Assembly: GCA_944321945.1 (NCBI GenBank)
Contig: CALUNE010000001.1
Location: 124,001 to 188,000 of the forward strand
Length of the DNA: 64,000 bases
Reading direction: 5' to 3'
From: an uncultured Alistipes sp.
Lineage (GTDB): Bacteria > Bacteroidota > Bacteroidia > Bacteroidales > Rikenellaceae
Positions 1-64,000 of the stretch are shown here, in pieces. The notes under the pieces are model-generated. The model searched no databases. It had not been told where the DNA came from and was given only the letters and a program-made list of their open reading frames with translations. Position 1 is the first letter of the stretch. Each line of letters starts with the position of its first letter. The position numbers and the translations under genes are program-made.

Positions 1-186
1 CCGGGTTGTGCATCTCCGGATCCGATCCGGATGCGGCCGGTGCCGATGATCGGTCCGGTGCAATCTTTCGGGGAAGAGTGGCGAATTTCGCCGAATTTTC
101 ACTAATTTAGACGCCCCGGAGCTTCCGTCTCGTCCGAAAGATGTTTCCCCCGGGACCCGAACGATCGAAAACCTCAACTGCCGCCT

Positions 187-1563
187 ATGAAACGAATTCT
201 TCAACTCATGGTCTTGTCATGGCTGTGCCTGGCCTGCTCGACGGGGTCGGATCTGCCCGACAGCCGCGATATTCTCCGCCGGATCGTTCCGCCGGAGTTC
301 CGCGATGCGACGTATGACGTATGTGCGTTCGGCGCCCGCGGTGACGGCCTGACCGACTGCCGCAACGCCATCAACGAGGCCATTGCCCGATGCAGTGCCG
401 AAGGCGGCGGCCGGGTGGTCGTCCCGGCCGGTCAATACCTCTGCAAGGGGCCGATCGTGCTGAAGAGCAACGTGAATCTCCACCTCGAGTCCCGCTCCGA
501 GATCCTCTTCAGCCCCGATCCGGCCGATTACCTGCCGGCGGTGCTCACGATCTGGGAGGGGACCGAACTCTTCAACTATTCGCCGCTGGTCTGTGCCCGC
601 CACGTATCGAACATCGCCCTCACCGGACAGGGAACCCTCAACGGTCGTGCTTCGCAGGGCTTTGCGAAGTTCCGCCCCCAGCGCTCCGCCATGCAGGATT
701 CGCTGCGCCAGATGGGAATCGACCAGGTGCCCGTCCGCGAACGCTGTTTCGGTGCACGGTCGATCCTGCCGCCGAGCATGATCCAGCCCTACGGCTGCCG
801 GAACATCCTCATCGAGGGGATAACGATTCTCGACAGCCCCTATTGGGTGATTCATCCGGTCTTCTGTGACAACGTCACGGTCCGCGGCGTCACCATCATG
901 AGCCGCAATCTGAACAACGACGGCTGCGATCCGGAGTGTACGACCAACGTGCTGATCGAAGACTGTCTGTTCGATGTGGGCGACGACGCCATCGCCATCA
1001 AGGCGGGGCGCGACCAGGACGGCTGGCGTTTCGGTCAGCCGACCCGCAATATCCTGATTCGCAACTGTGAGTTCCGATCCAAGTGCAACGGCCTGTGCAT
1101 CGGCAGCGAGATGTCGGCCGGCGTCGAGAACGTCCGCATGGAGCATGTCCGGATTTCGCGCTGCTTGAGCGGAATCTACTTCAAGTCGAACCTCGATCGC
1201 GGCGGTTATATCCGGAATGTTCATGTGAGCGACGTCGTCTGCGACACGGTGCGGACGGCATTCATCCGTTTCGAGACCAATTACCAGGGGGCGCGCGGCG
1301 GCTTTCACCCCACGACGTTCGAGAATTTCCGGATCGAACACGTCCGGGGCCTTCAATCGTCGGAGTGCGGTTTCTATGCCGTCGGCGTGGCCGGCCACCC
1401 CATGAGACGGATTGTGCTCGACCATGTCGATCTGGGATCGGCTCCGACACCCTATGTGCTGAAGGAGGTCGAGGAGGTCTCGTTCCGCGACGTGCGGATC
1501 AACGGCGAGCGCATGCCCGAGCATCCGGCTCCGACGGAGGAATCCCGTCTGAAATCCTATTGA
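187..1563 (+). CDS. GH28 family (polygalacturonase-like) lipoprotein
   Basis: A 458-residue exported right-handed beta-helix hydrolase. The N-terminus is a lipoprotein signal with the lipobox cysteine at C17 (LACS), so it is probably anchored to the outer or inner membrane. A pectate-lyase/GH28-type entry motif follows ('FGARGDGLTDCRNAI'). Residues 243-249 (NNDGCDP) and 265-267 (GDD) match the GH28 catalytic aspartates, and 'IGSE' and 'YFKSN' lie where the later GH28 motifs fall. GH28 enzymes hydrolyse galacturonan or rhamnogalacturonan; the exact substrate cannot be read here. It precedes the regulator and PUL on the same strand but is 3.2 kb from susC, so membership of that locus is uncertain. 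No promoter was recognised in the 186 bases before it. Confidence 0.85.
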   Translation: MKRILQLMVLSWLCLACSTGSDLPDSRDILRRIVPPEFRDATYDVCAFGARGDGLTDCRNAINEAIARCSAEGGGRVVVPAGQYLCKGPIVLKSNVNLHLESRSEILFSPDPADYLPAVLTIWEGTELFNYSPLVCARHVSNIALTGQGTLNGRASQGFAKFRPQRSAMQDSLRQMGIDQVPVRERCFGARSILPPSMIQPYGCRNILIEGITILDSPYWVIHPVFCDNVTVRGVTIMSRNLNNDGCDPECTTNVLIEDCLFDVGDDAIAIKAGRDQDGWRFGQPTRNILIRNCEFRSKCNGLCIGSEMSAGVENVRMEHVRISRCLSGIYFKSNLDRGGYIRNVHVSDVVCDTVRTAFIRFETNYQGARGGFHPTTFENFRIEHVRGLQSSECGFYAVGVAGHPMRRIVLDHVDLGSAPTPYVLKEVEEVSFRDVRINGERMPEHPAPTEESRLKSY

Positions 1564-1699
1564 CGGCCCGAATATCCCGATGTGCGGCTTCTCGGCCGAT
1601 GCTTCGCTTTCGCGCCGGTTCCACGTGAAAAACCGATCCGAACGATCTCTCCGGTCGATTTTTTGCAGGCTGAAGCCGGATTCAATCGGCGAAAAAAAC

Positions 1700-1707
1700 T
1701 ATATTTG
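1700..1707 (+). promoter_or_regulatory. -7 box of regulator gene
   Basis: TATATTTG matches the Bacteroidetes -7 consensus TAnnTTTG and lies 21 bases before the ATG at 1729, which fits a short leader. No TTTG was found at the usual distance upstream, so only the downstream half is supported. Confidence 0.45.
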
Positions 1708-1728
1708 CAACTACCGACCGTCGCTGTC

Positions 1729-4521
1729 ATGAGAAAAAACGCCCTTATCCGTCTCTGTCTCCTGCTTTTTCTGCTGCCGCTGCAGTTGCCGTTTGTCTGT
1801 CGGGCCGGGGAGCCCGATCCATTCTTTCGGCGTTACGTGTCGAATGTGCGTCCTTCGGAGTATGGGGGCGAATCCCAGATCTGGTCACTCGAAAACGACG
1901 AAAAAGGTTTTCTCTACATGGCCGCCGGAACCGGTCTGGTCGTCTACGACGGCTACGGCTATGCCGCTTATCCGATCGACGGCCATTCGGTCCTCCGCAA
2001 TCTGTTTTACGACGCCGCGACCGGCTGCCTTTATTGCGCCGGCGACAACTTCTTCGGCTATTGGATCATGGATGCCTATGGCCGCATGCAGTTCACCGGC
2101 CTCTATGCCAACCGCGACTTCTCGCGCAACGAGATCTTCTGGCGGATCTTTCCCATGGCGGATGCCCTCTATATGCAGACCCACGAGGCGGTCTACGTCT
2201 ATGATTCGGATGGCCTGGAGGTGCTTGCCACCGGCGATGTGGGCTACCTCTTCCGGACGGACGACGGCCTTTACGTCCAGCTCGACGACCGGCTCTGGAC
2301 GGTGAAGAACCGCCGGCTGGAGTGTATCTCCGAACCGCTCGGGGACCGGATCGTCCTTCTGGAACGGGATCGCGACGGGCGGCACTTCGTGGCTGTGGGC
2401 GAAACCACGGGCTTCATGCGTCTGGAATCCGATCCGGAGACCCGTTGCTACCATCGGGAGGAGCTCTTCCCCGAAACCAACCGCCTGCTTTCGCGTCTGA
2501 AGATCTTCTCGGCTCTCAGGCATCATTCCGGCGGCTGGATGGTCGGTACGGTCCTCGACGGGGCCTATCTGATCCATTCGGACGGCACGATCGCCGAATC
2601 CTTCAATTCACACTCCGGTCTGGACTATACGACGGTGCTGAGCCTCGAGGAGGATGCTTCGGGCAACATGACCCTCGGTGCCGACGGCGGGCTGGCCTCG
2701 ATCCGCAACGCCGGAGCGGAAAAGTTCTACTATACGCTTTCGCGGAAGATCGGGTATGTCTACGCCGCAACGCTTTGGAACGGAGACCTCTACGTCGGGA
2801 CCAACAAGGGGCTGTTTCGGGTGGCGGCGGATTCGGCCGATGCCGAGCCCGAAATGATTGCCGGATCCCAGGGACAGATCTGGGATCTGCGCCGCTGCGG
2901 CCGCGAACTGGTCGTGATTGCCGATCGGGGCCTCTGCGCGCTCGATCCGACGGGCAGCTATCGTGTCGTGTGGCCGCGGGCCTGGAAACTCGTGCCGGTG
3001 CCGGGCCGCAAGAACGTATTCTGCGCCTCCGATTCGAAGGGCCTCGTGCTGATGGAGGTCGATGCCGAAGGTCGGCTTCGGCCGATGTTCCGCGTGAAGA
3101 ACTACGACAATCCCGACAACTCCGTCCTGTTCGACAAGTACGGATATGTCTGGGTCGAACAGCTGAAAGGATCGGTCAAGCGGTTGTCGTTCGACATGGA
3201 CTATACCGAAGTGCGCGAATGCCGGACCTATCGTGTCGGACGGGATCCCGAGGCTACGGTCCGGGCCTTCTCGATCGACGGCGAGGTGCTGTTCACCTCC
3301 GGCAAGGAGTGTTACGGGTATTCGCCCCATGCCGATTCGCTCGTGTTGAGCCGCTACTACACGGAGCTGTTCTCCTCCTTCACGACCGACGACCTGAACC
3401 TCTATCAGCACGGAAACGTCTTCTTCAACTACGTCGGCAATACGGTGGATGCCATCGTGCGGTCGGGATCCGAAAAGCGGGTCTGCCGCGACTTGTTCTC
3501 CTCGTCGGGGATCGATCAGCTGCCGCAGCGCTATCGTCGGGTCTTCTCCTGGGACGAACGGACCGTGGCCTGCGGATTCTCGGAGTGTGTCGGCATCGTC
3601 GGCATCTGGGACGGCATGAACGACGTGTGTCCGAAGGTGACCCTCTACGGGGTGCGTTACTCGCGTCACGGGCGGAATGACATAATACCGCCCCTGTCGG
3701 ACGAGATCGTCCTGCCGCACGGCGCCACCGATCTGGAATTCAGAATCTGTTCGGCGCCCCGCGCCAGCCTGGACTACCGTCTCGACGGCGGCGACTGGCG
3801 TCAGGTCCCCGATACGGGCCCGATTGCGGTGCGCTATCTGGCCAGCGGACTGCATCTGCTCGAAATCCGTTTCGGCAGCGAGATCCTTCTGTCGAAAAAC
3901 TTCTTCGTCCGGCGGCCCCTGCTGTTCCGCTGGTGGTTTCTCCTGCTTTCGGCCGTGGCTCTGGGGGCGGTTCTCTACGGCGGGCTGATGCTCTATCGCA
4001 TGCGGATGCGCAAACTGAGCCGTCAGTACGAGGCCCGGCAGCGCGACCTCATCGAAAAGGAGCAGGTCTGCCATCAGAACGAAATCCTCTCGCTTGAACT
4101 CAAGGAGCGGGACAAGAAACTCTCGATGCTGGCCCTGAACGACATCACGGTGAACAACATGCTCAAGGAGATTCTCAACGAACTGGATGCGGTCACCGAC
4201 GAGACAAACCGCACGCGCCTCCGACCCGTCCGGAAATGCATCGAGCGCTACATGCGCGACAATGGCACGTGGAATAACTTCGAGCAGTATTTCAACGGTA
4301 TTTTCGACGGATTCTTCGATCGGCTGCTGGCCCGCTATCCGCGTCTGACGAACAACGACATGAAGATCTGCGCCTATGTCAAGCTCGGCATGAACACCAA
4401 GGAGATCGCCTCGCTGATGAACATCGAGATCAGCAGTGCCGAGTCGGCCCGCTACCGCCTGCGCAAGAACATGGGGCTGACGCAGACCGATTCGTTGACG
4501 GAGATCATCTCAAAAATCTGA
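1729..4521 (+). CDS. propeller sensor / LuxR-type HTH membrane regulator
   Basis: A 930-residue regulator. The ATG at 1729 was chosen because a clear signal peptide starts there ('MRKNALIRLCLLLFLLPLQ') and a -7 box lies just upstream, although the frame is open 147 bases further. Residues from about 30 to 720 are a periplasmic sensor resembling two-component-regulator propellers (repeated 'DGLYV', 'GTNKGLFRV' style blades) followed by a Y_Y_Y-like beta-sandwich. A membrane helix spans about 735-755, then a charged coiled coil, then a LuxR-like helix-turn-helix at 873-928 ('NTKEIASLMNIEISSAESARYRLRK'-type, given here by position). There is no histidine kinase or receiver domain, so it is not a classical hybrid two-component system; sensor and DNA-binding domains sit on one chain across the inner membrane. 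It probably controls the adjacent susC locus (inferred from position). Confidence 0.82.
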   Translation: MRKNALIRLCLLLFLLPLQLPFVCRAGEPDPFFRRYVSNVRPSEYGGESQIWSLENDEKGFLYMAAGTGLVVYDGYGYAAYPIDGHSVLRNLFYDAATGCLYCAGDNFFGYWIMDAYGRMQFTGLYANRDFSRNEIFWRIFPMADALYMQTHEAVYVYDSDGLEVLATGDVGYLFRTDDGLYVQLDDRLWTVKNRRLECISEPLGDRIVLLERDRDGRHFVAVGETTGFMRLESDPETRCYHREELFPETNRLLSRLKIFSALRHHSGGWMVGTVLDGAYLIHSDGTIAESFNSHSGLDYTTVLSLEEDASGNMTLGADGGLASIRNAGAEKFYYTLSRKIGYVYAATLWNGDLYVGTNKGLFRVAADSADAEPEMIAGSQGQIWDLRRCGRELVVIADRGLCALDPTGSYRVVWPRAWKLVPVPGRKNVFCASDSKGLVLMEVDAEGRLRPMFRVKNYDNPDNSVLFDKYGYVWVEQLKGSVKRLSFDMDYTEVRECRTYRVGRDPEATVRAFSIDGEVLFTSGKECYGYSPHADSLVLSRYYTELFSSFTTDDLNLYQHGNVFFNYVGNTVDAIVRSGSEKRVCRDLFSSSGIDQLPQRYRRVFSWDERTVACGFSECVGIVGIWDGMNDVCPKVTLYGVRYSRHGRNDIIPPLSDEIVLPHGATDLEFRICSAPRASLDYRLDGGDWRQVPDTGPIAVRYLASGLHLLEIRFGSEILLSKNFFVRRPLLFRWWFLLLSAVALGAVLYGGLMLYRMRMRKLSRQYEARQRDLIEKEQVCHQNEILSLELKERDKKLSMLALNDITVNNMLKEILNELDAVTDETNRTRLRPVRKCIERYMRDNGTWNNFEQYFNGIFDGFFDRLLARYPRLTNNDMKICAYVKLGMNTKEIASLMNIEISSAESARYRLRKNMGLTQTDSLTEIISKI

Positions 4522-4799
4522 TTGCAGGGGTCTTTTTTGGGAATAACCTATTTGTAATCAATGACTTTACTTTTTGGAAACCGACTTTTTGCAGGGGGAT
4601 TCCAACCACCTCCCGCGGGGTCTTGCCGTGTTTTTATATGGGCGATTGATTTGTACGGAGCGGTTGTCGGTTCTTAACTTTATATTGCGAAGCGTGGAAA
4701 ATCGCAACGATGCAAAGGCCGTTCCGGACCGGGTGCCGGACCTTACGCATCGGAGAAACCGACCCTTACTACCTATAAATAAACCTAAAAAACACTGTT

Positions 4800-7700
4800 A
4801 TGAATCTTTTTACAAAGAGGATGGCGGGATTCTGCATGAGCCTTTTGTTGCTGTGCGGTCTCGCGGTTGATTCACACGCTTTCGCACAAGGTGCAACCAA
4901 CTCCCCGGCTCCGGTTACGGGTGTCGTGAAGGATGCGCAGGGAATGCCGGTTGTCGGCGTTGCGGTGATCGAAAATGGTACGACCAACGGCGTGACGACC
5001 GATGTCGACGGTCGTTTCAGCATTTCGGTGTCCGGCGATGCGGTTCTCGAGATCCGCGCGCTGGGATACAAGGTGGTGAATCTCCCCGTCAAGAGCGGCG
5101 GCAATTACGACGTGATGCTCGAAGTCGATGCCAAGGTTCTCGACGATGTGGTGGTGATCGGTTACGGTACGGTGCGCAAGAGCGACCTGACGGGTTCGCT
5201 GGCTTCGGTGGGCAGCGATGCCTTCCAGGATCAGAAGGTCACCCGTGTGGATCAGGCGCTGCAGGGTCGTGCCTCCGGTGTGCAGATCTCCAATACGGTG
5301 GGTGCTCCGGGCGGTGATGTCCGCATCCGTGTCCGCGGTGCGAACTCCGTGCTGGGCGACAACAGTCCGCTGTTCGTCGTGGACGGTTTCGTCGGCGTGG
5401 ACTTCAACTCGATCAACCCGAACGACATCAAGTCGATCGAGGTGCTGAAGGATGCCTCCTCGACGGCCATCTACGGATCGCGCGGTGCCAACGGTGTGAT
5501 CCTTATCACCACCAAGTCGGGCTCGACGAACGGCAAGGTCAACGTCTCCTACGAGGGCAACGTGACCGTCTCGAGTATCATCAAGAACTACGATCTGCTG
5601 AGCGCCGGCGAATATGCCGAGATGTACAATGCCCATCAGACGGCATTCGGCCTCGATCCGGTCTTCTCGCTCGACGAGGTGCAGAGCTACTATGAAAACG
5701 GCGGTTTCGACTATGTGGACGCCGTGCTGCGTACGGCCATTTCGCATCAGCATCAGCTGAGCATCGACGGCGGCAGCGAAAAGACCCAGTGGCGCGTTTC
5801 GGGCAACTACCTCGACCAGCAGGGCATCATCAAGAATTCGGATTACGAGCGCTTCAACCTCCGTGCGCGTCTGAATACGAAGATCAACGACCGTCTGTCG
5901 TTCCGCTTCAACGTGAACGCCAGCGCCTCGACCGGCAAGAATAACGCCGGAACGTCGGGCGCCAACACCATCCTGAACCAGGCGCTGGCCTGGGCTCCGA
6001 CGACCGACCCCTACAACGAGGACGGCACGTATGTGGTCAACGACCCGACGGGTTCGCTCAAATCCAACCCGCTGGCGCTGCTCTACGATGCGGAGCAGAT
6101 CTCCGAAAAGACCTTCCTGACGGCACTGGCCGGTGCGAACTACGTCATCCTGCCGGGCCTCTCGGTGGACTTCCAGGCCGCCGTCGACAAACTCTTCGAC
6201 AAGGAGAAATCCTATACGGGCCCCGAGGCCGCCGGATCGTCGCCTTCGAGCGCCGGCGTGACCGATTCGAAGGGTACGACCGTCCAGACCACGACGCAGC
6301 TCTCCTACAACCGCGACTTCGGCAAGCATACGATCAATGCCGTAGCGGCCTTCGAGACCCAGACCTACCACTATGCCTCGACCACGGCCACGGCTACCGG
6401 CCTGACCTTCCCCGATCTGAAGTATGACAACCTCAAACAGGCTTCGTCGTACGAGACCGAGAGCGGTTATTCGATGTGGACGCTGGTCTCCTACCTGGCC
6501 CGTCTGAACTACTCCTACGACGGACGTTACCTGGCTTCGGTTTCGGTACGTCACGACGGATCGTCGAAATTCTCCGAGGGCAACAAGTTCAGCACCTTCC
6601 CCGCCGCGGCTCTGGCCTGGAACGTCGCCAACGAGAGCTTCATGCGGGACGTACCCGTGCTGAGCGCCCTGAAACTCCGCGCCAGCTGGGGTCTGACCGG
6701 TAGCCAGGCCATCGAACCCTATGCCACCAAGTCGGCCTTCGGTTCGGCCTCCTATACGTTTGCCATGGGCGGCACGACGACGAGCGGCATTGCCCTGAGC
6801 GACCCGGCCAACTCGAACCTCAAGTGGGAGACCACCGAGCAGTGGAACTTCGGTATCGATCTGGGCCTGTTCAAGAACCGACTCCTGCTCGAGGCCGACT
6901 ACTATACGAAGACCACGCGCGACCTGCTGCTGAACAAGGGCGTGACGGCCTACCAGGGCGGCGGTTCGATCGTCTCCAACATCGGCAGCATCCGCAACAG
7001 CGGTTTCGACTTCACGCTGACGGGCCGCATCGTCGAGACGAAGGACTTCTCGCTCGAATCGACGGTCAACTTCTCGATTCTGAAGAACCGGGTTCTCGAC
7101 CTGGGCGAGGATGATACGGTATACGTGGCCACGAACCTGACGGGCATCAACGACGGCGCCTACGACTTCATCTACCGGGTGGGCGAGCCGCTCGGCACGA
7201 TCTACGGTCTGAAGTACCTGGGTCCCTGGCAGAAGGAGGATGCCGCACTGGCCGCCGAGTACGGCTGCGTTCCGGGCGACGCCCGCTACGAGGACCGCGA
7301 CAACAGCAAGACCTATGACAGCTCCGACTATCAGATCATCGGCTACGGCATGCCGAAGTATACGCTGGGTTGGAACACCAACTTCCGCTGGAAGAACCTT
7401 TCGGTGAACATGTTCTTCCAGGGCGTCTTCGGTGCCGACAAGCTCAACTACAACCGCTGCATCTTCATGTCGGCATCGCGTGACGTGCGCGGCGCCACCT
7501 TCAGCGAGGTCAAGGACCGCTACATCCCGGGAGTGAACGAGGATGCCTACCTGCCGGCCTGGAGCCCCACCAGCACGTGGTATCCGGTATCGAGCCTGTG
7601 GCTGGAGAACGGCAGCTACCTGCGTCTGAAGAACCTGAGCATCGCCTATGACTTCAGTGTCCGGAAGATCGGCGACTTCACGGTGTCGCTCAACGCCACG

Positions 7701-7847
7701 AACCTCTTCACGATCACCAATTACAAGGGTATCGATCCGGAGGCCAGCAACGTCGGCGGCGGTACGTCGGACGTACAGCAGGGCCTCGACTACGGTGCCT
7801 ACCCGAACTCGAAATCCTATACGCTGGGTCTGAGCATCCGCTTCTGA
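4800..7847 (+). CDS. SusC family TonB-dependent outer-membrane transporter
   Basis: A 1015-residue SusC-type transporter that imports oligosaccharides across the outer membrane using TonB energy. Visible in order: signal peptide 1-29, carboxypeptidase-regulatory-like domain about 38-110, TonB-box-like segment 'DDVVVIGYGT' at 115-124, plug domain to about 240, then a long beta-barrel ending in an aromatic residue ('LGLSIRF'). The start is set by the signal peptide; the leader is A-rich with no Shine-Dalgarno. It is followed after 94 bases by susD, as is standard for PULs. The 278 bases before it hold no gene I can support; a TATATTG element at 4681 is only a weak promoter candidate. Substrate is inferred from the downstream enzymes as a beta-glucan. 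Confidence 0.95.
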   Translation: MNLFTKRMAGFCMSLLLLCGLAVDSHAFAQGATNSPAPVTGVVKDAQGMPVVGVAVIENGTTNGVTTDVDGRFSISVSGDAVLEIRALGYKVVNLPVKSGGNYDVMLEVDAKVLDDVVVIGYGTVRKSDLTGSLASVGSDAFQDQKVTRVDQALQGRASGVQISNTVGAPGGDVRIRVRGANSVLGDNSPLFVVDGFVGVDFNSINPNDIKSIEVLKDASSTAIYGSRGANGVILITTKSGSTNGKVNVSYEGNVTVSSIIKNYDLLSAGEYAEMYNAHQTAFGLDPVFSLDEVQSYYENGGFDYVDAVLRTAISHQHQLSIDGGSEKTQWRVSGNYLDQQGIIKNSDYERFNLRARLNTKINDRLSFRFNVNASASTGKNNAGTSGANTILNQALAWAPTTDPYNEDGTYVVNDPTGSLKSNPLALLYDAEQISEKTFLTALAGANYVILPGLSVDFQAAVDKLFDKEKSYTGPEAAGSSPSSAGVTDSKGTTVQTTTQLSYNRDFGKHTINAVAAFETQTYHYASTTATATGLTFPDLKYDNLKQASSYETESGYSMWTLVSYLARLNYSYDGRYLASVSVRHDGSSKFSEGNKFSTFPAAALAWNVANESFMRDVPVLSALKLRASWGLTGSQAIEPYATKSAFGSASYTFAMGGTTTSGIALSDPANSNLKWETTEQWNFGIDLGLFKNRLLLEADYYTKTTRDLLLNKGVTAYQGGGSIVSNIGSIRNSGFDFTLTGRIVETKDFSLESTVNFSILKNRVLDLGEDDTVYVATNLTGINDGAYDFIYRVGEPLGTIYGLKYLGPWQKEDAALAAEYGCVPGDARYEDRDNSKTYDSSDYQIIGYGMPKYTLGWNTNFRWKNLSVNMFFQGVFGADKLNYNRCIFMSASRDVRGATFSEVKDRYIPGVNEDAYLPAWSPTSTWYPVSSLWLENGSYLRLKNLSIAYDFSVRKIGDFTVSLNATNLFTITNYKGIDPEASNVGGGTSDVQQGLDYGAYPNSKSYTLGLSIRF

Positions 7848-7941
7848 TCGGCGGTTTCCGGGGATCCGACGACCGGAAGCGGTCGACGATCCGCCGGAAA
7901 GATCAACCAGTCAAAATAATGAACCAAAAAATCTGCAATCC

Positions 7942-9435
7942 ATGAAAAAGATCTTGAAATATGTTTTGGCTTCGGTTTCCGTCCTCGCATTCGCAGGGTG
8001 CTCGGAATTTCTGACCGAAGAGACCAACGGACAGGTGTTCGACAATGTCCTCACGTCGCAGGAGGGGCTCGAAGCGGCCCTGACGGGTGCCTACAACGGA
8101 CTTAATTCGCCGTGGGCGCACGGTCTGTGCAACGGAACCTTCCAGCAGCTCGTGTCGGGCGGCGACGACATCTACTGCCCGACGTCGGATGCCAACGGTA
8201 CGCAGCTGGACCGTTGCGGCGTCACCGACTCGAACGGTTCGTTCGGCAGTACGTGGAACGGCCTTTACAAGGTTGTTCTGGGCGCCAATACCGTGATCAA
8301 CAACTACGAGAAGTGCACGGGTTCGACCGAGACGATCCCCGTGATCGCCGGTGAGGCCTATTTCCTGCGGGCCTATGCCTACTTCATGCTGGTGCGGCTC
8401 TGGGGCGAGATTCCGCTGATCAAGTCGTCGTCCTATGACGAGGAGGAGGCTTCGATGAGCGCTTCGAGCGAGGCCGAAGTCTACCGGCTCATCGAATCGG
8501 ATATCGACAATGCGGTGAACATGCTGGGCGACGCGCGCCGCAACAACGAGATCGGCCGCCCGAACAAGCTGGTGGCCCGTGCGCTGCGTGCCGAGATCTA
8601 CCTCACGGAGGCCGGCTGGCCGCTGAAGAAGGAGGGCTACTATGAGAAGGCCGCCACGGAGGCCAAGGCCGTTCTCGATGCCAGCGAGGCTCAGGGCGTG
8701 GAGCTCGCCGAGAGCTGCGCCGACCTGTTCATCAACAAGGAGGAGGAGAACTGCATCACGACGGAGGATCTCTTCGTCATTCCGGCCAGCACGACCGACT
8801 ACATCGTCTTCTACGGAGCCTGGTGCGAGCCGAGCGAGATCGGCGGCTGGGACATCATCTTCGCCGAGGTGGGCTTCATGGAGAAGTTCCCCGAGGGCCC
8901 GCGCAAGGAGGCCACGTTCTATACCGAGTACACCAAGAAGGGTGAGAACGGCGCTCCCGACGAGGTGATCAGCTGGCAGAACTGGAAGCAGAAACACCCG
9001 GGCATCCTCAAACTGATGAAATACCCGCAGGGCGGCAAGAACAACGTGGCAAACTGCAACTCGGTTCTTCCGGCCCACATGCTCCGCCTGTCGCAGACGG
9101 CACTGACCTATGCCGAGGCCGAAGCCCGTACGAAGGCTCCGAGCCAGGAGGCCTACTACTGGCTCAACCGCATCCGCACGCGTGCCGGGTTGTCGGAGTA
9201 CAGCGGTCTGTCCCAGCAGGAGTTTATCGACGCCGTGGTGGACGAGCGGGCCTGGGAACTGGCCGGCGAGGGCGTAAGATGGTTCGACCTGCTGCGTCTG
9301 GAACTGGTCGAGAAGTCGTTCGAGAACAAGAACAACGAGTATGATCCGACGATGCTTCGCAAGAGCGATCGCTATACCTTCCCGCTGCCGGCCAGCGAGA
9401 CGCTGCTCAACCCGAACCTCAACCCCAAGAACTGA
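7942..9435 (+). CDS. SusD/RagB family surface glycan-binding lipoprotein
   Basis: A 497-residue SusD-like protein that binds glycan at the cell surface and works as the lid of the SusC pore. The lipobox cysteine is C20 ('AFAGCSEF'), followed by 'LTEETNGQVFDN'. It has the family's TPR-like helical core ('GEAYFLRAYAYFMLVRLWGE') and the conserved C-terminal region with 'YWLNRIRTRAGL' and 'ERAWELAGEGVRWFDLLR', typical of SusD. The gene sits directly after susC and only 5 bases before the GH5 gene, so it is in the same operon. Confidence 0.95.
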   Translation: MKKILKYVLASVSVLAFAGCSEFLTEETNGQVFDNVLTSQEGLEAALTGAYNGLNSPWAHGLCNGTFQQLVSGGDDIYCPTSDANGTQLDRCGVTDSNGSFGSTWNGLYKVVLGANTVINNYEKCTGSTETIPVIAGEAYFLRAYAYFMLVRLWGEIPLIKSSSYDEEEASMSASSEAEVYRLIESDIDNAVNMLGDARRNNEIGRPNKLVARALRAEIYLTEAGWPLKKEGYYEKAATEAKAVLDASEAQGVELAESCADLFINKEEENCITTEDLFVIPASTTDYIVFYGAWCEPSEIGGWDIIFAEVGFMEKFPEGPRKEATFYTEYTKKGENGAPDEVISWQNWKQKHPGILKLMKYPQGGKNNVANCNSVLPAHMLRLSQTALTYAEAEARTKAPSQEAYYWLNRIRTRAGLSEYSGLSQQEFIDAVVDERAWELAGEGVRWFDLLRLELVEKSFENKNNEYDPTMLRKSDRYTFPLPASETLLNPNLNPKN

Positions 9436-9440
9436 ACGAA

Positions 9441-10673
9441 ATGAAAAAAATCTGGATGCTTCTGTGCGCGACGCTGTTTCTGGCGTCGTGCACGGAAGAA
9501 CCCGTGAAGACCGAAAACCGGTTTATCCGGGTCGAAGGCGAGAATCTGGTGGCCCCCGACGGCAGCCGCTTCTTCATCAAGGGTACGAATCTCGGCTGCT
9601 GGCTCAATCCCGAAGGCTACATGTTCGGATTCGGCCGGGCCAGCTCGGCACGGCTCATCAACGAGATGTTCTGTGAGATGGTGGGGCCCGACCGAACCGC
9701 CGAATTCTGGAAAAGATTCAAGGACAACTACGTGACGCGTGCCGACGTGGAGTTCATCGCCTCGTGCGGCGCCAATACGATCCGCATCCCGTTCAACTAC
9801 CGCATCTTCACCGACGAGGACTATCTGGGGCTGACCTCCGCGCAGGACGGATTTGCCCGCATCGATTCGGTGGTGAAGTGGTGCGGCGAGTTCGGCCTCC
9901 ACGTCATTCTGGACATGCACGCCGCTCCCGGCGGACAGACGGGTGACAACATCGACGATTCGTACGGTTATCCGTGGCTCTTCGAGAGCCCCGCGAGCCG
10001 GCAGCTCTTCTGCGACATCTGGGCCCGCATCGCCGAACACTACCGGGAGGAGCCCGTCGTGCTGGGTTACGAACTCATGAACGAACCCATTGCCCCCTTC
10101 TTCGATACGCAGGAGGCACTCAATGCGAAGTTCCTGCCGCTGTGCAAGGAGGCCGTGGCGCGGATCCGCGAGGTCGACACGAACCACATCATCGTGCTGG
10201 GCTGCCCGCAGTGGAACACGAACTTCAAGCCGGTCACCGACTGGACGTTCGACGACAAGATGATGCTGACGTGCCACCGTTACGGGGGTGAAGCCGGGGT
10301 CGAGGGCATTCGCGACTACATCGCCTTCCGCGACAGCACCGGACTGCCGATGTACATGGGCGAGATCGGCCACAACACCATGGAGTGGCAGACGACCTAC
10401 AGCCGCGTGATGCAGCAGAACAACATCGGCTATACGTTCTGGCCCTACAAGAAGCGCGACATCGAGTGCATGGTGGCATTCGACGTGCCCGAAGGGTGGG
10501 ACGAGATCGTGGTTCCGTTTGCCGAGGGCGACCGCCAGGATTTCGGCAAGGTGCGCGCTGCGCGCCCCGATCAGGAAAAGGCCTGGAAGGCCATGTGTGA
10601 ACTGACCGAGAACCTCCGCTTCGAAAACTGCCATCCGCTGGAGGATTACATCGGTTCGATGCTGTTGAAATAA
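9441..10673 (+). CDS. GH5 family glycosidase lipoprotein (exo-beta-1,3-glucanase-like)
   Basis: A 410-residue clan GH-A hydrolase with lipobox cysteine C17 ('FLASCTEE'). The entry motif 'IKGTNLGCWLNPEG' and 'GANTIRIPFNYR' resemble the subfamily that contains exo-beta-1,3-glucanases. E215 in 'MNEP' is the predicted acid/base and E308 in 'MGEIGHN' the predicted nucleophile, both expected for GH5. H278-region 'CHRYGG' fits the conserved substrate-site histidine. It lies 5 bases after susD and 16 bases before the GH50-like gene. The beta-1,3/1,6-glucan assignment is inference from motif resemblance and from GH16/GH3 neighbours; a beta-glucosidase or endoglucanase role is possible. Confidence 0.85.
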   Translation: MKKIWMLLCATLFLASCTEEPVKTENRFIRVEGENLVAPDGSRFFIKGTNLGCWLNPEGYMFGFGRASSARLINEMFCEMVGPDRTAEFWKRFKDNYVTRADVEFIASCGANTIRIPFNYRIFTDEDYLGLTSAQDGFARIDSVVKWCGEFGLHVILDMHAAPGGQTGDNIDDSYGYPWLFESPASRQLFCDIWARIAEHYREEPVVLGYELMNEPIAPFFDTQEALNAKFLPLCKEAVARIREVDTNHIIVLGCPQWNTNFKPVTDWTFDDKMMLTCHRYGGEAGVEGIRDYIAFRDSTGLPMYMGEIGHNTMEWQTTYSRVMQQNNIGYTFWPYKKRDIECMVAFDVPEGWDEIVVPFAEGDRQDFGKVRAARPDQEKAWKAMCELTENLRFENCHPLEDYIGSMLLK

Positions 10674-10689
10674 AACAATCTGCAAAGCA

Positions 10690-12612
10690 ATGAAACGGAT
10701 ACTTTTAACCGGGCTGCTGGGGATGTTCGTGCTGACGGGCTGTGAGCAACCGGTCCACAAGGTGGTCTTCGACGGCTCGAAGGAGGTCTCGGGGCGGAAA
10801 TTCGCCCTGACGGAGATCAATCCCGACCTTCCGCGCGACTGGGACGGTTACAACTACGTGGTGATGGAGTACCGCATCAATACGGCTCAGCGTTTCCAGC
10901 TGGGCTTTACGACCGATGACGGCTACAACGAGCTGCGGGTGATGAGCTACGTCCCGAACGCCTGGAACCGCATTGCCATTCCGATGGAATACTTCACGCA
11001 GCCGCCCGCTCCGGCCGCCGATCTCGCCGCAACGAACAACCATCCCCGCTATACGGGCTGGATCAATCTGGGCGGTCGGCGCGGCCCGATGCACGGAGTC
11101 GATTCCGTGGGCTTCCGCATGCGGCGGGCCATCGGCGATGCCGAACTCGAACTGCGCAGCATCACGCTTGCGGTCGAGGATCCCGGCGACGAGTATCTGG
11201 GCGAGGGCCCGGCCGTGGACAGGTTCGGGCAGAGCCTTCTGGTCGACTATCCCGAGAAGGCCGCATCGTTGGCCGATCTGGAGCGCAGCTGGCGCGAGGA
11301 GGAGGCCGAAGAGGTCTCGACCGAGGCCTACAACTATTCTCGTTATGGCGGTTACCGTCAGAAACAGGTCCGCGCGACGGGCTTCTTCCGGGTCGAGAAG
11401 ATCGACGGCCGCTGGTGGTTCGTCGATCCCGAGGGGTATCTTTTCCTCTCGGTGGGGGTTGACTGTGTCGATCTCTCGGGCGGCGGTTCGATCCGCGACT
11501 ATGACAAGCGTCCGACGATGTTCGAGGAGCTGCCGCCGGCCGATCTGATGACCCGCATGGGCGAGCGCGGAGCGGGCTCCTACGGGGCATGGAATATCTA
11601 CCGCCGCTACGGCGACGACTACGAGGCCCGTGCGCTGGACATGGTCATCAAACGCATGGACAAGTGGGGGCTGAATACCGTGGCAAACTGGTCGAGCGAC
11701 GTGGTCAAGGCGTCGGGGCGCAAGGCCTTCCTGCATCAGCTCTACGAGATGGGCTTCCAGAGCGAGCTGATGGGGCTGAGCGACATCTACGATCCGGACT
11801 TCGAACGCAATCTCGACGAGGCCATCGCCCGTCAGACGGCCGTCTACAAGGGTAATCCGTGGCTCATCGGCTACTTCATCGGCAACGAGCCGGCGTGGCT
11901 CAACCAGGAGGAGCGGCTCTGCCAGCTCATCCTCGACGGCCCGGAGCGTCCGATCCGTACGGCGCTGGAGAGCTCGCTGAAGCGGAGCGGCGATACGCCG
12001 CAGACGCGTCGCGAATTCGTCTACCGCACGTTCCGCCGGTATCTCGAGATTGTGGACCGTCTCATCCGGCGCCACGATCCCGATCATCTGAATCTCGGCA
12101 TCCGCTTCGGCGATCCGCTGACGCTGCCCGATGAGGTGCTGCGCATGTGCGATCTGTTCGATGTCTTCAGTTTCAACTGCTACGACCTGGTGCCGCGCAA
12201 CGAGATGATGGACAAGGTGAAGCGCCTGATCGACCGGCCGATGATCATCGGCGAGTACCATTTCGGCACGGTGGATCGGGGCTATGCGCAGTCGCTGTGG
12301 CAGGTCGAGAGCCAGCAGCAGCGCGGCGTGGCCTATCGCTACTACACGGAGCATGCCTATGCGCATCCGTCGCTGATCGGTACGGGCTACTTCCAGTGGG
12401 CCGACCAGGACATCAGCGGCCGTTTCGACGGCGAGAACTACAACTGCGGTCTGATCGACGTGACGGACCGTCCCTACCGCGAGCAGGTCGAAGCCATGAT
12501 GGCGACGGCCCGGGTCCTCTACGACATCCACAACGGCGTGGCGGAGCCCTTCGACGAGCAGCCGCGCAACTGCCGCGGTCATGAGCTCATCCCGGATCTC
12601 TGGAACGAATAG
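10690..12612 (+). CDS. GH50-like (beta-agarase-like) clan GH-A lipoprotein
   Basis: A 640-residue exported enzyme with lipobox cysteine C18 ('LTGCEQ'). An N-terminal beta-sandwich of about 170 residues resembles a carbohydrate-binding or galactose-binding-like module. The barrel begins near the block 'GRWWFVDPEGYLF' (240-252), which is typical of GH50 agarases and relatives. E400 in 'IGNEPAW' is the predicted acid/base and E522 in 'IIGEYHFG' the predicted nucleophile. It is cotranscribed between the GH5 and phosphoesterase-GH16 genes. The family call rests on motif memory; agar is not necessarily the substrate, since the rest of the locus points to a beta-glucan. A GH42-like or new clan GH-A assignment is the alternative. 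Confidence 0.65.
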   Translation: MKRILLTGLLGMFVLTGCEQPVHKVVFDGSKEVSGRKFALTEINPDLPRDWDGYNYVVMEYRINTAQRFQLGFTTDDGYNELRVMSYVPNAWNRIAIPMEYFTQPPAPAADLAATNNHPRYTGWINLGGRRGPMHGVDSVGFRMRRAIGDAELELRSITLAVEDPGDEYLGEGPAVDRFGQSLLVDYPEKAASLADLERSWREEEAEEVSTEAYNYSRYGGYRQKQVRATGFFRVEKIDGRWWFVDPEGYLFLSVGVDCVDLSGGGSIRDYDKRPTMFEELPPADLMTRMGERGAGSYGAWNIYRRYGDDYEARALDMVIKRMDKWGLNTVANWSSDVVKASGRKAFLHQLYEMGFQSELMGLSDIYDPDFERNLDEAIARQTAVYKGNPWLIGYFIGNEPAWLNQEERLCQLILDGPERPIRTALESSLKRSGDTPQTRREFVYRTFRRYLEIVDRLIRRHDPDHLNLGIRFGDPLTLPDEVLRMCDLFDVFSFNCYDLVPRNEMMDKVKRLIDRPMIIGEYHFGTVDRGYAQSLWQVESQQQRGVAYRYYTEHAYAHPSLIGTGYFQWADQDISGRFDGENYNCGLIDVTDRPYREQVEAMMATARVLYDIHNGVAEPFDEQPRNCRGHELIPDLWNE

Positions 12613-12627
12613 TCAAAGCGAACGAAT

Positions 12628-14772
12628 ATGAAGAAACAAATCATTGCCGCGGCGATGGCCCTGCTTTTCGGAGCGGGGGCCCTTGCCGCACCCGGCGACA
12701 TTACCGTGCGGGGCCGGATTACGGACGACAGCGGCAAACCGCTGGCCGGAGTTCCGGTGAGCGACGGAGAGGCGATCGTGAAGACCGACTCCCGGGGGCG
12801 TTACGAACTCCGCACCACGGCGGATGCCGCATGCGTCTACTATACGCTTCCCGCGGGGTATGCCCCCCAGGCGTATGACCGGACCGTGCCGAGGTTCTAT
12901 GCCCCCGTCGACCCCGCGAAACCCGAGCAGCGCATCGATTTCACCCTCGTGAAGGAGACGCGCGACCAGACGCGCCACGTGCTGGTGGTATGGGCCGATC
13001 CGCAGATCTACCGCGAGGAGGAGTTTGCGGAGCTGGACGAGGTGGTCGCCGACATGAAGCAGCTGGTCGACGGATATGACGTTCCGGTGCTGGCCCTCAG
13101 TGCGGGAGACAACCTCTTCGAGAAGCCCGCACTGATCGAACGCTACAAGGACTGCATCGCTCCGCTCGACATCCCCTTCTACCACGTCATCGGAAACCAC
13201 GACATGGACTTCGACCAGCGCAGCAACCAGGCTTCGGACCGGACCTATGCGCAACATTTCGGACCCTCGCACTACGCCTTCAACGTGGGCAAGGTCCACT
13301 ACGTGGTGCTGAAGGATATCTTCTACTACGGCTATCGCCACGACTACATCGGCTACCTGACGGAGGCGCAGCTCGACTGGCTGGAGCGCGATCTGGCCGA
13401 CGTGCCGAAGGGCAGCACGGTCTTCGTGGGGATGCATATTCCGGCCGTCTACGGCGACACGGAGCAGGTGTCGGATCTCTCGCGGATGCGCAATTCGCTG
13501 ATGAACACCGGGGCGCTGCTCCGGCTTCTGGAGGGCTACAACGTCCACATCCTTTCGGGCCACAGCCACATCCAGTGGAATACGCCGATCTCGGACCACA
13601 TCATCGAACATACGCACGGTGCGGCGAGCGGTGCCTGGTGGCAGGGGCCGGTGGGGCTCGACGGTACCCCCAAGGGATATACCGTCTATGAGATCGACGG
13701 CAGCGACGTGAGCTGGTACTTCAAGGGGGCGGGACACGACCGCACGGATCAGTTCCGGGTCTACACCGAGGGGCTGAACGTCGTGGCCAACGTCTACAAT
13801 TACGATCCGGCCTGGAAGGTCGAACTCTTCGAAAACGGGCGTTCGTTGGGCGAAATGGAGCGCTACTGGGGGGCTGATCCCCAGGCCGAGGGCATCTACC
13901 CGCCGGGCGGCTGCAAGCTCCATCCGTGGCTCAGCTACGGGGAGACCCACCACCTGTTCCGCGGGAAGATCTCCGATCCGGAGGCTGAAATCCGGGTTGT
14001 GGTGACCGACCGCTTCGGGCGTGTCTACGAGCAGCGTGTCGGCGGCTGGTCGCTCGTCTGGAGCGACGAGTTCGACTACACGGGGCTTCCGGATTCCACG
14101 AAGTGGTCCTACGATACGGCCGGGAATGCCTACGGATGGGGCAACAACGAGGATCAGTACTATACGTCGGAGGATGCCGACAACGCCTGGGTGAGCGACG
14201 GTGTGCTGAAGATCACGGCCCGCGAGGAGGCGATGGGCGGAAAGCGCTATACGTCGGCACGGCTGATCACCAAGTCGAAGGGCGACTGGCTCTACGGCAA
14301 GGTGGTCGTGCGGGCGAAACTGCCCACCGGGCGCGGAACGTGGCCCGCAATCTGGATGCTGCCTACGGACTGGGTCTACGGCGGCTGGCCCGACAGCGGC
14401 GAAATCGACATCATGGAGAATGTGGGCTATCAGCCCGAGGAGATCGTCGTGACGGCCCACTCCAGGAAGTACAACCACGTGAAGGGTACGCAGTTCAGCG
14501 GTCGGCGCAACGTGCCGGACTGCTTCACGGCGTTCCATGACTACGCCCTCGAGTGGGACGAGTACGCGTGGCGAGGCTATATCGACGGCCAGCTGGTCTA
14601 CGTCTTCCGCAACGAAGGCAAGGGCTTCGAAAGCTGGCCCTTCGATCAGCGCTTCCACCTTATTCTGAATCTGGCCATCGGCGGCAACTGGGGCGGAAGC
14701 CGGGGCATCGATCCCGCGGGCTTCCCCAAGAGCATGGAGGTGGATTACGTACGGGTATATCAGAGAAAATAA
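12628..14772 (+). CDS. calcineurin-like phosphoesterase - GH16 fusion protein
   Basis: A 714-residue secreted two-enzyme fusion. Signal peptide 1-20 without a lipobox; a small beta-sandwich (22-105, 'RGRITDDSGKPLAGVPV') precedes a metallophosphoesterase core with 'ADPQ' (123-126), 'SAGDN', GNHD (189-192) and GHSH (311-314), the metal-binding motifs of calcineurin-like enzymes, then a C-terminal phosphoesterase accessory domain to about 470. GH16 occupies 473-714, with 'WSDEFD' at its start and the catalytic motif EIDIME at 592-597 (E592 nucleophile, E597 acid/base), the laminarinase-type spacing. Both halves keep their catalytic residues. It lies in the PUL between the GH50-like and GH3 genes. 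GH16 would cleave beta-1,3 or mixed-linkage glucan internally; the phosphoesterase substrate is unknown. Confidence 0.88.
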   Translation: MKKQIIAAAMALLFGAGALAAPGDITVRGRITDDSGKPLAGVPVSDGEAIVKTDSRGRYELRTTADAACVYYTLPAGYAPQAYDRTVPRFYAPVDPAKPEQRIDFTLVKETRDQTRHVLVVWADPQIYREEEFAELDEVVADMKQLVDGYDVPVLALSAGDNLFEKPALIERYKDCIAPLDIPFYHVIGNHDMDFDQRSNQASDRTYAQHFGPSHYAFNVGKVHYVVLKDIFYYGYRHDYIGYLTEAQLDWLERDLADVPKGSTVFVGMHIPAVYGDTEQVSDLSRMRNSLMNTGALLRLLEGYNVHILSGHSHIQWNTPISDHIIEHTHGAASGAWWQGPVGLDGTPKGYTVYEIDGSDVSWYFKGAGHDRTDQFRVYTEGLNVVANVYNYDPAWKVELFENGRSLGEMERYWGADPQAEGIYPPGGCKLHPWLSYGETHHLFRGKISDPEAEIRVVVTDRFGRVYEQRVGGWSLVWSDEFDYTGLPDSTKWSYDTAGNAYGWGNNEDQYYTSEDADNAWVSDGVLKITAREEAMGGKRYTSARLITKSKGDWLYGKVVVRAKLPTGRGTWPAIWMLPTDWVYGGWPDSGEIDIMENVGYQPEEIVVTAHSRKYNHVKGTQFSGRRNVPDCFTAFHDYALEWDEYAWRGYIDGQLVYVFRNEGKGFESWPFDQRFHLILNLAIGGNWGGSRGIDPAGFPKSMEVDYVRVYQRK

Positions 14773-14784
14773 CTTGTTGAGACG

Positions 14785-17007
14785 ATGAAAAGATGGATTT
14801 GTCCCCTCATGGCACTGGCGCTGTGGGGGTGTTCGGCACCCGAGGGGCTGACCGAAGTTTCGATCGGGGAGCCCTATGCGGCGAAGGTGGATTCCGTGCT
14901 GCGGCTGATGACCCTCGACGAGAAGATCGGCCAGTTGAATCAGTATACGGGAAATTTCCAGGCTACGGGTCCCGTGGTCGACGATACGACGAAGATCGAC
15001 CAGATCAAGCGGGGAATGGTGGGCTCGATGTTGAATATCAAGGGGGTGGCCAATACGCGGGAGCTGCAGGAGTATGCCATGCAGTCGCGGCTGAAGATTC
15101 CGCTGCTGTTCGGTCTGGACGTGATCCACGGCATGCGGACGATCTACCCCATTCCGCTGGGCGAGGCTGCGAGCTTCGACCTCGACCTGATGCGTCGTAC
15201 GGCGGCGGGTGCGGCCCGCGAAGCCGCCGCGCAGGGCGTTCACTGGACCTTTGCGCCGATGATGGATGTCAGCCGCGATGCCCGCTGGGGTCGTGTCATG
15301 GAGGGCTCCGGCGAGGATACGTGGTACGGCAGCCTGGTGGCCCAGGCCCGCGTCAAGGGCTTTCAGGGCGACGATCTGGCCGACGTGGAGACGGTCATGG
15401 CCTGCGCGAAGCACTTTGCCGCCTACGGCGCCTGCATCGCCGGAAAGGACTACAATGCGGTCGACATTTCGGACCTGACGCTGCACGAGGTCTACCTGCC
15501 GCCCTTCAAGGCGGCGGTCGATGCGGGTGTCGCCTCGTTCATGAACAGCTTCAACGAGATCAACGGAATTCCCTCGACGGGCAACCGCCACATCCAGCGT
15601 GACCTGCTCAAGGGTGCCTGGGGCTTCAACGGACTGACGGTCTCCGACTGGGGATCGATCGGCGAGATGATTGCCCACGGCTTCGTACCCGATCTCAAGG
15701 GGGCGGCCGAAGCGGCCATTCTGGCGGGCTGTGACATGGACATGGAGTCGCGGGCCTATGTCTCGAACCTGAAGGCGTTGGTCGAGGAGGGCAAGGTCCC
15801 GGAGCGCTATATTGACGATGCCGTGCGACGGGTGCTGCTGAAGAAGTTCCAGCTGGGGCTCTTCGACGATCCGTTCCGCTACTGCGACCTCGAACGGGAG
15901 GCACGCACCGTGCTGTGCGATTCGCTGCGGGCGCTGTCGCGCGAGGCGGGCCGCAAGTCGATCGTCCTGCTGAAAAACGAGAACAACGCGCTGCCGCTGG
16001 CCGGGTTCCGGGGGCGTATTGCATTGATCGGCTCGCTGGCCGCGTCGAAGATCGACATGCGCGGTTTCTGGGCCAACGAGGGGGTGATTGACGAGATGGT
16101 GACCGTTCGGGAGGGATTCGAACGGCGTTTCGGAGCCCGCTCGGTGATCTATGCCGACGGTTACGACCTGGAGACCAACGAGCTGAAACTGCCCGAGGCG
16201 ATGCGTGCCGCGGCGCAGGCCGACGTGGTGGTCGTGGCCGTGGGCGAGCGTTACTTCAACAGCGGCGAGGCCAAGTCGCGGGCCGACATCAACATCCCGG
16301 CCACGCACCAGCAGCTGGTCCGCGAACTGAAACGGAGCGGCAAACGGGTCATCGTGCTGCTGATGGGCGGACGTCCGATGATCTTCAACGAGATGGCTCC
16401 CGCGGCGGATGCCATTCTGCTGACCTGGTGGCTCGGCACCGAGGCCGGCAACGCCATTGCCGATGTCGTGGCGGGCGATTACAACCCGTCGGGCAAGCTG
16501 CCGATGACCTTCCCGGCCCACGTCGGGCAGATCCCCATCTACTACAACTACAAGAGTACGGGACGTCCCGAAAGCAAGGATCGCGGTTACTCGTGCTGCT
16601 ATCAGGACATCGATTTCGAACCGGCCTATCCGTTCGGTTACGGTCTGAGCTACACGACCTTCGAGATCGGCGAGCCGGTGCTGGCCAAACAGACTTGGAA
16701 GCGCGGTGAGGATGTCGAGGTTACGGTTCGGGTGAAGAATACGGGCCGGTATGCCGGTCGGGAGACCGTTCAGCTCTATGTCCGGGATCTGGTGGCTTCG
16801 GTGACCCGTCCCGTGAAGGAGCTGCGGGGCTTCCGGCAGGTCTATCTGGAGCCGGGCGAGGAGACCGAGGTGCGCTTTACGCTGGGTGATGCCGAACTGG
16901 GATTCCACAATGCGGCGCTCGAATATGTGGTCGAGCCGGGAACCTTCCGGGTGATGGTCGGTCCGGATTCGAAACGGGTGAAGTCCGCGGAGTTCGAACT
17001 TCTGTAG
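14785..17007 (+). CDS. GH3 family beta-glucosidase lipoprotein (BglX-like)
   Basis: A 740-residue GH3 enzyme with lipobox cysteine C16 ('LWGCSAPE'). Features in order: barrel domain ('MTLDEKIGQL', 'GLDVIHGMRTIYPIPLGEAAS'), nucleophile D288 in 'LTVSDWGSI', the alpha/beta sandwich with 'LLTWWLGTEAGNAIADVVAGDYNPSGKLPMTFP' (positions about 550-585; quoted motif here is the family's landmark), and a C-terminal fibronectin-like domain. Length and layout match BglX. It would release glucose from beta-linked oligosaccharides after SusCD import. It is the last gene of the PUL, 12 bases after the fusion gene, and is followed by a candidate hairpin terminator. Confidence 0.92.
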   Translation: MKRWICPLMALALWGCSAPEGLTEVSIGEPYAAKVDSVLRLMTLDEKIGQLNQYTGNFQATGPVVDDTTKIDQIKRGMVGSMLNIKGVANTRELQEYAMQSRLKIPLLFGLDVIHGMRTIYPIPLGEAASFDLDLMRRTAAGAAREAAAQGVHWTFAPMMDVSRDARWGRVMEGSGEDTWYGSLVAQARVKGFQGDDLADVETVMACAKHFAAYGACIAGKDYNAVDISDLTLHEVYLPPFKAAVDAGVASFMNSFNEINGIPSTGNRHIQRDLLKGAWGFNGLTVSDWGSIGEMIAHGFVPDLKGAAEAAILAGCDMDMESRAYVSNLKALVEEGKVPERYIDDAVRRVLLKKFQLGLFDDPFRYCDLEREARTVLCDSLRALSREAGRKSIVLLKNENNALPLAGFRGRIALIGSLAASKIDMRGFWANEGVIDEMVTVREGFERRFGARSVIYADGYDLETNELKLPEAMRAAAQADVVVVAVGERYFNSGEAKSRADINIPATHQQLVRELKRSGKRVIVLLMGGRPMIFNEMAPAADAILLTWWLGTEAGNAIADVVAGDYNPSGKLPMTFPAHVGQIPIYYNYKSTGRPESKDRGYSCCYQDIDFEPAYPFGYGLSYTTFEIGEPVLAKQTWKRGEDVEVTVRVKNTGRYAGRETVQLYVRDLVASVTRPVKELRGFRQVYLEPGEETEVRFTLGDAELGFHNAALEYVVEPGTFRVMVGPDSKRVKSAEFELL

Positions 17008-17028
17008 CGGAGATTTTGTCTGGAACGG

Positions 17029-17060
17029 TCGGGGCGGTGCTTTCGGGTGCCGCCCCGATT
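17029..17060 (+). terminator. candidate terminator of the PUL
   Basis: Nine-base arms TCGGGGCGG (17029-17037) and CCGCCCCGA (17050-17058) pair perfectly around a 12-base loop just after the GH3 stop, followed by only a short T run. Position supports transcription ending here; the weak T tract limits confidence. Confidence 0.5.
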
Positions 17061-17154
17061 TGCGTGTGACGGAGCGTTTGCCGGACCGAGGAAGGGTGCA
17101 GTTCGGATGCCGGTTTGGCAAAGTGGCGGGATTCGGGCGGAGTTGTGGAAAGGG

Positions 17155-17190
17155 GAAAAGAAAACCGCGTCAGACATTTGTCTGACGCGG
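17155..17190 (-). terminator. intrinsic terminator of tRNA-Leu
   Basis: A perfect 12-base stem, CCGCGTCAGACA (17165-17176) and its complement (17179-17190), with a two-base centre. Read on the minus strand it is followed by TTTTCTTTTCCCC, the layout of a Rho-independent terminator, five bases beyond the encoded CCA of the tRNA. Confidence 0.85.
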
Positions 17191-17194
17191 CTCA

Positions 17195-17283
17195 TGGTGC
17201 CCAGGACAAGACTCGAACTTGCACGAACGTAATTGTTCACTACCCCCTCAAAGTAGCGTGTCTACCAATTTCACCACCTGGGC
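17195..17283 (-). tRNA. tRNA-Leu (anticodon GAG)
   Basis: Cloverleaf read on the minus strand: acceptor GCCCAGG pairs with CCTGGGC, discriminator A and an encoded CCA (17195-17197). The D arm has GTG/CAC. The anticodon stem is CTACT/GGTAG with the loop TTGAGGG, giving anticodon GAG (plus-strand 17247-17249) for CUC/CUU leucine codons. A class II variable arm with GAAC/GTTC and a T arm GCAAG-TTCGAGT-CTTGT complete it. The long variable arm is expected for leucine. It has its own promoter and terminator. Confidence 0.96.
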
Positions 17284-17327
17284 ATTGCACACCTGTGTGC
17301 GGCCTCCCGAATTATCTTTCGGGCCTG

Positions 17328-17358
17328 CAAATATAGATACTATTTTGCGATTTGCAAA
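17328..17358 (-). promoter_or_regulatory. promoter of tRNA-Leu
   Basis: On the minus strand, TTTG (17355-17358), a 19-base spacer and TATATTTG (17328-17335) match the Bacteroidetes primary-sigma consensus exactly. It lies 45 bases before the mature tRNA 5' end. Confidence 0.85.
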
Positions 17359-17422
17359 ATTTTTGGTGAAAAAACTCTTTTTTTGTCTGTCGGCGTATCG
17401 GCGTTCCGGTATCCGGAGCGGT

Positions 17423-17457
17423 GCCGGCCGCCGGAAATGCGATTCCCGACGGCCGGC
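17423..17457 (-). terminator. 3' hairpin after S46 peptidase gene
   Basis: Directly after the stop at 17466, arms GCCGGCCG/CGGCCGGC (17450-17457 and 17423-17430) continue, after one mismatch, into a second seven-pair stem with a CGC loop. The near-16-pair hairpin is strong, but no T run follows, so it may be an mRNA-stabilising end or a Rho-assisted stop. Confidence 0.45.
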
Positions 17458-17465
17458 CCGCAATT

Positions 17466-19436
17466 CTATTTGATCGTCATTTCGCGGATGAGGTAGTCGG
17501 CCTTGCCGATGCGGTCGATGACGAACAACACGTAACGGATGTCGACGGCGATATTTCGGCAGATCGAGGGGTCGAAGGCGATGTCGCTCATCGTCGAACG
17601 CCACGTGCGGTCGAAGTTGATGCCGATCAGTTCGCCCCGGGCATTCAGCACGGGCGATCCGGAGTTTCCGCCCGTGGTGTGGTTCGAGGCCAGGAAGCAG
17701 ACCGGAACCGTCCGTCGTCCGTCGATCTTCACACCCCAGCGGCCGTAGTCCTTCGAGGCCCAGAGGTCGCGCAGCGCCTGCGGGATGTCGTAGTCGTAGA
17801 TCGCGGGGTTGTCCTTGGCGATGATGCCGTCGAGGGTGGTCTGCGGCTTGTGGTACTCGCCGTCGGCATATTCGTAGCCGGCGATCGAGCCGTAGGCCAC
17901 GCGCAGCGTCAGGTTGGCATCGGGATAGAAGGGCTGGTCGGGCCACGTGCGGCGCAGTTCGTGGACGTAGTCGCGGTAGAGTGCATTGAGCCGGTTGCTC
18001 GTGAGGTTGCGCAGGCGGTTGGTGCCCAGCAGCCACGTGATGTGGCCGATCATGCGCCGGGTGCCGCTGCGCAGCGAATCGGCCAGCGGCGTATTGCCTC
18101 CGTTCCAGACCTCGTCGAAGACCCGTCCGGCAAAGGCCTCGGGCGATCCGCTCTCGGCCACGCCGTCGAGGAACGCCGGTACCTGATATTGCACCGGACA
18201 GCGGCGGGCATACTCGCCGAAGAGCCATCCGAACAGTGCGCGTTCGGTCTCGCGACGGGACTGAAAGACCGCCTCGGCCCGCTCCTCGTCCGTATATTTG
18301 ACGGGCAGGGCCAGCAGGGTCTCGGCCGTGATCTCGCGGGCGAAATAGGGGGTTATGATACGTTGGTATTCGGCCTTCATCTGCTGCAGCAGCTCCTTGC
18401 CGCGGGGATTCTCCCGGCAGAACTGCTCCTCCTGCTTCCGTTTCGTGTCGGCCGTTTTCATGCGTGTGAGCCCCAGCACCTCGCCCTGCCACTTCTTCCA
18501 GGCATTGGCGATCGAGGCGTGTTTGGCGGCATAGTGGATGCGCAGCGCCGGATCGCTCTCCTGGGCGCGGGAGATGATCTCGAGGCGTCCGTCGCGGATG
18601 GCGATCTTGGCCGGATCGGAGCGCGAGGCGATGTAGTCGACGGCATCCGAGAGGATATACTCCTGCGTATTGCCCGGGAAGCCGTAGATCATCGTGAAGT
18701 CCCCCTCGCGGAATCCGCGGGTCGAGATGGTGAAGTGTTTCCGGGGGCGGTAGGGGACGTTGTCGGGCGAATAGGCGGCCGGCTTGTTCTCCTTCGAGGC
18801 GTAGATGCGGAAGATGGAGAAGTCGCCCGTATGACGGGGCCAGATCCAGTTGTCGGTGTCGCCGCCGAACTTGCCGATCGACGAGGGCGGTGCAGCCACC
18901 AGCCGCACGTCGTCGAACTGTTCGTAGAGGAAGAGGAACTGCTGGTCGCCGTAGTACATCTGCTCGACGGTGGCCTTGTATCCGGAGCCTTCGGCCTCGG
19001 CGCGGGCGATGATCTGTTCGGGGGTCTCACCGGCGGCAATGCGGTCGGTGACCTCCTCCATGCGCACCAGGAAGCGGACGTTGAGCCCCTTGTTCGGGAG
19101 CTCCTCGGCGCGCGAACGGGCCCAGAAGCCGTGGGTCAGGTAGTCGTGTTCGACGGTCGAATGGCGCTGGATGGCGTCGTAGCCGCAGTGGTGGTTCGTC
19201 AGCAGGAGCCCCTGGTCGGAGACCAGTTCGCCGGTGCATCCGCCGTCGAAGAGGACCACGGCATCCTTCATCGAGGCGCGGTTGATCGAGTAGATGTCTT
19301 CGGCCGTGAGGCGGAATCCCTTGGCGCGCATGTCGTCGATGCGCGAGGCGATGAGGCTCGGGAGCCACATGCCCTCGTCGGCCGCCGCGGGCAGCAGGCA
19401 GACCAGGGCCAGAAGCGTGAGTAGCGTGCGTTTCAT
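17466..19436 (-). CDS. S46 family dipeptidyl peptidase (DPP11-like)
   Basis: A 656-residue serine exopeptidase of the periplasm that removes dipeptides from oligopeptides. The start at 19436 gives a good signal peptide ('MKRTLLTLLALVCLLPAAA'); the frame is open further upstream but runs into maf. The catalytic histidine lies in 'TNHHCGYDAIQ' (H82/H83), an aspartate in 'GGDTDNWIWPRHTGDF' (190-205), and the serine is S592 in GNSGSP. R610, 18 residues after the serine ('FDRTW'), is the position that in Porphyromonas S46 enzymes is arginine in Asp/Glu-specific DPP11 and glycine in DPP7, so acidic P1 specificity is inferred. It is last in its operon, with an ATGA overlap to maf. Confidence 0.9.
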   Translation of the reverse strand: MKRTLLTLLALVCLLPAAADEGMWLPSLIASRIDDMRAKGFRLTAEDIYSINRASMKDAVVLFDGGCTGELVSDQGLLLTNHHCGYDAIQRHSTVEHDYLTHGFWARSRAEELPNKGLNVRFLVRMEEVTDRIAAGETPEQIIARAEAEGSGYKATVEQMYYGDQQFLFLYEQFDDVRLVAAPPSSIGKFGGDTDNWIWPRHTGDFSIFRIYASKENKPAAYSPDNVPYRPRKHFTISTRGFREGDFTMIYGFPGNTQEYILSDAVDYIASRSDPAKIAIRDGRLEIISRAQESDPALRIHYAAKHASIANAWKKWQGEVLGLTRMKTADTKRKQEEQFCRENPRGKELLQQMKAEYQRIITPYFAREITAETLLALPVKYTDEERAEAVFQSRRETERALFGWLFGEYARRCPVQYQVPAFLDGVAESGSPEAFAGRVFDEVWNGGNTPLADSLRSGTRRMIGHITWLLGTNRLRNLTSNRLNALYRDYVHELRRTWPDQPFYPDANLTLRVAYGSIAGYEYADGEYHKPQTTLDGIIAKDNPAIYDYDIPQALRDLWASKDYGRWGVKIDGRRTVPVCFLASNHTTGGNSGSPVLNARGELIGINFDRTWRSTMSDIAFDPSICRNIAVDIRYVLFVIDRIGKADYLIREMTIK

Positions 19437-20029
19437 TGATCGAGGAATTTGTTCAGTTCGGTGTATACTTTCTGGATGGGCAGTCCCATGACGTTGTAGA
19501 ACGACCCTTCGATGCGTTCGATGGCGGCGTAGCCGATCCACTCCTGGATGCCGTACGAGCCGGCCTTGTCGAACGGGTGGAACGTGTCGACGTAGTAGGC
19601 GATCTCCTCCTCCTCGAGTTGGCGCAGCCAGACGCTCGTGCGGGCATCGAACGTGCGCATGCGGTGCGGCGAGCGGAGCGTGACGCCCGAAACGACCGTA
19701 TGGCGGCGTCCGCCCAGACGGCGCAGCATGCACAGCGCATCCTCCCGGTTGCGGGGTTTGCCGAGGACCTCGCCGTCGAGGATCACCACGGTGTCGGCCG
19801 TCAGCAGAATCTCCTTTTCGCCGAGTGGCGCGGGATAGGCGCGGCTCTTGAGTTGCGAGAGGTAGAGCGGAACCTCTTCGGCGGCCAGATCGGCCGGATA
19901 GATCTCTTCGCAGTCGTATCTCGGGGCCACCTCGAAAGGGAGTCCGCACCCGGAGATCAGCTCCCGGCGGCGGGGCGACTGCGAGGCCAGCAGCAGTCGG
20001 TAGGGGCGTAGTTTTTCGTGCAGCAGCAT
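19433..20029 (-). CDS. maf: Maf-family nucleotide pyrophosphatase
   Basis: A 198-residue Maf/YhdE-type protein that hydrolyses non-canonical or dTTP/UTP-type nucleotides and is linked to septum control. The signature 'LASQSPRRREL' is at 15-24, with 'LTADTVVILDGEVLGKP' and 'GSYGIQEW' further on, all conserved in the family. Full length. Its stop overlaps the S46 start (ATGA), and it begins 13 bases after the FAH-family gene. Confidence 0.92.
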   Translation of the reverse strand: MLLHEKLRPYRLLLASQSPRRRELISGCGLPFEVAPRYDCEEIYPADLAAEEVPLYLSQLKSRAYPAPLGEKEILLTADTVVILDGEVLGKPRNREDALCMLRRLGGRRHTVVSGVTLRSPHRMRTFDARTSVWLRQLEEEEIAYYVDTFHPFDKAGSYGIQEWIGYAAIERIEGSFYNVMGLPIQKVYTELNKFLDQ

Positions 20030-20042
20030 GTATGTCGGTGTT

Positions 20043-20675
20043 TTATCGGATATCGAAATCGAGCAGACAGCGCCCCTCGAGCGAGGCGCGGAGGTTTTCG
20101 CCGGGTTTTACGGCGCCGACCCCGGCCGGGGTCCCGGTGAAGAGCAGGTCGCCCATGCGCAGCGTGACGTACTGCGAGACGGCGGCGATCAGGCGGTCGA
20201 CCGTGAAGATCATCTCGGCGGTCGAGCCTGTCTGGCGGCGCTGTCCGTCGATGTCGAGCGAGAAGTGCAGCTGCTGGACGTCGCCGCCCAGCTCGGCCAG
20301 CGGAATGAACTGCGGCGAGAGGGCCGCCGAGTGGTCGAAGGCCTTTGCGCGCTCCCAGGGCAGCCCCTGGGCGATGGCTTCGCGCTGCAGGTCGCGGGCC
20401 GTGAAGTCGATGCCGAGCCCCACCTCGTCGTAATAGCGGTGGGCGAAGCGCTCGGAGATGGCCCGTCCGACGCGGTTGATGCGCACGACCAGTTCGCATT
20501 CGTAGTGGATCTCCTGCGAAAAGGCCGGGATATAGAACGGGTCGTTGTTGCGCAGCAGCGCCGTGTCGGGTTTCATGAACCAGAGGGGTTCGGTGCCGTT
20601 TTCGGCCAGGCCGGTCGTGTGGTGGAGTTCGGCGGCGTGGTCGCGGTAGTTGCGGCCGATGCAGATGATCTTCAT
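20043..20675 (-). CDS. fumarylacetoacetate hydrolase (FAH/YcgM) family protein
   Basis: A 210-residue FAH-fold enzyme of the FAHD1/YcgM size class (acylpyruvase or oxaloacetate decarboxylase type). The start at 20675 ('MKIICIGRNYRDHAAEL') gives the canonical N-terminus and an ATGA overlap with lpxB. Metal-binding landmarks are 'IHYECELVVRI', 'GIDFTARDLQ' and 'GTPAGVG'. The substrate cannot be decided. Its place between lpxB and maf looks like operon filling rather than a shared pathway. Confidence 0.85.
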   Translation of the reverse strand: MKIICIGRNYRDHAAELHHTTGLAENGTEPLWFMKPDTALLRNNDPFYIPAFSQEIHYECELVVRINRVGRAISERFAHRYYDEVGLGIDFTARDLQREAIAQGLPWERAKAFDHSAALSPQFIPLAELGGDVQQLHFSLDIDGQRRQTGSTAEMIFTVDRLIAAVSQYVTLRMGDLLFTGTPAGVGAVKPGENLRASLEGRCLLDFDIR

Positions 20676-21808
20676 GAGGTGTGGTTTTTGAGCAGTTCGA
20701 CCATGCGGCGCGCGAACCGGTCGCTGGCGCCCGGGCCTCCGATGATGCGGCGCAGTTCGTCGAAGTCGGCCGTCATGCGTTGGCGCTTTTCGCCGCCGGG
20801 GAGGATGGCGCGCAGTTCGCGTTCGGCGCGCGAGATGTCGAGGTTCGACTGGAGCACCTCGGCGACCGATTCGCGTCCGAGGTTGAGGTTGACCAGCGAG
20901 ACCCACGGACAGCGCACGACCAGCGGCATGCCGTGGTATTCGAACCACGAGAGGCGGTAGACGACCACCTCGGGAATCCCCAGCAGGGCGGTTTCGAGCG
21001 TGGCGGTGCCCGATGCGACGACGGCGGCCTCCGATGCCGCGAGGGTTTCGTAGGTCTGGTCGCGCACGCAGCGGATCGTACTGCCGGCCAGATACTCCTC
21101 GTAGAGCGACGGCTCGAGCCACGAGACGCCGGCCACGACGAACTGATGCTCCGGGAAACGCCGTGCGAGGTTGACCATCAGCGGGAGGTTGCGGCGGATC
21201 TCCGAGCGGCGGCTGCCGGCCAGCAGTGCGATGATCGGTCGTTGGTCGAGCCCGTTCCGGCGACGGAACTCCTCGGGCGGGGGCAGTTGGGGCACGCGCT
21301 CGGCCAGGGCGTCGACGAGCGGATTGCCCTCGAAGAGGGGCTGGATGCCGTGGCGCGGGAAGTAGTCGCACTCGAAGGGGAAGATGACGAACAGCCGGTC
21401 GACATAGCGGCGGATCTTGCGGATGCGCCCCTCGCGCGAGGCCCAGACCTTCGGGGCGATGTAGTAGAAGGTGCGCAGACCGTGCTGTTTGGCCCAGCGG
21501 GCCATTTTCATGTTGAAGCCCGGGTAGTCGATCAGGATCAGCACGTCGGGGGCGAAGTCGGCGACGTCGTGCTGGCACTCTTCCATCTGGCGGCGGATCG
21601 TCCTGAGGTTGCAGAGAACCTGCACCACGCCGAAGAACGACGTCTCGCGATAGTGTTTGCGCAGATTTCCGCGCCCGCCGGCTTCGGCCATGCGGTCGCC
21701 GCCCCAGAAGCGGAACTGTGCCTCGGGGTCGGCCTTCTTGAGGCCGTAGATGAGGTTTGCGCCGTGCAGGTCGCCCGAAGGCTCGCCGGCAATGAGGTAG
21801 TATTTCAT
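20672..21808 (-). CDS. lpxB: lipid-A-disaccharide synthase
   Basis: A 378-residue GT19 glycosyltransferase that joins UDP-diacylglucosamine and lipid X to form the lipid A disaccharide at the inner membrane, showing a Gram-negative envelope. Landmarks are 'AGEPSGDLHG' at 7-16, 'ILIDYPGFN', 'YYIAPKVWA' and 'ALLAGSRRSEI'. Full length. A 91-base gap separates it from trmD upstream, in which I see no clear signal, and the FAH gene overlaps its end. Confidence 0.95.
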   Translation of the reverse strand: MKYYLIAGEPSGDLHGANLIYGLKKADPEAQFRFWGGDRMAEAGGRGNLRKHYRETSFFGVVQVLCNLRTIRRQMEECQHDVADFAPDVLILIDYPGFNMKMARWAKQHGLRTFYYIAPKVWASREGRIRKIRRYVDRLFVIFPFECDYFPRHGIQPLFEGNPLVDALAERVPQLPPPEEFRRRNGLDQRPIIALLAGSRRSEIRRNLPLMVNLARRFPEHQFVVAGVSWLEPSLYEEYLAGSTIRCVRDQTYETLAASEAAVVASGTATLETALLGIPEVVVYRLSWFEYHGMPLVVRCPWVSLVNLNLGRESVAEVLQSNLDISRAERELRAILPGGEKRQRMTADFDELRRIIGGPGASDRFARRMVELLKNHTS

Positions 21809-21899
21809 GAGCAGATTGCTTGTTGTCGCTCCGATGCGGGGAGAGGCTCTCCTGCCGCGTGTCGCGAGGCGGGGCGGTTGCCTCCCGCATGTGGCGCCG

Positions 21900-22577
21900 T
21901 TATTTCTCCAGCAGGTCGGGGCGCAGCCGCCGCGTGCGTTCGTAGGCCTGTTCGTCCTGCCACTTTTCGATCTCGGCGAAGTTGCCCGACAGCAGCACGT
22001 CCGGGACCCGCCATCCGCGGAATTCGGCCGGACGCGTGTAGATGGGCGGCGCCAGCAGGTTGTCCTGGAACGAATCGGTCAGGGCCGAGGCCTCGTCGCC
22101 GATCGCCCCCGGGATGAGCCGCACCACCGAATCGGCGATGATGCAGGCGGCCAGTTCGCCCCCCGTGAGGACGTAGTCGCCGATCGAGATCTCGCGCGTG
22201 ACGAGGTGCTCGCGGATGCGGTGGTCGATCCCCTTGTAGTGGCCGCAGAGGATGATGATGTTTTCGAGCATCGAGAGGCGGTTGGCCTCGTGCTGATCGT
22301 AGCGCACCCCGTCGGGCGAGGTGTAGATGATCTCGTCGTAGGGGCGTTCACTCTGGAGCTTTTCGACCAGTTCGAAGACCGGCTCGCACTTCATGACCAT
22401 GCCGGCTTCGCCGCCGAACGGATAGTCGTCGGTGGTCTTGCGGCGGTCGTGGGCATAGTCGTGGAGGTTGTGGACGACGATCTCGACGAGCCCCTTCTCC
22501 TGTGCGCGCCGCAGGATCGACTCGTTCAGGGGCGAGGTCATCAGGTCGGGAACCGAGGATATGATGTCAATGCGCAT
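21900..22577 (-). CDS. trmD: tRNA (guanine-N1)-methyltransferase
   Basis: A 225-residue SPOUT-class enzyme that methylates G37 next to the anticodon of tRNAs such as the tRNA-Leu(GAG) in this window, which has G37. Landmarks are '[11 protein letters not shown]', '[11 protein letters not shown]' and the knot sequence '[12 protein letters not shown]'. Full length. It is not in the common rpsP-rimM-trmD-rplS arrangement; it follows an FkbM methyltransferase, overlapping it by 11 bases. Confidence 0.95.
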
Positions 22578-23298
22578 GTCGGAAGATGATGTCTTTGGTG
22601 GATTGGGGCGTGAGCGGCACTTCGCGTCCGTGGTCGAGCGTGAAGCCCCGGTAGCCCAGGGAGGTGAAGAGGCCGATGATCCGGGGACGGTTCTCGCCGC
22701 CGGTCTCGATCAGCACCGTGGGGTGGAAGCGTTCGAGCAGCGGCCGCATCTCGTTCATGACCACCACTTCGTAGCCTTCGATGTCGCATTTGATGAAATC
22801 CAGCCGTTGCAGCTGTGCGAAGAGTTCGCTGCCGCGGCGCATCCGGGCGACGAACTCCACGTCGGTCTTGCGGCCCGATTCGTTGACGAAGTTCTGTCCC
22901 GTGCCGAAGTATCCGCTCTCGCGGGCCGAATCGTTTCCCATGACCACGTCGCGGTCCTCGGTGCCGAGGGCATAGGGGAGGATTTCGACGTTGGTGCAGC
23001 GGCGGAGATTGTGGCTCAGCACCTTGCGGATCGGCGCCACGGGCTCCACGGCCCAGACCCGTCCGGAGCTCCCGGCCAGGCGCGAGATCGTGCGGGCGTA
23101 GTAGCCGAGGTTGGCGCCGATGTCGATGCACGCATCGCCCGCCCGCACCAGCTGCGGAAGGTGGTAGACATACTCCGTGGCGGGGGCGCGGCGGCCGATA
23201 CCGAGCCGCTGCCAGAGGAAGAACAGCCGGCTCACCACGCGCAGATAGCCCTCGAGCGGGAGCATGCGGTAGAGCAGACGATGGATCAGCGCCTTCAT
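22567..23298 (-). CDS. FkbM family methyltransferase
   Basis: A 243-residue SAM-dependent O-methyltransferase. The glycine-rich SAM motif '[12 protein letters not shown]' is at 58-69, followed by 'VWAVEPVAP', '[11 protein letters not shown]' and '[10 protein letters not shown]', the FkbM layout. The start at 23298 gives an ATGA overlap with the upstream hydrolase gene; the frame is open beyond it but inside that gene. Such enzymes often modify sugars or lipids. The substrate is unknown. Confidence 0.85.
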
Positions 23299-23966
23299 CG
23301 GTTGCGGTAGTTGACCTCTTCGTTGAGGACCTCGACGAGGAAGGGGTTGTAGAGCAGTTCGTGGCCGATGGTCGTCTCGGGGCCGTGACCCGGGTAGACG
23401 TGAACCTCCTCGCCCAGCGGGACGATCACTTCGAGAATCGAGCGCATGATCCACGAATAGTCGCCGCCGGGCAGGTCCGTGCGGCCGATCGATTCGCGGA
23501 AGAGCGTGTCACCCGTGAAGAGCGATTTCGACTGGGGTTCGTAGAAGGCCACGTGGCCGGGCGTGTGGCCCGGAGTGCGGAGGATCTGCAGGCGGGTGTT
23601 GCCGAAGCGGATCTCGTCCTGCTGTTCGAGGTCGATGTCGGTCGTGGGCATGGGTCCGATCTTCACGCCGAAGACCGAACCGCTCGTGGCGGCGTTGTCG
23701 ACCAGGAAGCGGTCCTTCGACGAGAGGGCAAAGGGGATTCCGTAGCGTTGTTTGAGGTGTTCGACGCCGAGCGTATGGTCGAAATGCCCGTGGGTGTTGG
23801 CGGCCAGGACGGGTTTGAGTCCGTGGCGGGCGATGAAGTCGTCCAGGGCGGCATCCTCGCGGGGCGAGCTGTTTCCGGCGTCGATGACGATGCATTCCGA
23901 GGTCTCGTCCCAGAGAACGTAGGTGTTCTCCTGGATCGGATTGAAGGGCAGGCAGGCAATTTTCAT
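23295..23966 (-). CDS. metallo-beta-lactamase fold hydrolase (glyoxalase II-like)
   Basis: A 223-residue cytoplasmic MBL-fold hydrolase. The zinc-binding motif THGHFDH is at 58-64; 'TPGHTPGHV', 'FTGDTLF' and 'VYPGHGPETT' supply the remaining ligands, as in glyoxalase II and related thioester hydrolases. The start at 23966 was chosen because the canonical beta-strand opening 'MKIACLPFNPIQENTYVL' begins there and two promoter boxes lie just upstream. It is the first gene of a seven-gene minus-strand operon. Confidence 0.9.
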   Translation of the reverse strand: MKIACLPFNPIQENTYVLWDETSECIVIDAGNSSPREDAALDDFIARHGLKPVLAANTHGHFDHTLGVEHLKQRYGIPFALSSKDRFLVDNAATSGSVFGVKIGPMPTTDIDLEQQDEIRFGNTRLQILRTPGHTPGHVAFYEPQSKSLFTGDTLFRESIGRTDLPGGDYSWIMRSILEVIVPLGEEVHVYPGHGPETTIGHELLYNPFLVEVLNEEVNYRNR

Positions 23967-24076
23967 AATTTCGGTAAATGACGTTTTGCGGTCGCAGTCC
24001 GGACAAAGATACGAAAAAAGAGCGTTGCAAGACCGACCTCTTTGCGGGATTTTTGCCGGACGGCGCGTATCACCGG

Positions 24077-24108
24077 CAAAGATAGCGAAAGTCGGGGGCT
24101 GTGCCAAA
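24077..24108 (-). promoter_or_regulatory. promoter of the MBL-fkbM-trmD-lpxB operon
   Basis: On the minus strand, TTTG (24105-24108), a 20-base spacer and TATCTTTG (24077-24084) match the Bacteroidetes consensus. A second TATCTTTG lies nearer the gene at 24004-24011, with only a poorly spaced TTG, and may be a secondary start. Confidence 0.75.
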
Positions 24109-24229
24109 TGCCGCCGGGGTTTTCCGTCCGGAGAGGGGCGGACGGGGCGCTGTTTTCGGCGAAACGCGTGCTTTTTTGCGGGATTTTGCCTACCTTTAGG
24201 GCTCGAACGAACGAATAACAAACGGATTC

Positions 24230-25054
24230 ATGAAACGATTTCTGCTCTTCTTTGCCGTGCTGCTGCTCTGCGGCACGGACCTTTGGGCGCAGCCGGCTGC
24301 CGTGCGCACGGTGCGCGACATCGCCTACCGCAAGGCCGGAGATCCGGCGGCCGACGACCCGCTCTGCCGGCTCGACCTGAGCCTGCCGACCGACCGCAAG
24401 GGCTTTGCCACGGTGATCTGGTTCCACGGCGGCGGGCTGACCGGCGGCCGCCGCGAACTCCCCGCAGCACTGTGCGGAGAGGGATTCGCCGTCGTCGGGG
24501 TCGATTACCGGCTGGTTCCGCAGGTGACCGTCGCACAGTGCGTCGAGGATGCCGCGGCGGCCGCCGCATGGGTCGTCGAACACATTGCCGAATACGGCGG
24601 CGATCCGCGTCTGATCTTCGTGGCGGGCCACTCCGCCGGCGGATACCTGACCTCGATGATCGGTCTGGACAAGCGCTGGCTGGCCCCCTACGGCATCGAT
24701 CCCGACCGGGCCTTTGCGGCGCTGATCCCCTACAGCGGCCAGGTGGTGACGCACTTCTCGCGCCGCGCCGAACTGGGACTGCCCGACACGCAGCCGCTGG
24801 TCGACGACATGGCTCCGCTGAACCACGTGCGCGCGGACTGCCCGCCGATTCTGATCCTCTCGGGCGACCGCGAGCTGGAGATGCTCGGCCGCTACGAGGA
24901 GAACGCCTACTTCTGGCGGATGATGCGGGTGGTCGGCCATCCCGATGTCCAGATCCGCGAATTCGACGGCTTCGACCACGGAAACATGCCCCAGGCGGGC
25001 CATTTCGTGGCGATCCGCTACATCCGCGACCGGGTGGCGCGGCTGACCCGTTGA
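24230..25054 (+). CDS. exported alpha/beta hydrolase (esterase/lipase-like)
   Basis: A 274-residue hydrolase with a signal peptide (1-20, 'FAVLLLCGTDLWAQ'). It has the oxyanion-hole motif HGGG at 66-69, nucleophile elbow 'GHSAGG' with S135, and a likely histidine in 'GFDHGNM'. This is the hormone-sensitive-lipase/carboxylesterase layout, so it probably cleaves small esters, perhaps acetyl groups from glycans; the substrate is not shown. It is transcribed divergently from the MBL operon across a 263-base region. A TACCTTTA at 24191 is a weak -7 candidate. Confidence 0.8.
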   Translation: MKRFLLFFAVLLLCGTDLWAQPAAVRTVRDIAYRKAGDPAADDPLCRLDLSLPTDRKGFATVIWFHGGGLTGGRRELPAALCGEGFAVVGVDYRLVPQVTVAQCVEDAAAAAAWVVEHIAEYGGDPRLIFVAGHSAGGYLTSMIGLDKRWLAPYGIDPDRAFAALIPYSGQVVTHFSRRAELGLPDTQPLVDDMAPLNHVRADCPPILILSGDRELEMLGRYEENAYFWRMMRVVGHPDVQIREFDGFDHGNMPQAGHFVAIRYIRDRVARLTR

Positions 25055-25071
25055 GCCGTTGCCGGAGCAGC

Positions 25072-25103
25072 CGGAAGGACGGCTTCCGAAGCGCGATTTT
25101 TTT
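25072..25103 (+). terminator. weak terminator candidate after hydrolase gene
   Basis: Six-base arms CGGAAG (25072-25077) and CTTCCG (25083-25088) form a small hairpin, and a seven-T run follows after nine bases. The gap before the T run is longer than ideal. Confidence 0.3.
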
Positions 25104-25105
25104 CG

Positions 25106-25113
25106 TATCTTTG
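25106..25113 (+). promoter_or_regulatory. -7 box before rlmD
   Basis: TATCTTTG matches TAnnTTTG and lies 20 bases before the ATG at 25134. No clear -33 TTTG at the expected spacing. Confidence 0.5.
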
Positions 25114-25133
25114 CAACCCGAATTCTGAAATCG

Positions 25134-26543
25134 ATGGCAAGAAAGAAAGCGAACTACCCCCTGATCGAGGGGCTTGAGATTACGACCCTGGCGGCCGAGG
25201 GCAAGGCCATGGGGCGCTGGAACGATGTGGTGGTCTTCGTGCCGATGACCGTGCCGGGCGACGTGGTGGACGTGCAGATCCGCGTCAAGCGCCGCCGCTT
25301 CATGGAGGGATACGTCGTCCACTACGTCAAACGCTCGCCGCTGCGCGAGGAGCCCTTCTGCGAACACTTCGGCGTGTGCGGAGGCTGCAAGTGGCAGAAC
25401 CTTCCCTACGAGGAGCAGCTGCGCTTCAAGACCTCGCAGGTCCGCGACCAGCTGACCCGCATCGGCAAGCTCGAATTGCCGGAGATTGCCCCCTGTCTGG
25501 GTTCGGCCGCCACGCGCTTCTACCGCAACAAACTCGAATTCACCTTCGCCGACCGCCGCTGGCTGACGCGCGAGGAGGTCGAGAGCGGAGCCGATCTCGA
25601 GGCTTCGCCGGCCGTGGGGTTCCACATCCCCGGGATGTTCGACAAGGTGCTCGACATCCGCAAGTGCTGGCTGCAGCCCGAGCCGTCGAACGAGATCCGC
25701 CTCGAGACCAAGCGCTTCTGTCTCGAACACGGATATACGTTCCACAACGCCCGCGAACACACGGGTCTGATGCGCAACATGATCATCCGCACGGCCTCGA
25801 CCGGCGAGGTGATGGTGATCGTGGTTTTCGGCGAGGAGGACCGTCCGCGCCGTGAGGCGCTGCTCGACCACCTCGCCGGGCGTTTCCCGCAGATCACCTC
25901 GCTCTTCTACATCGTCAACACGAAGCTGAACGACTCGGTCGGCGATCTGGATCCGGTCTGCTACCGCGGCAAGGACCACATCATCGAACAGATGGAGGGG
26001 CTGCGCTTCAAGGTGGGTCCCAAATCCTTCTACCAGACCAATTCGGCCCAGGCCTACGAACTCTACAAGGTGGCGCGCACGTTTGCCGACCTGCATCCGG
26101 ACGAGGTGCTCTACGACCTCTACACCGGAACGGGGACGATCGCCAACTTCTGCGCCGCACGCTGTGCGCGGGTGGTGGGCATCGAGTACGTGCCGGAGGC
26201 GATTGCCGATGCGAAGATCAACTCCGAACTGAACGGTATCCGCAATACGGCGTTCTATGCCGGCGACATGAAGGCGGTGCTCGACGATGCGTTCGTCGAG
26301 GCGAACGGCCGTCCGGACGTCGTCATCCTCGATCCGCCGCGTGCCGGGGTCGACGAACCGGTGATCGACGTGATTCTGCGTGCCGCTCCCGGGCGGATCG
26401 TCTACGTGAGCTGCAACCCGGCGACCCAGGCCCGCGATCTGGCCCTGATGAACGGCGCCTACCGCGTCGAGGCGGTGCAGCCCGTCGACATGTTCCCCCA
26501 CACGCACCATGTGGAGAATGTCGTGAAACTCGTGCGCCGCTGA
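25134..26543 (+). CDS. rlmD: 23S rRNA (uracil-C5) methyltransferase, RumA family
   Basis: A 469-residue RNA m5U methyltransferase. A short TRAM-like beta domain precedes an iron-sulfur motif C76-x5-C82-x2-C85, then the SAM-binding core ('DLYTGTGTIANF'), 'VILDPPRAG' and the catalytic 'VSCNPATQARDL' cysteine loop. The ATG at 25134 was preferred to the open frame at 25059, because the upstream part overlaps the hairpin and -7 box. RlmD versus the closely related RlmCD specificity cannot be told from sequence alone. Confidence 0.88.
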   Translation: MARKKANYPLIEGLEITTLAAEGKAMGRWNDVVVFVPMTVPGDVVDVQIRVKRRRFMEGYVVHYVKRSPLREEPFCEHFGVCGGCKWQNLPYEEQLRFKTSQVRDQLTRIGKLELPEIAPCLGSAATRFYRNKLEFTFADRRWLTREEVESGADLEASPAVGFHIPGMFDKVLDIRKCWLQPEPSNEIRLETKRFCLEHGYTFHNAREHTGLMRNMIIRTASTGEVMVIVVFGEEDRPRREALLDHLAGRFPQITSLFYIVNTKLNDSVGDLDPVCYRGKDHIIEQMEGLRFKVGPKSFYQTNSAQAYELYKVARTFADLHPDEVLYDLYTGTGTIANFCAARCARVVGIEYVPEAIADAKINSELNGIRNTAFYAGDMKAVLDDAFVEANGRPDVVILDPPRAGVDEPVIDVILRAAPGRIVYVSCNPATQARDLALMNGAYRVEAVQPVDMFPHTHHVENVVKLVRR

Positions 26544-26611
26544 GCCTGCCGTTTCGCACCGCTTTTCTCCGGGGCACGACAGCCGGTTGAACAACCTGAA
26601 AAAAGATAGCC

Positions 26612-27529
26612 ATGATGAATCGTCTCTTTTTGGGGCTGACGCTGCTTCTTGCGGGCGAGGCGGTGGCGGCGCCGCAGGTCCGGGTGAAAAAGGACCCCGC
26701 GACGAAAACCGTGAGCTTTTTTATCGATGGAAAGGAGCAGCCCGGTGTTCTGACCCTCTATTTCGACCTGCGCGAGGTGAGCAACTGCGCCACTTCGCCG
26801 GGCATCTACAAGTACGAGGTGCTTCAGAACGGAGCCACGTTCCTGAAGCTCCGCCCCGAAGACGAATCGCGCGGGGTCGGGTACGGCTATACGGTCCGCT
26901 ATTTTTACGGACGGGTCGATCCGTCGGTCGATACGACGCTGATCTGCCGGGTGCCCTGTACGACGATGCGTCCGGTGCGGGTGATACGGACCCGGAATAT
27001 CCTCGATTTCGGCCTGCCAGAGGGTCAGCAGCGGCCATTGGGCTATTCGTTCCTGCTCGAAAAGGGGGATACGGTTTATGCCATGCGGCGAGGTGTTGTC
27101 GTGCTGATCCAACGGCCCGAGGCGCCCGCCGGTGAAGATCCGTCGCTGAGCTTTTCGACGCGGCGGACGAATCTGGTGGTCGAACATCCCGACGGCAGCG
27201 AATCGCGTTACGGCTGTCTCAGCGACCGGGATCTGTTTGCGGAGGTGGGCGACGAGGTGTTGCCCGGCACGCCGCTGGGACTGGTCGGCAGTTACGACGG
27301 TGAACAATACAAGGTCTCGGTGATCGTTTACCGCCGGGGCTTTGCACCGCAGGCCGATGTCATGCGGGATGCGTTGCAGACCTGCTATTTCGATCCGCAT
27401 TTCGCCACCGACGCGGGTGCCGTTGTGCCCGAATCCGGAGTGAGCCTTCGCGGGGTGATGAACGACGGTCTGCTGATGCGCGAGATGTCGAAACGCGAGC
27501 AGAAACGCTGGCGCGCAATGCACCGGTAG
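26612..27529 (+). CDS. exported M23-like protein lacking metal ligands
   Basis: A 305-residue protein with a signal peptide (1-20). The N-terminal half is a beta-rich domain I do not recognise. Residues about 130-235 follow the lysostaphin/M23 fold pattern: 'GDTVYAMRRGVVVLI', 'NLVVEHPDGSESRYGCLS', 'VGDEVLPGTPLGLVGSY'. In active M23 enzymes the second of these ends in an HxH-type 'RYAHLS'; here the histidine is C202, and the first HxxxD motif is absent. It therefore looks like a non-catalytic M23 relative, perhaps a binding or activator protein of the cell wall. A second ATG follows immediately (26615). No operon partner is obvious. Confidence 0.65.
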   Translation: MMNRLFLGLTLLLAGEAVAAPQVRVKKDPATKTVSFFIDGKEQPGVLTLYFDLREVSNCATSPGIYKYEVLQNGATFLKLRPEDESRGVGYGYTVRYFYGRVDPSVDTTLICRVPCTTMRPVRVIRTRNILDFGLPEGQQRPLGYSFLLEKGDTVYAMRRGVVVLIQRPEAPAGEDPSLSFSTRRTNLVVEHPDGSESRYGCLSDRDLFAEVGDEVLPGTPLGLVGSYDGEQYKVSVIVYRRGFAPQADVMRDALQTCYFDPHFATDAGAVVPESGVSLRGVMNDGLLMREMSKREQKRWRAMHR

Positions 27530-27679
27530 CCGTCTGCCCGTCATTTTCCGATGGATGTGACGCAGTATTTTCGGTGATTCCCCGTTTTTCTGTCAGAAAA
27601 GCCTCTTGCGGCGGTCGGCTCCGGCACCGACGGATGCAGCGAGGCGGAAGATACAGTTGCTGACTAAATCTCGAAAACC

Positions 27680-28369
27680 ATGAAACGACTGATTTTGATG
27701 GCCGTGGCGGCGCTCGTGGCGTTCCCGGCCCTGGCCCAGATGCAGGAGGCCTTCCCGAGTTACATACAGGTCTACGGGCGGGCCGAAAAGGAGATCACCC
27801 CCGATGAATTCTACCTCCAGATCATCATCAACGAACGCGACTCAAAGGGCAAAATTTCGGTCGAGAGCCAGCAGCGCGACATGATCGCCGCCCTGAAGAA
27901 GCTGGATGTCGACGTCGACCGGCAGCTCAAGGTGGCCAACCTCTCGAGCGAATTCTTCAAGAAGAAGAGTTCGGTGGCTACGGCCAAGTATCAGCTGCAG
28001 CTCGGGTCGTCGGCCGAGGTGGCCCGCGTCTGGCAGGCGCTGGACGAACTGGGAATCTCGAACGTCTCGGTCCTGAAGGTTTCGCACTCGAAGATCGATC
28101 AGTATAAGGAGGAGGTGCGTGTCGAGGCGATCCGCAATGCGCAGCGGAATGCCGCGACGCTGGCCGAGGCGATCGGTCAGAAGGTGGGCCGGTGCTTCTA
28201 TATCTACGATTCGAACAGCAACGTGCTGCCGGCGGTCTACGACAATGCCGTGCTGATGCGCAGCGCCAAAGCCTCCGGAACGGTCGAGATGCAGGCCGAG
28301 GAGGACCCGCTGGAGTTCAAGACCCTGCGGCTGGAGTACGGCGTGCAGGCGAAGTTCGTGCTCGAGTAG
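27680..28369 (+). CDS. SIMPL domain (DUF541) exported protein
   Basis: A 229-residue protein with a signal peptide (1-19) and the SIMPL/DUF541 domain: 'IQVYGRAEKEITPDEFYLQIIINE' region near 30-52, 'LGISNVSVLKVSHSKID', and 'EAIRNAQRNAATLAEAIGQKVG'. Family members are periplasmic beta/alpha proteins of uncertain function linked to stress tolerance or signalling. Single gene: 150 bases without a recognisable element before it, and a strong terminator after it. Confidence 0.8.
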   Translation: MKRLILMAVAALVAFPALAQMQEAFPSYIQVYGRAEKEITPDEFYLQIIINERDSKGKISVESQQRDMIAALKKLDVDVDRQLKVANLSSEFFKKKSSVATAKYQLQLGSSAEVARVWQALDELGISNVSVLKVSHSKIDQYKEEVRVEAIRNAQRNAATLAEAIGQKVGRCFYIYDSNSNVLPAVYDNAVLMRSAKASGTVEMQAEEDPLEFKTLRLEYGVQAKFVLE

Positions 28370-28392
28370 CGCGCCGGAGCGGGGTTGAAATC

Positions 28393-28440
28393 CCGGGCGG
28401 AGGAGGTTCGCGAAACGATCCCCCTCCGCCCGGTTTTTTT
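28393..28440 (+). terminator. strong intrinsic terminator after SIMPL gene
   Basis: Perfect 11-base GC-rich arms CCGGGCGGAGG (28393-28403) and CCTCCGCCCGG (28423-28433) followed at once by seven T residues. Confidence 0.9.
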
Positions 28441-28495
28441 GTCTTCGGCCCGCCCGGTCCGTCTGCAGTCCGGGCGGAGCGGGGAGACGGAGCTG

Positions 28496-28526
28496 TTGCG
28501 TGTTTCGGAAATATTGTTTACCTTTG
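28496..28526 (+). promoter_or_regulatory. promoter of cdd
   Basis: TTG (28496-28498), 20-base spacer, TACCTTTG (28519-28526). The start codon lies 29 bases downstream. Confidence 0.75.
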
Positions 28527-28545
28527 TAGTTCACCCCTGTAAAAA

Positions 28546-28552
28546 AGGAGGA
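28546..28552 (+). promoter_or_regulatory. Shine-Dalgarno site of cdd
   Basis: AAGGAGGAG sits with its GGAGG core four to five bases before the ATG at 28556. A near-perfect Shine-Dalgarno is unusual in Bacteroidetes, whose genes mostly have A-rich leaders, and it fixes the start of cdd against the longer open frame at 28385. Confidence 0.7.
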
Positions 28553-28555
28553 GCT

Positions 28556-29011
28556 ATGGAAAAACAGTACCGTCTCGATTACGAACATTATGCGGCGCTG
28601 TCGGAACTTCCCGAGGCCGACCGCCTTCTGGTCGCCGAGGCCCAGCAGGCCACGAAGCGATCCTATGCACCCTACTCGAAATTCCGCGTGGGGGCTGCGG
28701 CGCGCCTGCGCAGCGGCCGGATCCTGCATGGCAGCAACTCCGAGAGCGAAGTCTTCCCGGCCGGACTGTGTGCCGAACGGACGCTGCTCTTCTATGCCGA
28801 GGCCAACCATGCCGACGATCCGATCGAGGCGCTGGCCATCGCCTCCGACCCCTCCGAGCGCGAATGCTACCCCTGCGGGCAGTGCCGTCAGGTGCTGGTC
28901 GACGTCGAGCGGCGCCAGGGCTCCCCGATCCGGGTCATCATGAGCGGCAACGGCTCGGCATCGGTCGTCGACCAGGCCGCCAAGCTGCTCCCCTTCACCT
29001 TCATTCTCTGA
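28556..29011 (+). CDS. cdd: cytidine deaminase
   Basis: A 151-residue homotetrameric-type cytidine deaminase of pyrimidine salvage. The zinc ligands are C72 in 'GLCAERT' and C107/C110 in 'CYPCGQC', with E74 as proton shuttle; 'SYAPYSKFRVGAA' at 36-48 is the family substrate motif. Full length. The start is decided by the Shine-Dalgarno and the promoter. The RluA-family gene begins six bases after it, so they are likely cotranscribed. Confidence 0.93.
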   Translation: MEKQYRLDYEHYAALSELPEADRLLVAEAQQATKRSYAPYSKFRVGAAARLRSGRILHGSNSESEVFPAGLCAERTLLFYAEANHADDPIEALAIASDPSERECYPCGQCRQVLVDVERRQGSPIRVIMSGNGSASVVDQAAKLLPFTFIL

Positions 29012-29017
29012 CTGCGG

Positions 29018-29704
29018 ATGTTCAACCCGAACGACATACTCTACGAAGACAACCACCTGCTCGTCGTGAACAAACACGCCGGCGATCTCGTACAGCCCGA
29101 TCCCTCGGGCGAGAGTGCGCTGGAGGATCAGATCAAGGCGTTCCTCAAGGAGCGCGACGCCAAACCGGGCGCCGTCTTCCTGGGGGTGGTCCACCGCATC
29201 GACCGTCCGGTGAGCGGTGCGGTCCTCTTTGCCAAGACCTCGAAGGCCCTCACGCGGCTGAATGAAATGCTGCGCGAAGGCCGTATCCACAAGATCTACT
29301 GGGCGCTGACCGAGGCGACGCCCGATCCCGAGCGGGGCGAACTGCACCACTACATCCTGCGTGACGGACGGACGAACCGCTCTCGGGCCCTTGATACGCC
29401 CCGCGGCGATGCCAAGGAGGCGCGGTTGCGCTACGAGACGCGCGGCCGCGGGCGCAACTACACGCTCGTCGAGGTGGAGCTCCTCACGGGGCGTCACCAC
29501 CAGATCCGGGCCCAGCTCTCCCGGATCGGCTGCCCGATCCGCGGCGACCTGAAGTACGGCGCACGGCGTTCGCTGCCCGGCGGAGGCATCTCGCTCCATT
29601 CGCGGCGGGTGGAGTTCGAACATCCGGTGCGCCACGAGATGATCTCGGTCGTGGCCCCCGTCCCGGCCGGCGACAACCTCTGGGCCACCTTCGAAAACCT
29701 GTAG
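29018..29704 (+). CDS. RluA family RNA pseudouridine synthase
   Basis: A 228-residue pseudouridine synthase without an S4 domain. The catalytic aspartate is D62 in 'HRIDRPVSG'; 'GRHHQIRAQL' and 'LHSRRVEFEHPV' complete the RluA/RluC motifs. The target uridine (rRNA or tRNA) cannot be assigned. It follows cdd by six bases and precedes dtd by 29 bases. Confidence 0.9.
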   Translation: MFNPNDILYEDNHLLVVNKHAGDLVQPDPSGESALEDQIKAFLKERDAKPGAVFLGVVHRIDRPVSGAVLFAKTSKALTRLNEMLREGRIHKIYWALTEATPDPERGELHHYILRDGRTNRSRALDTPRGDAKEARLRYETRGRGRNYTLVEVELLTGRHHQIRAQLSRIGCPIRGDLKYGARRSLPGGGISLHSRRVEFEHPVRHEMISVVAPVPAGDNLWATFENL

Positions 29705-29733
29705 TCCGGGCGGTCCGACAAAATTCCGACGAC

Positions 29734-30186
29734 ATGCGACTGTTGATACAACGTGTAAGACACGCCTCCGTGACGATCGGCGGCGAACTCCACGCCCGGA
29801 TCGGGGCGGGGCTGCTGGTGCTGGTCGGCATCGGTTGCGACGATGCCGATGAAGATCTCGAATACCTGGCCGGGAAGCTCGTCCGGCTGCGGATCTTCGA
29901 CGACGAGCAGGGGGTGATGAATCGCGATGTGCTGCAGGCGGGGGGCGACATCCTGGTGGTGAGCCAGTTCACGCTTCTGGCTTCGACGCGCAAGGGCAAT
30001 CGTCCGAGCTATATCCGGGCGGCTCCGGAGACCGTTTCGCGGCCGCTCTACGAACGCTTTGCCTCCCGGGTCGGAGAGTTGGCCGGACGCCCCGTCGCCA
30101 CGGGCGTATTCGGCGCCGACATGCAGGTCGAACTCCTCAATGACGGTCCGGTCACCATCTGGATCGACTCCAAAAACCGGGAATAG
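29734..30186 (+). CDS. dtd: D-aminoacyl-tRNA deacylase
   Basis: A 150-residue DTD that frees tRNA from D-amino acids (and glycine mischarged on tRNA-Ala). The two diagnostic motifs are present: 'SQFTLLA' near 78-84 and 'NDGPVT' near the C-terminus (the NxGPxT motif). Full length, in the cdd-rluA-dtd group. Confidence 0.95.
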   Translation: MRLLIQRVRHASVTIGGELHARIGAGLLVLVGIGCDDADEDLEYLAGKLVRLRIFDDEQGVMNRDVLQAGGDILVVSQFTLLASTRKGNRPSYIRAAPETVSRPLYERFASRVGELAGRPVATGVFGADMQVELLNDGPVTIWIDSKNRE

Positions 30187-30232
30187 TGCCCGGCCGCATG
30201 AACTGAATTCCAACTGCCACACACGACTGACC

Positions 30233-31189
30233 ATGAAGAAGACCTTGCTGCTGATTTGGCTGGCCGGCGCCGTAGCCTCCGGTTTTGCCTCCTGTGGAAC
30301 CGACAAGTCCGATACGGAGGCCGCCCTGCCCGGTACCGGTGACAGCAATGGCGGTGCCGGCGGAGATGCGGGGGATGATGCCGACAGGCCGGATCCCGCG
30401 GCGGAGAGCCGTGACCTTTCGGTCTATACGGGATGGGCCGAACTCCCGGCCGTGGATCCCGCCTCGGAGGATCTGTTCTATGCGGCCCACCGCTGCGAGG
30501 GGCTTCCCGGCGGCCGCAACTACGCGGTCTGCTACGACGTGAAGGGACGCATCGGCCTCTGGTCGGCCTTCCCGCTGCACGACTGCTACCGCGGCAGCCA
30601 GACACGGACCGACAAATGGGATTACGATCCCGATATTCCGCAGTCGATCCAGCCGAATCTGCTGAAAAAGTCCTATCAGCCGCAGCCCGGCTACTCGAAG
30701 GGCCATCTGCTGGCGTCGGAGGACCGCACGGTGAGCTATGCGGCCAACGTGCAGACCTTCTATGTGACGAACGTCGCTCCGCAATGGCAGAACAGTTTCA
30801 ACAGCGGCGTGTGGTCGTCGCTCGAGGCCGACTGCTGGGAGAACATCTGTGCCGATACGCTTTATGTGGTGTCGGGGGTGTGGGGCGTGCATGCCTCGGA
30901 TCGCGTGACCGATCCCGACGGAGAGCCCTGTACGGTCCCGAGCCACTTCTTCCGGGTGCTGCTGCGCTCGAAGGCGGGAGATACGGGACGGCCCGTGTGG
31001 GATCTCGCGGCGGATGAGCTTCAGTGTGTGGGCTTCTGGTTCGAGAACCGCGCCTACCCGAAGGGCAAGGCTTCGGCCAATATGGTCGCCGTGTCGGAGA
31101 TCGAGGAGCGGACCGGCATGCGTTTCTTCGTGAATGTGCCCGAGGCTCCGAAGGATCGCTTCGAGGCCTCGGAATGGAAGTTCCGGTGA
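30233..31189 (+). CDS. DNA/RNA non-specific endonuclease lipoprotein (copy 1)
   Basis: A 318-residue lipoprotein (C21, 'FASCGTDK') with a short acidic, glycine-rich linker and a NUC-type (beta-beta-alpha metal) nuclease domain from about 65. The active-site segment is 'YSKGHLLASEDR' with H158, matching the family's DRGH as KGH; 'TFYVTNVAPQWQNSFNSGVW' carries the expected asparagines. It probably digests extracellular nucleic acid at the cell surface. The start at 30233 is set by the lipoprotein signal; the open frame extends into dtd. A paralogue follows immediately. Confidence 0.83.
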   Translation: MKKTLLLIWLAGAVASGFASCGTDKSDTEAALPGTGDSNGGAGGDAGDDADRPDPAAESRDLSVYTGWAELPAVDPASEDLFYAAHRCEGLPGGRNYAVCYDVKGRIGLWSAFPLHDCYRGSQTRTDKWDYDPDIPQSIQPNLLKKSYQPQPGYSKGHLLASEDRTVSYAANVQTFYVTNVAPQWQNSFNSGVWSSLEADCWENICADTLYVVSGVWGVHASDRVTDPDGEPCTVPSHFFRVLLRSKAGDTGRPVWDLAADELQCVGFWFENRAYPKGKASANMVAVSEIEERTGMRFFVNVPEAPKDRFEASEWKFR

Positions 31190-31255
31190 TGCGGCGACTG
31201 ACGACCTCCCCGGGCGGAATCGTCTTTCTCTGGAGAACAAGACTTTAACGGATAT

Positions 31256-32785
31256 ATGAAACGAATTTTTACCCTTTTGGTTGGCGGCCTGGCCGCCCTG
31301 TTGGTCGCCTGCGATTCCGACAAGACGGAGACGGGCGGCAGCGAATGGTTTGCTGTGCCGGAGTGTACGGTGGACGGTACGGTGGTGACGGCACGTTGTG
31401 AAACGAAGTTCGGTGAAGGCATTCTGACCGGCTCGAATGCGGGCTTTGCCTATGCCGAGGTGACTGCGGCAGGAGTGGGCGCCTACGAGCATGCCTCGAA
31501 CGTCTCGGTCACGGGCAACCTGCTGACGGCAACGCTCGACGGCCTGCAGCCCGAGACGCTCTATGTGGTCTATGCCTATGCGGATTTCGGCTCGAGCCGC
31601 ATGCAGAGTACGGCGACTTCGTTCCGTACGGGGCAGGCTACGGCGCTTCCGGATCCCGATCCCGACCGTCCGGCCTTCGGAACCCCCTCGGCCTCGGACA
31701 TCTCGGCTTCGGGCGCGACGCTGAGCTGCGGATTCACCTTCGGCGAGCTGCCGTCGGACTATACGCTCCGTTTCGAATACCGCGCCGCTTCGGCCTCCGG
31801 CTACGAGAGCAAGCCGGTCGAATCGGGTACGGGTGTCAAGAGCGTGGTGCTGACCGGACTGTCGTCCTCGACCGAGTATGAATTCCGCCTCTGCGCCGAG
31901 TGGGAGGGTAACACCTACACGAGCCCGTCGGCCCGCTTCACGACCCTGGCCTCCGGAGGCGGCGACACCCCCTCGGGGCAGACGAAATATGCGGGCTGGG
32001 CGGAGCTGCCGGTCGAGAAGGGCGATCCCGATCTCTATTACGCCTACCATATCTGTCCCGATTTCCGGGCCGGCGGCCATCTGGCCCGCAACTATACGGT
32101 CTGCTACAGCGCCGAACACCACTGTCCGGTATGGGTGGCCGCGCCGCGGCATGCCTGCTACGAGGTGAAAGGCACGAACCGTACGGATGCTTACGGCAAG
32201 GATCCGGATATCCGCTCCGACATCCAGTACAACAGCAAGAATACGGGCGGCGGCTGCAACAAGGGCCACATGCTCGGATCGGCTGAGCGACTGGTGACCC
32301 GGGCCGTCAATCAGCAGGTCTTCTACTACACGAACATCGCCCCGCAGTACTCCGACAACTTCAATACCGGAGGTGCTGCCTGGAATACCCTCGAAAGCTT
32401 TGTCGACGGGCAGGTCTGCGCCGATACGACCTACGTGGTGATCGGAACCTACTTCGAGCCCTTCACCGATGCCTATGGCAAGAGCTGTTCGCCGGCGACC
32501 ATCTCGTTCGGCGGCCGCAACGACGTGACGCGTCCCTCGATGTTCTACTATCTGATCCTGCGGAGCAAAAAGGGGAATACGGGCAAGTCGGTCTACGATC
32601 TTCCGGCCAGCGAGCTGAAGTGTGCGGCGTTCGTCCTGCGTCACAACATCGAGAAGAGTCATACTCCGCAGGCCAAGGATGTGATGAGCGTGGAGGAGAT
32701 CGAAAAGTTGACCGGCTTCACCTTCTTCGCCAACGTCCCCAATGCCCCGAAGAGTGACTGCAACCCCTCGGACTGGGGACTGTAA
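31256..32785 (+). CDS. fibronectin-like plus NUC endonuclease lipoprotein (copy 2)
   Basis: A 509-residue lipoprotein (C19, 'LLVACDSD'). Two Ig/fibronectin type III-like domains (about 28-130 and 135-235) precede a nuclease domain from about 245 that closely resembles the previous gene: 'YAGWAELPVEKGDPDLYYAYH', 'NKGHMLGSAER' with H338, 'FYYTNIAPQYSDNFNTGGAAW'. The shared 'GWAELP' opening indicates tandem duplication, with the extra beta-domains acting as spacers or adhesins. It lies 66 bases after copy 1. Confidence 0.85.
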   Translation: MKRIFTLLVGGLAALLVACDSDKTETGGSEWFAVPECTVDGTVVTARCETKFGEGILTGSNAGFAYAEVTAAGVGAYEHASNVSVTGNLLTATLDGLQPETLYVVYAYADFGSSRMQSTATSFRTGQATALPDPDPDRPAFGTPSASDISASGATLSCGFTFGELPSDYTLRFEYRAASASGYESKPVESGTGVKSVVLTGLSSSTEYEFRLCAEWEGNTYTSPSARFTTLASGGGDTPSGQTKYAGWAELPVEKGDPDLYYAYHICPDFRAGGHLARNYTVCYSAEHHCPVWVAAPRHACYEVKGTNRTDAYGKDPDIRSDIQYNSKNTGGGCNKGHMLGSAERLVTRAVNQQVFYYTNIAPQYSDNFNTGGAAWNTLESFVDGQVCADTTYVVIGTYFEPFTDAYGKSCSPATISFGGRNDVTRPSMFYYLILRSKKGNTGKSVYDLPASELKCAAFVLRHNIEKSHTPQAKDVMSVEEIEKLTGFTFFANVPNAPKSDCNPSDWGL

Positions 32786-32818
32786 CGGTGCGGAGTTGGT
32801 TCTGCGATACGTGGTGCG

Positions 32819-33793
32819 ATGATCTATCCGTGGGGTGACAGTCGGCGGTTCAACTCCTATGCGGGGTATTTCCGCCGGCGGTTCGGCGGCCGGGTGCAGA
32901 AGCTCTCGGTCGATGCGGGCTTTACCTGCCCGAACCGCGACGGAACGGTCGGCCGGGGCGGCTGCACGTTCTGCATCAACGGCGCCTTCACGCCGTCGTA
33001 CTGCTCGTCGGCCAAAAGCATCACCCGGCAGATCGACGAGGGGATCGAGTTCCACCGCAACCGTTACCGCACGGCCCGGCAATACCTGGTCTACTTCCAG
33101 TCCTATTCGAACACCTATGCGCCGCTCGAGCGTCTGAAGGAGCTCTACGGCGAGGCGCTGCGCCATCCGGAGGTCGTGGGGATCGTCATCGGCACGCGCC
33201 CCGACTGCGTCGACGAGCGGAAGCTCGACTACCTGGCCGAGGTGGCCCGCGACCGCTATGTGGCCGTCGAGTACGGCATCGAATCGACCTTCGATGCGAC
33301 GCTGAGGACCGTGAACCGGGGTCACGACTTCGCCGCGGCCGAGCGGGCCGTGCGGATGACCGCCGAGCGGGGATTGTCCGTCGGCGGGCACTTCATCCTG
33401 GGCCTCCCGGGCGAGAGCGACCGGATGCTCGTCGAGCAGACCGCGCGGATCAATGCCCTGCCCCTGACGACGGTGAAGTTCCACCAGCTGCAGGTCTTCC
33501 GCTCGACGGCCATGGCCGCCGAGTACGATGCCCACCCCGAACGGTTCCGCTTCTGGACGCTTGACGCCTATCTCGACCTGTTCATCGAGATTCTCCGCCG
33601 GCTGCGGCCCGATCTGGTGGTCGAACGCTTTGCCTCGGAGGCCCCGCCGCGCTACCATTACGGCCGAAACTGGGGCCTGGTGCGCAACGAACAACTCCTG
33701 TCGATGCTCGAAAAAAGATTGGAGGAGCGGGATGCTTGGCAAGGCGAAATTTTTACTACCTTTGTGGAAAATAAAGAAAACAATCTCCGGTAA
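32819..33793 (+). CDS. radical SAM protein, YhcC/TIGR01212 family
   Basis: A 324-residue radical SAM protein. The cluster-binding cysteines are C37, C49 and C52 in 'CPNRDGTVGRGGCTFC', the wide spacing of the YhcC/Elp3-like family; 'FQSYSNTYAPL', 'GTRPDCV', 'EYGIEST' and 'GHFILGLPGE' are further landmarks. Function is unknown, though RNA modification or anaerobic metabolism is suggested for relatives. The yitT promoter lies inside its last 60 bases. Confidence 0.9.
   Translation: MIYPWGDSRRFNSYAGYFRRRFGGRVQKLSVDAGFTCPNRDGTVGRGGCTFCINGAFTPSYCSSAKSITRQIDEGIEFHRNRYRTARQYLVYFQSYSNTYAPLERLKELYGEALRHPEVVGIVIGTRPDCVDERKLDYLAEVARDRYVAVEYGIESTFDATLRTVNRGHDFAAAERAVRMTAERGLSVGGHFILGLPGESDRMLVEQTARINALPLTTVKFHQLQVFRSTAMAAEYDAHPERFRFWTLDAYLDLFIEILRRLRPDLVVERFASEAPPRYHYGRNWGLVRNEQLLSMLEKRLEERDAWQGEIFTTFVENKENNLR
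33736..33764 (+). promoter_or_regulatory. promoter of yitT-priA group
   Basis: TTG (33736-33738), 18-base spacer and TACCTTTG (33757-33764), located within the 3' end of the radical SAM gene, about 100 bases before the yitT ATG. Confidence 0.55.
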
Positions 33794-33866
33794 AATGCCC
33801 CGAGGCCGGATCGCCAAACGGCAAAACGGCTGTCAGGGCGTTGTGTTGCGGAATAATCGATCGTCC

Positions 33867-34763
33867 ATGAAACCTAAAATTACTTTGGATTTTGTGTGGA
33901 AAACCATCAAGGAGTATTTCCTGATGTTTTTCGGCATGATGCTGTATTCATTCGGCTGGATCGGCTGTATCCTTCCGGCCAACGGTGTCGGCGGCGGTGC
34001 CGCGGGTCTCTCGCTCGTGTTGTGTACGGCGCTCGAGAATATCGGCATACAGATCCAGATCGGTACGATGGTCTTCCTGATCAATGCCGTGCTGCTGATC
34101 ATCGCCGGATTCATCGTCGGATGGAACTTCGGAATCAAGACGATCTACTGCGTGCTGGTCATCTCCGTGGGCATGAACTTCTGGCAGGATGTCCTTCCCG
34201 AGGGCAACTTCCTGGGTATCGACAATCTGCTGGCCATCGTCATGGGCGGTATTCTGGCCGGTGCGGGTATCGCGCTCTGCTTCTCGCAGGGAGGCTCGAC
34301 GGGCGGTACGGATATCGTGGCAATGATCATCAACAAGTACCGGACGATCAGCTACGGCAAAATCCTGATCTATTCGGATTTCGTCATTATCGCCTCGTCG
34401 CTGCTGGTCGACAAGGGCATCAGCACGGTGATCTACGGTTACGTGATGACGGCCGTCGTCGGCTATACGGTCGACATGATCATGGCCGGCAGCCAGCAGT
34501 CGAGCCAGGTGCTCATCGTCACGCACGACTACGAGAAGATGGCCGATGCCATTGCGCAGAACATCCATCGCGGCGTGACGCTCATCGAATCGCAGGGCTG
34601 GTATTCGAAGGAGCATTCGAAGATCGTCATGGTGGTCTGCCGCAAGAGTGAAACGGCCATGATCCTCAAGTTCGTGAAGACGATCGATCCGGATGCCTTC
34701 ATGACCGTCGGGTCGGTCATGGGCGTCTACGGCAAGGGATTCCAGGCCATCAACAAGGTCTGA
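33867..34763 (+). CDS. YitT family membrane protein
   Basis: A 298-residue integral membrane protein of the YitT/YqfU type: about five or six hydrophobic helices (residues 15-185) including 'GGGAAGLSLVL' and 'SQGGSTGGTDIVAMI', then a C-terminal cytoplasmic DUF2179 domain ('QVLIVTHDYEKMADAI'). Transport role suspected but unproven. The start at 33867 was chosen because earlier in-frame sequence overlaps the radical SAM gene and is not membrane-like. Its stop overlaps the priA start (TGATG). Confidence 0.88.
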   Translation: MKPKITLDFVWKTIKEYFLMFFGMMLYSFGWIGCILPANGVGGGAAGLSLVLCTALENIGIQIQIGTMVFLINAVLLIIAGFIVGWNFGIKTIYCVLVISVGMNFWQDVLPEGNFLGIDNLLAIVMGGILAGAGIALCFSQGGSTGGTDIVAMIINKYRTISYGKILIYSDFVIIASSLLVDKGISTVIYGYVMTAVVGYTVDMIMAGSQQSSQVLIVTHDYEKMADAIAQNIHRGVTLIESQGWYSKEHSKIVMVVCRKSETAMILKFVKTIDPDAFMTVGSVMGVYGKGFQAINKV

Positions 34764-37024
34764 TGCCGCGCTATGCCGATATTGTTCTTCCGCTGGCCCA
34801 GCCGGCCTATACGTTCGCGGTCCCCGAGGGGCTGAACGTGTGCGAGGGACAGGCCGTGGCGGTGCGGTTCGGACGCCTCAACAAATATTATACGGGAATC
34901 GTCTGGCGGCTGCACGGGCAGCGGCCCGATTTTCCGCGCGTGAAATCCGTCGAACGCGTTCTCTACGACGAACCGCTGCTGTCGGAGGCTCAGCGTCGGC
35001 TGTGGGAGTGGATGGCGTCGTACTATCTGTGCAGTGTGGGCGAGGTGATGCGCGTGGCGCTGCCCTCGCTGATGAAGCCCTCGGGCGACACGGAGGAGGA
35101 GTTCACGGAGGAGGAGTTCCGCCCGCGGATGGAGAGCTACGTGGCGCTGGCTCCGGAGCTGCACGACGAAGCGGCGTTCCACGACGTGTGCGAACGCCTC
35201 GAACGCCGTGCCCCGAAGCAGTATGCGGCGCTGCTGGAGATCGCCGCGGCGGGCGACGGAACGCGCATTGCGACGGGTGAGGTGGCCCGGCGGCTGTTGC
35301 AGGCCGATTCGGGCGTGCTGCTCACCCTGGAGCGCAAGGGGCTCATCCGGCGCTCGGAACACGAACGTACGCTCGAATACGGCGGTGCGGTCTTCCGCCT
35401 GCCGGAGTTGAGCCCTCACCAGCAGGCGGCACTCGATGCCCTGCGCAGTCAGTTCGCCGCGGGGAAGGGCACGGCCCTGTTGCAGGGCATCACGGGTTCC
35501 GGAAAGACGGAAATCTACATTCATCTGATTGCCGAGGTGCTGGCGCGGGGCGGCGACGTGCTGCTGCTGGTCCCGGAGATTGCGCTGACGGCCCAGCTGA
35601 TCGAACGCATGGAGCGCATCTTCGGCAGCCGTGTCACGGCCTACCACTCGAAACTCACGAACCGCCGCCGCACGGAGACCTATCTGCGGTTGAGCCGTTC
35701 GCAGGGAGGCGAGTTCGTCGTCGGGGTGCGGTCGTCGATCTTCCTGCCTCTGAAGCATCTGCAGCTGATCGTGGTCGACGAGGAGCACGATACGAGTTAC
35801 AAGCAGGTCGATCCGGCGCCGCGTTACAATGCGCGGGACTGCGCCGTGGTGATGGCGCGTCTGACCGCAGGGCACACGCTGCTCGGGAGCGCCACGCCTT
35901 CGCTCGAGACGTGGTCGAACGCCGCCTCGGGCAAATACGGGCGTGCGGTGCTGAACGAACGCTACGGCGCGGCGCGGCCGCCGGTGGTCTACATCTCGGA
36001 TACGCTGCGTGCGGCCCGTCGGGGCGAGCGCCACGCCCACTTCAACAAGTTGCTGCTCGACAAGATCGAGGCGGCGCTCGGCCGCGGCGAACAGGTGATG
36101 CTGTTCCAGAACCGGCGGGGCTTTTCGCCCTATGTCGAGTGTACGGAGTGCGGCTGGACGGCCCGCTGCCCGAACTGCAACGTGACGCTCACCTACCACA
36201 AGAACGGCCGGAAACTCGTCTGCCACTATTGCGGCCATACGGAGGAGGTCCCGGCCAAATGCCCCTCGTGCCGCGTGACGGATGTCGTTCCGGTGGGGTT
36301 CGGCACGGAGAAGATCGAGGAGGAGATCGCCCGGATCTTCCCCGAGGCGCGTGTGGCCCGGCTGGACCGCGACAGCGTCACCTCCGAACGTGCCTTCAAT
36401 GCGATCATTGCCGATTTCGAGGCGGGGCGGACCGATATCTTGGTCGGCACGCAGATGATTACCAAGGGGTTTGACTTTGCGGGCGTCTCGCTCGTGGGGA
36501 TTCTCAATGCGGACAACCTGCTGAACAATCCCGACTTCCGGGCTGCCGAGCGGGCCTTTCAGCTGATGATGCAGGTCTCGGGGCGTGCCGGGCGGCGCAA
36601 CGACGGCGGCGAGGTGGTCATCCAGACGGGCGATCCGACCAATCCGGTGATCCGGCAGGTGGCCACGGGCGACTACGACGCCATGGTGCGCATGCAGCTG
36701 GCCGAAAGGCAGATGTTCTTCTACCCGCCCTATGCGCGGCTGACGTCGATCACGCTGCGTCACCGCGATCCGGCAACGCTGCGCAACGGCATCACGGAGC
36801 TGGCCGCAAGGTTGCGCGAGCGTTTCGGACGGCGCGTGCTGGGGCCGATGACGCCGCCCGTCGACCGCATCCGGGGCGAATACCTCGTCGGACTGCTGCT
36901 CAAGATCGAAAGCGGAGCCTCGTCGGCGCGGGCCCGCGAACTGCTGAGCGCCGAGTTGAAACGTTTCTCCGAAAATCCGGCCTTCAGGGCCATAACCGTC
37001 GTGGTGGATGTCGATCCTCAGTGA
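34763..37024 (+). CDS. priA: primosomal replication restart helicase PriA
   Basis: A 753-residue 3'-5' helicase that reloads DnaB at stalled forks. Landmarks: N-terminal DNA-binding domain, Walker A 'GITGSGKTEIY' near 244-254, 'VDEEHDTSYKQ', 'LGSATPSLETW', and a zinc-binding insertion with C460, C463, C469, C472 and two further CxxC pairs. Full length. It starts inside the yitT stop codon and ends 17 bases inside comF. Linkage with dnaB 800 bases downstream fits a replication role. Confidence 0.96.
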   Translation: MPRYADIVLPLAQPAYTFAVPEGLNVCEGQAVAVRFGRLNKYYTGIVWRLHGQRPDFPRVKSVERVLYDEPLLSEAQRRLWEWMASYYLCSVGEVMRVALPSLMKPSGDTEEEFTEEEFRPRMESYVALAPELHDEAAFHDVCERLERRAPKQYAALLEIAAAGDGTRIATGEVARRLLQADSGVLLTLERKGLIRRSEHERTLEYGGAVFRLPELSPHQQAALDALRSQFAAGKGTALLQGITGSGKTEIYIHLIAEVLARGGDVLLLVPEIALTAQLIERMERIFGSRVTAYHSKLTNRRRTETYLRLSRSQGGEFVVGVRSSIFLPLKHLQLIVVDEEHDTSYKQVDPAPRYNARDCAVVMARLTAGHTLLGSATPSLETWSNAASGKYGRAVLNERYGAARPPVVYISDTLRAARRGERHAHFNKLLLDKIEAALGRGEQVMLFQNRRGFSPYVECTECGWTARCPNCNVTLTYHKNGRKLVCHYCGHTEEVPAKCPSCRVTDVVPVGFGTEKIEEEIARIFPEARVARLDRDSVTSERAFNAIIADFEAGRTDILVGTQMITKGFDFAGVSLVGILNADNLLNNPDFRAAERAFQLMMQVSGRAGRRNDGGEVVIQTGDPTNPVIRQVATGDYDAMVRMQLAERQMFFYPPYARLTSITLRHRDPATLRNGITELAARLRERFGRRVLGPMTPPVDRIRGEYLVGLLLKIESGASSARARELLSAELKRFSENPAFRAITVVVDVDPQ

Positions 37025-37730
37025 ATTGTTGGGCGACGTGGCGTCGCTCTTCTTTCCGGCGCGGTGCGCGGTCTGCGGCGAACCTCTGGAGCGCGGCGAG
37101 CACACGCTCTGTACGCTGTGCCGCGCCACGGCCCCGCTGACGGGCTACTGGCGCGAGGCGGACAATCCGGTGGTGCGCCGATGCTGGGGTCAGGTCCCCG
37201 TGGTGCAGGCCTCGGGATTCCTCTTTTTCGTCCACCACAGCGGCTGGCGGCAGATGATCCACTCGTTCAAGTACCGCGGTGCGTGGCGCACGGCCCGCGA
37301 AATGGGCGAATGGTACGGCCGCTACCTGCGCGAAAGCGGTCTCTACAACGAGGTGGATTGTGTCGTTCCGCTGCCGCTGCACCCCTTCAAACGGTGTCGG
37401 CGCGGCTACAATCAGTCGGAATACATCGCCGAGGGGATTGCCCGTCAGTTGGGTGTCGGGGTCGAGCGGCGGAGCGTCTACCGGCGGCGCAACACGCAGA
37501 GCCAGGCGCTGAAGTCGCGCCGCGAACGGGCCGGGAATGTCGAGGGTGCCTTCGCCGTGCGGCATGCCGAACGGCTGGCGGGACGTCATCTGCTGCTGGT
37601 CGACGACGTGATGACGACCGGTTCGACCCTCTTGTCGTGTGCCGCCGAGATCCTGCGGGCGGTGCCCGACTGCCGGATCAGCCTGGCGGCACTGGCCGTC
37701 TCGCAGCGCGAACTGGGCGTTCGGGAGTAA
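37008..37730 (+). CDS. comF: ComF family phosphoribosyltransferase-like protein
   Basis: A 240-residue ComF-like protein. N-terminal zinc-ribbon cysteines are C20, C23, C35 and C38; the PRPP-binding loop is 'LLLVDDVMTTGST' near residues 198-210. In other bacteria ComF supports DNA uptake and interacts with PriA, consistent with the 17-base overlap with priA here. Competence in this organism is not shown. Confidence 0.9.
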   Translation: MSILSELLGDVASLFFPARCAVCGEPLERGEHTLCTLCRATAPLTGYWREADNPVVRRCWGQVPVVQASGFLFFVHHSGWRQMIHSFKYRGAWRTAREMGEWYGRYLRESGLYNEVDCVVPLPLHPFKRCRRGYNQSEYIAEGIARQLGVGVERRSVYRRRNTQSQALKSRRERAGNVEGAFAVRHAERLAGRHLLLVDDVMTTGSTLLSCAAEILRAVPDCRISLAALAVSQRELGVRE

Positions 37731-37788
37731 ACCGGCGGAGCGTTTTCTCCCCCGCGGCGGGAATCTGAAAAAACTATGCGCGGGAGGT

Positions 37789-37819
37789 TTTGATATGTCG
37801 CATCGAATCCGTACTTTTG
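37789..37819 (+). promoter_or_regulatory. promoter of dnaB
   Basis: TTTG (37789-37792), 19-base spacer, TACTTTTG (37812-37819): full consensus match, 23 bases before the dnaB ATG. Confidence 0.85.
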
Positions 37820-37841
37820 AGGTCCGAACAAGACGAATTTC

Positions 37842-39437
37842 ATGGCAAAGGAATACAACAATACGAACCCGCGCGGCGGCGCCTATGCGCGCAACCGCGA
37901 AGCCTATGACGCCCTGACCGAAAATGCCGGCAACGTGCCGCCGCAGGCCGTCGAACTGGAGGAGGCGGTCCTCGGCGCGCTGATGCTCGAGAAGGACAGC
38001 ATCATCGCCGTGCAGGAGTTCGTCACCCCGGAGGCCTTCTACACCGAGGAGCATCGGCTGATCTACAAGGCCATCGAAGAGCTGTCGATGGAGCTCAAAC
38101 CCATCGACCTCTACACCGTCACCGAACGGCTCAAGGCCAAGCACGAGCTGAAGAAGGTGGGCGGCGCGGCCTATCTGGCCCAGCTGACCCAGAAGGTGGA
38201 CTCGGCGGCCAACGTCGAGTTCCACGCCAAGATCATCGCCCAGAAGTATGTCCAGCGCGAGCTGATCCGCTCGGCTACGGAGATCCAGCGGCGTTCGTAC
38301 GACGAGTCGACCGACGTTACGGAGCTGATCGGTTTCGCCGAAGGCGAGATCTTCAAGGTGGCCGAGGGCCACGTGAAACGCTCCGTGCAGTCGTCGAAGG
38401 AGATTCTGGCCCGGGCCCTCGAACAGATCGAGGAGGCCTCGAAAAATACCAGCTCGTACAGCGGCGTGCCGTCGGGATTCGCGGCGCTGGACCGCGTGAC
38501 GCTCGGCTGGCAGCTGTCGGACCTGATCATCGTGGCGGCGCGTCCGTCGATGGGCAAGACGGCCTTCGTGCTGTCGATGGCCCGCAACATGGCCGTCGAT
38601 CACGAACAGGGTGTGGCCTTCTTCTCGCTCGAAATGTCGGCCGTACAGCTGATGATGCGACTGATCATCGCCGAAACGGGCCTTCCGGGCAACGACGTCA
38701 AGTCGGGGCGTCTGACCCCCGAGCAGTGGCGCCATCTCGATTCGGCCACCAAGCCGCTCGCCTCGGCTCCGCTCTACATCGACGATACGCCGGCGCTGTC
38801 GGTCTTCGAGTTCCGCTCGAAGGCCCGCCGGCTGAAGATCCACCACGACATCAAGATCATCATCATCGACTACCTGCAGCTGATGACCGGCAACCAGGAT
38901 ACGAAGGGCAACCGTGAACAGGAGGTGGCCTTCATCTCGCGAACGCTCAAGGCCATCGCCAAGGAGTTGAACGTGCCGGTGATTGCGCTGTCGCAGCTGA
39001 GCCGTGCGACGGAGATGCGCGGCGGCTCGAAGCGTCCGCAGCTGTCGGACCTCCGCGAATCGGGCGCCATCGAGCAGGATGCCGACATCGTGGCCTTCAT
39101 CCACCGTCCGGAGTATTACGGCATCAACCAGGACGAAAACGGCATGCCCACGGCGGGTATGGCCGAGATCATCCTGGCCAAGCACCGTAACGGTGCGGTG
39201 TGCGACGTGCCGCTGCGCTTCCTCAAGGAGCAGGCGCGCTTCGCCGACCTCGACGACTCGATGCTGCCGCCGTCCGATGCGGCCGACAGCCAGCAGGCCT
39301 ACGACGACTATGCGAGCGGTTCGAACAACCTTCCGGGCGGAGGGGCTCCGCTCGGGGGCGGTCTGAACAGTGCGGCCGGAGGCGGCGAATTCGACCTTGG
39401 CCGTTCGACCCACATCGGCGACGAGGCTCCGTTCTGA
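37842..39437 (+). CDS. dnaB: replicative DNA helicase
   Basis: A 531-residue hexameric replicative helicase. N-terminal helical domain ('PPQAVELEEAVLGALML'), Walker A 'RPSMGKTAF' at 234-242, 'IIIDYLQLM' (Walker B), 'ALSQLSRATE' and the arginine-finger region 'LSDLRESGAIEQDAD'. The C-terminal 60 residues are glycine/serine-rich and disordered. No intein. Own promoter; yifB begins 45 bases later. Confidence 0.97.
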   Translation: MAKEYNNTNPRGGAYARNREAYDALTENAGNVPPQAVELEEAVLGALMLEKDSIIAVQEFVTPEAFYTEEHRLIYKAIEELSMELKPIDLYTVTERLKAKHELKKVGGAAYLAQLTQKVDSAANVEFHAKIIAQKYVQRELIRSATEIQRRSYDESTDVTELIGFAEGEIFKVAEGHVKRSVQSSKEILARALEQIEEASKNTSSYSGVPSGFAALDRVTLGWQLSDLIIVAARPSMGKTAFVLSMARNMAVDHEQGVAFFSLEMSAVQLMMRLIIAETGLPGNDVKSGRLTPEQWRHLDSATKPLASAPLYIDDTPALSVFEFRSKARRLKIHHDIKIIIIDYLQLMTGNQDTKGNREQEVAFISRTLKAIAKELNVPVIALSQLSRATEMRGGSKRPQLSDLRESGAIEQDADIVAFIHRPEYYGINQDENGMPTAGMAEIILAKHRNGAVCDVPLRFLKEQARFADLDDSMLPPSDAADSQQAYDDYASGSNNLPGGGAPLGGGLNSAAGGGEFDLGRSTHIGDEAPF

Positions 39438-39482
39438 CGCCTCCGCAAAAGCAGCCGGGAAACCATTAAACCTCATCCGATC

Positions 39483-41024
39483 ATGTTCGTACGCACATAC
39501 GCCGGAGCCCTGCTGGGGATCGACGCCGTGAAGGTGACCGTCGAGGTCAACATCACGGGCGGCGGTCTGGGACTGTACCTGGTGGGGCTGCCCGACAACG
39601 CCGTCAAGGAGAGCGAACAGCGCATCCGCGCGGCGTTTGAGAACTCGGGCGAGCGGATGTCGGGCCGCAAGGTGGTCGTGAGTCTGGCGCCGGCCGACCT
39701 GCGCAAGGAGGGTTCGGGATTCGATCTGCCGATCGCCGTGGGGATTCTGGCCGCCATGGAGCGCATCGGCGCCGGGGCGATTGCCGATACGATGTTCGTC
39801 GGCGAGTTGTCGCTCGACGGTTCGCTCAAACCCGTGCGCGGGGTGCTGCCGCTGGCCGTTGCGGCCCGTCGCGAGGGGCTTCGGCGGCTGATTCTTCCGG
39901 CGGAAAATGCGCGCGAAGCGGCGGTGGTCGAGGGAGTCGAGGTGCTGGGCGCCGCCTCGCTCGGCGAGGTGATCGCCTGCCTGAACGGCGAACGGGAGCT
40001 GGCGCCGACGCTTCCGCCGGCCGACGATCCGTTCGATGCCTCGCGGATGCGCTATGCCGAAGATTTTGCCGACGTCAAGGGGCAGGGCCATGTCAAACGG
40101 GCGCTGGAGATCGCTGCGGCGGGCGGCCACAACGTGCTGATGATCGGCGCTCCGGGGTCGGGCAAGACGATGCTGGCCCGGCGTCTGCCGACCATCCTTC
40201 CGCCGCTGACGCGCGAGGAGGCGCTCGAGACGACGAAGATCCATTCGGTGGCCGGCAAGAGCGGATTTGACGGCGGGTTGATGACGCTGCGCCCCTTCCG
40301 GGCTCCGCATCACCTCACCTCGCAGGTGGCGCTGATCGGCGGCGGACAGTCGCCGCGTCCGGGCGAGGTTTCGCTGGCCCACAACGGCGTGCTGTTCCTC
40401 GACGAGCTGCCCGAATTCGGACGGAGTGTCCTCGAGGTGCTGCGTCAGCCGCTCGAGGAGAAGCGCATCGTGGTTTCGCGCGCGAAATACAGCGTCGAAT
40501 ACCCGGCCAACTTTACGCTCGTTGCGGCGATGAACCCCTGTCCGTGCGGCTACTACAACCATCCGACGAAACCCTGTACCTGCTCGCCGGGGGCCGTGCA
40601 TCGCTATATGGGACGCATTTCGGGCCCGCTGCTGGACCGCATCGACCTGCAGGTCGAGGTGACGCCCGTGTCGCCCGCCGAACTGACGACGGCCGCTCCG
40701 GGTGAGCCGAGTGCCGTGATCCGTCAGCGGGTGATCCGGGCCCGGGAGCTTCAGGCCGATCGCTTCCGCGGTATCGAGGGCGTGCATACCAACTCGATGA
40801 TGAGTTCGCGGATGCTGCGCGAATACTGTCGGCTGGATGCCGCCTCGGCGGCCCTGCTCGAGCGGGCCATGGAGCAGTTGTCGTTGTCGGCCCGGGCCTA
40901 CGACCGCATCCTGAAGGTGGCCCGCACGATTGCCGATCTGGCCGGCCGCGAGGCGATCGAGGCGGCGGATGTGGCCGAGGCGATCGGCTACCGTTCGTTG
41001 GACCGCGGTTCGTGGGGACGCTGA
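39483..41024 (+). CDS. YifB/ComM family Mg-chelatase-like AAA ATPase
   Basis: A 513-residue AAA protein. N-terminal Lon-like substrate domain ('GIDAVKVTVEVNITGGGLGLYLVGLPDNAVKES' region, 15-45), Walker A 'GAPGSGKTML' near 222-231, Walker B 'VLFLDELPEFGR', a zinc-like 'NPCPCGYYNHPTKPCTCS' segment, and the C-terminal lid. ComM relatives promote branch migration during natural transformation. With comF three genes upstream, a recombination role is plausible. Confidence 0.92.
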   Translation: MFVRTYAGALLGIDAVKVTVEVNITGGGLGLYLVGLPDNAVKESEQRIRAAFENSGERMSGRKVVVSLAPADLRKEGSGFDLPIAVGILAAMERIGAGAIADTMFVGELSLDGSLKPVRGVLPLAVAARREGLRRLILPAENAREAAVVEGVEVLGAASLGEVIACLNGERELAPTLPPADDPFDASRMRYAEDFADVKGQGHVKRALEIAAAGGHNVLMIGAPGSGKTMLARRLPTILPPLTREEALETTKIHSVAGKSGFDGGLMTLRPFRAPHHLTSQVALIGGGQSPRPGEVSLAHNGVLFLDELPEFGRSVLEVLRQPLEEKRIVVSRAKYSVEYPANFTLVAAMNPCPCGYYNHPTKPCTCSPGAVHRYMGRISGPLLDRIDLQVEVTPVSPAELTTAAPGEPSAVIRQRVIRARELQADRFRGIEGVHTNSMMSSRMLREYCRLDAASAALLERAMEQLSLSARAYDRILKVARTIADLAGREAIEAADVAEAIGYRSLDRGSWGR

Positions 41025-41107
41025 CAAGTTCGGGGGCTGAAAAGGCCGTTGGCCGCTGAAAATAGTGAAAAAAGGATGAAGAAAAGAGGAGGAAAAACCA
41101 AAACGAT

Positions 41108-42208
41108 ATGAAACGGATTATTCTTTCGGGCGGCGGAACGGGCGGCCATATCTACCCGGCCGTTGCGGTCGCCGAGGCGTTGAAACGCCGCCTGGGCGAC
41201 GAGGTCGAACTGCTCTTCGTCGGCGCCGAGGGCAAGATGGAGATGGAGAAGGTTCCGGCGCTGGGTTACCGGATTGTCGGACTGCCGATCGCCGGACTGC
41301 AGCGCCGCCTGGACTGGCACAACCTGTTGGTGCCATTCAAGGTGCTGCACAGCATCCGCATGGCGCGGCGTGTGATCCGCAATTTCGGGGCCGATGCAGT
41401 GGTGGGATTCGGCGGCTATGCGAGCGCTCCGGTGCTGTGGGCGGCCCAGCGCATGGGTGTACCGACCGTCATCCAGGAGCAGAACTCCTATGCCGGTGTG
41501 ACGAACAAGATCCTGGCCCGGGGTGCCCGACGCATCTGCACGGCCTACGAGGGGATGGAACGCTTCTTCCCGGCCGACCGTATCGTGCTGACGGGCAATC
41601 CGCTGCGGGGACGCTTCTCGAAGCAGGGGGCCGATCGTGGCGAAGCGCTGAAATACTATGGCCTGACGGCCGATCTGCCGACCATCCTGGTCGTAGGCGG
41701 TTCGCTCGGGACGCGGTCGCTGAACGAGATGATGAAGCAGTGGATCCTCGATACGGGGGGTAAGGCGCCGGTGCAGGTGATCTGGCAGACGGGCAAGTAC
41801 TACGAGCTTGAGATGCAGGCCTTTCTGGCGGCCCACCCCGCCGAACATGTCTGGCAGGGCGCCTTCATCGACCGCATGGACTATGCCTATGCGGCGGCCG
41901 ATCTGGTGGTCTCGCGCAGCGGTGCCGGGACGGTCTCGGAGTTGTGTCTGGTGGCCCGTCCGGTGCTGTTCGTGCCGTCGCCCAACGTGGCCGAGGACCA
42001 TCAGACGAAGAATGCCCGGGCGCTCGAAGCAAAGGGGGCGGCCGTGGTGGTGCCCGACGCGGAGTGCCGCACGAAGGCCATGCCGCTGGCCATCGAACTG
42101 CTGGGACAGCGGGAGCGCCTGGCGGCGATGAGCCGCAATCTGGAGCTGCTGGCCCGGCCCCGTGCGGCGGAAGATATTGTCGATGAAATTCTTAAAGTGA
42201 TGAAGTGA
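41108..42208 (+). CDS. murG: UDP-GlcNAc:lipid I N-acetylglucosaminyltransferase
   Basis: A 366-residue GT28 enzyme that forms lipid II on the inner face of the cytoplasmic membrane. Landmarks: 'GGGTGGHIYPAVAVAEAL' near the N-terminus, 'GFGGYASAP', 'QEQNSYAGV', 'VVGGSLG' and 'SRSGAGTVSEL'. Full length. Its stop overlaps the murC ATG (TGATG). In most bacteria mraY, murD and ftsW come before it; here yifB does. Confidence 0.96.
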   Translation: MKRIILSGGGTGGHIYPAVAVAEALKRRLGDEVELLFVGAEGKMEMEKVPALGYRIVGLPIAGLQRRLDWHNLLVPFKVLHSIRMARRVIRNFGADAVVGFGGYASAPVLWAAQRMGVPTVIQEQNSYAGVTNKILARGARRICTAYEGMERFFPADRIVLTGNPLRGRFSKQGADRGEALKYYGLTADLPTILVVGGSLGTRSLNEMMKQWILDTGGKAPVQVIWQTGKYYELEMQAFLAAHPAEHVWQGAFIDRMDYAYAAADLVVSRSGAGTVSELCLVARPVLFVPSPNVAEDHQTKNARALEAKGAAVVVPDAECRTKAMPLAIELLGQRERLAAMSRNLELLARPRAAEDIVDEILKVMK

Positions 42209-43590
42209 TGGAACGGAAGAGCATCTATTTTCTCGGAATCGGGGGCATCGGCATGAGTGCCCTGGCCCGTTATTTCCTGCATGAGGGGTGTCGTGTGGCC
42301 GGCTACGACCGTACACGGACCCATCTGACCGACCAGTTGGCGGCCGAAGGCGCCGACATCCATTACGAGGATGACGTGCGGCTGATTCCGGCCGAATTCC
42401 TCGATCCGGCCCGCACGATCGTGGTCTACACGCCGGCCGTGCCGCACGACCACGGCGAATACACCTACTTCCGCGATCACGGATTCCGCATCGAAAAACG
42501 GTCGCAGATGCTGGGCCATCTGTCCGAAGGCAAATACGTGATGGCGGTGGCCGGCACGCACGGCAAGACGACCACCTCGACCCTTATCGCGTGGCTGAAC
42601 CGGGCGCTGACGGGCGGCGGATCGGCCTTCCTGGGGGGCATCTCGAAGAACTTCGACGGCAATCTGGTGCTCGGCGACGGCAAACGGCTGGCCGTCGAGG
42701 CCGACGAATTCGACCGCTCGTTCCTGCGGCTGTACCCCGACGTGGCGGTGGTGACCTCGGCCGATGCCGACCACCTCGACATCTACGGTACGCACGAAGC
42801 CGTGAAGGAGGCCTTCGCGCAGTTCATCCGCCAGATCCGTCCCGACGGCTACCTCATCATCAAGCAGGGGCTCGACCTGGTGATCGACAACGCGGAGATT
42901 ACGGTCTATCGTTATGCCTACGATACCCCGTGTGACTTCTATGCACGCAACGTCGAACTGATCGGCGGCGGCCACTACCGCTACGATATCGTCACGCCGT
43001 CGGGCGCGATCGAGGGGTGTACGCTCGGCGTTCCGGGGTGGGTCAACATCGAGAATTCGGTGGGGGCCGTGGCGGCCGTGTGGTGCGCGGCGCACTTCGT
43101 GGGGCAGGAGCTCGATGCCGACCGGGTGCGCGAGGCGCTGGCCTCGTTCTCGGGCGTGAAGCGCCGCTTCGAGTTCTATGTCAACACCCCGAAGCAGGTC
43201 TACATGGACGACTATGCCCACCATCCGCGCGAACTGGCCGCCACGCTGACTTCGGTGCGGAAGATGTTCCCCGGACGGCGCATCACGGCGCTGTTCCAGC
43301 CCCACCTCTACACCCGCACGCGGGATCTCTATCCGGAATTTGCCGAGGCGCTGTCGCATGCCGACGAGGTGGTGCTGCTGCCGATCTATCCGGCCCGCGA
43401 GGAGCCTATCGAGGGGATTACGTCGGAGATCATCGCCGACCGGGTGACGGTCCCCTGCCGCATCGTCGACCGCGAACACCTGGCCGAGACGGTCGCCGCC
43501 ATGGATACCGATGTGGTCATCAGCTTCGGCGCGGGCAATATCGACGCCTGCTGCGAGGCGCTGGCCGACGTGTTGAGACGGAAAAGCTGA
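42208..43590 (+). CDS. murC: UDP-N-acetylmuramate--L-alanine ligase
   Basis: A 460-residue ATP-dependent ligase adding the first amino acid of the peptidoglycan stem. Landmarks: 'YFLGIGGIGMSALARY' (Rossmann loop), 'GTHGKTTT' at 116-123 (ATP loop), 'DDYAHHP' and 'LFQPHLYTRT'. A GTG at 42205 is also in frame, but the ATG at 42208 gives a TGATG coupling with murG and is preferred. Full length. Confidence 0.96.
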   Translation: MERKSIYFLGIGGIGMSALARYFLHEGCRVAGYDRTRTHLTDQLAAEGADIHYEDDVRLIPAEFLDPARTIVVYTPAVPHDHGEYTYFRDHGFRIEKRSQMLGHLSEGKYVMAVAGTHGKTTTSTLIAWLNRALTGGGSAFLGGISKNFDGNLVLGDGKRLAVEADEFDRSFLRLYPDVAVVTSADADHLDIYGTHEAVKEAFAQFIRQIRPDGYLIIKQGLDLVIDNAEITVYRYAYDTPCDFYARNVELIGGGHYRYDIVTPSGAIEGCTLGVPGWVNIENSVGAVAAVWCAAHFVGQELDADRVREALASFSGVKRRFEFYVNTPKQVYMDDYAHHPRELAATLTSVRKMFPGRRITALFQPHLYTRTRDLYPEFAEALSHADEVVLLPIYPAREEPIEGITSEIIADRVTVPCRIVDREHLAETVAAMDTDVVISFGAGNIDACCEALADVLRRKS

Positions 43591-43603
43591 TCTGTACGAA
43601 GCC

Positions 43604-44713
43604 TTGAAACCGACGCTGACATACCTGCGCCCCGTTCTGTTCGGCGCGTTGTGGGCCGCGGTCCTTGTCTACATGGTGTGGGCGGGGGCTTCGTCCCGTC
43701 GCGAACGCACCGCAAAAAAGATCCGAAGCCTGAAGGTCGAGGTGGTCGACAGCACCTCGCGCGGCTATCTGGTGACGGGGGCCCAGGTCCGGAAATGGAT
43801 TTCGCAGGGCGGAATCGGCACGGTCGGCACGGCTGTTGATGCAATCGATCTGCAGGCCATCGAACGACTCATCGCCCGCAACGGCTTCGTGGACCGGGTG
43901 GCGGCCTATGTCACCGATCCGGGAGTGCTGCACGTGCGCATTTCGCCGCGCGAACCGCTGCTGCGTCTGTTGACCGACGGAATGAACGCCTATGTGACCG
44001 ACGAGGGGTATGTCTTTGCGGCACCGCGGGCTTCGTCGCTTTATGTGCCGGTGGTGACGGGCTCCTACCGTCCGCCGTTCCCGGCCGACTACGTGGGCAA
44101 TGCCCGCGACTACCTCGAGCATCGTCTGCGGCAAATCGACGAACAGATCGATGAACTCGAACGGTCGAAATATCCGGTCTACCGCCGCGAACAGGCTTAC
44201 GAGGCCGAATATCAGAGGACTCGGCGCAAACGGCTGAAGCGTCGCTGGTGGAAGGGCGAGAGTGCCGCCGAGTTCGACAAACGGGTCGATGCGCTGCTCG
44301 ACGAAAAGGCTCGGGCGCGTCGTACGTGGCGCTATCGCACGCGGGTGATCCGCGCCGAAATCGAACGCATCGAGGCCCGGCAGGATGATGAGCGCCGCAA
44401 GCAAAAAAAGTTGGTGAAAAGCTACGAAGATTTCATGAAACTCCTTACCTTTGTGGAGACTGTCGAAAATGATGATTTCTGGAGGTCGGAGGTGGTGCAG
44501 ATAGCCGCTCATGCGACCCCCAGCGGAGCATTGGAAGTCGAGCTGACACCGCGCAGCGGCCGTTACACGATCCTCTTCGGCCGCCTGGAGGAGGTGGATC
44601 GCAAGTTCGACAAACTCATGCGCTTCTATCGCAACGGACTTCCGGCTCTGGGCTGGGGTACGTACCGGACGATCGACATCAGATACGACAATCAGGTAGT
44701 CTGCAAGAAGTAA
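43604..44713 (+). CDS. ftsQ: cell division protein FtsQ with coiled-coil insertion
   Basis: A 369-residue bitopic divisome protein: membrane helix about 7-29, POTRA-like domain about 42-118 ('VVDSTSRGYLVTGAQVRKWI'), then a beta domain split by a highly charged, Arg/Lys/Glu-rich helical stretch at about 165-272 ('LEHRLRQIDEQIDELER', 'KRLKRRWWKGESAAEFDKR'), after which the beta domain resumes ('VVQIAAHATPSGALEVEL'). Family members are usually near 240-280 residues, so the insertion accounts for the extra length. The start is TTG: the frame is stopped at 43574, and the next ATG (residue 24) would remove most of the membrane helix. It lies 13 bases after murC and 11 before ftsA. Confidence 0.85.
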   Translation: MKPTLTYLRPVLFGALWAAVLVYMVWAGASSRRERTAKKIRSLKVEVVDSTSRGYLVTGAQVRKWISQGGIGTVGTAVDAIDLQAIERLIARNGFVDRVAAYVTDPGVLHVRISPREPLLRLLTDGMNAYVTDEGYVFAAPRASSLYVPVVTGSYRPPFPADYVGNARDYLEHRLRQIDEQIDELERSKYPVYRREQAYEAEYQRTRRKRLKRRWWKGESAAEFDKRVDALLDEKARARRTWRYRTRVIRAEIERIEARQDDERRKQKKLVKSYEDFMKLLTFVETVENDDFWRSEVVQIAAHATPSGALEVELTPRSGRYTILFGRLEEVDRKFDKLMRFYRNGLPALGWGTYRTIDIRYDNQVVCKK

Positions 44714-44724
44714 AAGAATATACC

Positions 44725-46251
44725 GTGGAAAGAAAGAATTATACCGTAGCGGTTGATCTGGGCTGTTCGTCGGTTGTGGTGGCCGTCGGAGAACGGAACC
44801 CCGAGGGACTGATGGAGATCGTGAGCGTCGTCTCGAAACCCGTCGAGGGCGTTCGCGCCGGGCGGATCGAGAACATCGAGCAGGTGAGCAACGCCATCCG
44901 TCAGGCCGTTTCCGAAACCGAGGAGAAGCTCAACATCCGTATCACGGAGGCCTATGCCGGCATTTCGGGCGAGTTCGTGCGCTGTGCCCGCCATACGGAT
45001 CATGTCTTCGTCTACGATCCCCAGAACGGCGTCAACCAGAAGGATGTCGATGCGCTCTTCGACCGCATGCGCAACGTCCAGGCCCCCGACGACGAGACCA
45101 TCATGGAGCGCGTCCCGCAGAACTATGTCGTCGACGACGACCAGGAGGTGCGCAATCCCGTCGGATCGTTCGGCAAGAAACTCTCCTCGACGTTCAACTT
45201 CATCCTCTGCCAGAAAACCCCGATGCAGCGCCTCGACATGGCGCTCAAACGCCTCGGCATCCGGCTCGTGGGGGTGGTTTCGGACGCCATGGCCACACCC
45301 GAAGCGGTTCTTCTGCCCGACGAAAAGGAGGAGGGTATCGCCGTGGTCGACATCGGTGCCGGCGTGACCGACGTGACGGTCTACTACCGCAACGTGATCC
45401 GCTACATCGCGTCGATTCCGATGGGCGCTTCGGCCATCAATCGCGACATCCGAACCATGAGCGTCCCCGAAAAACTCGTCGAGAGCCTCAAGCTGAAATA
45501 CGGATCGGCCGTGGCCGAACTCGCTCCCGAAGACAAACTCGTCCGCGTCAACGGCCGCACCCCCCGCGAGGCCAAGGATATTCTGTTGCGCAACCTCGCA
45601 ACGGTGATCGAAGCCCGCGCTACGGATATCGTGGAGTTCGTACAGCAGGAGATCAAGGATTCGGGTTTCGCCGAGAAGCTCGCCTACGGTATTGTGCTGA
45701 CCGGCGGCTGCGCCAAACTCAAGCATCTCGACGAACTCTTCCGTCGCGTGACGGGCATGGACGTGCGTGTCGCTCTTCCCGAAATGGGGATTACCGATGC
45801 CTCGAAGGCCAAGGTCGCCGATCCGGCCCTTTCGACGGCGGTCGGCATCCTGCTTCACGGAGCGGAACTCGGCGGTTGTACCGTCATCGAGCGTCCGGCG
45901 GCACCGCAACCCGCCGCTGCGCCGACAGCTTCCACGGGTACGTCCGGTAACTCGGCGGCTGCTCCGACGCCCGCTCCGGGTCTGCGCCGGCCTTATACGC
46001 CGACTCCGCCGGCTCCGGAGAGTTTCCGGCACGTTCCGCCGCGTCAGCAGCCGCAACCGACCCCCTCGACCGCAACACCCCTGCAGCCGCAGCCGGAATC
46101 CGAACTCGAAAACGACGCTCCGGAGCACGACGAGCAGCCGGTACAACAGCCGGCCGAACCGCGTCGCCGCCGCGATCTGAGTTCGTTCCTCCACAAGACG
46201 CTGGAGACGATCAACAAGAAATTCTCGGCCGCCGAGGACGAAGAGATCTGA
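44725..46251 (+). CDS. ftsA: cell division protein FtsA
   Basis: A 508-residue actin-like protein that tethers FtsZ to the membrane. The ATPase fold shows 'AVDLGCSSVVVAVG' (phosphate 1), 'VVDIGAGVTDVTVY' (phosphate 2) and 'LTGGCAKLKHLDELF' (adenosine motif). After about residue 388 comes a roughly 100-residue Pro/Ala/Gln-rich linker, then a C-terminal helix 'FLHKTLETINKKF' (about 490-502) that should bind the membrane. The start is GTG at 44725. Family length is about 420, so the linker is the extra part. Confidence 0.93.
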   Translation: MERKNYTVAVDLGCSSVVVAVGERNPEGLMEIVSVVSKPVEGVRAGRIENIEQVSNAIRQAVSETEEKLNIRITEAYAGISGEFVRCARHTDHVFVYDPQNGVNQKDVDALFDRMRNVQAPDDETIMERVPQNYVVDDDQEVRNPVGSFGKKLSSTFNFILCQKTPMQRLDMALKRLGIRLVGVVSDAMATPEAVLLPDEKEEGIAVVDIGAGVTDVTVYYRNVIRYIASIPMGASAINRDIRTMSVPEKLVESLKLKYGSAVAELAPEDKLVRVNGRTPREAKDILLRNLATVIEARATDIVEFVQQEIKDSGFAEKLAYGIVLTGGCAKLKHLDELFRRVTGMDVRVALPEMGITDASKAKVADPALSTAVGILLHGAELGGCTVIERPAAPQPAAAPTASTGTSGNSAAAPTPAPGLRRPYTPTPPAPESFRHVPPRQQPQPTPSTATPLQPQPESELENDAPEHDEQPVQQPAEPRRRRDLSSFLHKTLETINKKFSAAEDEEI

Positions 46252-46313
46252 TCGCAGGCAGTCGGTGCCGTCTCGGGGAATGCCTCGGGTGCCGGAGCGG
46301 GACCGCGAGATGG

Positions 46314-46409
46314 CAGGACGTCAGGACAGCGGGACGTCAGGACAGCGGGACGACAGGACAGCGGGATGGCAGGACGGCGGGACAGCGGGACCGCAGGACA
46401 GGGCAGCGG
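46314..46409 (+). repeat. 16-bp tandem repeat between ftsA and ftsZ
   Basis: Units beginning CAGGACAGCGGGA occur at 46322-46337, 46338-46353 and 46354-46369 with exact 16-base period, differing only in the last bases; a partial unit precedes (46314-46321), and a 24-base variant (46370-46393) and a degenerate unit (46394-46409) follow. The 287-base ftsA-ftsZ gap contains no gene I can support. Function unknown; it may be a slippage-prone spacer affecting ftsZ expression. Confidence 0.8.
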
Positions 46410-46538
46410 CCGCAACGGATCCCGGTGGATCAAGGATCTTGACCGCCATGAACACAGAATGGGCCGGATGGCCGGATTCGCTCCGGCTTGGATCCCCGGC
46501 CCGGAATTGATTAGTCAGACAAAAACGAAAATTCAGAT

Positions 46539-47870
46539 ATGGCAGACGATTTGATGTCGGAACTTAAGGCACAGCGTAGTGATAACTCGATCATTACGGT
46601 GGTCGGAGTAGGTGGTGCGGGAGGCAATGCCGTGAATCACATGTGGAACCTCGGAATCCGGGGCGTGAGATTCATGGTCTGCAATACCGACCAGCAGGCT
46701 CTCGACAAAAGCCCTGTCGAACGCAAAATCTGTCTCGGCGACGACGGCCTCGGGGCCGGGAACGACGCCGAGGTCGGACGGCAGAAGGCCGTCGAGACCC
46801 TCGAGGAGATCCGGCAGGCTCTCGAGGAGAACGGTACGAAGATGCTCTTCATTACGGCCGGAATGGGGGGTGGCACCGGTACGGGTGCTTCGCCCGTGAT
46901 CGCCAAACTGGCCCGCGAAATGAACCTGCTGACCGTGGCCATCGTCACCTCGCCGCTGCTGCTCGAGGGCCCCGGCCGCTTCGAACAGGCTCAGAAGGGA
47001 ATCGAGGAGCTGCGCAAGTATGTCGATTCGCTGCTGATCATCAACAACGAAAACATCCTCGAAATTTACGGCCGGCTCTCCCTCGGCCAGGCCTTCGGTA
47101 AGGCCGATGATATTCTGGCCTCGGCGGCAAAGGGTATTGCCGAGATCATTACGGTCGAGAGCAACCTGGTGAATGTCGACTTCTCGGATGTCTCGAAGGT
47201 CATGCGCAACAGCGGACGCGCCCACATGGCCGTGGCTACGGCTGAAGGCGACAATCGCGCCGAAGCCGTGGCCGAAGCTTCGCTGCACTCGCCGCTGCTC
47301 GACCACAACCTTATCACCGGAGCCAAGAACATCCTGCTGAACATCTCGGTCTCGAATGCCGATGCCCTGCGGTATGACGAGGTGGTGCAGATTCTGCAGT
47401 GCATCCAGTCGCATGCCAGCGTCGAGGACGAACGTGGTGTCATTCATAATGCCAACATCATCTGGGGTACGAGTGAAAAACCCAAATTGGGCAATGCCAT
47501 CGAACTGGTGGTGGTCGCCACGGGATTCGAAGGCTCGGATTTGCAGGCGCAGACCATCAAGCCTCTCCTCTCGACATCGCGGCTCTCCGACAATGTCCCG
47601 AGCCCCGAACAGGCCCCCGTTCCGCCGGTGTTGGAACCCATCAAGCCGGTAGCCCCGAAACCGGTCTCGCGTCCCGAACAGGTGATGCTGGGCACGAAGC
47701 CTGCCCGTTACGACAATATCGAGGCTCTGTTGGCCAAACCCGCCTACCAGACCCGTAATTCGAAATTCATCGTGCAGATGCCCGGCGGCCGCAAGGAGGT
47801 CCTCAAGGACGAAAAGTCCGAGAAAACACCCCCGCAGGAGACGCCCAAGGGCGGTTCGCTGTTCGATTAA
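46539..47870 (+). CDS. ftsZ: cell division GTPase FtsZ
   Basis: A 443-residue tubulin homologue forming the division ring. GTP-binding motif GGGTGTG at 110-116, 'VGVGGAGGNAV' near 22-32, and the T7-loop 'NVDFSDV'. A variable linker follows about 330 and the C-terminus ends 'GGSLFD', a Bacteroidetes-type tail rather than the usual FtsA/ZipA-binding peptide. Full length. An A-rich leader without Shine-Dalgarno precedes it; no promoter consensus was found. Confidence 0.97.
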   Translation: MADDLMSELKAQRSDNSIITVVGVGGAGGNAVNHMWNLGIRGVRFMVCNTDQQALDKSPVERKICLGDDGLGAGNDAEVGRQKAVETLEEIRQALEENGTKMLFITAGMGGGTGTGASPVIAKLAREMNLLTVAIVTSPLLLEGPGRFEQAQKGIEELRKYVDSLLIINNENILEIYGRLSLGQAFGKADDILASAAKGIAEIITVESNLVNVDFSDVSKVMRNSGRAHMAVATAEGDNRAEAVAEASLHSPLLDHNLITGAKNILLNISVSNADALRYDEVVQILQCIQSHASVEDERGVIHNANIIWGTSEKPKLGNAIELVVVATGFEGSDLQAQTIKPLLSTSRLSDNVPSPEQAPVPPVLEPIKPVAPKPVSRPEQVMLGTKPARYDNIEALLAKPAYQTRNSKFIVQMPGGRKEVLKDEKSEKTPPQETPKGGSLFD

Positions 47871-47879
47871 CCAATACCG

Positions 47880-49169
47880 TTGAAGTTGGAAGAAACCGCT
47901 TGTTCATGGATTGAGTTCCACGGGTTTACGCCTCACGTCGCCATTCTGTGCGTGGTGACCGTCTTCCTGTTGAGTATTTCGGCGCTGGTGTCCGGGGCCG
48001 AAACCTCGTTTTTTTCACTCTCGCACAATGACATCAGACGGCTGCAGGAGAGTCGCAGCGGTCGCGCCGCGGCCGTTCTGCGCCTGCTGACGAATGTCGA
48101 TCTGCTGCTGGCCACGATCCTGGTGGTCAACAACCTGGTGAACATCTGCATCGTCATTCTTACCTCCGGAATCATCGATTCGCTCTTTACGTTTCTGCGT
48201 TTCGAGTTCCTCTTCAAGACGGTGCTGGTCACCTTCCTGCTGCTGCTTTTCGGCGAAATTCTGCCCAAGGTCCTTGCACAGACCATTCCCGTGCGCTTTG
48301 CCCTGATGGTGGCCCGCCCGCTGTCGGTGTTGCGCTGGGTCTTCTATCCGCTCTCCTATGCCTTGGTCCGTACGAGCAGCCGCATCAGCGAAAAGGCCGC
48401 GCACAAGAGCGAAATCTCGCTCGATGAACTGGCCGATGCGGTCGACATGACGCAGAGTTCGAGCCCCGAGGAGCATGTGATGCTGTCGGGAATCGTCAAT
48501 TTCGTCAACACCGAGGTGCAGGAGATCATGAAGCCGCGCGTCGACATGACGGCTCTCGACATCACGGACGATTACGACCACGTGAAGCGTACGATCATCG
48601 AATCGGGCTTCTCCCGCATCCCGGTCTACGAGGAGGATATGGACAATATCCGCGGCACGCTCTATGTGAAGGATCTGTTGCCGTGTATCAACAACGGGAA
48701 GGATTTCGCCTGGCAGCAGCTGATGCGCAAGCCCTACTTCGTCCCCGAACACAAGAAGATCAACGATCTGTTGGCCGATTTCCAGTCGAACAAGGTGCAT
48801 ATGGCGATCGTGGTCGACGAATACGGTTCGACGCTGGGGCTGGTTTCGCTCGAGGACATCATCGAGGAGATCGTCGGTGAGATCTCGGACGAGAGCGATA
48901 ACGAGGAGACCTTCTATACGCGTCTGGACGCCAAAACCTACCTTTTCGAGGGCAAAACCCATCTCGGAGACTTCGAACGCATCCTCGAACTGGACGAGGG
49001 CACCTTCTCCGATGTGAAGGGTGAGGCCGAGACTTTGGCCGGGCTGATGCTCGAACTCAAGCGCGACTTCCCGCGCAAGGGCGATACCTTCACGGCCCAT
49101 GACATCCGTTTTACGGTGCAGGAGATGGAGGGACATCGGATCGACAAAATCCGGGTCGTTCTCCCATGA
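47880..49169 (+). CDS. gldE: GldE-like CBS-domain membrane protein
   Basis: A 429-residue CNNM/HlyC-type protein: DUF21 membrane region with three or four helices (about 18-160), a CBS-domain pair (about 200-320, 'MKPRVDMTALDITDDYDHV'), and a C-terminal CorC/HlyC domain ('YLFEGKTHLGDFERIL'). The combination and the phosphopantetheinyl transferase next to it match GldE of Bacteroidetes, which supports GldB function in gliders; in non-gliding gut species its role is unclear (ion transport is possible). The start is TTG at 47880, ten bases after ftsZ; there is no ATG before the first membrane helix, and the frame stops at 47870. Confidence 0.83.
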   Translation: MKLEETACSWIEFHGFTPHVAILCVVTVFLLSISALVSGAETSFFSLSHNDIRRLQESRSGRAAAVLRLLTNVDLLLATILVVNNLVNICIVILTSGIIDSLFTFLRFEFLFKTVLVTFLLLLFGEILPKVLAQTIPVRFALMVARPLSVLRWVFYPLSYALVRTSSRISEKAAHKSEISLDELADAVDMTQSSSPEEHVMLSGIVNFVNTEVQEIMKPRVDMTALDITDDYDHVKRTIIESGFSRIPVYEEDMDNIRGTLYVKDLLPCINNGKDFAWQQLMRKPYFVPEHKKINDLLADFQSNKVHMAIVVDEYGSTLGLVSLEDIIEEIVGEISDESDNEETFYTRLDAKTYLFEGKTHLGDFERILELDEGTFSDVKGEAETLAGLMLELKRDFPRKGDTFTAHDIRFTVQEMEGHRIDKIRVVLP

Positions 49170-49732
49170 TGCCGCGCCTGCTGCTCGAAGCGCCGATGAC
49201 GGCCGACGCAACCGATCCGTGGACGACTCCCGAGGAGCGTTCCCGGGCGGCAACCTTCCGCAGTGAACGCCGTCGTTGCGAATATCTTACCTGGCGGGCC
49301 CTGCTTCGCCGCGAACTGGGGCCCGATCTGCGGATCGATTACGATGCGCTGGGGGCTCCGATTCTCCCGGACGGCGAAGCCTTCATCTCGGTTTCGCACT
49401 GTGACGGACGGGTGGCGGTGCTCATCTCGTCGAGCCGCTGTGCCGTCGACATCGAACCGTCTGCAAGAAATTTTTCCCGTGTGGCGGACCGATACATGAC
49501 CCCTTCCGAGTGCGCACTCTCTGAGGATCCGCTCTGGCCGGGCTATGTCTGGTGTGCCAAGGAGGCGCTCTACAAATATGCCGGTCGCCGGGCTGTCGAT
49601 TTTCGTGGCGATTTGCGGATCGAGGCGGTCGATCTTGCCGCCGGATCCCTGACGGGCCGCATTGCCGACGGCCGACCACTGACCCTCTCGGCCTCCTGTT
49701 GCGACGGTTTTCTGGTGGTTACCCTTCTCTGA
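49166..49732 (+). CDS. 4'-phosphopantetheinyl transferase superfamily protein
   Basis: A 188-residue Sfp/AcpS-type transferase that activates carrier proteins with phosphopantetheine. The magnesium-binding D95-x-E97 ('CAVDIEP') and 'WCAKEALYKYAG' with K132/E133 are conserved, as is the 'ISVSHCDG' segment. Shorter than Sfp but typical of the Bacteroidetes form. ATGA overlap with gldE (start ATG 49166, or the adjacent ATG 49169). Confidence 0.88.
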   Translation: MMPRLLLEAPMTADATDPWTTPEERSRAATFRSERRRCEYLTWRALLRRELGPDLRIDYDALGAPILPDGEAFISVSHCDGRVAVLISSSRCAVDIEPSARNFSRVADRYMTPSECALSEDPLWPGYVWCAKEALYKYAGRRAVDFRGDLRIEAVDLAAGSLTGRIADGRPLTLSASCCDGFLVVTLL

Positions 49733-49756
49733 CCTTCATCCGTCACTTGTTTTGAA

Positions 49757-49787
49757 TTACAGTGTATATTGCTGGTATACAATGTAA
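49757..49787 (+). terminator. imperfect palindrome, likely terminator
   Basis: Arms TTACAGTGTATA (49757-49768) and TATACAATGTAA (49776-49787) pair at 11 of 12 positions around a seven-base spacer, 24 bases after the transferase stop, and are followed by a T-rich run. It may end the ftsZ-gldE transcript; an operator is the alternative, given the low GC of the stem. Confidence 0.5.
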
Positions 49788-49818
49788 TAATCTTTTGTTT
49801 TTCTCCTTGTCTCTCCTC

Positions 49819-49915
49819 TTGGAAGATCGGTTCGGTGGCACTTCTTCAAAAAATTTACATATTTAGTAAAAAATCTTAATAAAATATTTGGAAGATTCGT
49901 TTCGGTGCATTACTT
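49819..49915 (+). repeat. imperfect direct repeat upstream of small ORF
   Basis: TTGGAAGATCGGTTCGGTG (49819-49837) recurs as TTGGAAGATTCGTTTCGGTG (49888-49907), overlapping the -33 region and spacer of the promoter below. The surrounding 49788-49886 stretch is AT-rich and contains no gene that I can see. Possibly a regulator binding site or a relic promoter duplication. Confidence 0.5.
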
Positions 49916-49918
49916 TTG
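49887..49918 (+). promoter_or_regulatory. consensus promoter of the small transcript
   Basis: TTTG (49887-49890), 20-base spacer and TACTTTTG (49911-49918) match the Bacteroidetes consensus perfectly. Predicted start of transcription near 49925, about 45 bases before the small ORF. Confidence 0.85.
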
Positions 49919-49968
49919 CCGCGTCTTAAATGATAAAATATTTTAAGAATTAATTAAAATTATTTACT

Positions 49969-50046
49969 ATGAAGGCAAAGATTGGTGAGTGGGTACGCAC
50001 CGCTCTGATTATGTTGGGAGAGAGCATCAAACTTCGTGAGATGTAA
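49969..50046 (+). CDS. 25-residue small ORF (unknown)
   Basis: ATG to TAA, 25 codons, too short for routine calling. The peptide begins MKAKIGEWVRTALIM and ends in SIKLREM: no signal peptide, alternating charged and hydrophobic residues with W8, so a short amphipathic helix is possible. It is supported by a consensus promoter about 50 bases upstream, an AT-rich leader typical of Bacteroidetes starts, and a strong terminator 39 bases downstream. The leader also holds a seven-residue mini-ORF (49930-49953) and a small TCTTAAA/TTTAAGA palindrome. I do not recognise it; the transcript may instead be a small RNA. Confidence 0.55.
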   Translation: MKAKIGEWVRTALIMLGESIKLREM

Positions 50047-50084
50047 ATCTCCTTTTTACAAGGACTTAAAACCGAAACTTCAAT

Positions 50085-50132
50085 AAACGGGAAAAGCCCG
50101 GCTCCATTCAGAGCCGGGCTTTTCCCGTTTTT
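50085..50132 (+). terminator. bidirectional intrinsic terminator
   Basis: A perfect 20-pair stem (50085-50104 with 50111-50130) around the loop CATTCA, followed by T residues. On the plus strand it ends the small transcript; on the minus strand it sits 18 bases after the stop of the C1-type peptidase gene and would end that operon too. Confidence 0.9.
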
Positions 50133-50149
50133 GCAGGCTTGGGGGCAGC

Positions 50150-51346
50150 CTATTTCCATCCGAGTTTCTTTCGGATCTCCTTGGGAACGGCGTTGCGGTT
50201 GACCATGATCGACATGGTCTTGTACTCGACGAACGGGCGCGAGAAGTACCAGAATCCGTCGTAGGGGGCTACGGTATCCCACGAGTTCTGCACCTTGAAG
50301 TAGGGCGTTCCGAACTGATCGGTGGCCGTGCCGACGATAACCATGCCATGATCATCCGTCGTTTCGTAGTTGTCATAGGCCACCTGGCGCATCTCCTGGT
50401 CGATTTTGCGCTCCTTGCCGGGCTTGTCAAACTTGTAGAGGGCAGCCTCTTTCTCCTTGGCGGTGAGTTTGCCCCACTTTTCGGCCTCGGTGCCGCTCAT
50501 GCTCTCGACATCGGCTTCGGGAATGATGCCGATACCCTTGGTGCGGCTGAAGCCCTTCTCGCTGACATCCGTACCCCAGGCAATCGTATAGCCGTTTTCG
50601 AGGGCATTGTCGATCGTCTGCATCAGCTCGTCGAGGGGCACGTTCCAGACCGAAGCCCACATCCAGTTGTCGGGCACCTCGATCATGAAGGGCTTGTAGA
50701 AGGGGTGGTGCGTGAAGGAGGAGAGGTCGACATAGTCATCCATGTCGATGGGCAGCGATGCGGCGAACGACTGCGGCGTATACTCCTTGCCCTCGTAGGT
50801 GAAGGTCTCGGGCATCGGGCCGAAATATTCGTCCAGAATGGCGTTGAAGCCGCGTTTCCAGGCCGTAGAGAGCGTTTTGTTGCTGCCGGCGGCCGAGATT
50901 ACGGCGTCGAGATAGGCCTTCAGGACGGCCGAAAGTTCGTGGAAATCGGGCTTGTCGGTTCCGTAGTTCAGCCCCGGATAGACCTCGAACGGTACGATGC
51001 CGTGAGCCTTGATGCCTTCGGTCACGTCGTGCGATGCACCGCCCTCGGCGAAGTTCAGTTCTCCGTGCAGGCGGACATACTTCACGGCCTTGTCCATGAA
51101 CGAATGGCGGACGATCCACATCTCCGAGAGGTGCATCTCGGGGCCTCCGGCGCGGAGGATCTCGTTTTCGAGCATCGTCATCGTCGAGTAGCACCAGCAG
51201 GTGCCGCTGCGGTTCTGGTTCTTGACCGGCGTCGAGCGGATGATCTTGACGTCGGTGAAGTGGTACCCTTCGGTCGAATCGGGCGTCTGGGCTGCGGCTC
51301 CCAGGGCGAGGCAGATCGCAAGAGCCGTAAGAAGCAGGTTTTTCAT
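50150..51346 (-). CDS. exported C1-family cysteine peptidase (aminopeptidase C-like)
   Basis: A 398-residue papain-fold peptidase with a signal peptide (1-19). Q44 and catalytic C50 lie in 'NQNRSGTCWCYS', the histidine in 'DDHGMVIVG', the asparagine in 'VQNSW'. Domain layout follows the bleomycin hydrolase/PepC (C1B) group, but export is unusual for that group and makes an oligopeptide-trimming periplasmic role likely. The start at 51346 is set by the signal peptide. It lies 19 bases after topA. Confidence 0.87.
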   Translation of the reverse strand: MKNLLLTALAICLALGAAAQTPDSTEGYHFTDVKIIRSTPVKNQNRSGTCWCYSTMTMLENEILRAGGPEMHLSEMWIVRHSFMDKAVKYVRLHGELNFAEGGASHDVTEGIKAHGIVPFEVYPGLNYGTDKPDFHELSAVLKAYLDAVISAAGSNKTLSTAWKRGFNAILDEYFGPMPETFTYEGKEYTPQSFAASLPIDMDDYVDLSSFTHHPFYKPFMIEVPDNWMWASVWNVPLDELMQTIDNALENGYTIAWGTDVSEKGFSRTKGIGIIPEADVESMSGTEAEKWGKLTAKEKEAALYKFDKPGKERKIDQEMRQVAYDNYETTDDHGMVIVGTATDQFGTPYFKVQNSWDTVAPYDGFWYFSRPFVEYKTMSIMVNRNAVPKEIRKKLGWK

Positions 51347-51365
51347 CGTATCGTTTGGTTTTGGG

Positions 51366-53663
51366 TTATTTCTTCGATCCGGCAACGATTTTCAGGCACT
51401 CTTCGAGGGTCAGTTCCTCGGGTTTCGAGCCTTTCGGGATCCGGTAGTTCTTGCCCTTGTAGGCGATGTAGGCGCCGTAGCGGCCGTTTTTGACCAGCAT
51501 GTCGGGATCTTCGGCGAAACTGCGCAGCGGCGTGTTGGCTGCAGCGGCGGCGGCCTGATGCTCGCGGACAATCTCCACGGCGCGGTCGTGGGTCAGCGTG
51601 TAGGGGTCATCGCCCTTGGGCAGCGAGGCAAACGACTTGCCGTAGCGTACGTAGGGACCGTATTTACCCAGTCCGACGACCAGCTTCTCGCCGTCCAGTT
51701 CGCCCACCTCGCGCGGCAGGGCGAAGAGTTCCAGGGCCTCTTCGAGCGTGATCGACTCGATGAGCTGCCCCTTTTTGAGCGAGGCGAAACGGCTCTTTTC
51801 GCCTTCGGCGCCCTCGATCTCGACCATCGGGCCGTAACGGCCGATGCGAGCCTTGACCACATGGCCCGTCTTGGGATCGTTGCCCAGGATACGCACCTCG
51901 CGGGGTTTCGAGGTCTGGGTGGTGATGGCGGCGTCGACCATCTTGTGGAACGGTCCGTAGAAGTCGCCGATCATCTTCTCCCACGTGATATCACCCTCGG
52001 CGATGCGGTCGAACTCCTTCTCGACGTTGGCCGTGAAGTTGTAGTCGATGATCGGTCCGAACTGCTCCTCGAGGTAGTCGTTGACCACCATGCCGATGTC
52101 CGTCGGCGAGAGGCGGTTTTTCTCCTTGCCGCAGTTTTCCGACAATTTCTCGCGGGAGATCTTTTCGCCCTTGAGCGTCAGCTGCACGTATTCGCGTTTC
52201 TGGCCCTCGCGGTTCTGTTTGACGACGTAGCCGCGGTTGATGATCGTGGTGATCGTCGGGGCGTAGGTCGACGGGCGTCCGATGCCGAGCTCCTCGAGCC
52301 GTTTGACAAGCGATGCTTCGTTGTAGCGGGCCGGAGCCGATGTGAAACGCTCCGTAGCGGTGATCTGAAGGGCCGTAAGGCGGTCGCCGGTCGAGAGTTT
52401 CGGCAGGCGACCCTCGCCGTTCTCCGCGGCCTGGTCGTCATCCGTCGATTCGGAGTAGAGGCGCAGGAATCCGTCGAAGCGGACCACTTCGCCCTGGGCC
52501 ACGAACTGGTGTGTCGAGCCCGACATGTCGATGGTGATGGTCGTACGGTCCAGTTCGGCGCAGACCATCTGCGAGGCGACCGTTCGCTTCCAGATCAGGT
52601 CGTAGAGGCGCTTCTCCTCGGCCGTACCCTCGATCGACTGGCGGTCGATGTACGACGGGCGGATGGCCTCGTGGGCCTCCTGCGCGCCTTTGGTCTTGGT
52701 CTTGTAGTTGTACCAGCGCGAGTACTTCTCGCCGTAGAGTTTGATGACCTCCTCCTTGCACTGGGCCAGCGCCTGCTGCGAGAGGTTGACCGAGTCTGTA
52801 CGCATGTAGGTGATCAGACCCTGTTCGTAGAGCCGCTGGGCCACGGCCATGGTCCGCGATACGGACATGCCCAGTTTGCGGCCAGCCTCCTGTTGCAGCG
52901 TCGAGGTGGTGAACGGCGGGGCCGGGTAACGCTGGGCGGGTTTCTCCTCCGAGCGGGCGACGGTGAACGTCGCGCCGATGCACGAGTGCAGGAAGGCTTC
53001 AGCCTCTTCGGCCGTGTCGAAACGCGTTGGCAGTTCGGCCTTGAAGAGGGTCTTGTCCGGGTCGTCGACGGCATGGAACTGCGCCACGACGCGGAAATAG
53101 GGGGTCGAATGGAAGGCGATGATCTCGCGCTCGCGCTCGACGATCAGCCGCACGGCCACCGACTGCACGCGTCCGGCCGAGAGCGACGGCCGCACCTTCT
53201 TCCACAGCACGGGCGACAGTTCGAAGCCGACCAGACGGTCGAGAATACGGCGTGCCTGCTGGGCATTGACCAGATTCATGTTGACCGTACGGGGTTTTTC
53301 GATGGCCTCGAGGATGGCCCGTTTGGTGATTTCGTGGAAAACGATCCGTTTGGTTTGATCGACCGGGAGACCCAACACTTCGGTCAGGTGCCATGCGATG
53401 GCCTCTCCTTCGCGGTCTTCATCGGAGGCCAGCCAGACGGTCTTGGTTCTGGCGAGTTTGTTAAGTTCGTCGACGACCTTCTTCTTGTCGGCCGGGATCT
53501 CGTAGACGGGTTTGAAGCCCGCTTCGATATTGATACCGAGATCCTTCTTCGCCAGGTCGCGAATGTGACCGAAACTCGATTTGACGACGAAGTCCTTGCC
53601 GAGGAATTTCTCGATGGTCTTGGCCTTGGCCGGGGACTCGACGATAACTAAATTGTCCTGCAT
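51366..53663 (-). CDS. topA: DNA topoisomerase I
   Basis: A 765-residue type IA topoisomerase relaxing negative supercoils. Toprim motif 'VIVESPAKAKTIEKFLG' at the N-terminus and 'ASDEDREGEAIAW'; catalytic Y286 in 'GLITYMRTDS'. Instead of zinc ribbons, the C-terminus carries repeats of the type 'KYGPYVRYGKSFASLPKG' and 'RYGAYIAYKGKNYRIPKG', usual in Bacteroidetes. Full length. No consensus promoter was found between it and the hairpin upstream. Confidence 0.96.
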   Translation of the reverse strand: MQDNLVIVESPAKAKTIEKFLGKDFVVKSSFGHIRDLAKKDLGINIEAGFKPVYEIPADKKKVVDELNKLARTKTVWLASDEDREGEAIAWHLTEVLGLPVDQTKRIVFHEITKRAILEAIEKPRTVNMNLVNAQQARRILDRLVGFELSPVLWKKVRPSLSAGRVQSVAVRLIVEREREIIAFHSTPYFRVVAQFHAVDDPDKTLFKAELPTRFDTAEEAEAFLHSCIGATFTVARSEEKPAQRYPAPPFTTSTLQQEAGRKLGMSVSRTMAVAQRLYEQGLITYMRTDSVNLSQQALAQCKEEVIKLYGEKYSRWYNYKTKTKGAQEAHEAIRPSYIDRQSIEGTAEEKRLYDLIWKRTVASQMVCAELDRTTITIDMSGSTHQFVAQGEVVRFDGFLRLYSESTDDDQAAENGEGRLPKLSTGDRLTALQITATERFTSAPARYNEASLVKRLEELGIGRPSTYAPTITTIINRGYVVKQNREGQKREYVQLTLKGEKISREKLSENCGKEKNRLSPTDIGMVVNDYLEEQFGPIIDYNFTANVEKEFDRIAEGDITWEKMIGDFYGPFHKMVDAAITTQTSKPREVRILGNDPKTGHVVKARIGRYGPMVEIEGAEGEKSRFASLKKGQLIESITLEEALELFALPREVGELDGEKLVVGLGKYGPYVRYGKSFASLPKGDDPYTLTHDRAVEIVREHQAAAAAANTPLRSFAEDPDMLVKNGRYGAYIAYKGKNYRIPKGSKPEELTLEECLKIVAGSKK

Positions 53664-53690
53664 TTGTATTTGATGGCTTGAAAATGCGAA

Positions 53691-53713
53691 AACCTAAGCT
53701 TTCGACTTAGGTT
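53691..53713 (-). terminator. hairpin between DUF4270 gene and topA
   Basis: AACCTAAG (53691-53698) and CTTAGGTT (53706-53713) pair around seven bases; on the minus strand the stem is followed by TTCGCATTTT. It probably ends transcription of the DUF4270 gene. Confidence 0.6.
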
Positions 53714-53736
53714 CGCCAAAGGGTTTGTTCGAGATC

Positions 53737-55479
53737 TTACTTGATGAGGTTGTAGGCCAGGTCGAACCGGATCGGGCATTCGAGGCTTTTCTCATCGGTG
53801 GATGCCCCCTGCAGGATGCCGAACGAATTCGTGAACAGGCTGTAGGCCTCCGGTCCTATATAGACGGTACGGTAGTTGATCGCCGACCAGTCGATGGCCT
53901 CCTTCCAGGCGTCGTACTCCTCTTGGAAGCTTTCGGGCGCCGTCTCCGCGAGTTCCGGGGCCGGGTAGACGGCGCCGGCGGCCTGCTTGGCCTTGATGTA
54001 GCTGTTCCACAGCTGCTGCAGGTAACCCGTGATGTTGAGCACGTAGCATCCGCGGCTGCGGTTGATGTATCCGCCGTAAGAGAGGGTCGTGCTGTAGTTC
54101 TTCTCGTAGCTGTAGGCGTAGTCCGAAACCGGGGTCAGCGATTTGTAGTTCGAATAGAGGCCCAGCCGGCTCGGGGCCGCGTTCATCTCGTCGATGAGTT
54201 TCAGGATCGACGGAGTGGTGTTTGCCGAGGGGTCGAGTTCGCTCCAGTCATAGCTGCTCTCCGAGAAATAGATCGACATGCGGGCCTGGCTGAAGGCGAT
54301 GGTCTGGAAGTCCTTGCCTTCCCGGGCGTTTTCTTCGGCGATGGCCTCCTCGAGGCAGGCGAAGAACTCGGGCGTGAAGGTCATCTCGGTGACGGCTCCG
54401 CCCATTCCCTCGACCCGTAGCTGCGTGACGGGACGTCGCGTATCGGTGGCTCCGGCGGCGGGCTCCTGGGCATCGGTTGCGGCATCGAAGGTCAGTTCCG
54501 GAACCGAGATCTGCGCGTAGTCGTGCCGGATGGTGTTCACCGAGACGTTGCCGTGCGAGGCGTACGAATCGTAGAAGTAGAAGACCATGCCGATGGTATC
54601 CTTGATGAGCGACGGATCATCCTTGACGCGGTTGCGTCCGTAGATCGACAGTCCCGAGGCGTCGAGCGACGTGGCGAAGATCGTTCCGGCGTTCGATCCC
54701 TCCTTGGTAAGCGGGAAGTCGGGATCCGGCGTGATGTAGAGCCCCGGGAACTCCTCGATGAAGTACTGCAGGCTGTCGTTCGTATAGATCGTGTAATCGT
54801 CCTTGTACTTGCCCTCCTGGAGCATCAGCCGCTTGACATACTCCTTGCCGGCGTCGGTGGGGGTCATCGTGACGGCGGTTGTCGTCGAGGGGTATTTCCC
54901 TTCGCCGCCGAGCGTGAAGCGGAAGAGCGGGCGGCTCTTGTCGTAGACGCTTGCGTCGGGCGTGAAACTCAGGTAGAAGGTCGTATCGCTCGTGCCGCGT
55001 TCGGTGATGTAGTCGTTGCTCAGGATTTCGTACACGGCGAAATGCTGTTCGGTGACGGTATCCGATCCGAAGCTGGAGATGCTCAGCAGCAGCTGTGCGG
55101 AGTCGAAGATGGGCATGTAGCCGAAGTAGTCCTGCGGCACGGAGTAGTAGCTGACCATCTGCGAGAGGAATCCGGCCGAGCGCTGGCCGAGCGAATCATT
55201 GATCTGCGTGCCGAAATAGCCGTACGAAAGGTTCGACCCGACGATCGAATCGGTCTGGAAGAGACGCGTTTCGACGTATCGTCTGGGGTTCAGTCCGTCG
55301 ATGGATTTCGTCGACCCGTCGATGGTCACGTAACCGGCGCGCATCTGTTGATTGTCGGGGATGAGGTTTCCGCCGAGCGTATCGTCCACTTTGGTGCAGC
55401 TTGCGAGCATCCAGGCTCCGGACAGGGTGAGGAGCAGGGTGCGGAGCGTGCGCCGGCGGGCGTTATTGAATCGCTTCAT
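53737..55479 (-). CDS. DUF4270 family lipoprotein
   Basis: A 580-residue lipoprotein (C28, 'WMLASCTKVDD') of the DUF4270 family, found in Bacteroidetes next to the glycogen-synthase-like gene and otherwise uncharacterised. The early block 'LGGNLIPDNQQ' and the 'YFGTQINDSLGQRSAGFLSQM' region are family landmarks; the rest is beta-rich. The start at 55479 is set by the lipoprotein signal; it overlaps the upstream gene by 17 bases. Surface or periplasmic location is inferred. Confidence 0.85.
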   Translation of the reverse strand: MKRFNNARRRTLRTLLLTLSGAWMLASCTKVDDTLGGNLIPDNQQMRAGYVTIDGSTKSIDGLNPRRYVETRLFQTDSIVGSNLSYGYFGTQINDSLGQRSAGFLSQMVSYYSVPQDYFGYMPIFDSAQLLLSISSFGSDTVTEQHFAVYEILSNDYITERGTSDTTFYLSFTPDASVYDKSRPLFRFTLGGEGKYPSTTTAVTMTPTDAGKEYVKRLMLQEGKYKDDYTIYTNDSLQYFIEEFPGLYITPDPDFPLTKEGSNAGTIFATSLDASGLSIYGRNRVKDDPSLIKDTIGMVFYFYDSYASHGNVSVNTIRHDYAQISVPELTFDAATDAQEPAAGATDTRRPVTQLRVEGMGGAVTEMTFTPEFFACLEEAIAEENAREGKDFQTIAFSQARMSIYFSESSYDWSELDPSANTTPSILKLIDEMNAAPSRLGLYSNYKSLTPVSDYAYSYEKNYSTTLSYGGYINRSRGCYVLNITGYLQQLWNSYIKAKQAAGAVYPAPELAETAPESFQEEYDAWKEAIDWSAINYRTVYIGPEAYSLFTNSFGILQGASTDEKSLECPIRFDLAYNLIK

Positions 55480-56269
55480 AGAATCGGTTGTAATTATCGA
55501 AAAAGTCCTCTGCGTCGGGCTTTTGGTATTCGAGCAGGGGTTTTCCGCTTTGGCGGGCCCATTCGAGTACCTTGGGGTCGGCATCGGCCGATGCCGCAAC
55601 CACACCGTCGGCATATTGCATAACGAAACGACAGAGATTTTCGTATGACGGAAGCTCGAGAAGCTCGAGATTTTTATCCTTGACGCCTTCTCCGGCGATT
55701 TTTTCGCGGATTTGCGGGTCGAGGGTTCCGGGAAAGGCGTCGCCGTAGAGTGACACGACGATCTTCACGTCGCGGAAGATCGGATCGTCGGCGAAGACCT
55801 TCTTCAGATAGACGGGGACGATGCCGGCGAACCAGCCGTGGCAGTGGACCACCGTCGGGGTCCAGCGCAGCTTCTTGACCGTTTCGAGCACGCCGCGGGC
55901 GAAGAAGATGGCCCGTTCGTCGTTGTCGGCGAAGAAGTTGCCTTCGGCATCGGTAAGGACGGCCTTTCGCGAGAAGTAGTCGTCGTTGTCGATGAAGTAG
56001 ATCTGTACGCGGGCGGCGGGAATCGAGGCGACCTTGATGATGAGCTGATGGTCGTTGTCGTCGATGATGAGGTTCATGCCCGAGAGACGGATGACCTCGT
56101 GCAACTGATGTCTGCGTTCGTTGATGCAACCGTATCGGGGCATGAAGGTCCGGATTTCGTTACCGCGTTCCTGCATTGCCTGAATCAGCTCGCGACAAAG
56201 CCGGGAACCCTCCGTTTCGGGGAGATAGGGGGTGATCTCCTGACATACGTACAGAATCTTGTTGGCCAT
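55463..56269 (-). CDS. half-length glycogen/starch synthase-like protein
   Basis: A 268-residue protein matching only the N-terminal Rossmann domain of GT5 glycogen synthases: 'ILYVCQEITPYLPETEGSRL', 'TFMPRYGCINERR', 'VVHCHGWFAGIVPVYLKK'. The sugar-nucleotide loop KxGGL is replaced by 'ETEGSRL', and the C-terminal GT-B domain is missing, so glycogen synthesis is unlikely. Bacteroidales carry similar short forms beside DUF4270. It may act as a regulatory or binding protein. It is followed by the DUF4270 gene with overlap. Confidence 0.8.
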   Translation of the reverse strand: MANKILYVCQEITPYLPETEGSRLCRELIQAMQERGNEIRTFMPRYGCINERRHQLHEVIRLSGMNLIIDDNDHQLIIKVASIPAARVQIYFIDNDDYFSRKAVLTDAEGNFFADNDERAIFFARGVLETVKKLRWTPTVVHCHGWFAGIVPVYLKKVFADDPIFRDVKIVVSLYGDAFPGTLDPQIREKIAGEGVKDKNLELLELPSYENLCRFVMQYADGVVAASADADPKVLEWARQSGKPLLEYQKPDAEDFFDNYNRFYEAIQ

Positions 56270-56290
56270 GTTTCCGGGGGTTTATACCTG

Positions 56291-56298
56291 CAAAGATA
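56291..56298 (-). promoter_or_regulatory. -7 box of the GT5-like gene
   Basis: CAAAGATA on the plus strand reads TATCTTTG on the minus strand, about 22 bases before the start codon. No good -33 element; the region upstream is A-rich. Confidence 0.5.
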
Positions 56299-56308
56299 CG
56301 AAAAAAAA

Positions 56309-57358
56309 TTAAAGTATGAGCATGGCATCGCCGTAAGTGCCGAAGCGGTAGCCCTCTTCGCGGGCGATCTTGTAGGCGTTCATGACGGTTTCGTAGCCTC
56401 CGAAAGCGGCTACCATCATCAGTTGGGTCGAGTAGGGAAGGTGGAAGTTGCTGACCATGGCGTCGGCGACCGTGAAGTCATAGGGGGCGAAGATGAACTT
56501 GTTGGTCCAGCCCTCCATGGGTTTGATCATGCCGTTGGTCGAGACGGCGGTTTCGAGCGTGCGCATGACGGTCGTACCGATCGAGACGACCTTGTGTCCC
56601 GAGCGTTTGGCCGCATTGACGGCTTCGGCGGCCTCCTCCGTGACGAAGAACTGTTCGGAGTCCATCTTGTGTTTGGAGAGGTCCTCGACATCGACCGTGC
56701 GGAAGTTGCCCAGTCCGACGTGGAGCGTGACGAAGGCGCTGTCGATGCCCTTGATCTCCATGCGTTTCATCAGGTGCTTCGAGAAGTGCATGCCGGCGGT
56801 CGGAGCGGCCACGGCGCCTTCGTGGCGGGCGAAGATGGTCTGATAGCGTTCGGCATCTTCGGGTTCGACCTTTTCGCGCACCCACTTCGGCAGCGGGGTT
56901 TCGCCCAGCGAGAAGAGCGTCTTCTTGAACTCCTCGTACGAGCCGTCGAAGAGGAACCGCAGGGTCCGGCCGCGCGAGGTGGTGTTGTCGATCACCTCGG
57001 CGACGAGCAGGTCGTCGTCTCCGAAGTAGAGTTTGTTGCCGATGCGGATCTTGCGGGCCGGGTCGACCAGCACGTCCCACAGACGCAGTTCGCGGTTCAG
57101 TTCGCGCAGGAGGAAAATTTCGATTTCGGCGCCGGTTTTCTCCTTGTTGCCGTAGAGGCGGGCGGGGAAGACCTTCGTGTCGTTGAAGACGAAGAGGTCC
57201 TTCTCCTCGAAGTAGTCGATGATCTCCTTGAAGATGCGGTGTTCGATGGTTCCCTTGGCGCGGTTGATGACCATCAGGCGGGATTCATCCCGATTTTCGG
57301 CCGGGTATTTGGCCAGCATTTCGGGCGAGAATTCGTAGCCGTATTGCGATAACTTCAT
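56309..57358 (-). CDS. queA: S-adenosylmethionine:tRNA ribosyltransferase-isomerase
   Basis: A 349-residue enzyme that transfers the ribosyl part of SAM to preQ1 in tRNA, making epoxyqueuosine. Landmarks: '[14 protein letters not shown]', '[15 protein letters not shown]', '[11 protein letters not shown]', '[16 protein letters not shown]' and '[15 protein letters not shown]'. Full length. A 63-base gap containing a nested hairpin separates it from truB. Confidence 0.96.
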
Positions 57359-57367
57359 AGCAAAAAC

Positions 57368-57422
57368 GCGTTTTTTTACGTTCGGAAAATAAGACAGATT
57401 ATTTCCTATACGTAAAAAACGC
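57368..57422 (-). other. nested inverted repeat between truB and queA
   Basis: Outer arms GCGTTTTTTTACG (57368-57380) and CGTAAAAAACGC (57411-57422) enclose a second pair GGAAAATAA / TTATTTCC. On the minus strand it follows the truB stop and ends in CGTTTTTG just before the queA start. It could be an attenuator or a partial terminator between the two genes; no match to a known preQ1 riboswitch was recognised. Confidence 0.5.
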
Positions 57423-58138
57423 TATTTTGTTTCAAGATTTTGCAGATTTTCAAGGAAATCGTCGAGTGAGTGGGCGTTTTCGAGGGTAAATCCCCCGCTT
57501 CGGGTCCGGCGCAGGGCGGTCAGATGGGCTCCGCTCTGGAGCGCCTGGCCGATCTCATGAGCGAGCGAACGGATGTAGGTTCCCTTGCTGCAGCGCACCC
57601 GGATGCGCAACCGCGGCAGTTCGCACGCGAGGATCTCCATCTCGTAGATCGTGATCAGTGCCTGCCGTACGGCGACCTCTTCGCCGGCGCGGGCCAGTTC
57701 GTAGGCGCGCGTGCCCTCGATCTTCTTGGCCGAATAGACGGGCGGGGTCTGCAGCCGTTCGCCGGTCAGCTCGCTGAGCGCCTTCTCGACGGCCTCGCGT
57801 GTGATATGCTCCCAGGGATAGGTCCGGTCGATTTCGTGTTCGAGGTCATAGCTGGGGGTGGTGGCCCCCAGCATGATATCGGCGATGTACTCCTTCTCCT
57901 CGGCCTGGAGGGCGTCGACCATCTTCGTGGCGCGGCCGATGCAGACCAGCAGGATTCCCGTGGCCAGCGGGTCGAGCGTCCCGGCATGCCCCACCTTGAT
58001 GCGGCGGTAGCCGAGCTTGCGGAGCGAGAACTTGATTTTGCGGACCACGTCGGTCGAGGTCCATCGCAGAGGTTTGTCCAGTACGGCGATGTAGCCCTCT
58101 TCGAAGTTGATGCCGCGCAGATCGAGAGCCTCTTTCAT
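57422..58138 (-). CDS. truB: tRNA pseudouridine(55) synthase
   Basis: A 238-residue TruB making the conserved T-loop pseudouridine. Catalytic block 'KVGHAGTLDPLATGIL' with its aspartate; 'TGERLQTPPVYSAKKIEG' and 'RVRCSKGTYIRSLAHEIG' are conserved. The start at 58138 gives a TGATG overlap with uppP; earlier in-frame codons lie inside uppP. It lacks a PUA domain. Confidence 0.95.
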   Translation of the reverse strand: MKEALDLRGINFEEGYIAVLDKPLRWTSTDVVRKIKFSLRKLGYRRIKVGHAGTLDPLATGILLVCIGRATKMVDALQAEEKEYIADIMLGATTPSYDLEHEIDRTYPWEHITREAVEKALSELTGERLQTPPVYSAKKIEGTRAYELARAGEEVAVRQALITIYEMEILACELPRLRIRVRCSKGTYIRSLAHEIGQALQSGAHLTALRRTRSGGFTLENAHSLDDFLENLQNLETK

Positions 58139-58929
58139 CAGAAGATGTAGCTTGCGATGGATACGAGGCCGGCTGCGGCGCAGTAGACGGCGAACCAGAT
58201 CAGCCGGCCGCGCTTGACGATCTCGAGCATGAACTTGCAGGCCAGACACCCCGTGACGAACGAGGCGATGAATCCGGCGATCAGCGGTCCGGCAGCCACA
58301 CCGGCCGTGAGTTCACCCTTGACGGCTTCGAGGAACGTTTCGCCCAGGATCGGGATCAGCACCATGAGGAACGAGAACTGGGCGACGGCGGTTTTCTTGT
58401 TGCCCAGCAGCAGACCCGTGGCGATGGTCGAACCCGAGCGCGAGAGGCCGGGCATGGCGGCGCAGGCCTGTGCCACGCCGATGATCAGCGCATCGCGATA
58501 GGAGATCGTCTCCTTCTGGCGGGGTTTGGCCCAGTAGGCGAAGGCGAGCAGGGCGGCCGTGAGCAGCAGCATGGCCCCGACGACGACCAGAATATAGGGG
58601 GCGTTGAGCAGGGCGTCGATCTGGTCCTTGAGCAGGAAGCCGACGATGCCGATCGGGATCATCGAGATGACGATCTTGAGCAGATAGGCCTGCTCCTCGT
58701 TGAAATGGCGTGAGAAGAGCCCCTTGAGCAGTTTCCAGATCTGACTCCAGAGGACGACGATCGTACTGAGGACCGTAGCGGCGTGGAGGGCCACGTCGAA
58801 CGTGAGGTTCTCTTCGAGTTGGACGCCGAGCAGCTCCTTGGCGATCTGGAGATGGCCGCTGCTCGATACGGGCAGGAATTCGGTAAGGCCCTGTACGATG
58901 CCCAGCAGAATGGCTTGCAGTGTATCCAT
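58138..58929 (-). CDS. uppP: undecaprenyl-diphosphatase
   Basis: A 263-residue polytopic membrane enzyme (BacA type) that recycles undecaprenyl pyrophosphate for cell-wall synthesis. Motif 1 '[14 protein letters not shown]' with E17 and S22-S24, motif 2 '[10 protein letters not shown]'; about eight hydrophobic helices. Full length. It is coupled to truB. Confidence 0.96.
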
Positions 58930-58957
58930 GAGTGAGAGTGACGGGATTTGAAATGGG

Positions 58958-59218
58958 TTAATGGAAGCGTTTCATGATGGCGTAGATCTCGAAGGCGAAG
59001 CCGCCGATGACCAGGATCGGGGCCAGGGTGATTCTCCGCCAGGAGAACATGGCGTAGTTGAATTCGTCGGGCGAATCGCTGCCGCCTCCGGCCATGAGGA
59101 GGAATCCGACGAGGATGATGGCGAATCCCGCGGCCAGCAGTACGTAGTTTTTGCGGGTGAGCGGCATCCGGGGATTTTCGTTCTGCGGCTCCGGGGTCCG
59201 CGACTGATCGGTTTTCAT
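58958..59218 (-). CDS. DUF3098 small membrane protein
   Basis: An 86-residue protein with two hydrophobic helices (about 25-45 and 64-82) around '[20 protein letters not shown]', the DUF3098 signature. Found in Bacteroidetes between ftsX and uppP; function unknown. It starts immediately after the ftsX stop codon, so it is cotranscribed with ftsX. Confidence 0.85.
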
Positions 59219-60100
59219 TTAATATAGGTATATCTTGTTGGACTTCATGTTGACGAACTTGTTGAGGGCTGCGAAGGTGAAGAGCCCCGAGATGAGGATG
59301 CCGCCGAGAACCATGCCGCCGACGATCATGCCGATCTTTTCGAGCTGGGCGACGGTCATCAGTTCGGGCACGGCCTCGTTGAGCCCGTAGACCGAGAGGC
59401 CGAAGAGTGCCGAGGCGGCCACGCCGGCGATGATGCCCTGTGTGATGCTGCTGCCGAGGAAGGGCTTCATGATGAACCACTTCGTGGCGCCGACGAGCTT
59501 CATCGTGTTGATCAGGTAGCGTTTCGAGAAGATGGCCAGCCGGATGGTGTTGCTCAGCAGCGTGAGCGAGATGACGAGCAGGGCTCCGCCGAAGAGGATC
59601 AGCACCAGTCGGATCTTGTTGACCGTGGCATGGAGCCGTTCGGCGACGCGCGCCGGATAGGAGACGTGTTCGACGCCGGGGATGCGTTCGACGGCGCCGA
59701 TGAAGTCGTCGAGCAGGGCCTGGTCGGCGGATGCGGCCGTGAGTGTGAGTTCGAAGGAGTCGAGCAGCGGGTTCTCCTGGAGAACCTCCTCGAATTCGGC
59801 GCCGAACATCTTGCGGAATTCGGCATCCTGGGCTTTGGTCTCCTTCGACGAGAACTCGATCGTGGCGATCAGATCCTCCTCCGAGAGGCGTTTTTCGATC
59901 TCGGCGCGTTGTTCGTCCGAGAGGTCGTTCGAGAGTTCGACGGTGACGACGATACTCTCCTGGAGGCTCCGTGCGACCTCCAGCGCCACGGTCATCAGAT
60001 AGCCGACCGATCCCAGCAGGAAGAGGACGAGCGTGATGCTGACCGTCGAGACGATGTACGAGTTGCGGACCTTGCGTTTGAGTCTTTTATCATCCTTCAT
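59219..60100 (-). CDS. ftsX: cell division permease FtsX
   Basis: A 293-residue FtsX-like permease: cytoplasmic start, membrane helix about 15-38, extracytoplasmic domain to about 160 ('VELSNDLSDEQRAEIEKRL'), then three helices ('LVLILFGGALLVISLTLLSNT') and a C-terminal loop. With FtsE (not in this window) it activates peptidoglycan hydrolases at division. It overlaps the yfhO end by 11 bases. Confidence 0.92.
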   Translation of the reverse strand: MKDDKRLKRKVRNSYIVSTVSITLVLFLLGSVGYLMTVALEVARSLQESIVVTVELSNDLSDEQRAEIEKRLSEEDLIATIEFSSKETKAQDAEFRKMFGAEFEEVLQENPLLDSFELTLTAASADQALLDDFIGAVERIPGVEHVSYPARVAERLHATVNKIRLVLILFGGALLVISLTLLSNTIRLAIFSKRYLINTMKLVGATKWFIMKPFLGSSITQGIIAGVAASALFGLSVYGLNEAVPELMTVAQLEKIGMIVGGMVLGGILISGLFTFAALNKFVNMKSNKIYLY

Positions 60101-62633
60101 GGCTTGACTGTTTTTTCTTGCGGAGGGCGTAGACGATGGCGGCGAGGGTTCCGAGCAGGATCAGGGCCGAGCATCCGCCCGTGACGGCCTCGACGCTCTT
60201 CCAGCCCGGGGCGCGGAAGCGCCACTCGACGGTGTGCTGCCCGGCCGGGAGCCGCATGGCCCGCAGCACGTAGTCGGCGCGGAAGGCGGGGCTTTCGACC
60301 CCGTCGACGAAGGCCTTCCAGCCCTTGTCGTAGTAGATTTCGGAGAAGACCGCGACGGCCTCTTCGGGCGCCGCGTATTCGTAGCGGAGGTAGTTCGGGC
60401 GGTACTCCACCAGGTTGATGCGGGCCGAGTCGGCGGGTGCAGGTGCCGTTTGCGGCCGGGCGATGGCGGCCAGCTCCTTCTGGGCATCGGCCACGACGGC
60501 CGTCGTGCGGAGGTTGACCAGCCCCAGCCGGTCGATTTCGTCGCGGGCCGACGGGGCGAAGGCGACCGAATCGACGAACCACGCTGCCCCGAAGGCCGTC
60601 GTGCGGCGCTGGGCCTGCGGCTGGCCATCCTCGCCGGGGACGATCACGTAGCGGGTGTTGAGCATGTCGAGCACCGCCGGATTCAGATCGTTCAGATAGC
60701 GGTCGATCAGATCCTGATAGCGGGCCAGCTTGGCGCCGTGGTATCCGCCCACCGAACGGTGGAAATAGGAGGTCGTGGCGTCGTTGAAGGGGCTGACCGT
60801 GAGGTTCAGCACGCGGTATCCGGGATCCTTGTCCTGCATGATGGCGCGGTCGGCGGCCGAGGGGGTGACCTGCGTGTGACGCGGCGAGACGAAGTCGTCG
60901 GCCGAGAGGAAGCGCAGGTCGACCGGTACGAGGTCGAGCAGCATTACGCCGGCCAGTGCGGCGACCATCGTACCGCGGCCGATCTTCTTCAGTCCCCACA
61001 GGGCGATGCACGCCGCGGCGAGGAGGATCATGCCCAGCGAACGCCACGCATCGGCCTGCATCATGGCCTTGCGGTCGGCGGCCATTCCGTTGGCCACGGC
61101 GTCGCCCCATTCGACATCCATGCCGCGGTCGATGTACGACTGCAGGCCGTTGGCGCTGAAGAGCTGGCGGAAGGTTTCGGACATCTGGTCGGCGCTTGCC
61201 GCGCGGCCGAAGTCGAAGAACGCGCCGCCGGCCACGGCGAAGAGCAGGCAGAGACCTCCGGTGATGCCGGCGGCCCAGGCCAGACCCTTCCAGAAACGCT
61301 CGCGGGGGATCTCACCCTTCCAGATGCGCATCAGCGCCAGGGCGCCGAGCAGCGGCACGGCCCACTGAATGACGACCAGCGTCATCGAGACGGTGCGGAA
61401 CTTGTTGTATCCGGGCAGGTATCGGAAGGCCAGTTCGGTGAAACCCATCAGGTTGCGGCCCCAGGCCAGCAGCAGCATCACCACGCAGACGGCCGCGATC
61501 CACCATTTGTTGCGGCCGCGGGCCCAGATCAGCCCCAGTACGGCCAGGAAGAGCGCTGCGGCTCCCAGATAGGTCGGGCCGGCCGTGTAGGGTTGTTCGC
61601 CCCAGTAGGCGGGGAGCTGGCGGGCCCAGCTGCCGAGCGACGGGGCGCCCAGCTGGCGTCCGATGTCGGTCAGTTCGGCGGCGGTGCGGCCGTCGGCCGG
61701 GAGCGTCGTGGCCGATTCACGCCCCATGAAGTCGGGGATCAGCAGGTTGAAACTCTCCGTCTTGCCGTAGCTCCAGGCCGTGGCATAGTCGAGGTCCAGT
61801 CCGCGCTTGTCGCTTTCGGAGGCTGGGTTGCCGTTGTCGGAGGCGGCGAGCTCCGATCCGCCGCGGATGGTCTCCTTCGAGTGTTGGGCCGTGTACCAGA
61901 GGGGTGCGAAGTTCGACCCGAGGGCCAGTATGCCGGCTGCGGCGAGGGCTGCCGTGCGTGCGGCGAATCGTTTGAGGTGCTTCTCGCGCAGCGCGACGAT
62001 GCCTTCGCTGATCCAGAAGGCGGCCATCGCCACGAGGAAGTAGTAGGTGATCTGCGGATGGTTGGCGCCGATTTCGAGCGAGGTGGCGAGCGCCGTGACG
62101 ACCATGCCGGCCCAGACGTTCTGCCGCATCACCATCCACGCCCCGCCCATCATCAGCGGTGCGTAGACCAGCGCCCACATCTTGGTGATGTGGCCGGCGC
62201 CGATGATCAGCAGGAAGTAGGTCGAGAAGCCGTAGGCCAGTGCCGGGACGATGCCGACCCAGGGGTTGACGCCGACGATCAGCAGCATGAGCCACATCGA
62301 AACCATGGCAAAGAAGAGAAAGGCCGCCGGCGTATCGATCCACCGGACGATCTTCCCGACGTAGTTCTTGACCAGCTGGGCCGGGTAGGCGACGTTGATC
62401 AGGTAGGCGGGCATGCCGCCGAACATGCCGCCGGTCCACTGGGGATCTTCGCCGGTGCGGGCTCTCATGTCGGAGATGTCCTTGGCCATGCCCTCGTACT
62501 GGATGACGTCGTGCTGCGGGAGCACGTCGCCTCGGAACTGCGGTGCGCAGTAGAGGGCGGCCGTCAGGAAAAAGATCACCAGTGCCGCAGCCGTGGCGAG
62601 CAGCCCGGAGCGCTTTTCTTTGCTGAAATCCAT
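60090..62633 (-). CDS. YfhO family membrane protein
   Basis: An 847-residue polytopic membrane protein of the YfhO/GT-C type: about a dozen hydrophobic helices, the early periplasmic loop 'LPQHDVIQYEGMAKDISDM' with acidic residues, and a C-terminal extracytoplasmic beta domain with 'IYYDKGWKAFVDGVE'. YfhO proteins are thought to glycosylate wall or lipid polymers. The start at 62633 is close to a -7 box. First gene of a long minus-strand run. Confidence 0.88.
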   Translation of the reverse strand: MDFSKEKRSGLLATAAALVIFFLTAALYCAPQFRGDVLPQHDVIQYEGMAKDISDMRARTGEDPQWTGGMFGGMPAYLINVAYPAQLVKNYVGKIVRWIDTPAAFLFFAMVSMWLMLLIVGVNPWVGIVPALAYGFSTYFLLIIGAGHITKMWALVYAPLMMGGAWMVMRQNVWAGMVVTALATSLEIGANHPQITYYFLVAMAAFWISEGIVALREKHLKRFAARTAALAAAGILALGSNFAPLWYTAQHSKETIRGGSELAASDNGNPASESDKRGLDLDYATAWSYGKTESFNLLIPDFMGRESATTLPADGRTAAELTDIGRQLGAPSLGSWARQLPAYWGEQPYTAGPTYLGAAALFLAVLGLIWARGRNKWWIAAVCVVMLLLAWGRNLMGFTELAFRYLPGYNKFRTVSMTLVVIQWAVPLLGALALMRIWKGEIPRERFWKGLAWAAGITGGLCLLFAVAGGAFFDFGRAASADQMSETFRQLFSANGLQSYIDRGMDVEWGDAVANGMAADRKAMMQADAWRSLGMILLAAACIALWGLKKIGRGTMVAALAGVMLLDLVPVDLRFLSADDFVSPRHTQVTPSAADRAIMQDKDPGYRVLNLTVSPFNDATTSYFHRSVGGYHGAKLARYQDLIDRYLNDLNPAVLDMLNTRYVIVPGEDGQPQAQRRTTAFGAAWFVDSVAFAPSARDEIDRLGLVNLRTTAVVADAQKELAAIARPQTAPAPADSARINLVEYRPNYLRYEYAAPEEAVAVFSEIYYDKGWKAFVDGVESPAFRADYVLRAMRLPAGQHTVEWRFRAPGWKSVEAVTGGCSALILLGTLAAIVYALRKKKQSSHEG

Positions 62634-62656
62634 TTCGTCAACTCTTAATCAATGGC

Positions 62657-62664
62657 CAAAGGTA
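62657..62664 (-). promoter_or_regulatory. -7 box of yfhO
   Basis: CAAAGGTA on the plus strand reads TACCTTTG on the minus strand, 23 bases before the yfhO start. No clear -33 element. Confidence 0.5.
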
Positions 62665-62707
62665 CGAAAAAAGCGCGATAGTCCGAGTGCGGAATGGGAA
62701 AAATGAC

Positions 62708-62715
62708 TATCTTTG
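62708..62715 (+). promoter_or_regulatory. -7 box touching the polyprenyl synthetase start
   Basis: TATCTTTG matches TAnnTTTG and ends only five bases before the ATG at 62721, so transcription would begin at or next to the start codon. It is divergent from the yfhO box 43 bases away. Confidence 0.5.
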
Positions 62716-62720
62716 CGAGT

Positions 62721-63710
62721 ATGATTACGCTTGAAAATATCCGCAAGCCCGTCACGGCGGAACTGGCCGCGTTCGAAGAGTTCGTCGAACGGCAGTTTAC
62801 GGCCGAGGGAGAATTGCTGTCCGATATGTTGCGCTATGCGCTTTCCGCCCGCGGAAAGGGAATCCGGCCTACGCTGGTGATGCTCTCCGCGGCGATGAAT
62901 GCTCCGGTCCGGGGGGCCGCGACGGGCCGTCGGGCCTGTCTGGCGGCGATGCTGGTCGAGATGATCCACGTGGCGTCGCTGATCCACGACGATGTGATCG
63001 ACGAGGCCGACACGCGCCGCGGCCATGCCTCGGTAAATGCCCGCTGGCAGTCGCACAAGGCCGTCATCCTGGGCGATTACATCCTCGCACGGAACATGAG
63101 CATCGGCCTTCAGAGCGGACAGTTCGATCTGGTGACGCACATCTGCGGATCCATGGCTGCATTATGTGAGGGAGAGGTTTTGCAGGACGAATGTGCTGCC
63201 AACCGGACGATGACCCGCAAGTCCTACCTCGACATCATCTATAAAAAGACGGCGTGCCTGCTGGGAGTGAGCTCTTCGGCCGGCGCGCTGGCCGTAGGAG
63301 CCACCCGGGACAAGGTGACCACGATGCGCCGCTTCGGCGAAGCGTTGGGCATGGCCTTCCAGATCCAGGACGACATCCTGGACTATACGCCGACCGCCCA
63401 GACGGGAAAACCCGCCTGCAACGATCTGCGCGAAGGCAAGATCACCCTGCCGCTGCTGTCGGTCCTCGAACGCGCCTCGGAGGAGCGCCGTGCCGAGTTG
63501 ATCGACCGTCTGGGCCGCTGCCACGAGGATGATGCCGCGGTGGAGTACCTCCGTTCCACGGTGGAGCAGGAGGGCGGCCTCCAGCAGGCCGGTGAAGTGA
63601 TGAAGGGATACATCACGCGGGCCGTCGAGATGCTCTCGGACTACGAGGATTCGGAGTATCGTTCGGCACTGGTGAACCTTTGCGCCTATGTCGCGGAGCG
63701 GGATCGTTGA
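62721..63710 (+). CDS. polyprenyl (octaprenyl-type) diphosphate synthase
   Basis: A 329-residue all-alpha prenyltransferase extending isoprenoid chains for quinone side chains or carrier lipids. First aspartate motif 'LIHDDVIDEAD' (88-97), second 'FQIQDDILDYTP', with 'GKGIRP' near 45-50. Full length. The ATG at 62721 gives the usual N-terminus; an in-frame ATG at 62694 lies upstream of the promoter box and is not favoured. Chain length cannot be set from sequence alone. Confidence 0.92.
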   Translation: MITLENIRKPVTAELAAFEEFVERQFTAEGELLSDMLRYALSARGKGIRPTLVMLSAAMNAPVRGAATGRRACLAAMLVEMIHVASLIHDDVIDEADTRRGHASVNARWQSHKAVILGDYILARNMSIGLQSGQFDLVTHICGSMAALCEGEVLQDECAANRTMTRKSYLDIIYKKTACLLGVSSSAGALAVGATRDKVTTMRRFGEALGMAFQIQDDILDYTPTAQTGKPACNDLREGKITLPLLSVLERASEERRAELIDRLGRCHEDDAAVEYLRSTVEQEGGLQQAGEVMKGYITRAVEMLSDYEDSEYRSALVNLCAYVAERDR

Positions 63711-63744
63711 CTCGAACTCATTAACCTAACATTTATAAACCAAT

Positions 63745-64000
63745 ATGGAACAAACGCAGAAGAAAAACTACACGTTGCCCATCATCATGATGTTCGCGCT
63801 CTTTGCGATGATCTCCTTCGTGACGGGTCTGACGAACCCGCTGGGCGTAATCGTGAAAAACCAGTTCTCGGTGGCAAACTGGATGTCGCAGCTGGGCAAC
63901 GCCGCCAACTTCATCGCCTATGCCTTCATGGGGCTTCCGGCGGGTCTGATGCTCAAACGCATCGGCTACAAGAAGACGGCTCTGGTAGCCGTAGCCGTGG
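63745..64000 (+). CDS. MFS sugar transporter, 5' part (FucP-like)
   Basis: The first 85 codons of a gene running off the window edge. After a short polar start ('MEQTQKKNYTLP') there are two hydrophobic helices separated by 'TNPLGVIVKNQFSV' and 'LPAGLMLKRIGYKKT', the loop typical of FucP-family proton symporters. Start 35 bases after the polyprenyl synthetase stop, preceded by an A/T-rich leader. Substrate not determinable from this part. Confidence 0.8.
   Translation, partial: MEQTQKKNYTLPIIMMFALFAMISFVTGLTNPLGVIVKNQFSVANWMSQLGNAANFIAYAFMGLPAGLMLKRIGYKKTALVAVAV

Follow-up and report, generated by a model that had tools for sequence, protein, structure and literature searches.

Between a 4'-phosphopantetheinyl transferase gene on the plus strand and a convergent C1-family peptidase gene on the minus strand, a draft Alistipes genome carries an A/T-rich interval with the parts of a small transcription unit, and the question it raises is whether such a unit is a gene and, if so, whether its product is a peptide, an RNA or both. 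The window, the whole 64,000-nucleotide stretch of DNA that was analysed, comprises positions 124001-188000 of contig C1 of a 2.2-Mb draft genome (G000, the own genome of what follows), and the positions given here are those of the window. A preliminary description had listed a promoter, a leader mini-ORF, a 25-codon ORF and a 20-pair hairpin, and on direct reading all four are present within the interval it had given:

49166..49732, plus strand: 4'-phosphopantetheinyl transferase gene, the upstream neighbour outside the unit (Pfam ACPS)
49845..49886, plus strand: A/T-rich block 5' of the promoter, a possible UP-element-like or operator region
49887..49918, plus strand: Bacteroidetes-type promoter, TTTG-N20-TACTTTTG, with TTTG at -33, TACTTTTG at -7 and a 20-base spacer
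49930..49953, plus strand: leader mini-ORF, ATG to TAA, reading MIKYFKN, with its start at offset -39 from the main start
49954..49968, plus strand: A/T-rich stretch 5' of the start codon, a presumed ribosome loading region
49969..50046, plus strand: 25-codon ORF, MKAKIGEWVRTALIMLGESIKLREM, with homologues in the genus and a pN/pS estimate
50085..50130, no strand assigned: 20-pair hairpin, placed to end both the unit (plus) and the C1-peptidase gene (minus)
50150..51385, minus strand: convergent C1-family peptidase gene, a neighbour outside the unit (Pfam Peptidase_C1_2 and Peptidase_C1)

Because the unit recurs in 13 species genomes, it is more than a chance arrangement of these parts. Comparison of the 13 loci suggests, with a probability of about 0.7, that it is a small protein-coding gene, predicted to be transcribed and translated into a 25-residue microprotein. 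Most likely it is a microprotein gene limited to one genus, in which a minority of the related species carry it in a patchy pattern.

Distribution of the unit and history of its site

A search with the single peptide against 101 genomes (the own genome and relatives) gave six matches, five of them real; the sixth, a weak match in G001, was dropped as chance because it lies within a 676-codon ORF, presumably that of transketolase. A five-row profile then returned 13 matches among 180 genomes of the genus, with E values from 1e-19 to 8e-15, separated by a wide gap from noise that begins at E 0.022. The remaining 167 genomes, some of them incomplete drafts, hold no match at the level of the carriers, and thus most species appear to do without the unit. 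In a sample of the family (268 genomes, 22 genera), the profile search at E up to 0.01 recovered the same 13 carriers only, with no match in the other genera. Samples of the order (393 genomes, E up to 0.1) and of the phylum (395 genomes, E up to 0.01) gave the own match together with five and three weak hits, respectively. At five of these eight (L093, L096, L120, L121 and L122), inspection found no such unit and they were taken as chance; the other three (L092, L094 and L095) sit inside open frames of 349 to 752 codons. Searches of viral contigs and of plasmid and phage records found no relatives of the unit, the own genome holds a single match to the peptide at E up to 10, and the 10 named records that carry the unit, Alistipes sp. 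An66 and A. montrealensis kh20 among them, are all Alistipes. Thus, within the sampled genomes the unit is restricted to one genus: in the search of Bacteroidales that the preliminary description had proposed, the peptide recurs within the genus (13 of 180 genomes), and the sampled family, order and phylum yield no convincing relative beyond it. At E up to 10 the peptide has no match in NCBIfam, Pfam, PHROGs or PADLOC, and none among PDB sequences, searches that are weak at a length of 25 residues. Among open-licence full texts, none of the titles and abstracts listed for small proteins in Bacteroidetes, Bacteroides or Alistipes concerns the peptide, and three stretches of its letters occur in no paper.

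The position of the unit is constant on one side and variable on the other. In all 13 carriers the unit adjoins the convergent C1-peptidase gene, at a distance of about 110 to 170 bases (about 450 in G104), and that gene is present in 173 of the 180 genomes. Upstream stands a gene of the pentapeptide-repeat type in seven carriers and of the transferase type in six, the types being called from C-terminal letters, with one of each tested by Pfam. Promoter, leader and coding 25-residue ORF are conserved together while the upstream gene changes, in keeping with the earlier picture of a self-contained unit. On a tree of 50 C1-peptidase proteins (13 carriers and 37 others), ten carriers fall in one group and the other three (G104, G186 and G053) are scattered among non-carriers, such that the distribution needs at least four changes, two of them forced by strongly supported branches alone. 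The two genomes closest to G053 on the tree, G112 and G109, lack the unit, and there the pentapeptide gene is followed by a short gap and a hairpin; three further loci (L052 to L054), also without the unit, have the same layout with a transferase gene upstream. This patchy presence fits one old gain and several later losses, or recombination that exchanged the site. The site itself, 49733-50149 in the window, differs among Alistipes species: the unit may be present or absent, and the rest may be a transferase gene, a pentapeptide-repeat gene or some other sequence. The pentapeptide-repeat gene and the C1 peptidase were considered as partners of the unit in a peptide-immunity or peptide-processing set, an idea rejected because in the genomes inspected the two genes also adjoin without the unit (for example at L105, L113, L065, L067, L068 and L071).

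The hairpin of the window is placed to serve both the unit and the peptidase gene. Its arms, AAACGGGAAAAGCCCGGCTC (50085-50104) and GAGCCGGGCTTTTCCCGTTT (50111-50130), form 20 pairs around a loop of 6, and the stretch 49921-50133 folds with z = -7.1, none of 200 shuffles being as stable; this stability is taken to come mostly from the hairpin. A simple hairpin scan did not list the 20-pair stem and listed another hairpin, at chance level. When perfect stems of at least 8 pairs within 150 bases of the C1-peptidase gene end were counted, imperfect hairpins being left uncounted, they turned up in 22 of the 37 genomes that lack the unit and 9 of the 13 carriers, versus 15 of 1000 shuffled stretches; many genomes thus have a hairpin here but no unit. 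G104 has two separate hairpins, one for the unit and one for the peptidase gene. No T-run follows the hairpin on the plus strand at L004, L007, L011 and L012, and at L008 the longest perfect stem lies elsewhere, the expected hairpin being seen by eye with one mismatch. The perfect 20-pair stem of the preliminary description is present, and the separate hairpin of G104 agrees with its picture of a unit that has a terminator of its own, but this part of the picture is weaker in the window, where the hairpin is placed to end the convergent peptidase gene as well.

Promoter, leader and coding signature

The letters at 49887-49918, read directly, are TTTGGAAGATTCGTTTCGGTGCATTACTTTTG. A TTTG at about -33 with TAnnTTTG at -7 is the Bacteroides sigma factor consensus quoted in a passage of PMC7366714, and the motif TTTG-N19..21-TANNTTTG occurs four times in the window versus 0.08 expected by chance. 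The exact TTTG and TAnnTTTG pair is found at 12 of the 13 loci and is absent from G104. Mean pairwise identity was computed section by section over nine of the 13 loci, four with leader indels being left out. The two promoter boxes reach 1.00 and 0.95 and the spacer between them 0.69, and such conserved boxes around a variable spacer agree with an own promoter of the host's type. At the level of sequence, then, the promoter that the preliminary description had called perfect is borne out, by its match to the consensus and by the boxes kept across loci. Over the same nine loci, the upstream A/T block (0.94) and the leader (0.92) score above the ORF (0.88), and the 3'UTR falls to 0.68; conservation is laid out along the anatomy of a gene.

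Within the ORF, the variable columns at codon positions 1, 2 and 3 number 10, 6 and 15, of 25 each. The pN/pS ratio is 0.31 versus a mean of 0.73 when columns are shuffled, with 2 of 500 shuffles as low; the test stands on 25 codons of related sequences, and this relatedness of the rows makes the figure approximate. The codon-substitution check suggested earlier thus indicates an ORF that evolves as coding sequence, and the outcome that the preliminary description had named as refuting it, substitutions with neither coding nor structural conservation, does not occur: the substitutions are coding-like, and conservation differs by section. The +1 frame of the ORF is stopped at 13 of 13 loci and the +2 frame at 10 of 13, and two antisense frames are mostly open, so that an open frame by itself says little. 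Across 78 pairs, mean identity is 0.85 for the peptide and 0.85 for the neighbouring C1 protein, and same-codon use is higher in the ORF (0.79) than in the C1 gene (0.68). Thus the constraint on the peptide is like that on its neighbour and not above it, leaving room for extra constraint at the RNA level or for codon bias.

The leader holds a start codon of its own, that of the mini-ORF, which is kept at all 13 loci and at 11 of them lies 39 bases 5' of the main start and in frame with it. The frame of the mini-ORF is open into the main ORF at eight of the 13 loci, giving a 38-codon ORF, and is stopped after seven residues at five, the window included; of the 11 in-frame loci, the eight are open and three, the window among them, are closed by TAA. 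In the 13-codon extension, variable columns at codon positions 1, 2 and 3 number 1, 3 and 3 (11 loci), and since there is no excess at the third position, selection probably does not act on the extension as protein. In 12 of 13 rows a consensus helix joins the start region of the mini-ORF to bases that precede the main start, one arm being missing from the remaining row, and the leader pairs have no covariation beyond that of shuffles (289 of 500 as high). One reading of this arrangement is a two-start gene with a translational switch, in which ribosomes engaged at the first start would make the second accessible or shut it off; this we regard as quite improbable. If it were true, a single stop codon would decide, species by species, between one and two forms of the microprotein.

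The predicted microprotein and its rivals

Thirteen residues are invariant in the 13 sequences (M1, A3, I5, W8, R10, T11, A12, M15, L16, G17, E18, R23 and M25), the net charge lies between +2 and +5, and the longest uncharged stretch is seven residues, T11 to G17. For the 38-residue form of the relatives, which is longer than the 25-residue ORF of the window, AlphaFold2 with an alignment of seven of the eight open sequences predicts one helix, from residue 2 to 37, with a mean pLDDT of 83 and a pTM of 0.37. The amphipathic helix proposed in the preliminary description does not emerge as distinctive, as the highest 18-residue helical moment, 0.45 to 0.55 across the 13 peptides, is matched by 146 to 301 of 2000 shuffles and is no greater than in shuffled peptides.

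If the unit is a microprotein gene, its transcription would begin from the TTTG/TACTTTTG promoter, recognised by RNA polymerase carrying the main Bacteroidetes sigma factor, perhaps with help from the upstream A/T block. The resulting short mRNA would be translated from an A/U-rich leader without a Shine-Dalgarno sequence, giving a 25-residue, positively charged and probably helical microprotein, and transcription would end at the hairpin, in the window also the end of the convergent C1-peptidase gene. The microprotein would probably remain inside the cell and act through its single helix, docked either on a partner protein or at the inner membrane surface.

The main rival to the microprotein gene is a dual-function sRNA, in which the RNA would be the product or would act alongside the peptide; its leader, mini-ORF included, would pair with targets or bind a protein, and the ORF would be minor or serve the stability of the RNA. 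The leader and the upstream block are both better conserved than the ORF, which leaves room for a function at the RNA level, and the kept mini-ORF start and the consensus leader helix point the same way. However, the covariation in that helix is within the range of shuffles, the window has no Rfam match at the gathering score (0 matches), and the ORF bears a coding signature; the sRNA explanation is accordingly held to be unlikely, if to be kept in mind. That the conserved sequence is merely gene-like, a decaying or neutral intergenic stretch, would agree with its patchy presence and the four or more changes on the C1-peptidase tree, yet conservation tracks both gene anatomy and codon positions, and between G000 and G053 the peptide is 92% identical versus 73% for the C1 protein, although between G000 and G186 the figures are 76% and 79%. 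Neutral sequence is very unlikely on this evidence.

Type I toxins are small peptides encoded in a short transcript of their own, and a type I toxin-antitoxin toxin, or a bacteriocin-like peptide, would share with the unit a small cationic peptide, an own promoter and, for the longer form, a predicted single helix. Unlike such toxins, the unit has no hydrophobic span, its longest uncharged run being too short to cross a membrane, and a scan confined to consensus promoters found none on the minus strand near it; it also occupies a fixed site beside one gene. The lack of matches in PADLOC and PHROGs, the single match in the own genome and the neighbouring genes that adjoin without the unit in the genomes inspected argue in the same direction, and a toxin or bacteriocin has, in our judgement, only a slight chance of being the answer. 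A short ORF followed by a hairpin also recalls a leader peptide or attenuator controlling a downstream gene, but this candidate was rejected as contradicted by gene order, since in all 13 carriers the next gene identified, that of the C1 peptidase, runs in the opposite direction, with a gap of about 450 bases in G104, and its probability is close to nil.

As a microprotein gene, the unit has parallels in surveys of small proteins. The GMSC catalogue counts 52,550,829 genus-specific small protein families in a passage of PMC11364881, and by description the unit resembles them in being a short ORF with no known domain in one genus; it differs from the families, as that passage describes them, in that promoter, leader, hairpin and unit-free sites are described here as well. 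It may likewise be compared, by description, with the small ORFs of another Bacteroidales genome that appear in a section of the Bacteroides thetaiotaomicron transcriptome map (PMC7366714). As genus-specific small proteins go, the unit is a good though ordinary example, and it offers a compact test case, being unannotated, in a common gut genus and naturally absent in close relatives. If it is translated, deletion in a cultured carrier would reveal what such a protein does.

Similar promoters and a putative small RNA

A DNA search with promoter and leader gave weaker matches that follow the 13 carriers, and seven of these, L085 to L091, were inspected. At L087 a similar A/T block and promoter stand 5' of one gene, presumably that of GAPDH. 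GAPDH is commonly highly expressed, and since the promoter of the unit is like the one before this gene, it is likely to be strong. L090 has only a short upstream stretch in common with the unit. In Alistipes, the conserved A/T block may indicate a promoter element. The extended promoter was also considered as the mark of a regulon and rejected, because the extended motif is uncommon in the own genome: TTAATAAAANNTTTG plus the -7 box occurs once, at the unit, and a 15-base motif, with up to one mismatch, twice. A diverged direct repeat is visible by eye upstream of and within the promoter, with copies at 49819-49840 (TTGGAAGATCGGTTCGGTGGCA) and 49887-49909 (TTTGGAAGATTCGTTTCGGTGCA), the second of which starts with the -33 box.

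At the other five inspected loci (L085, L086, L088, L089 and L091), all in other genomes, a similar A/T block and promoter lie 5' of a putative small RNA, roughly 100 to 180 bases long, whose 5' part (GAAGTTTTAAGGTTCATTTAGGTTAGTAGTTTTAGGTTGG) is conserved and is followed by a variable stretch and a T-run; promoter-like sequence precedes it. None of the five has an Rfam match at the gathering score; the sole match at E up to 5 among them is a weak miRNA match elsewhere in the L085 locus. The own genome has two copies of the putative small RNA (L117 and L118, at positions 34899 and 34281 of contig C18), about 600 bases apart. In layout alone, it recalls the multicopy FopS sRNAs of Bacteroides as presented in a passage of PMC11697453.
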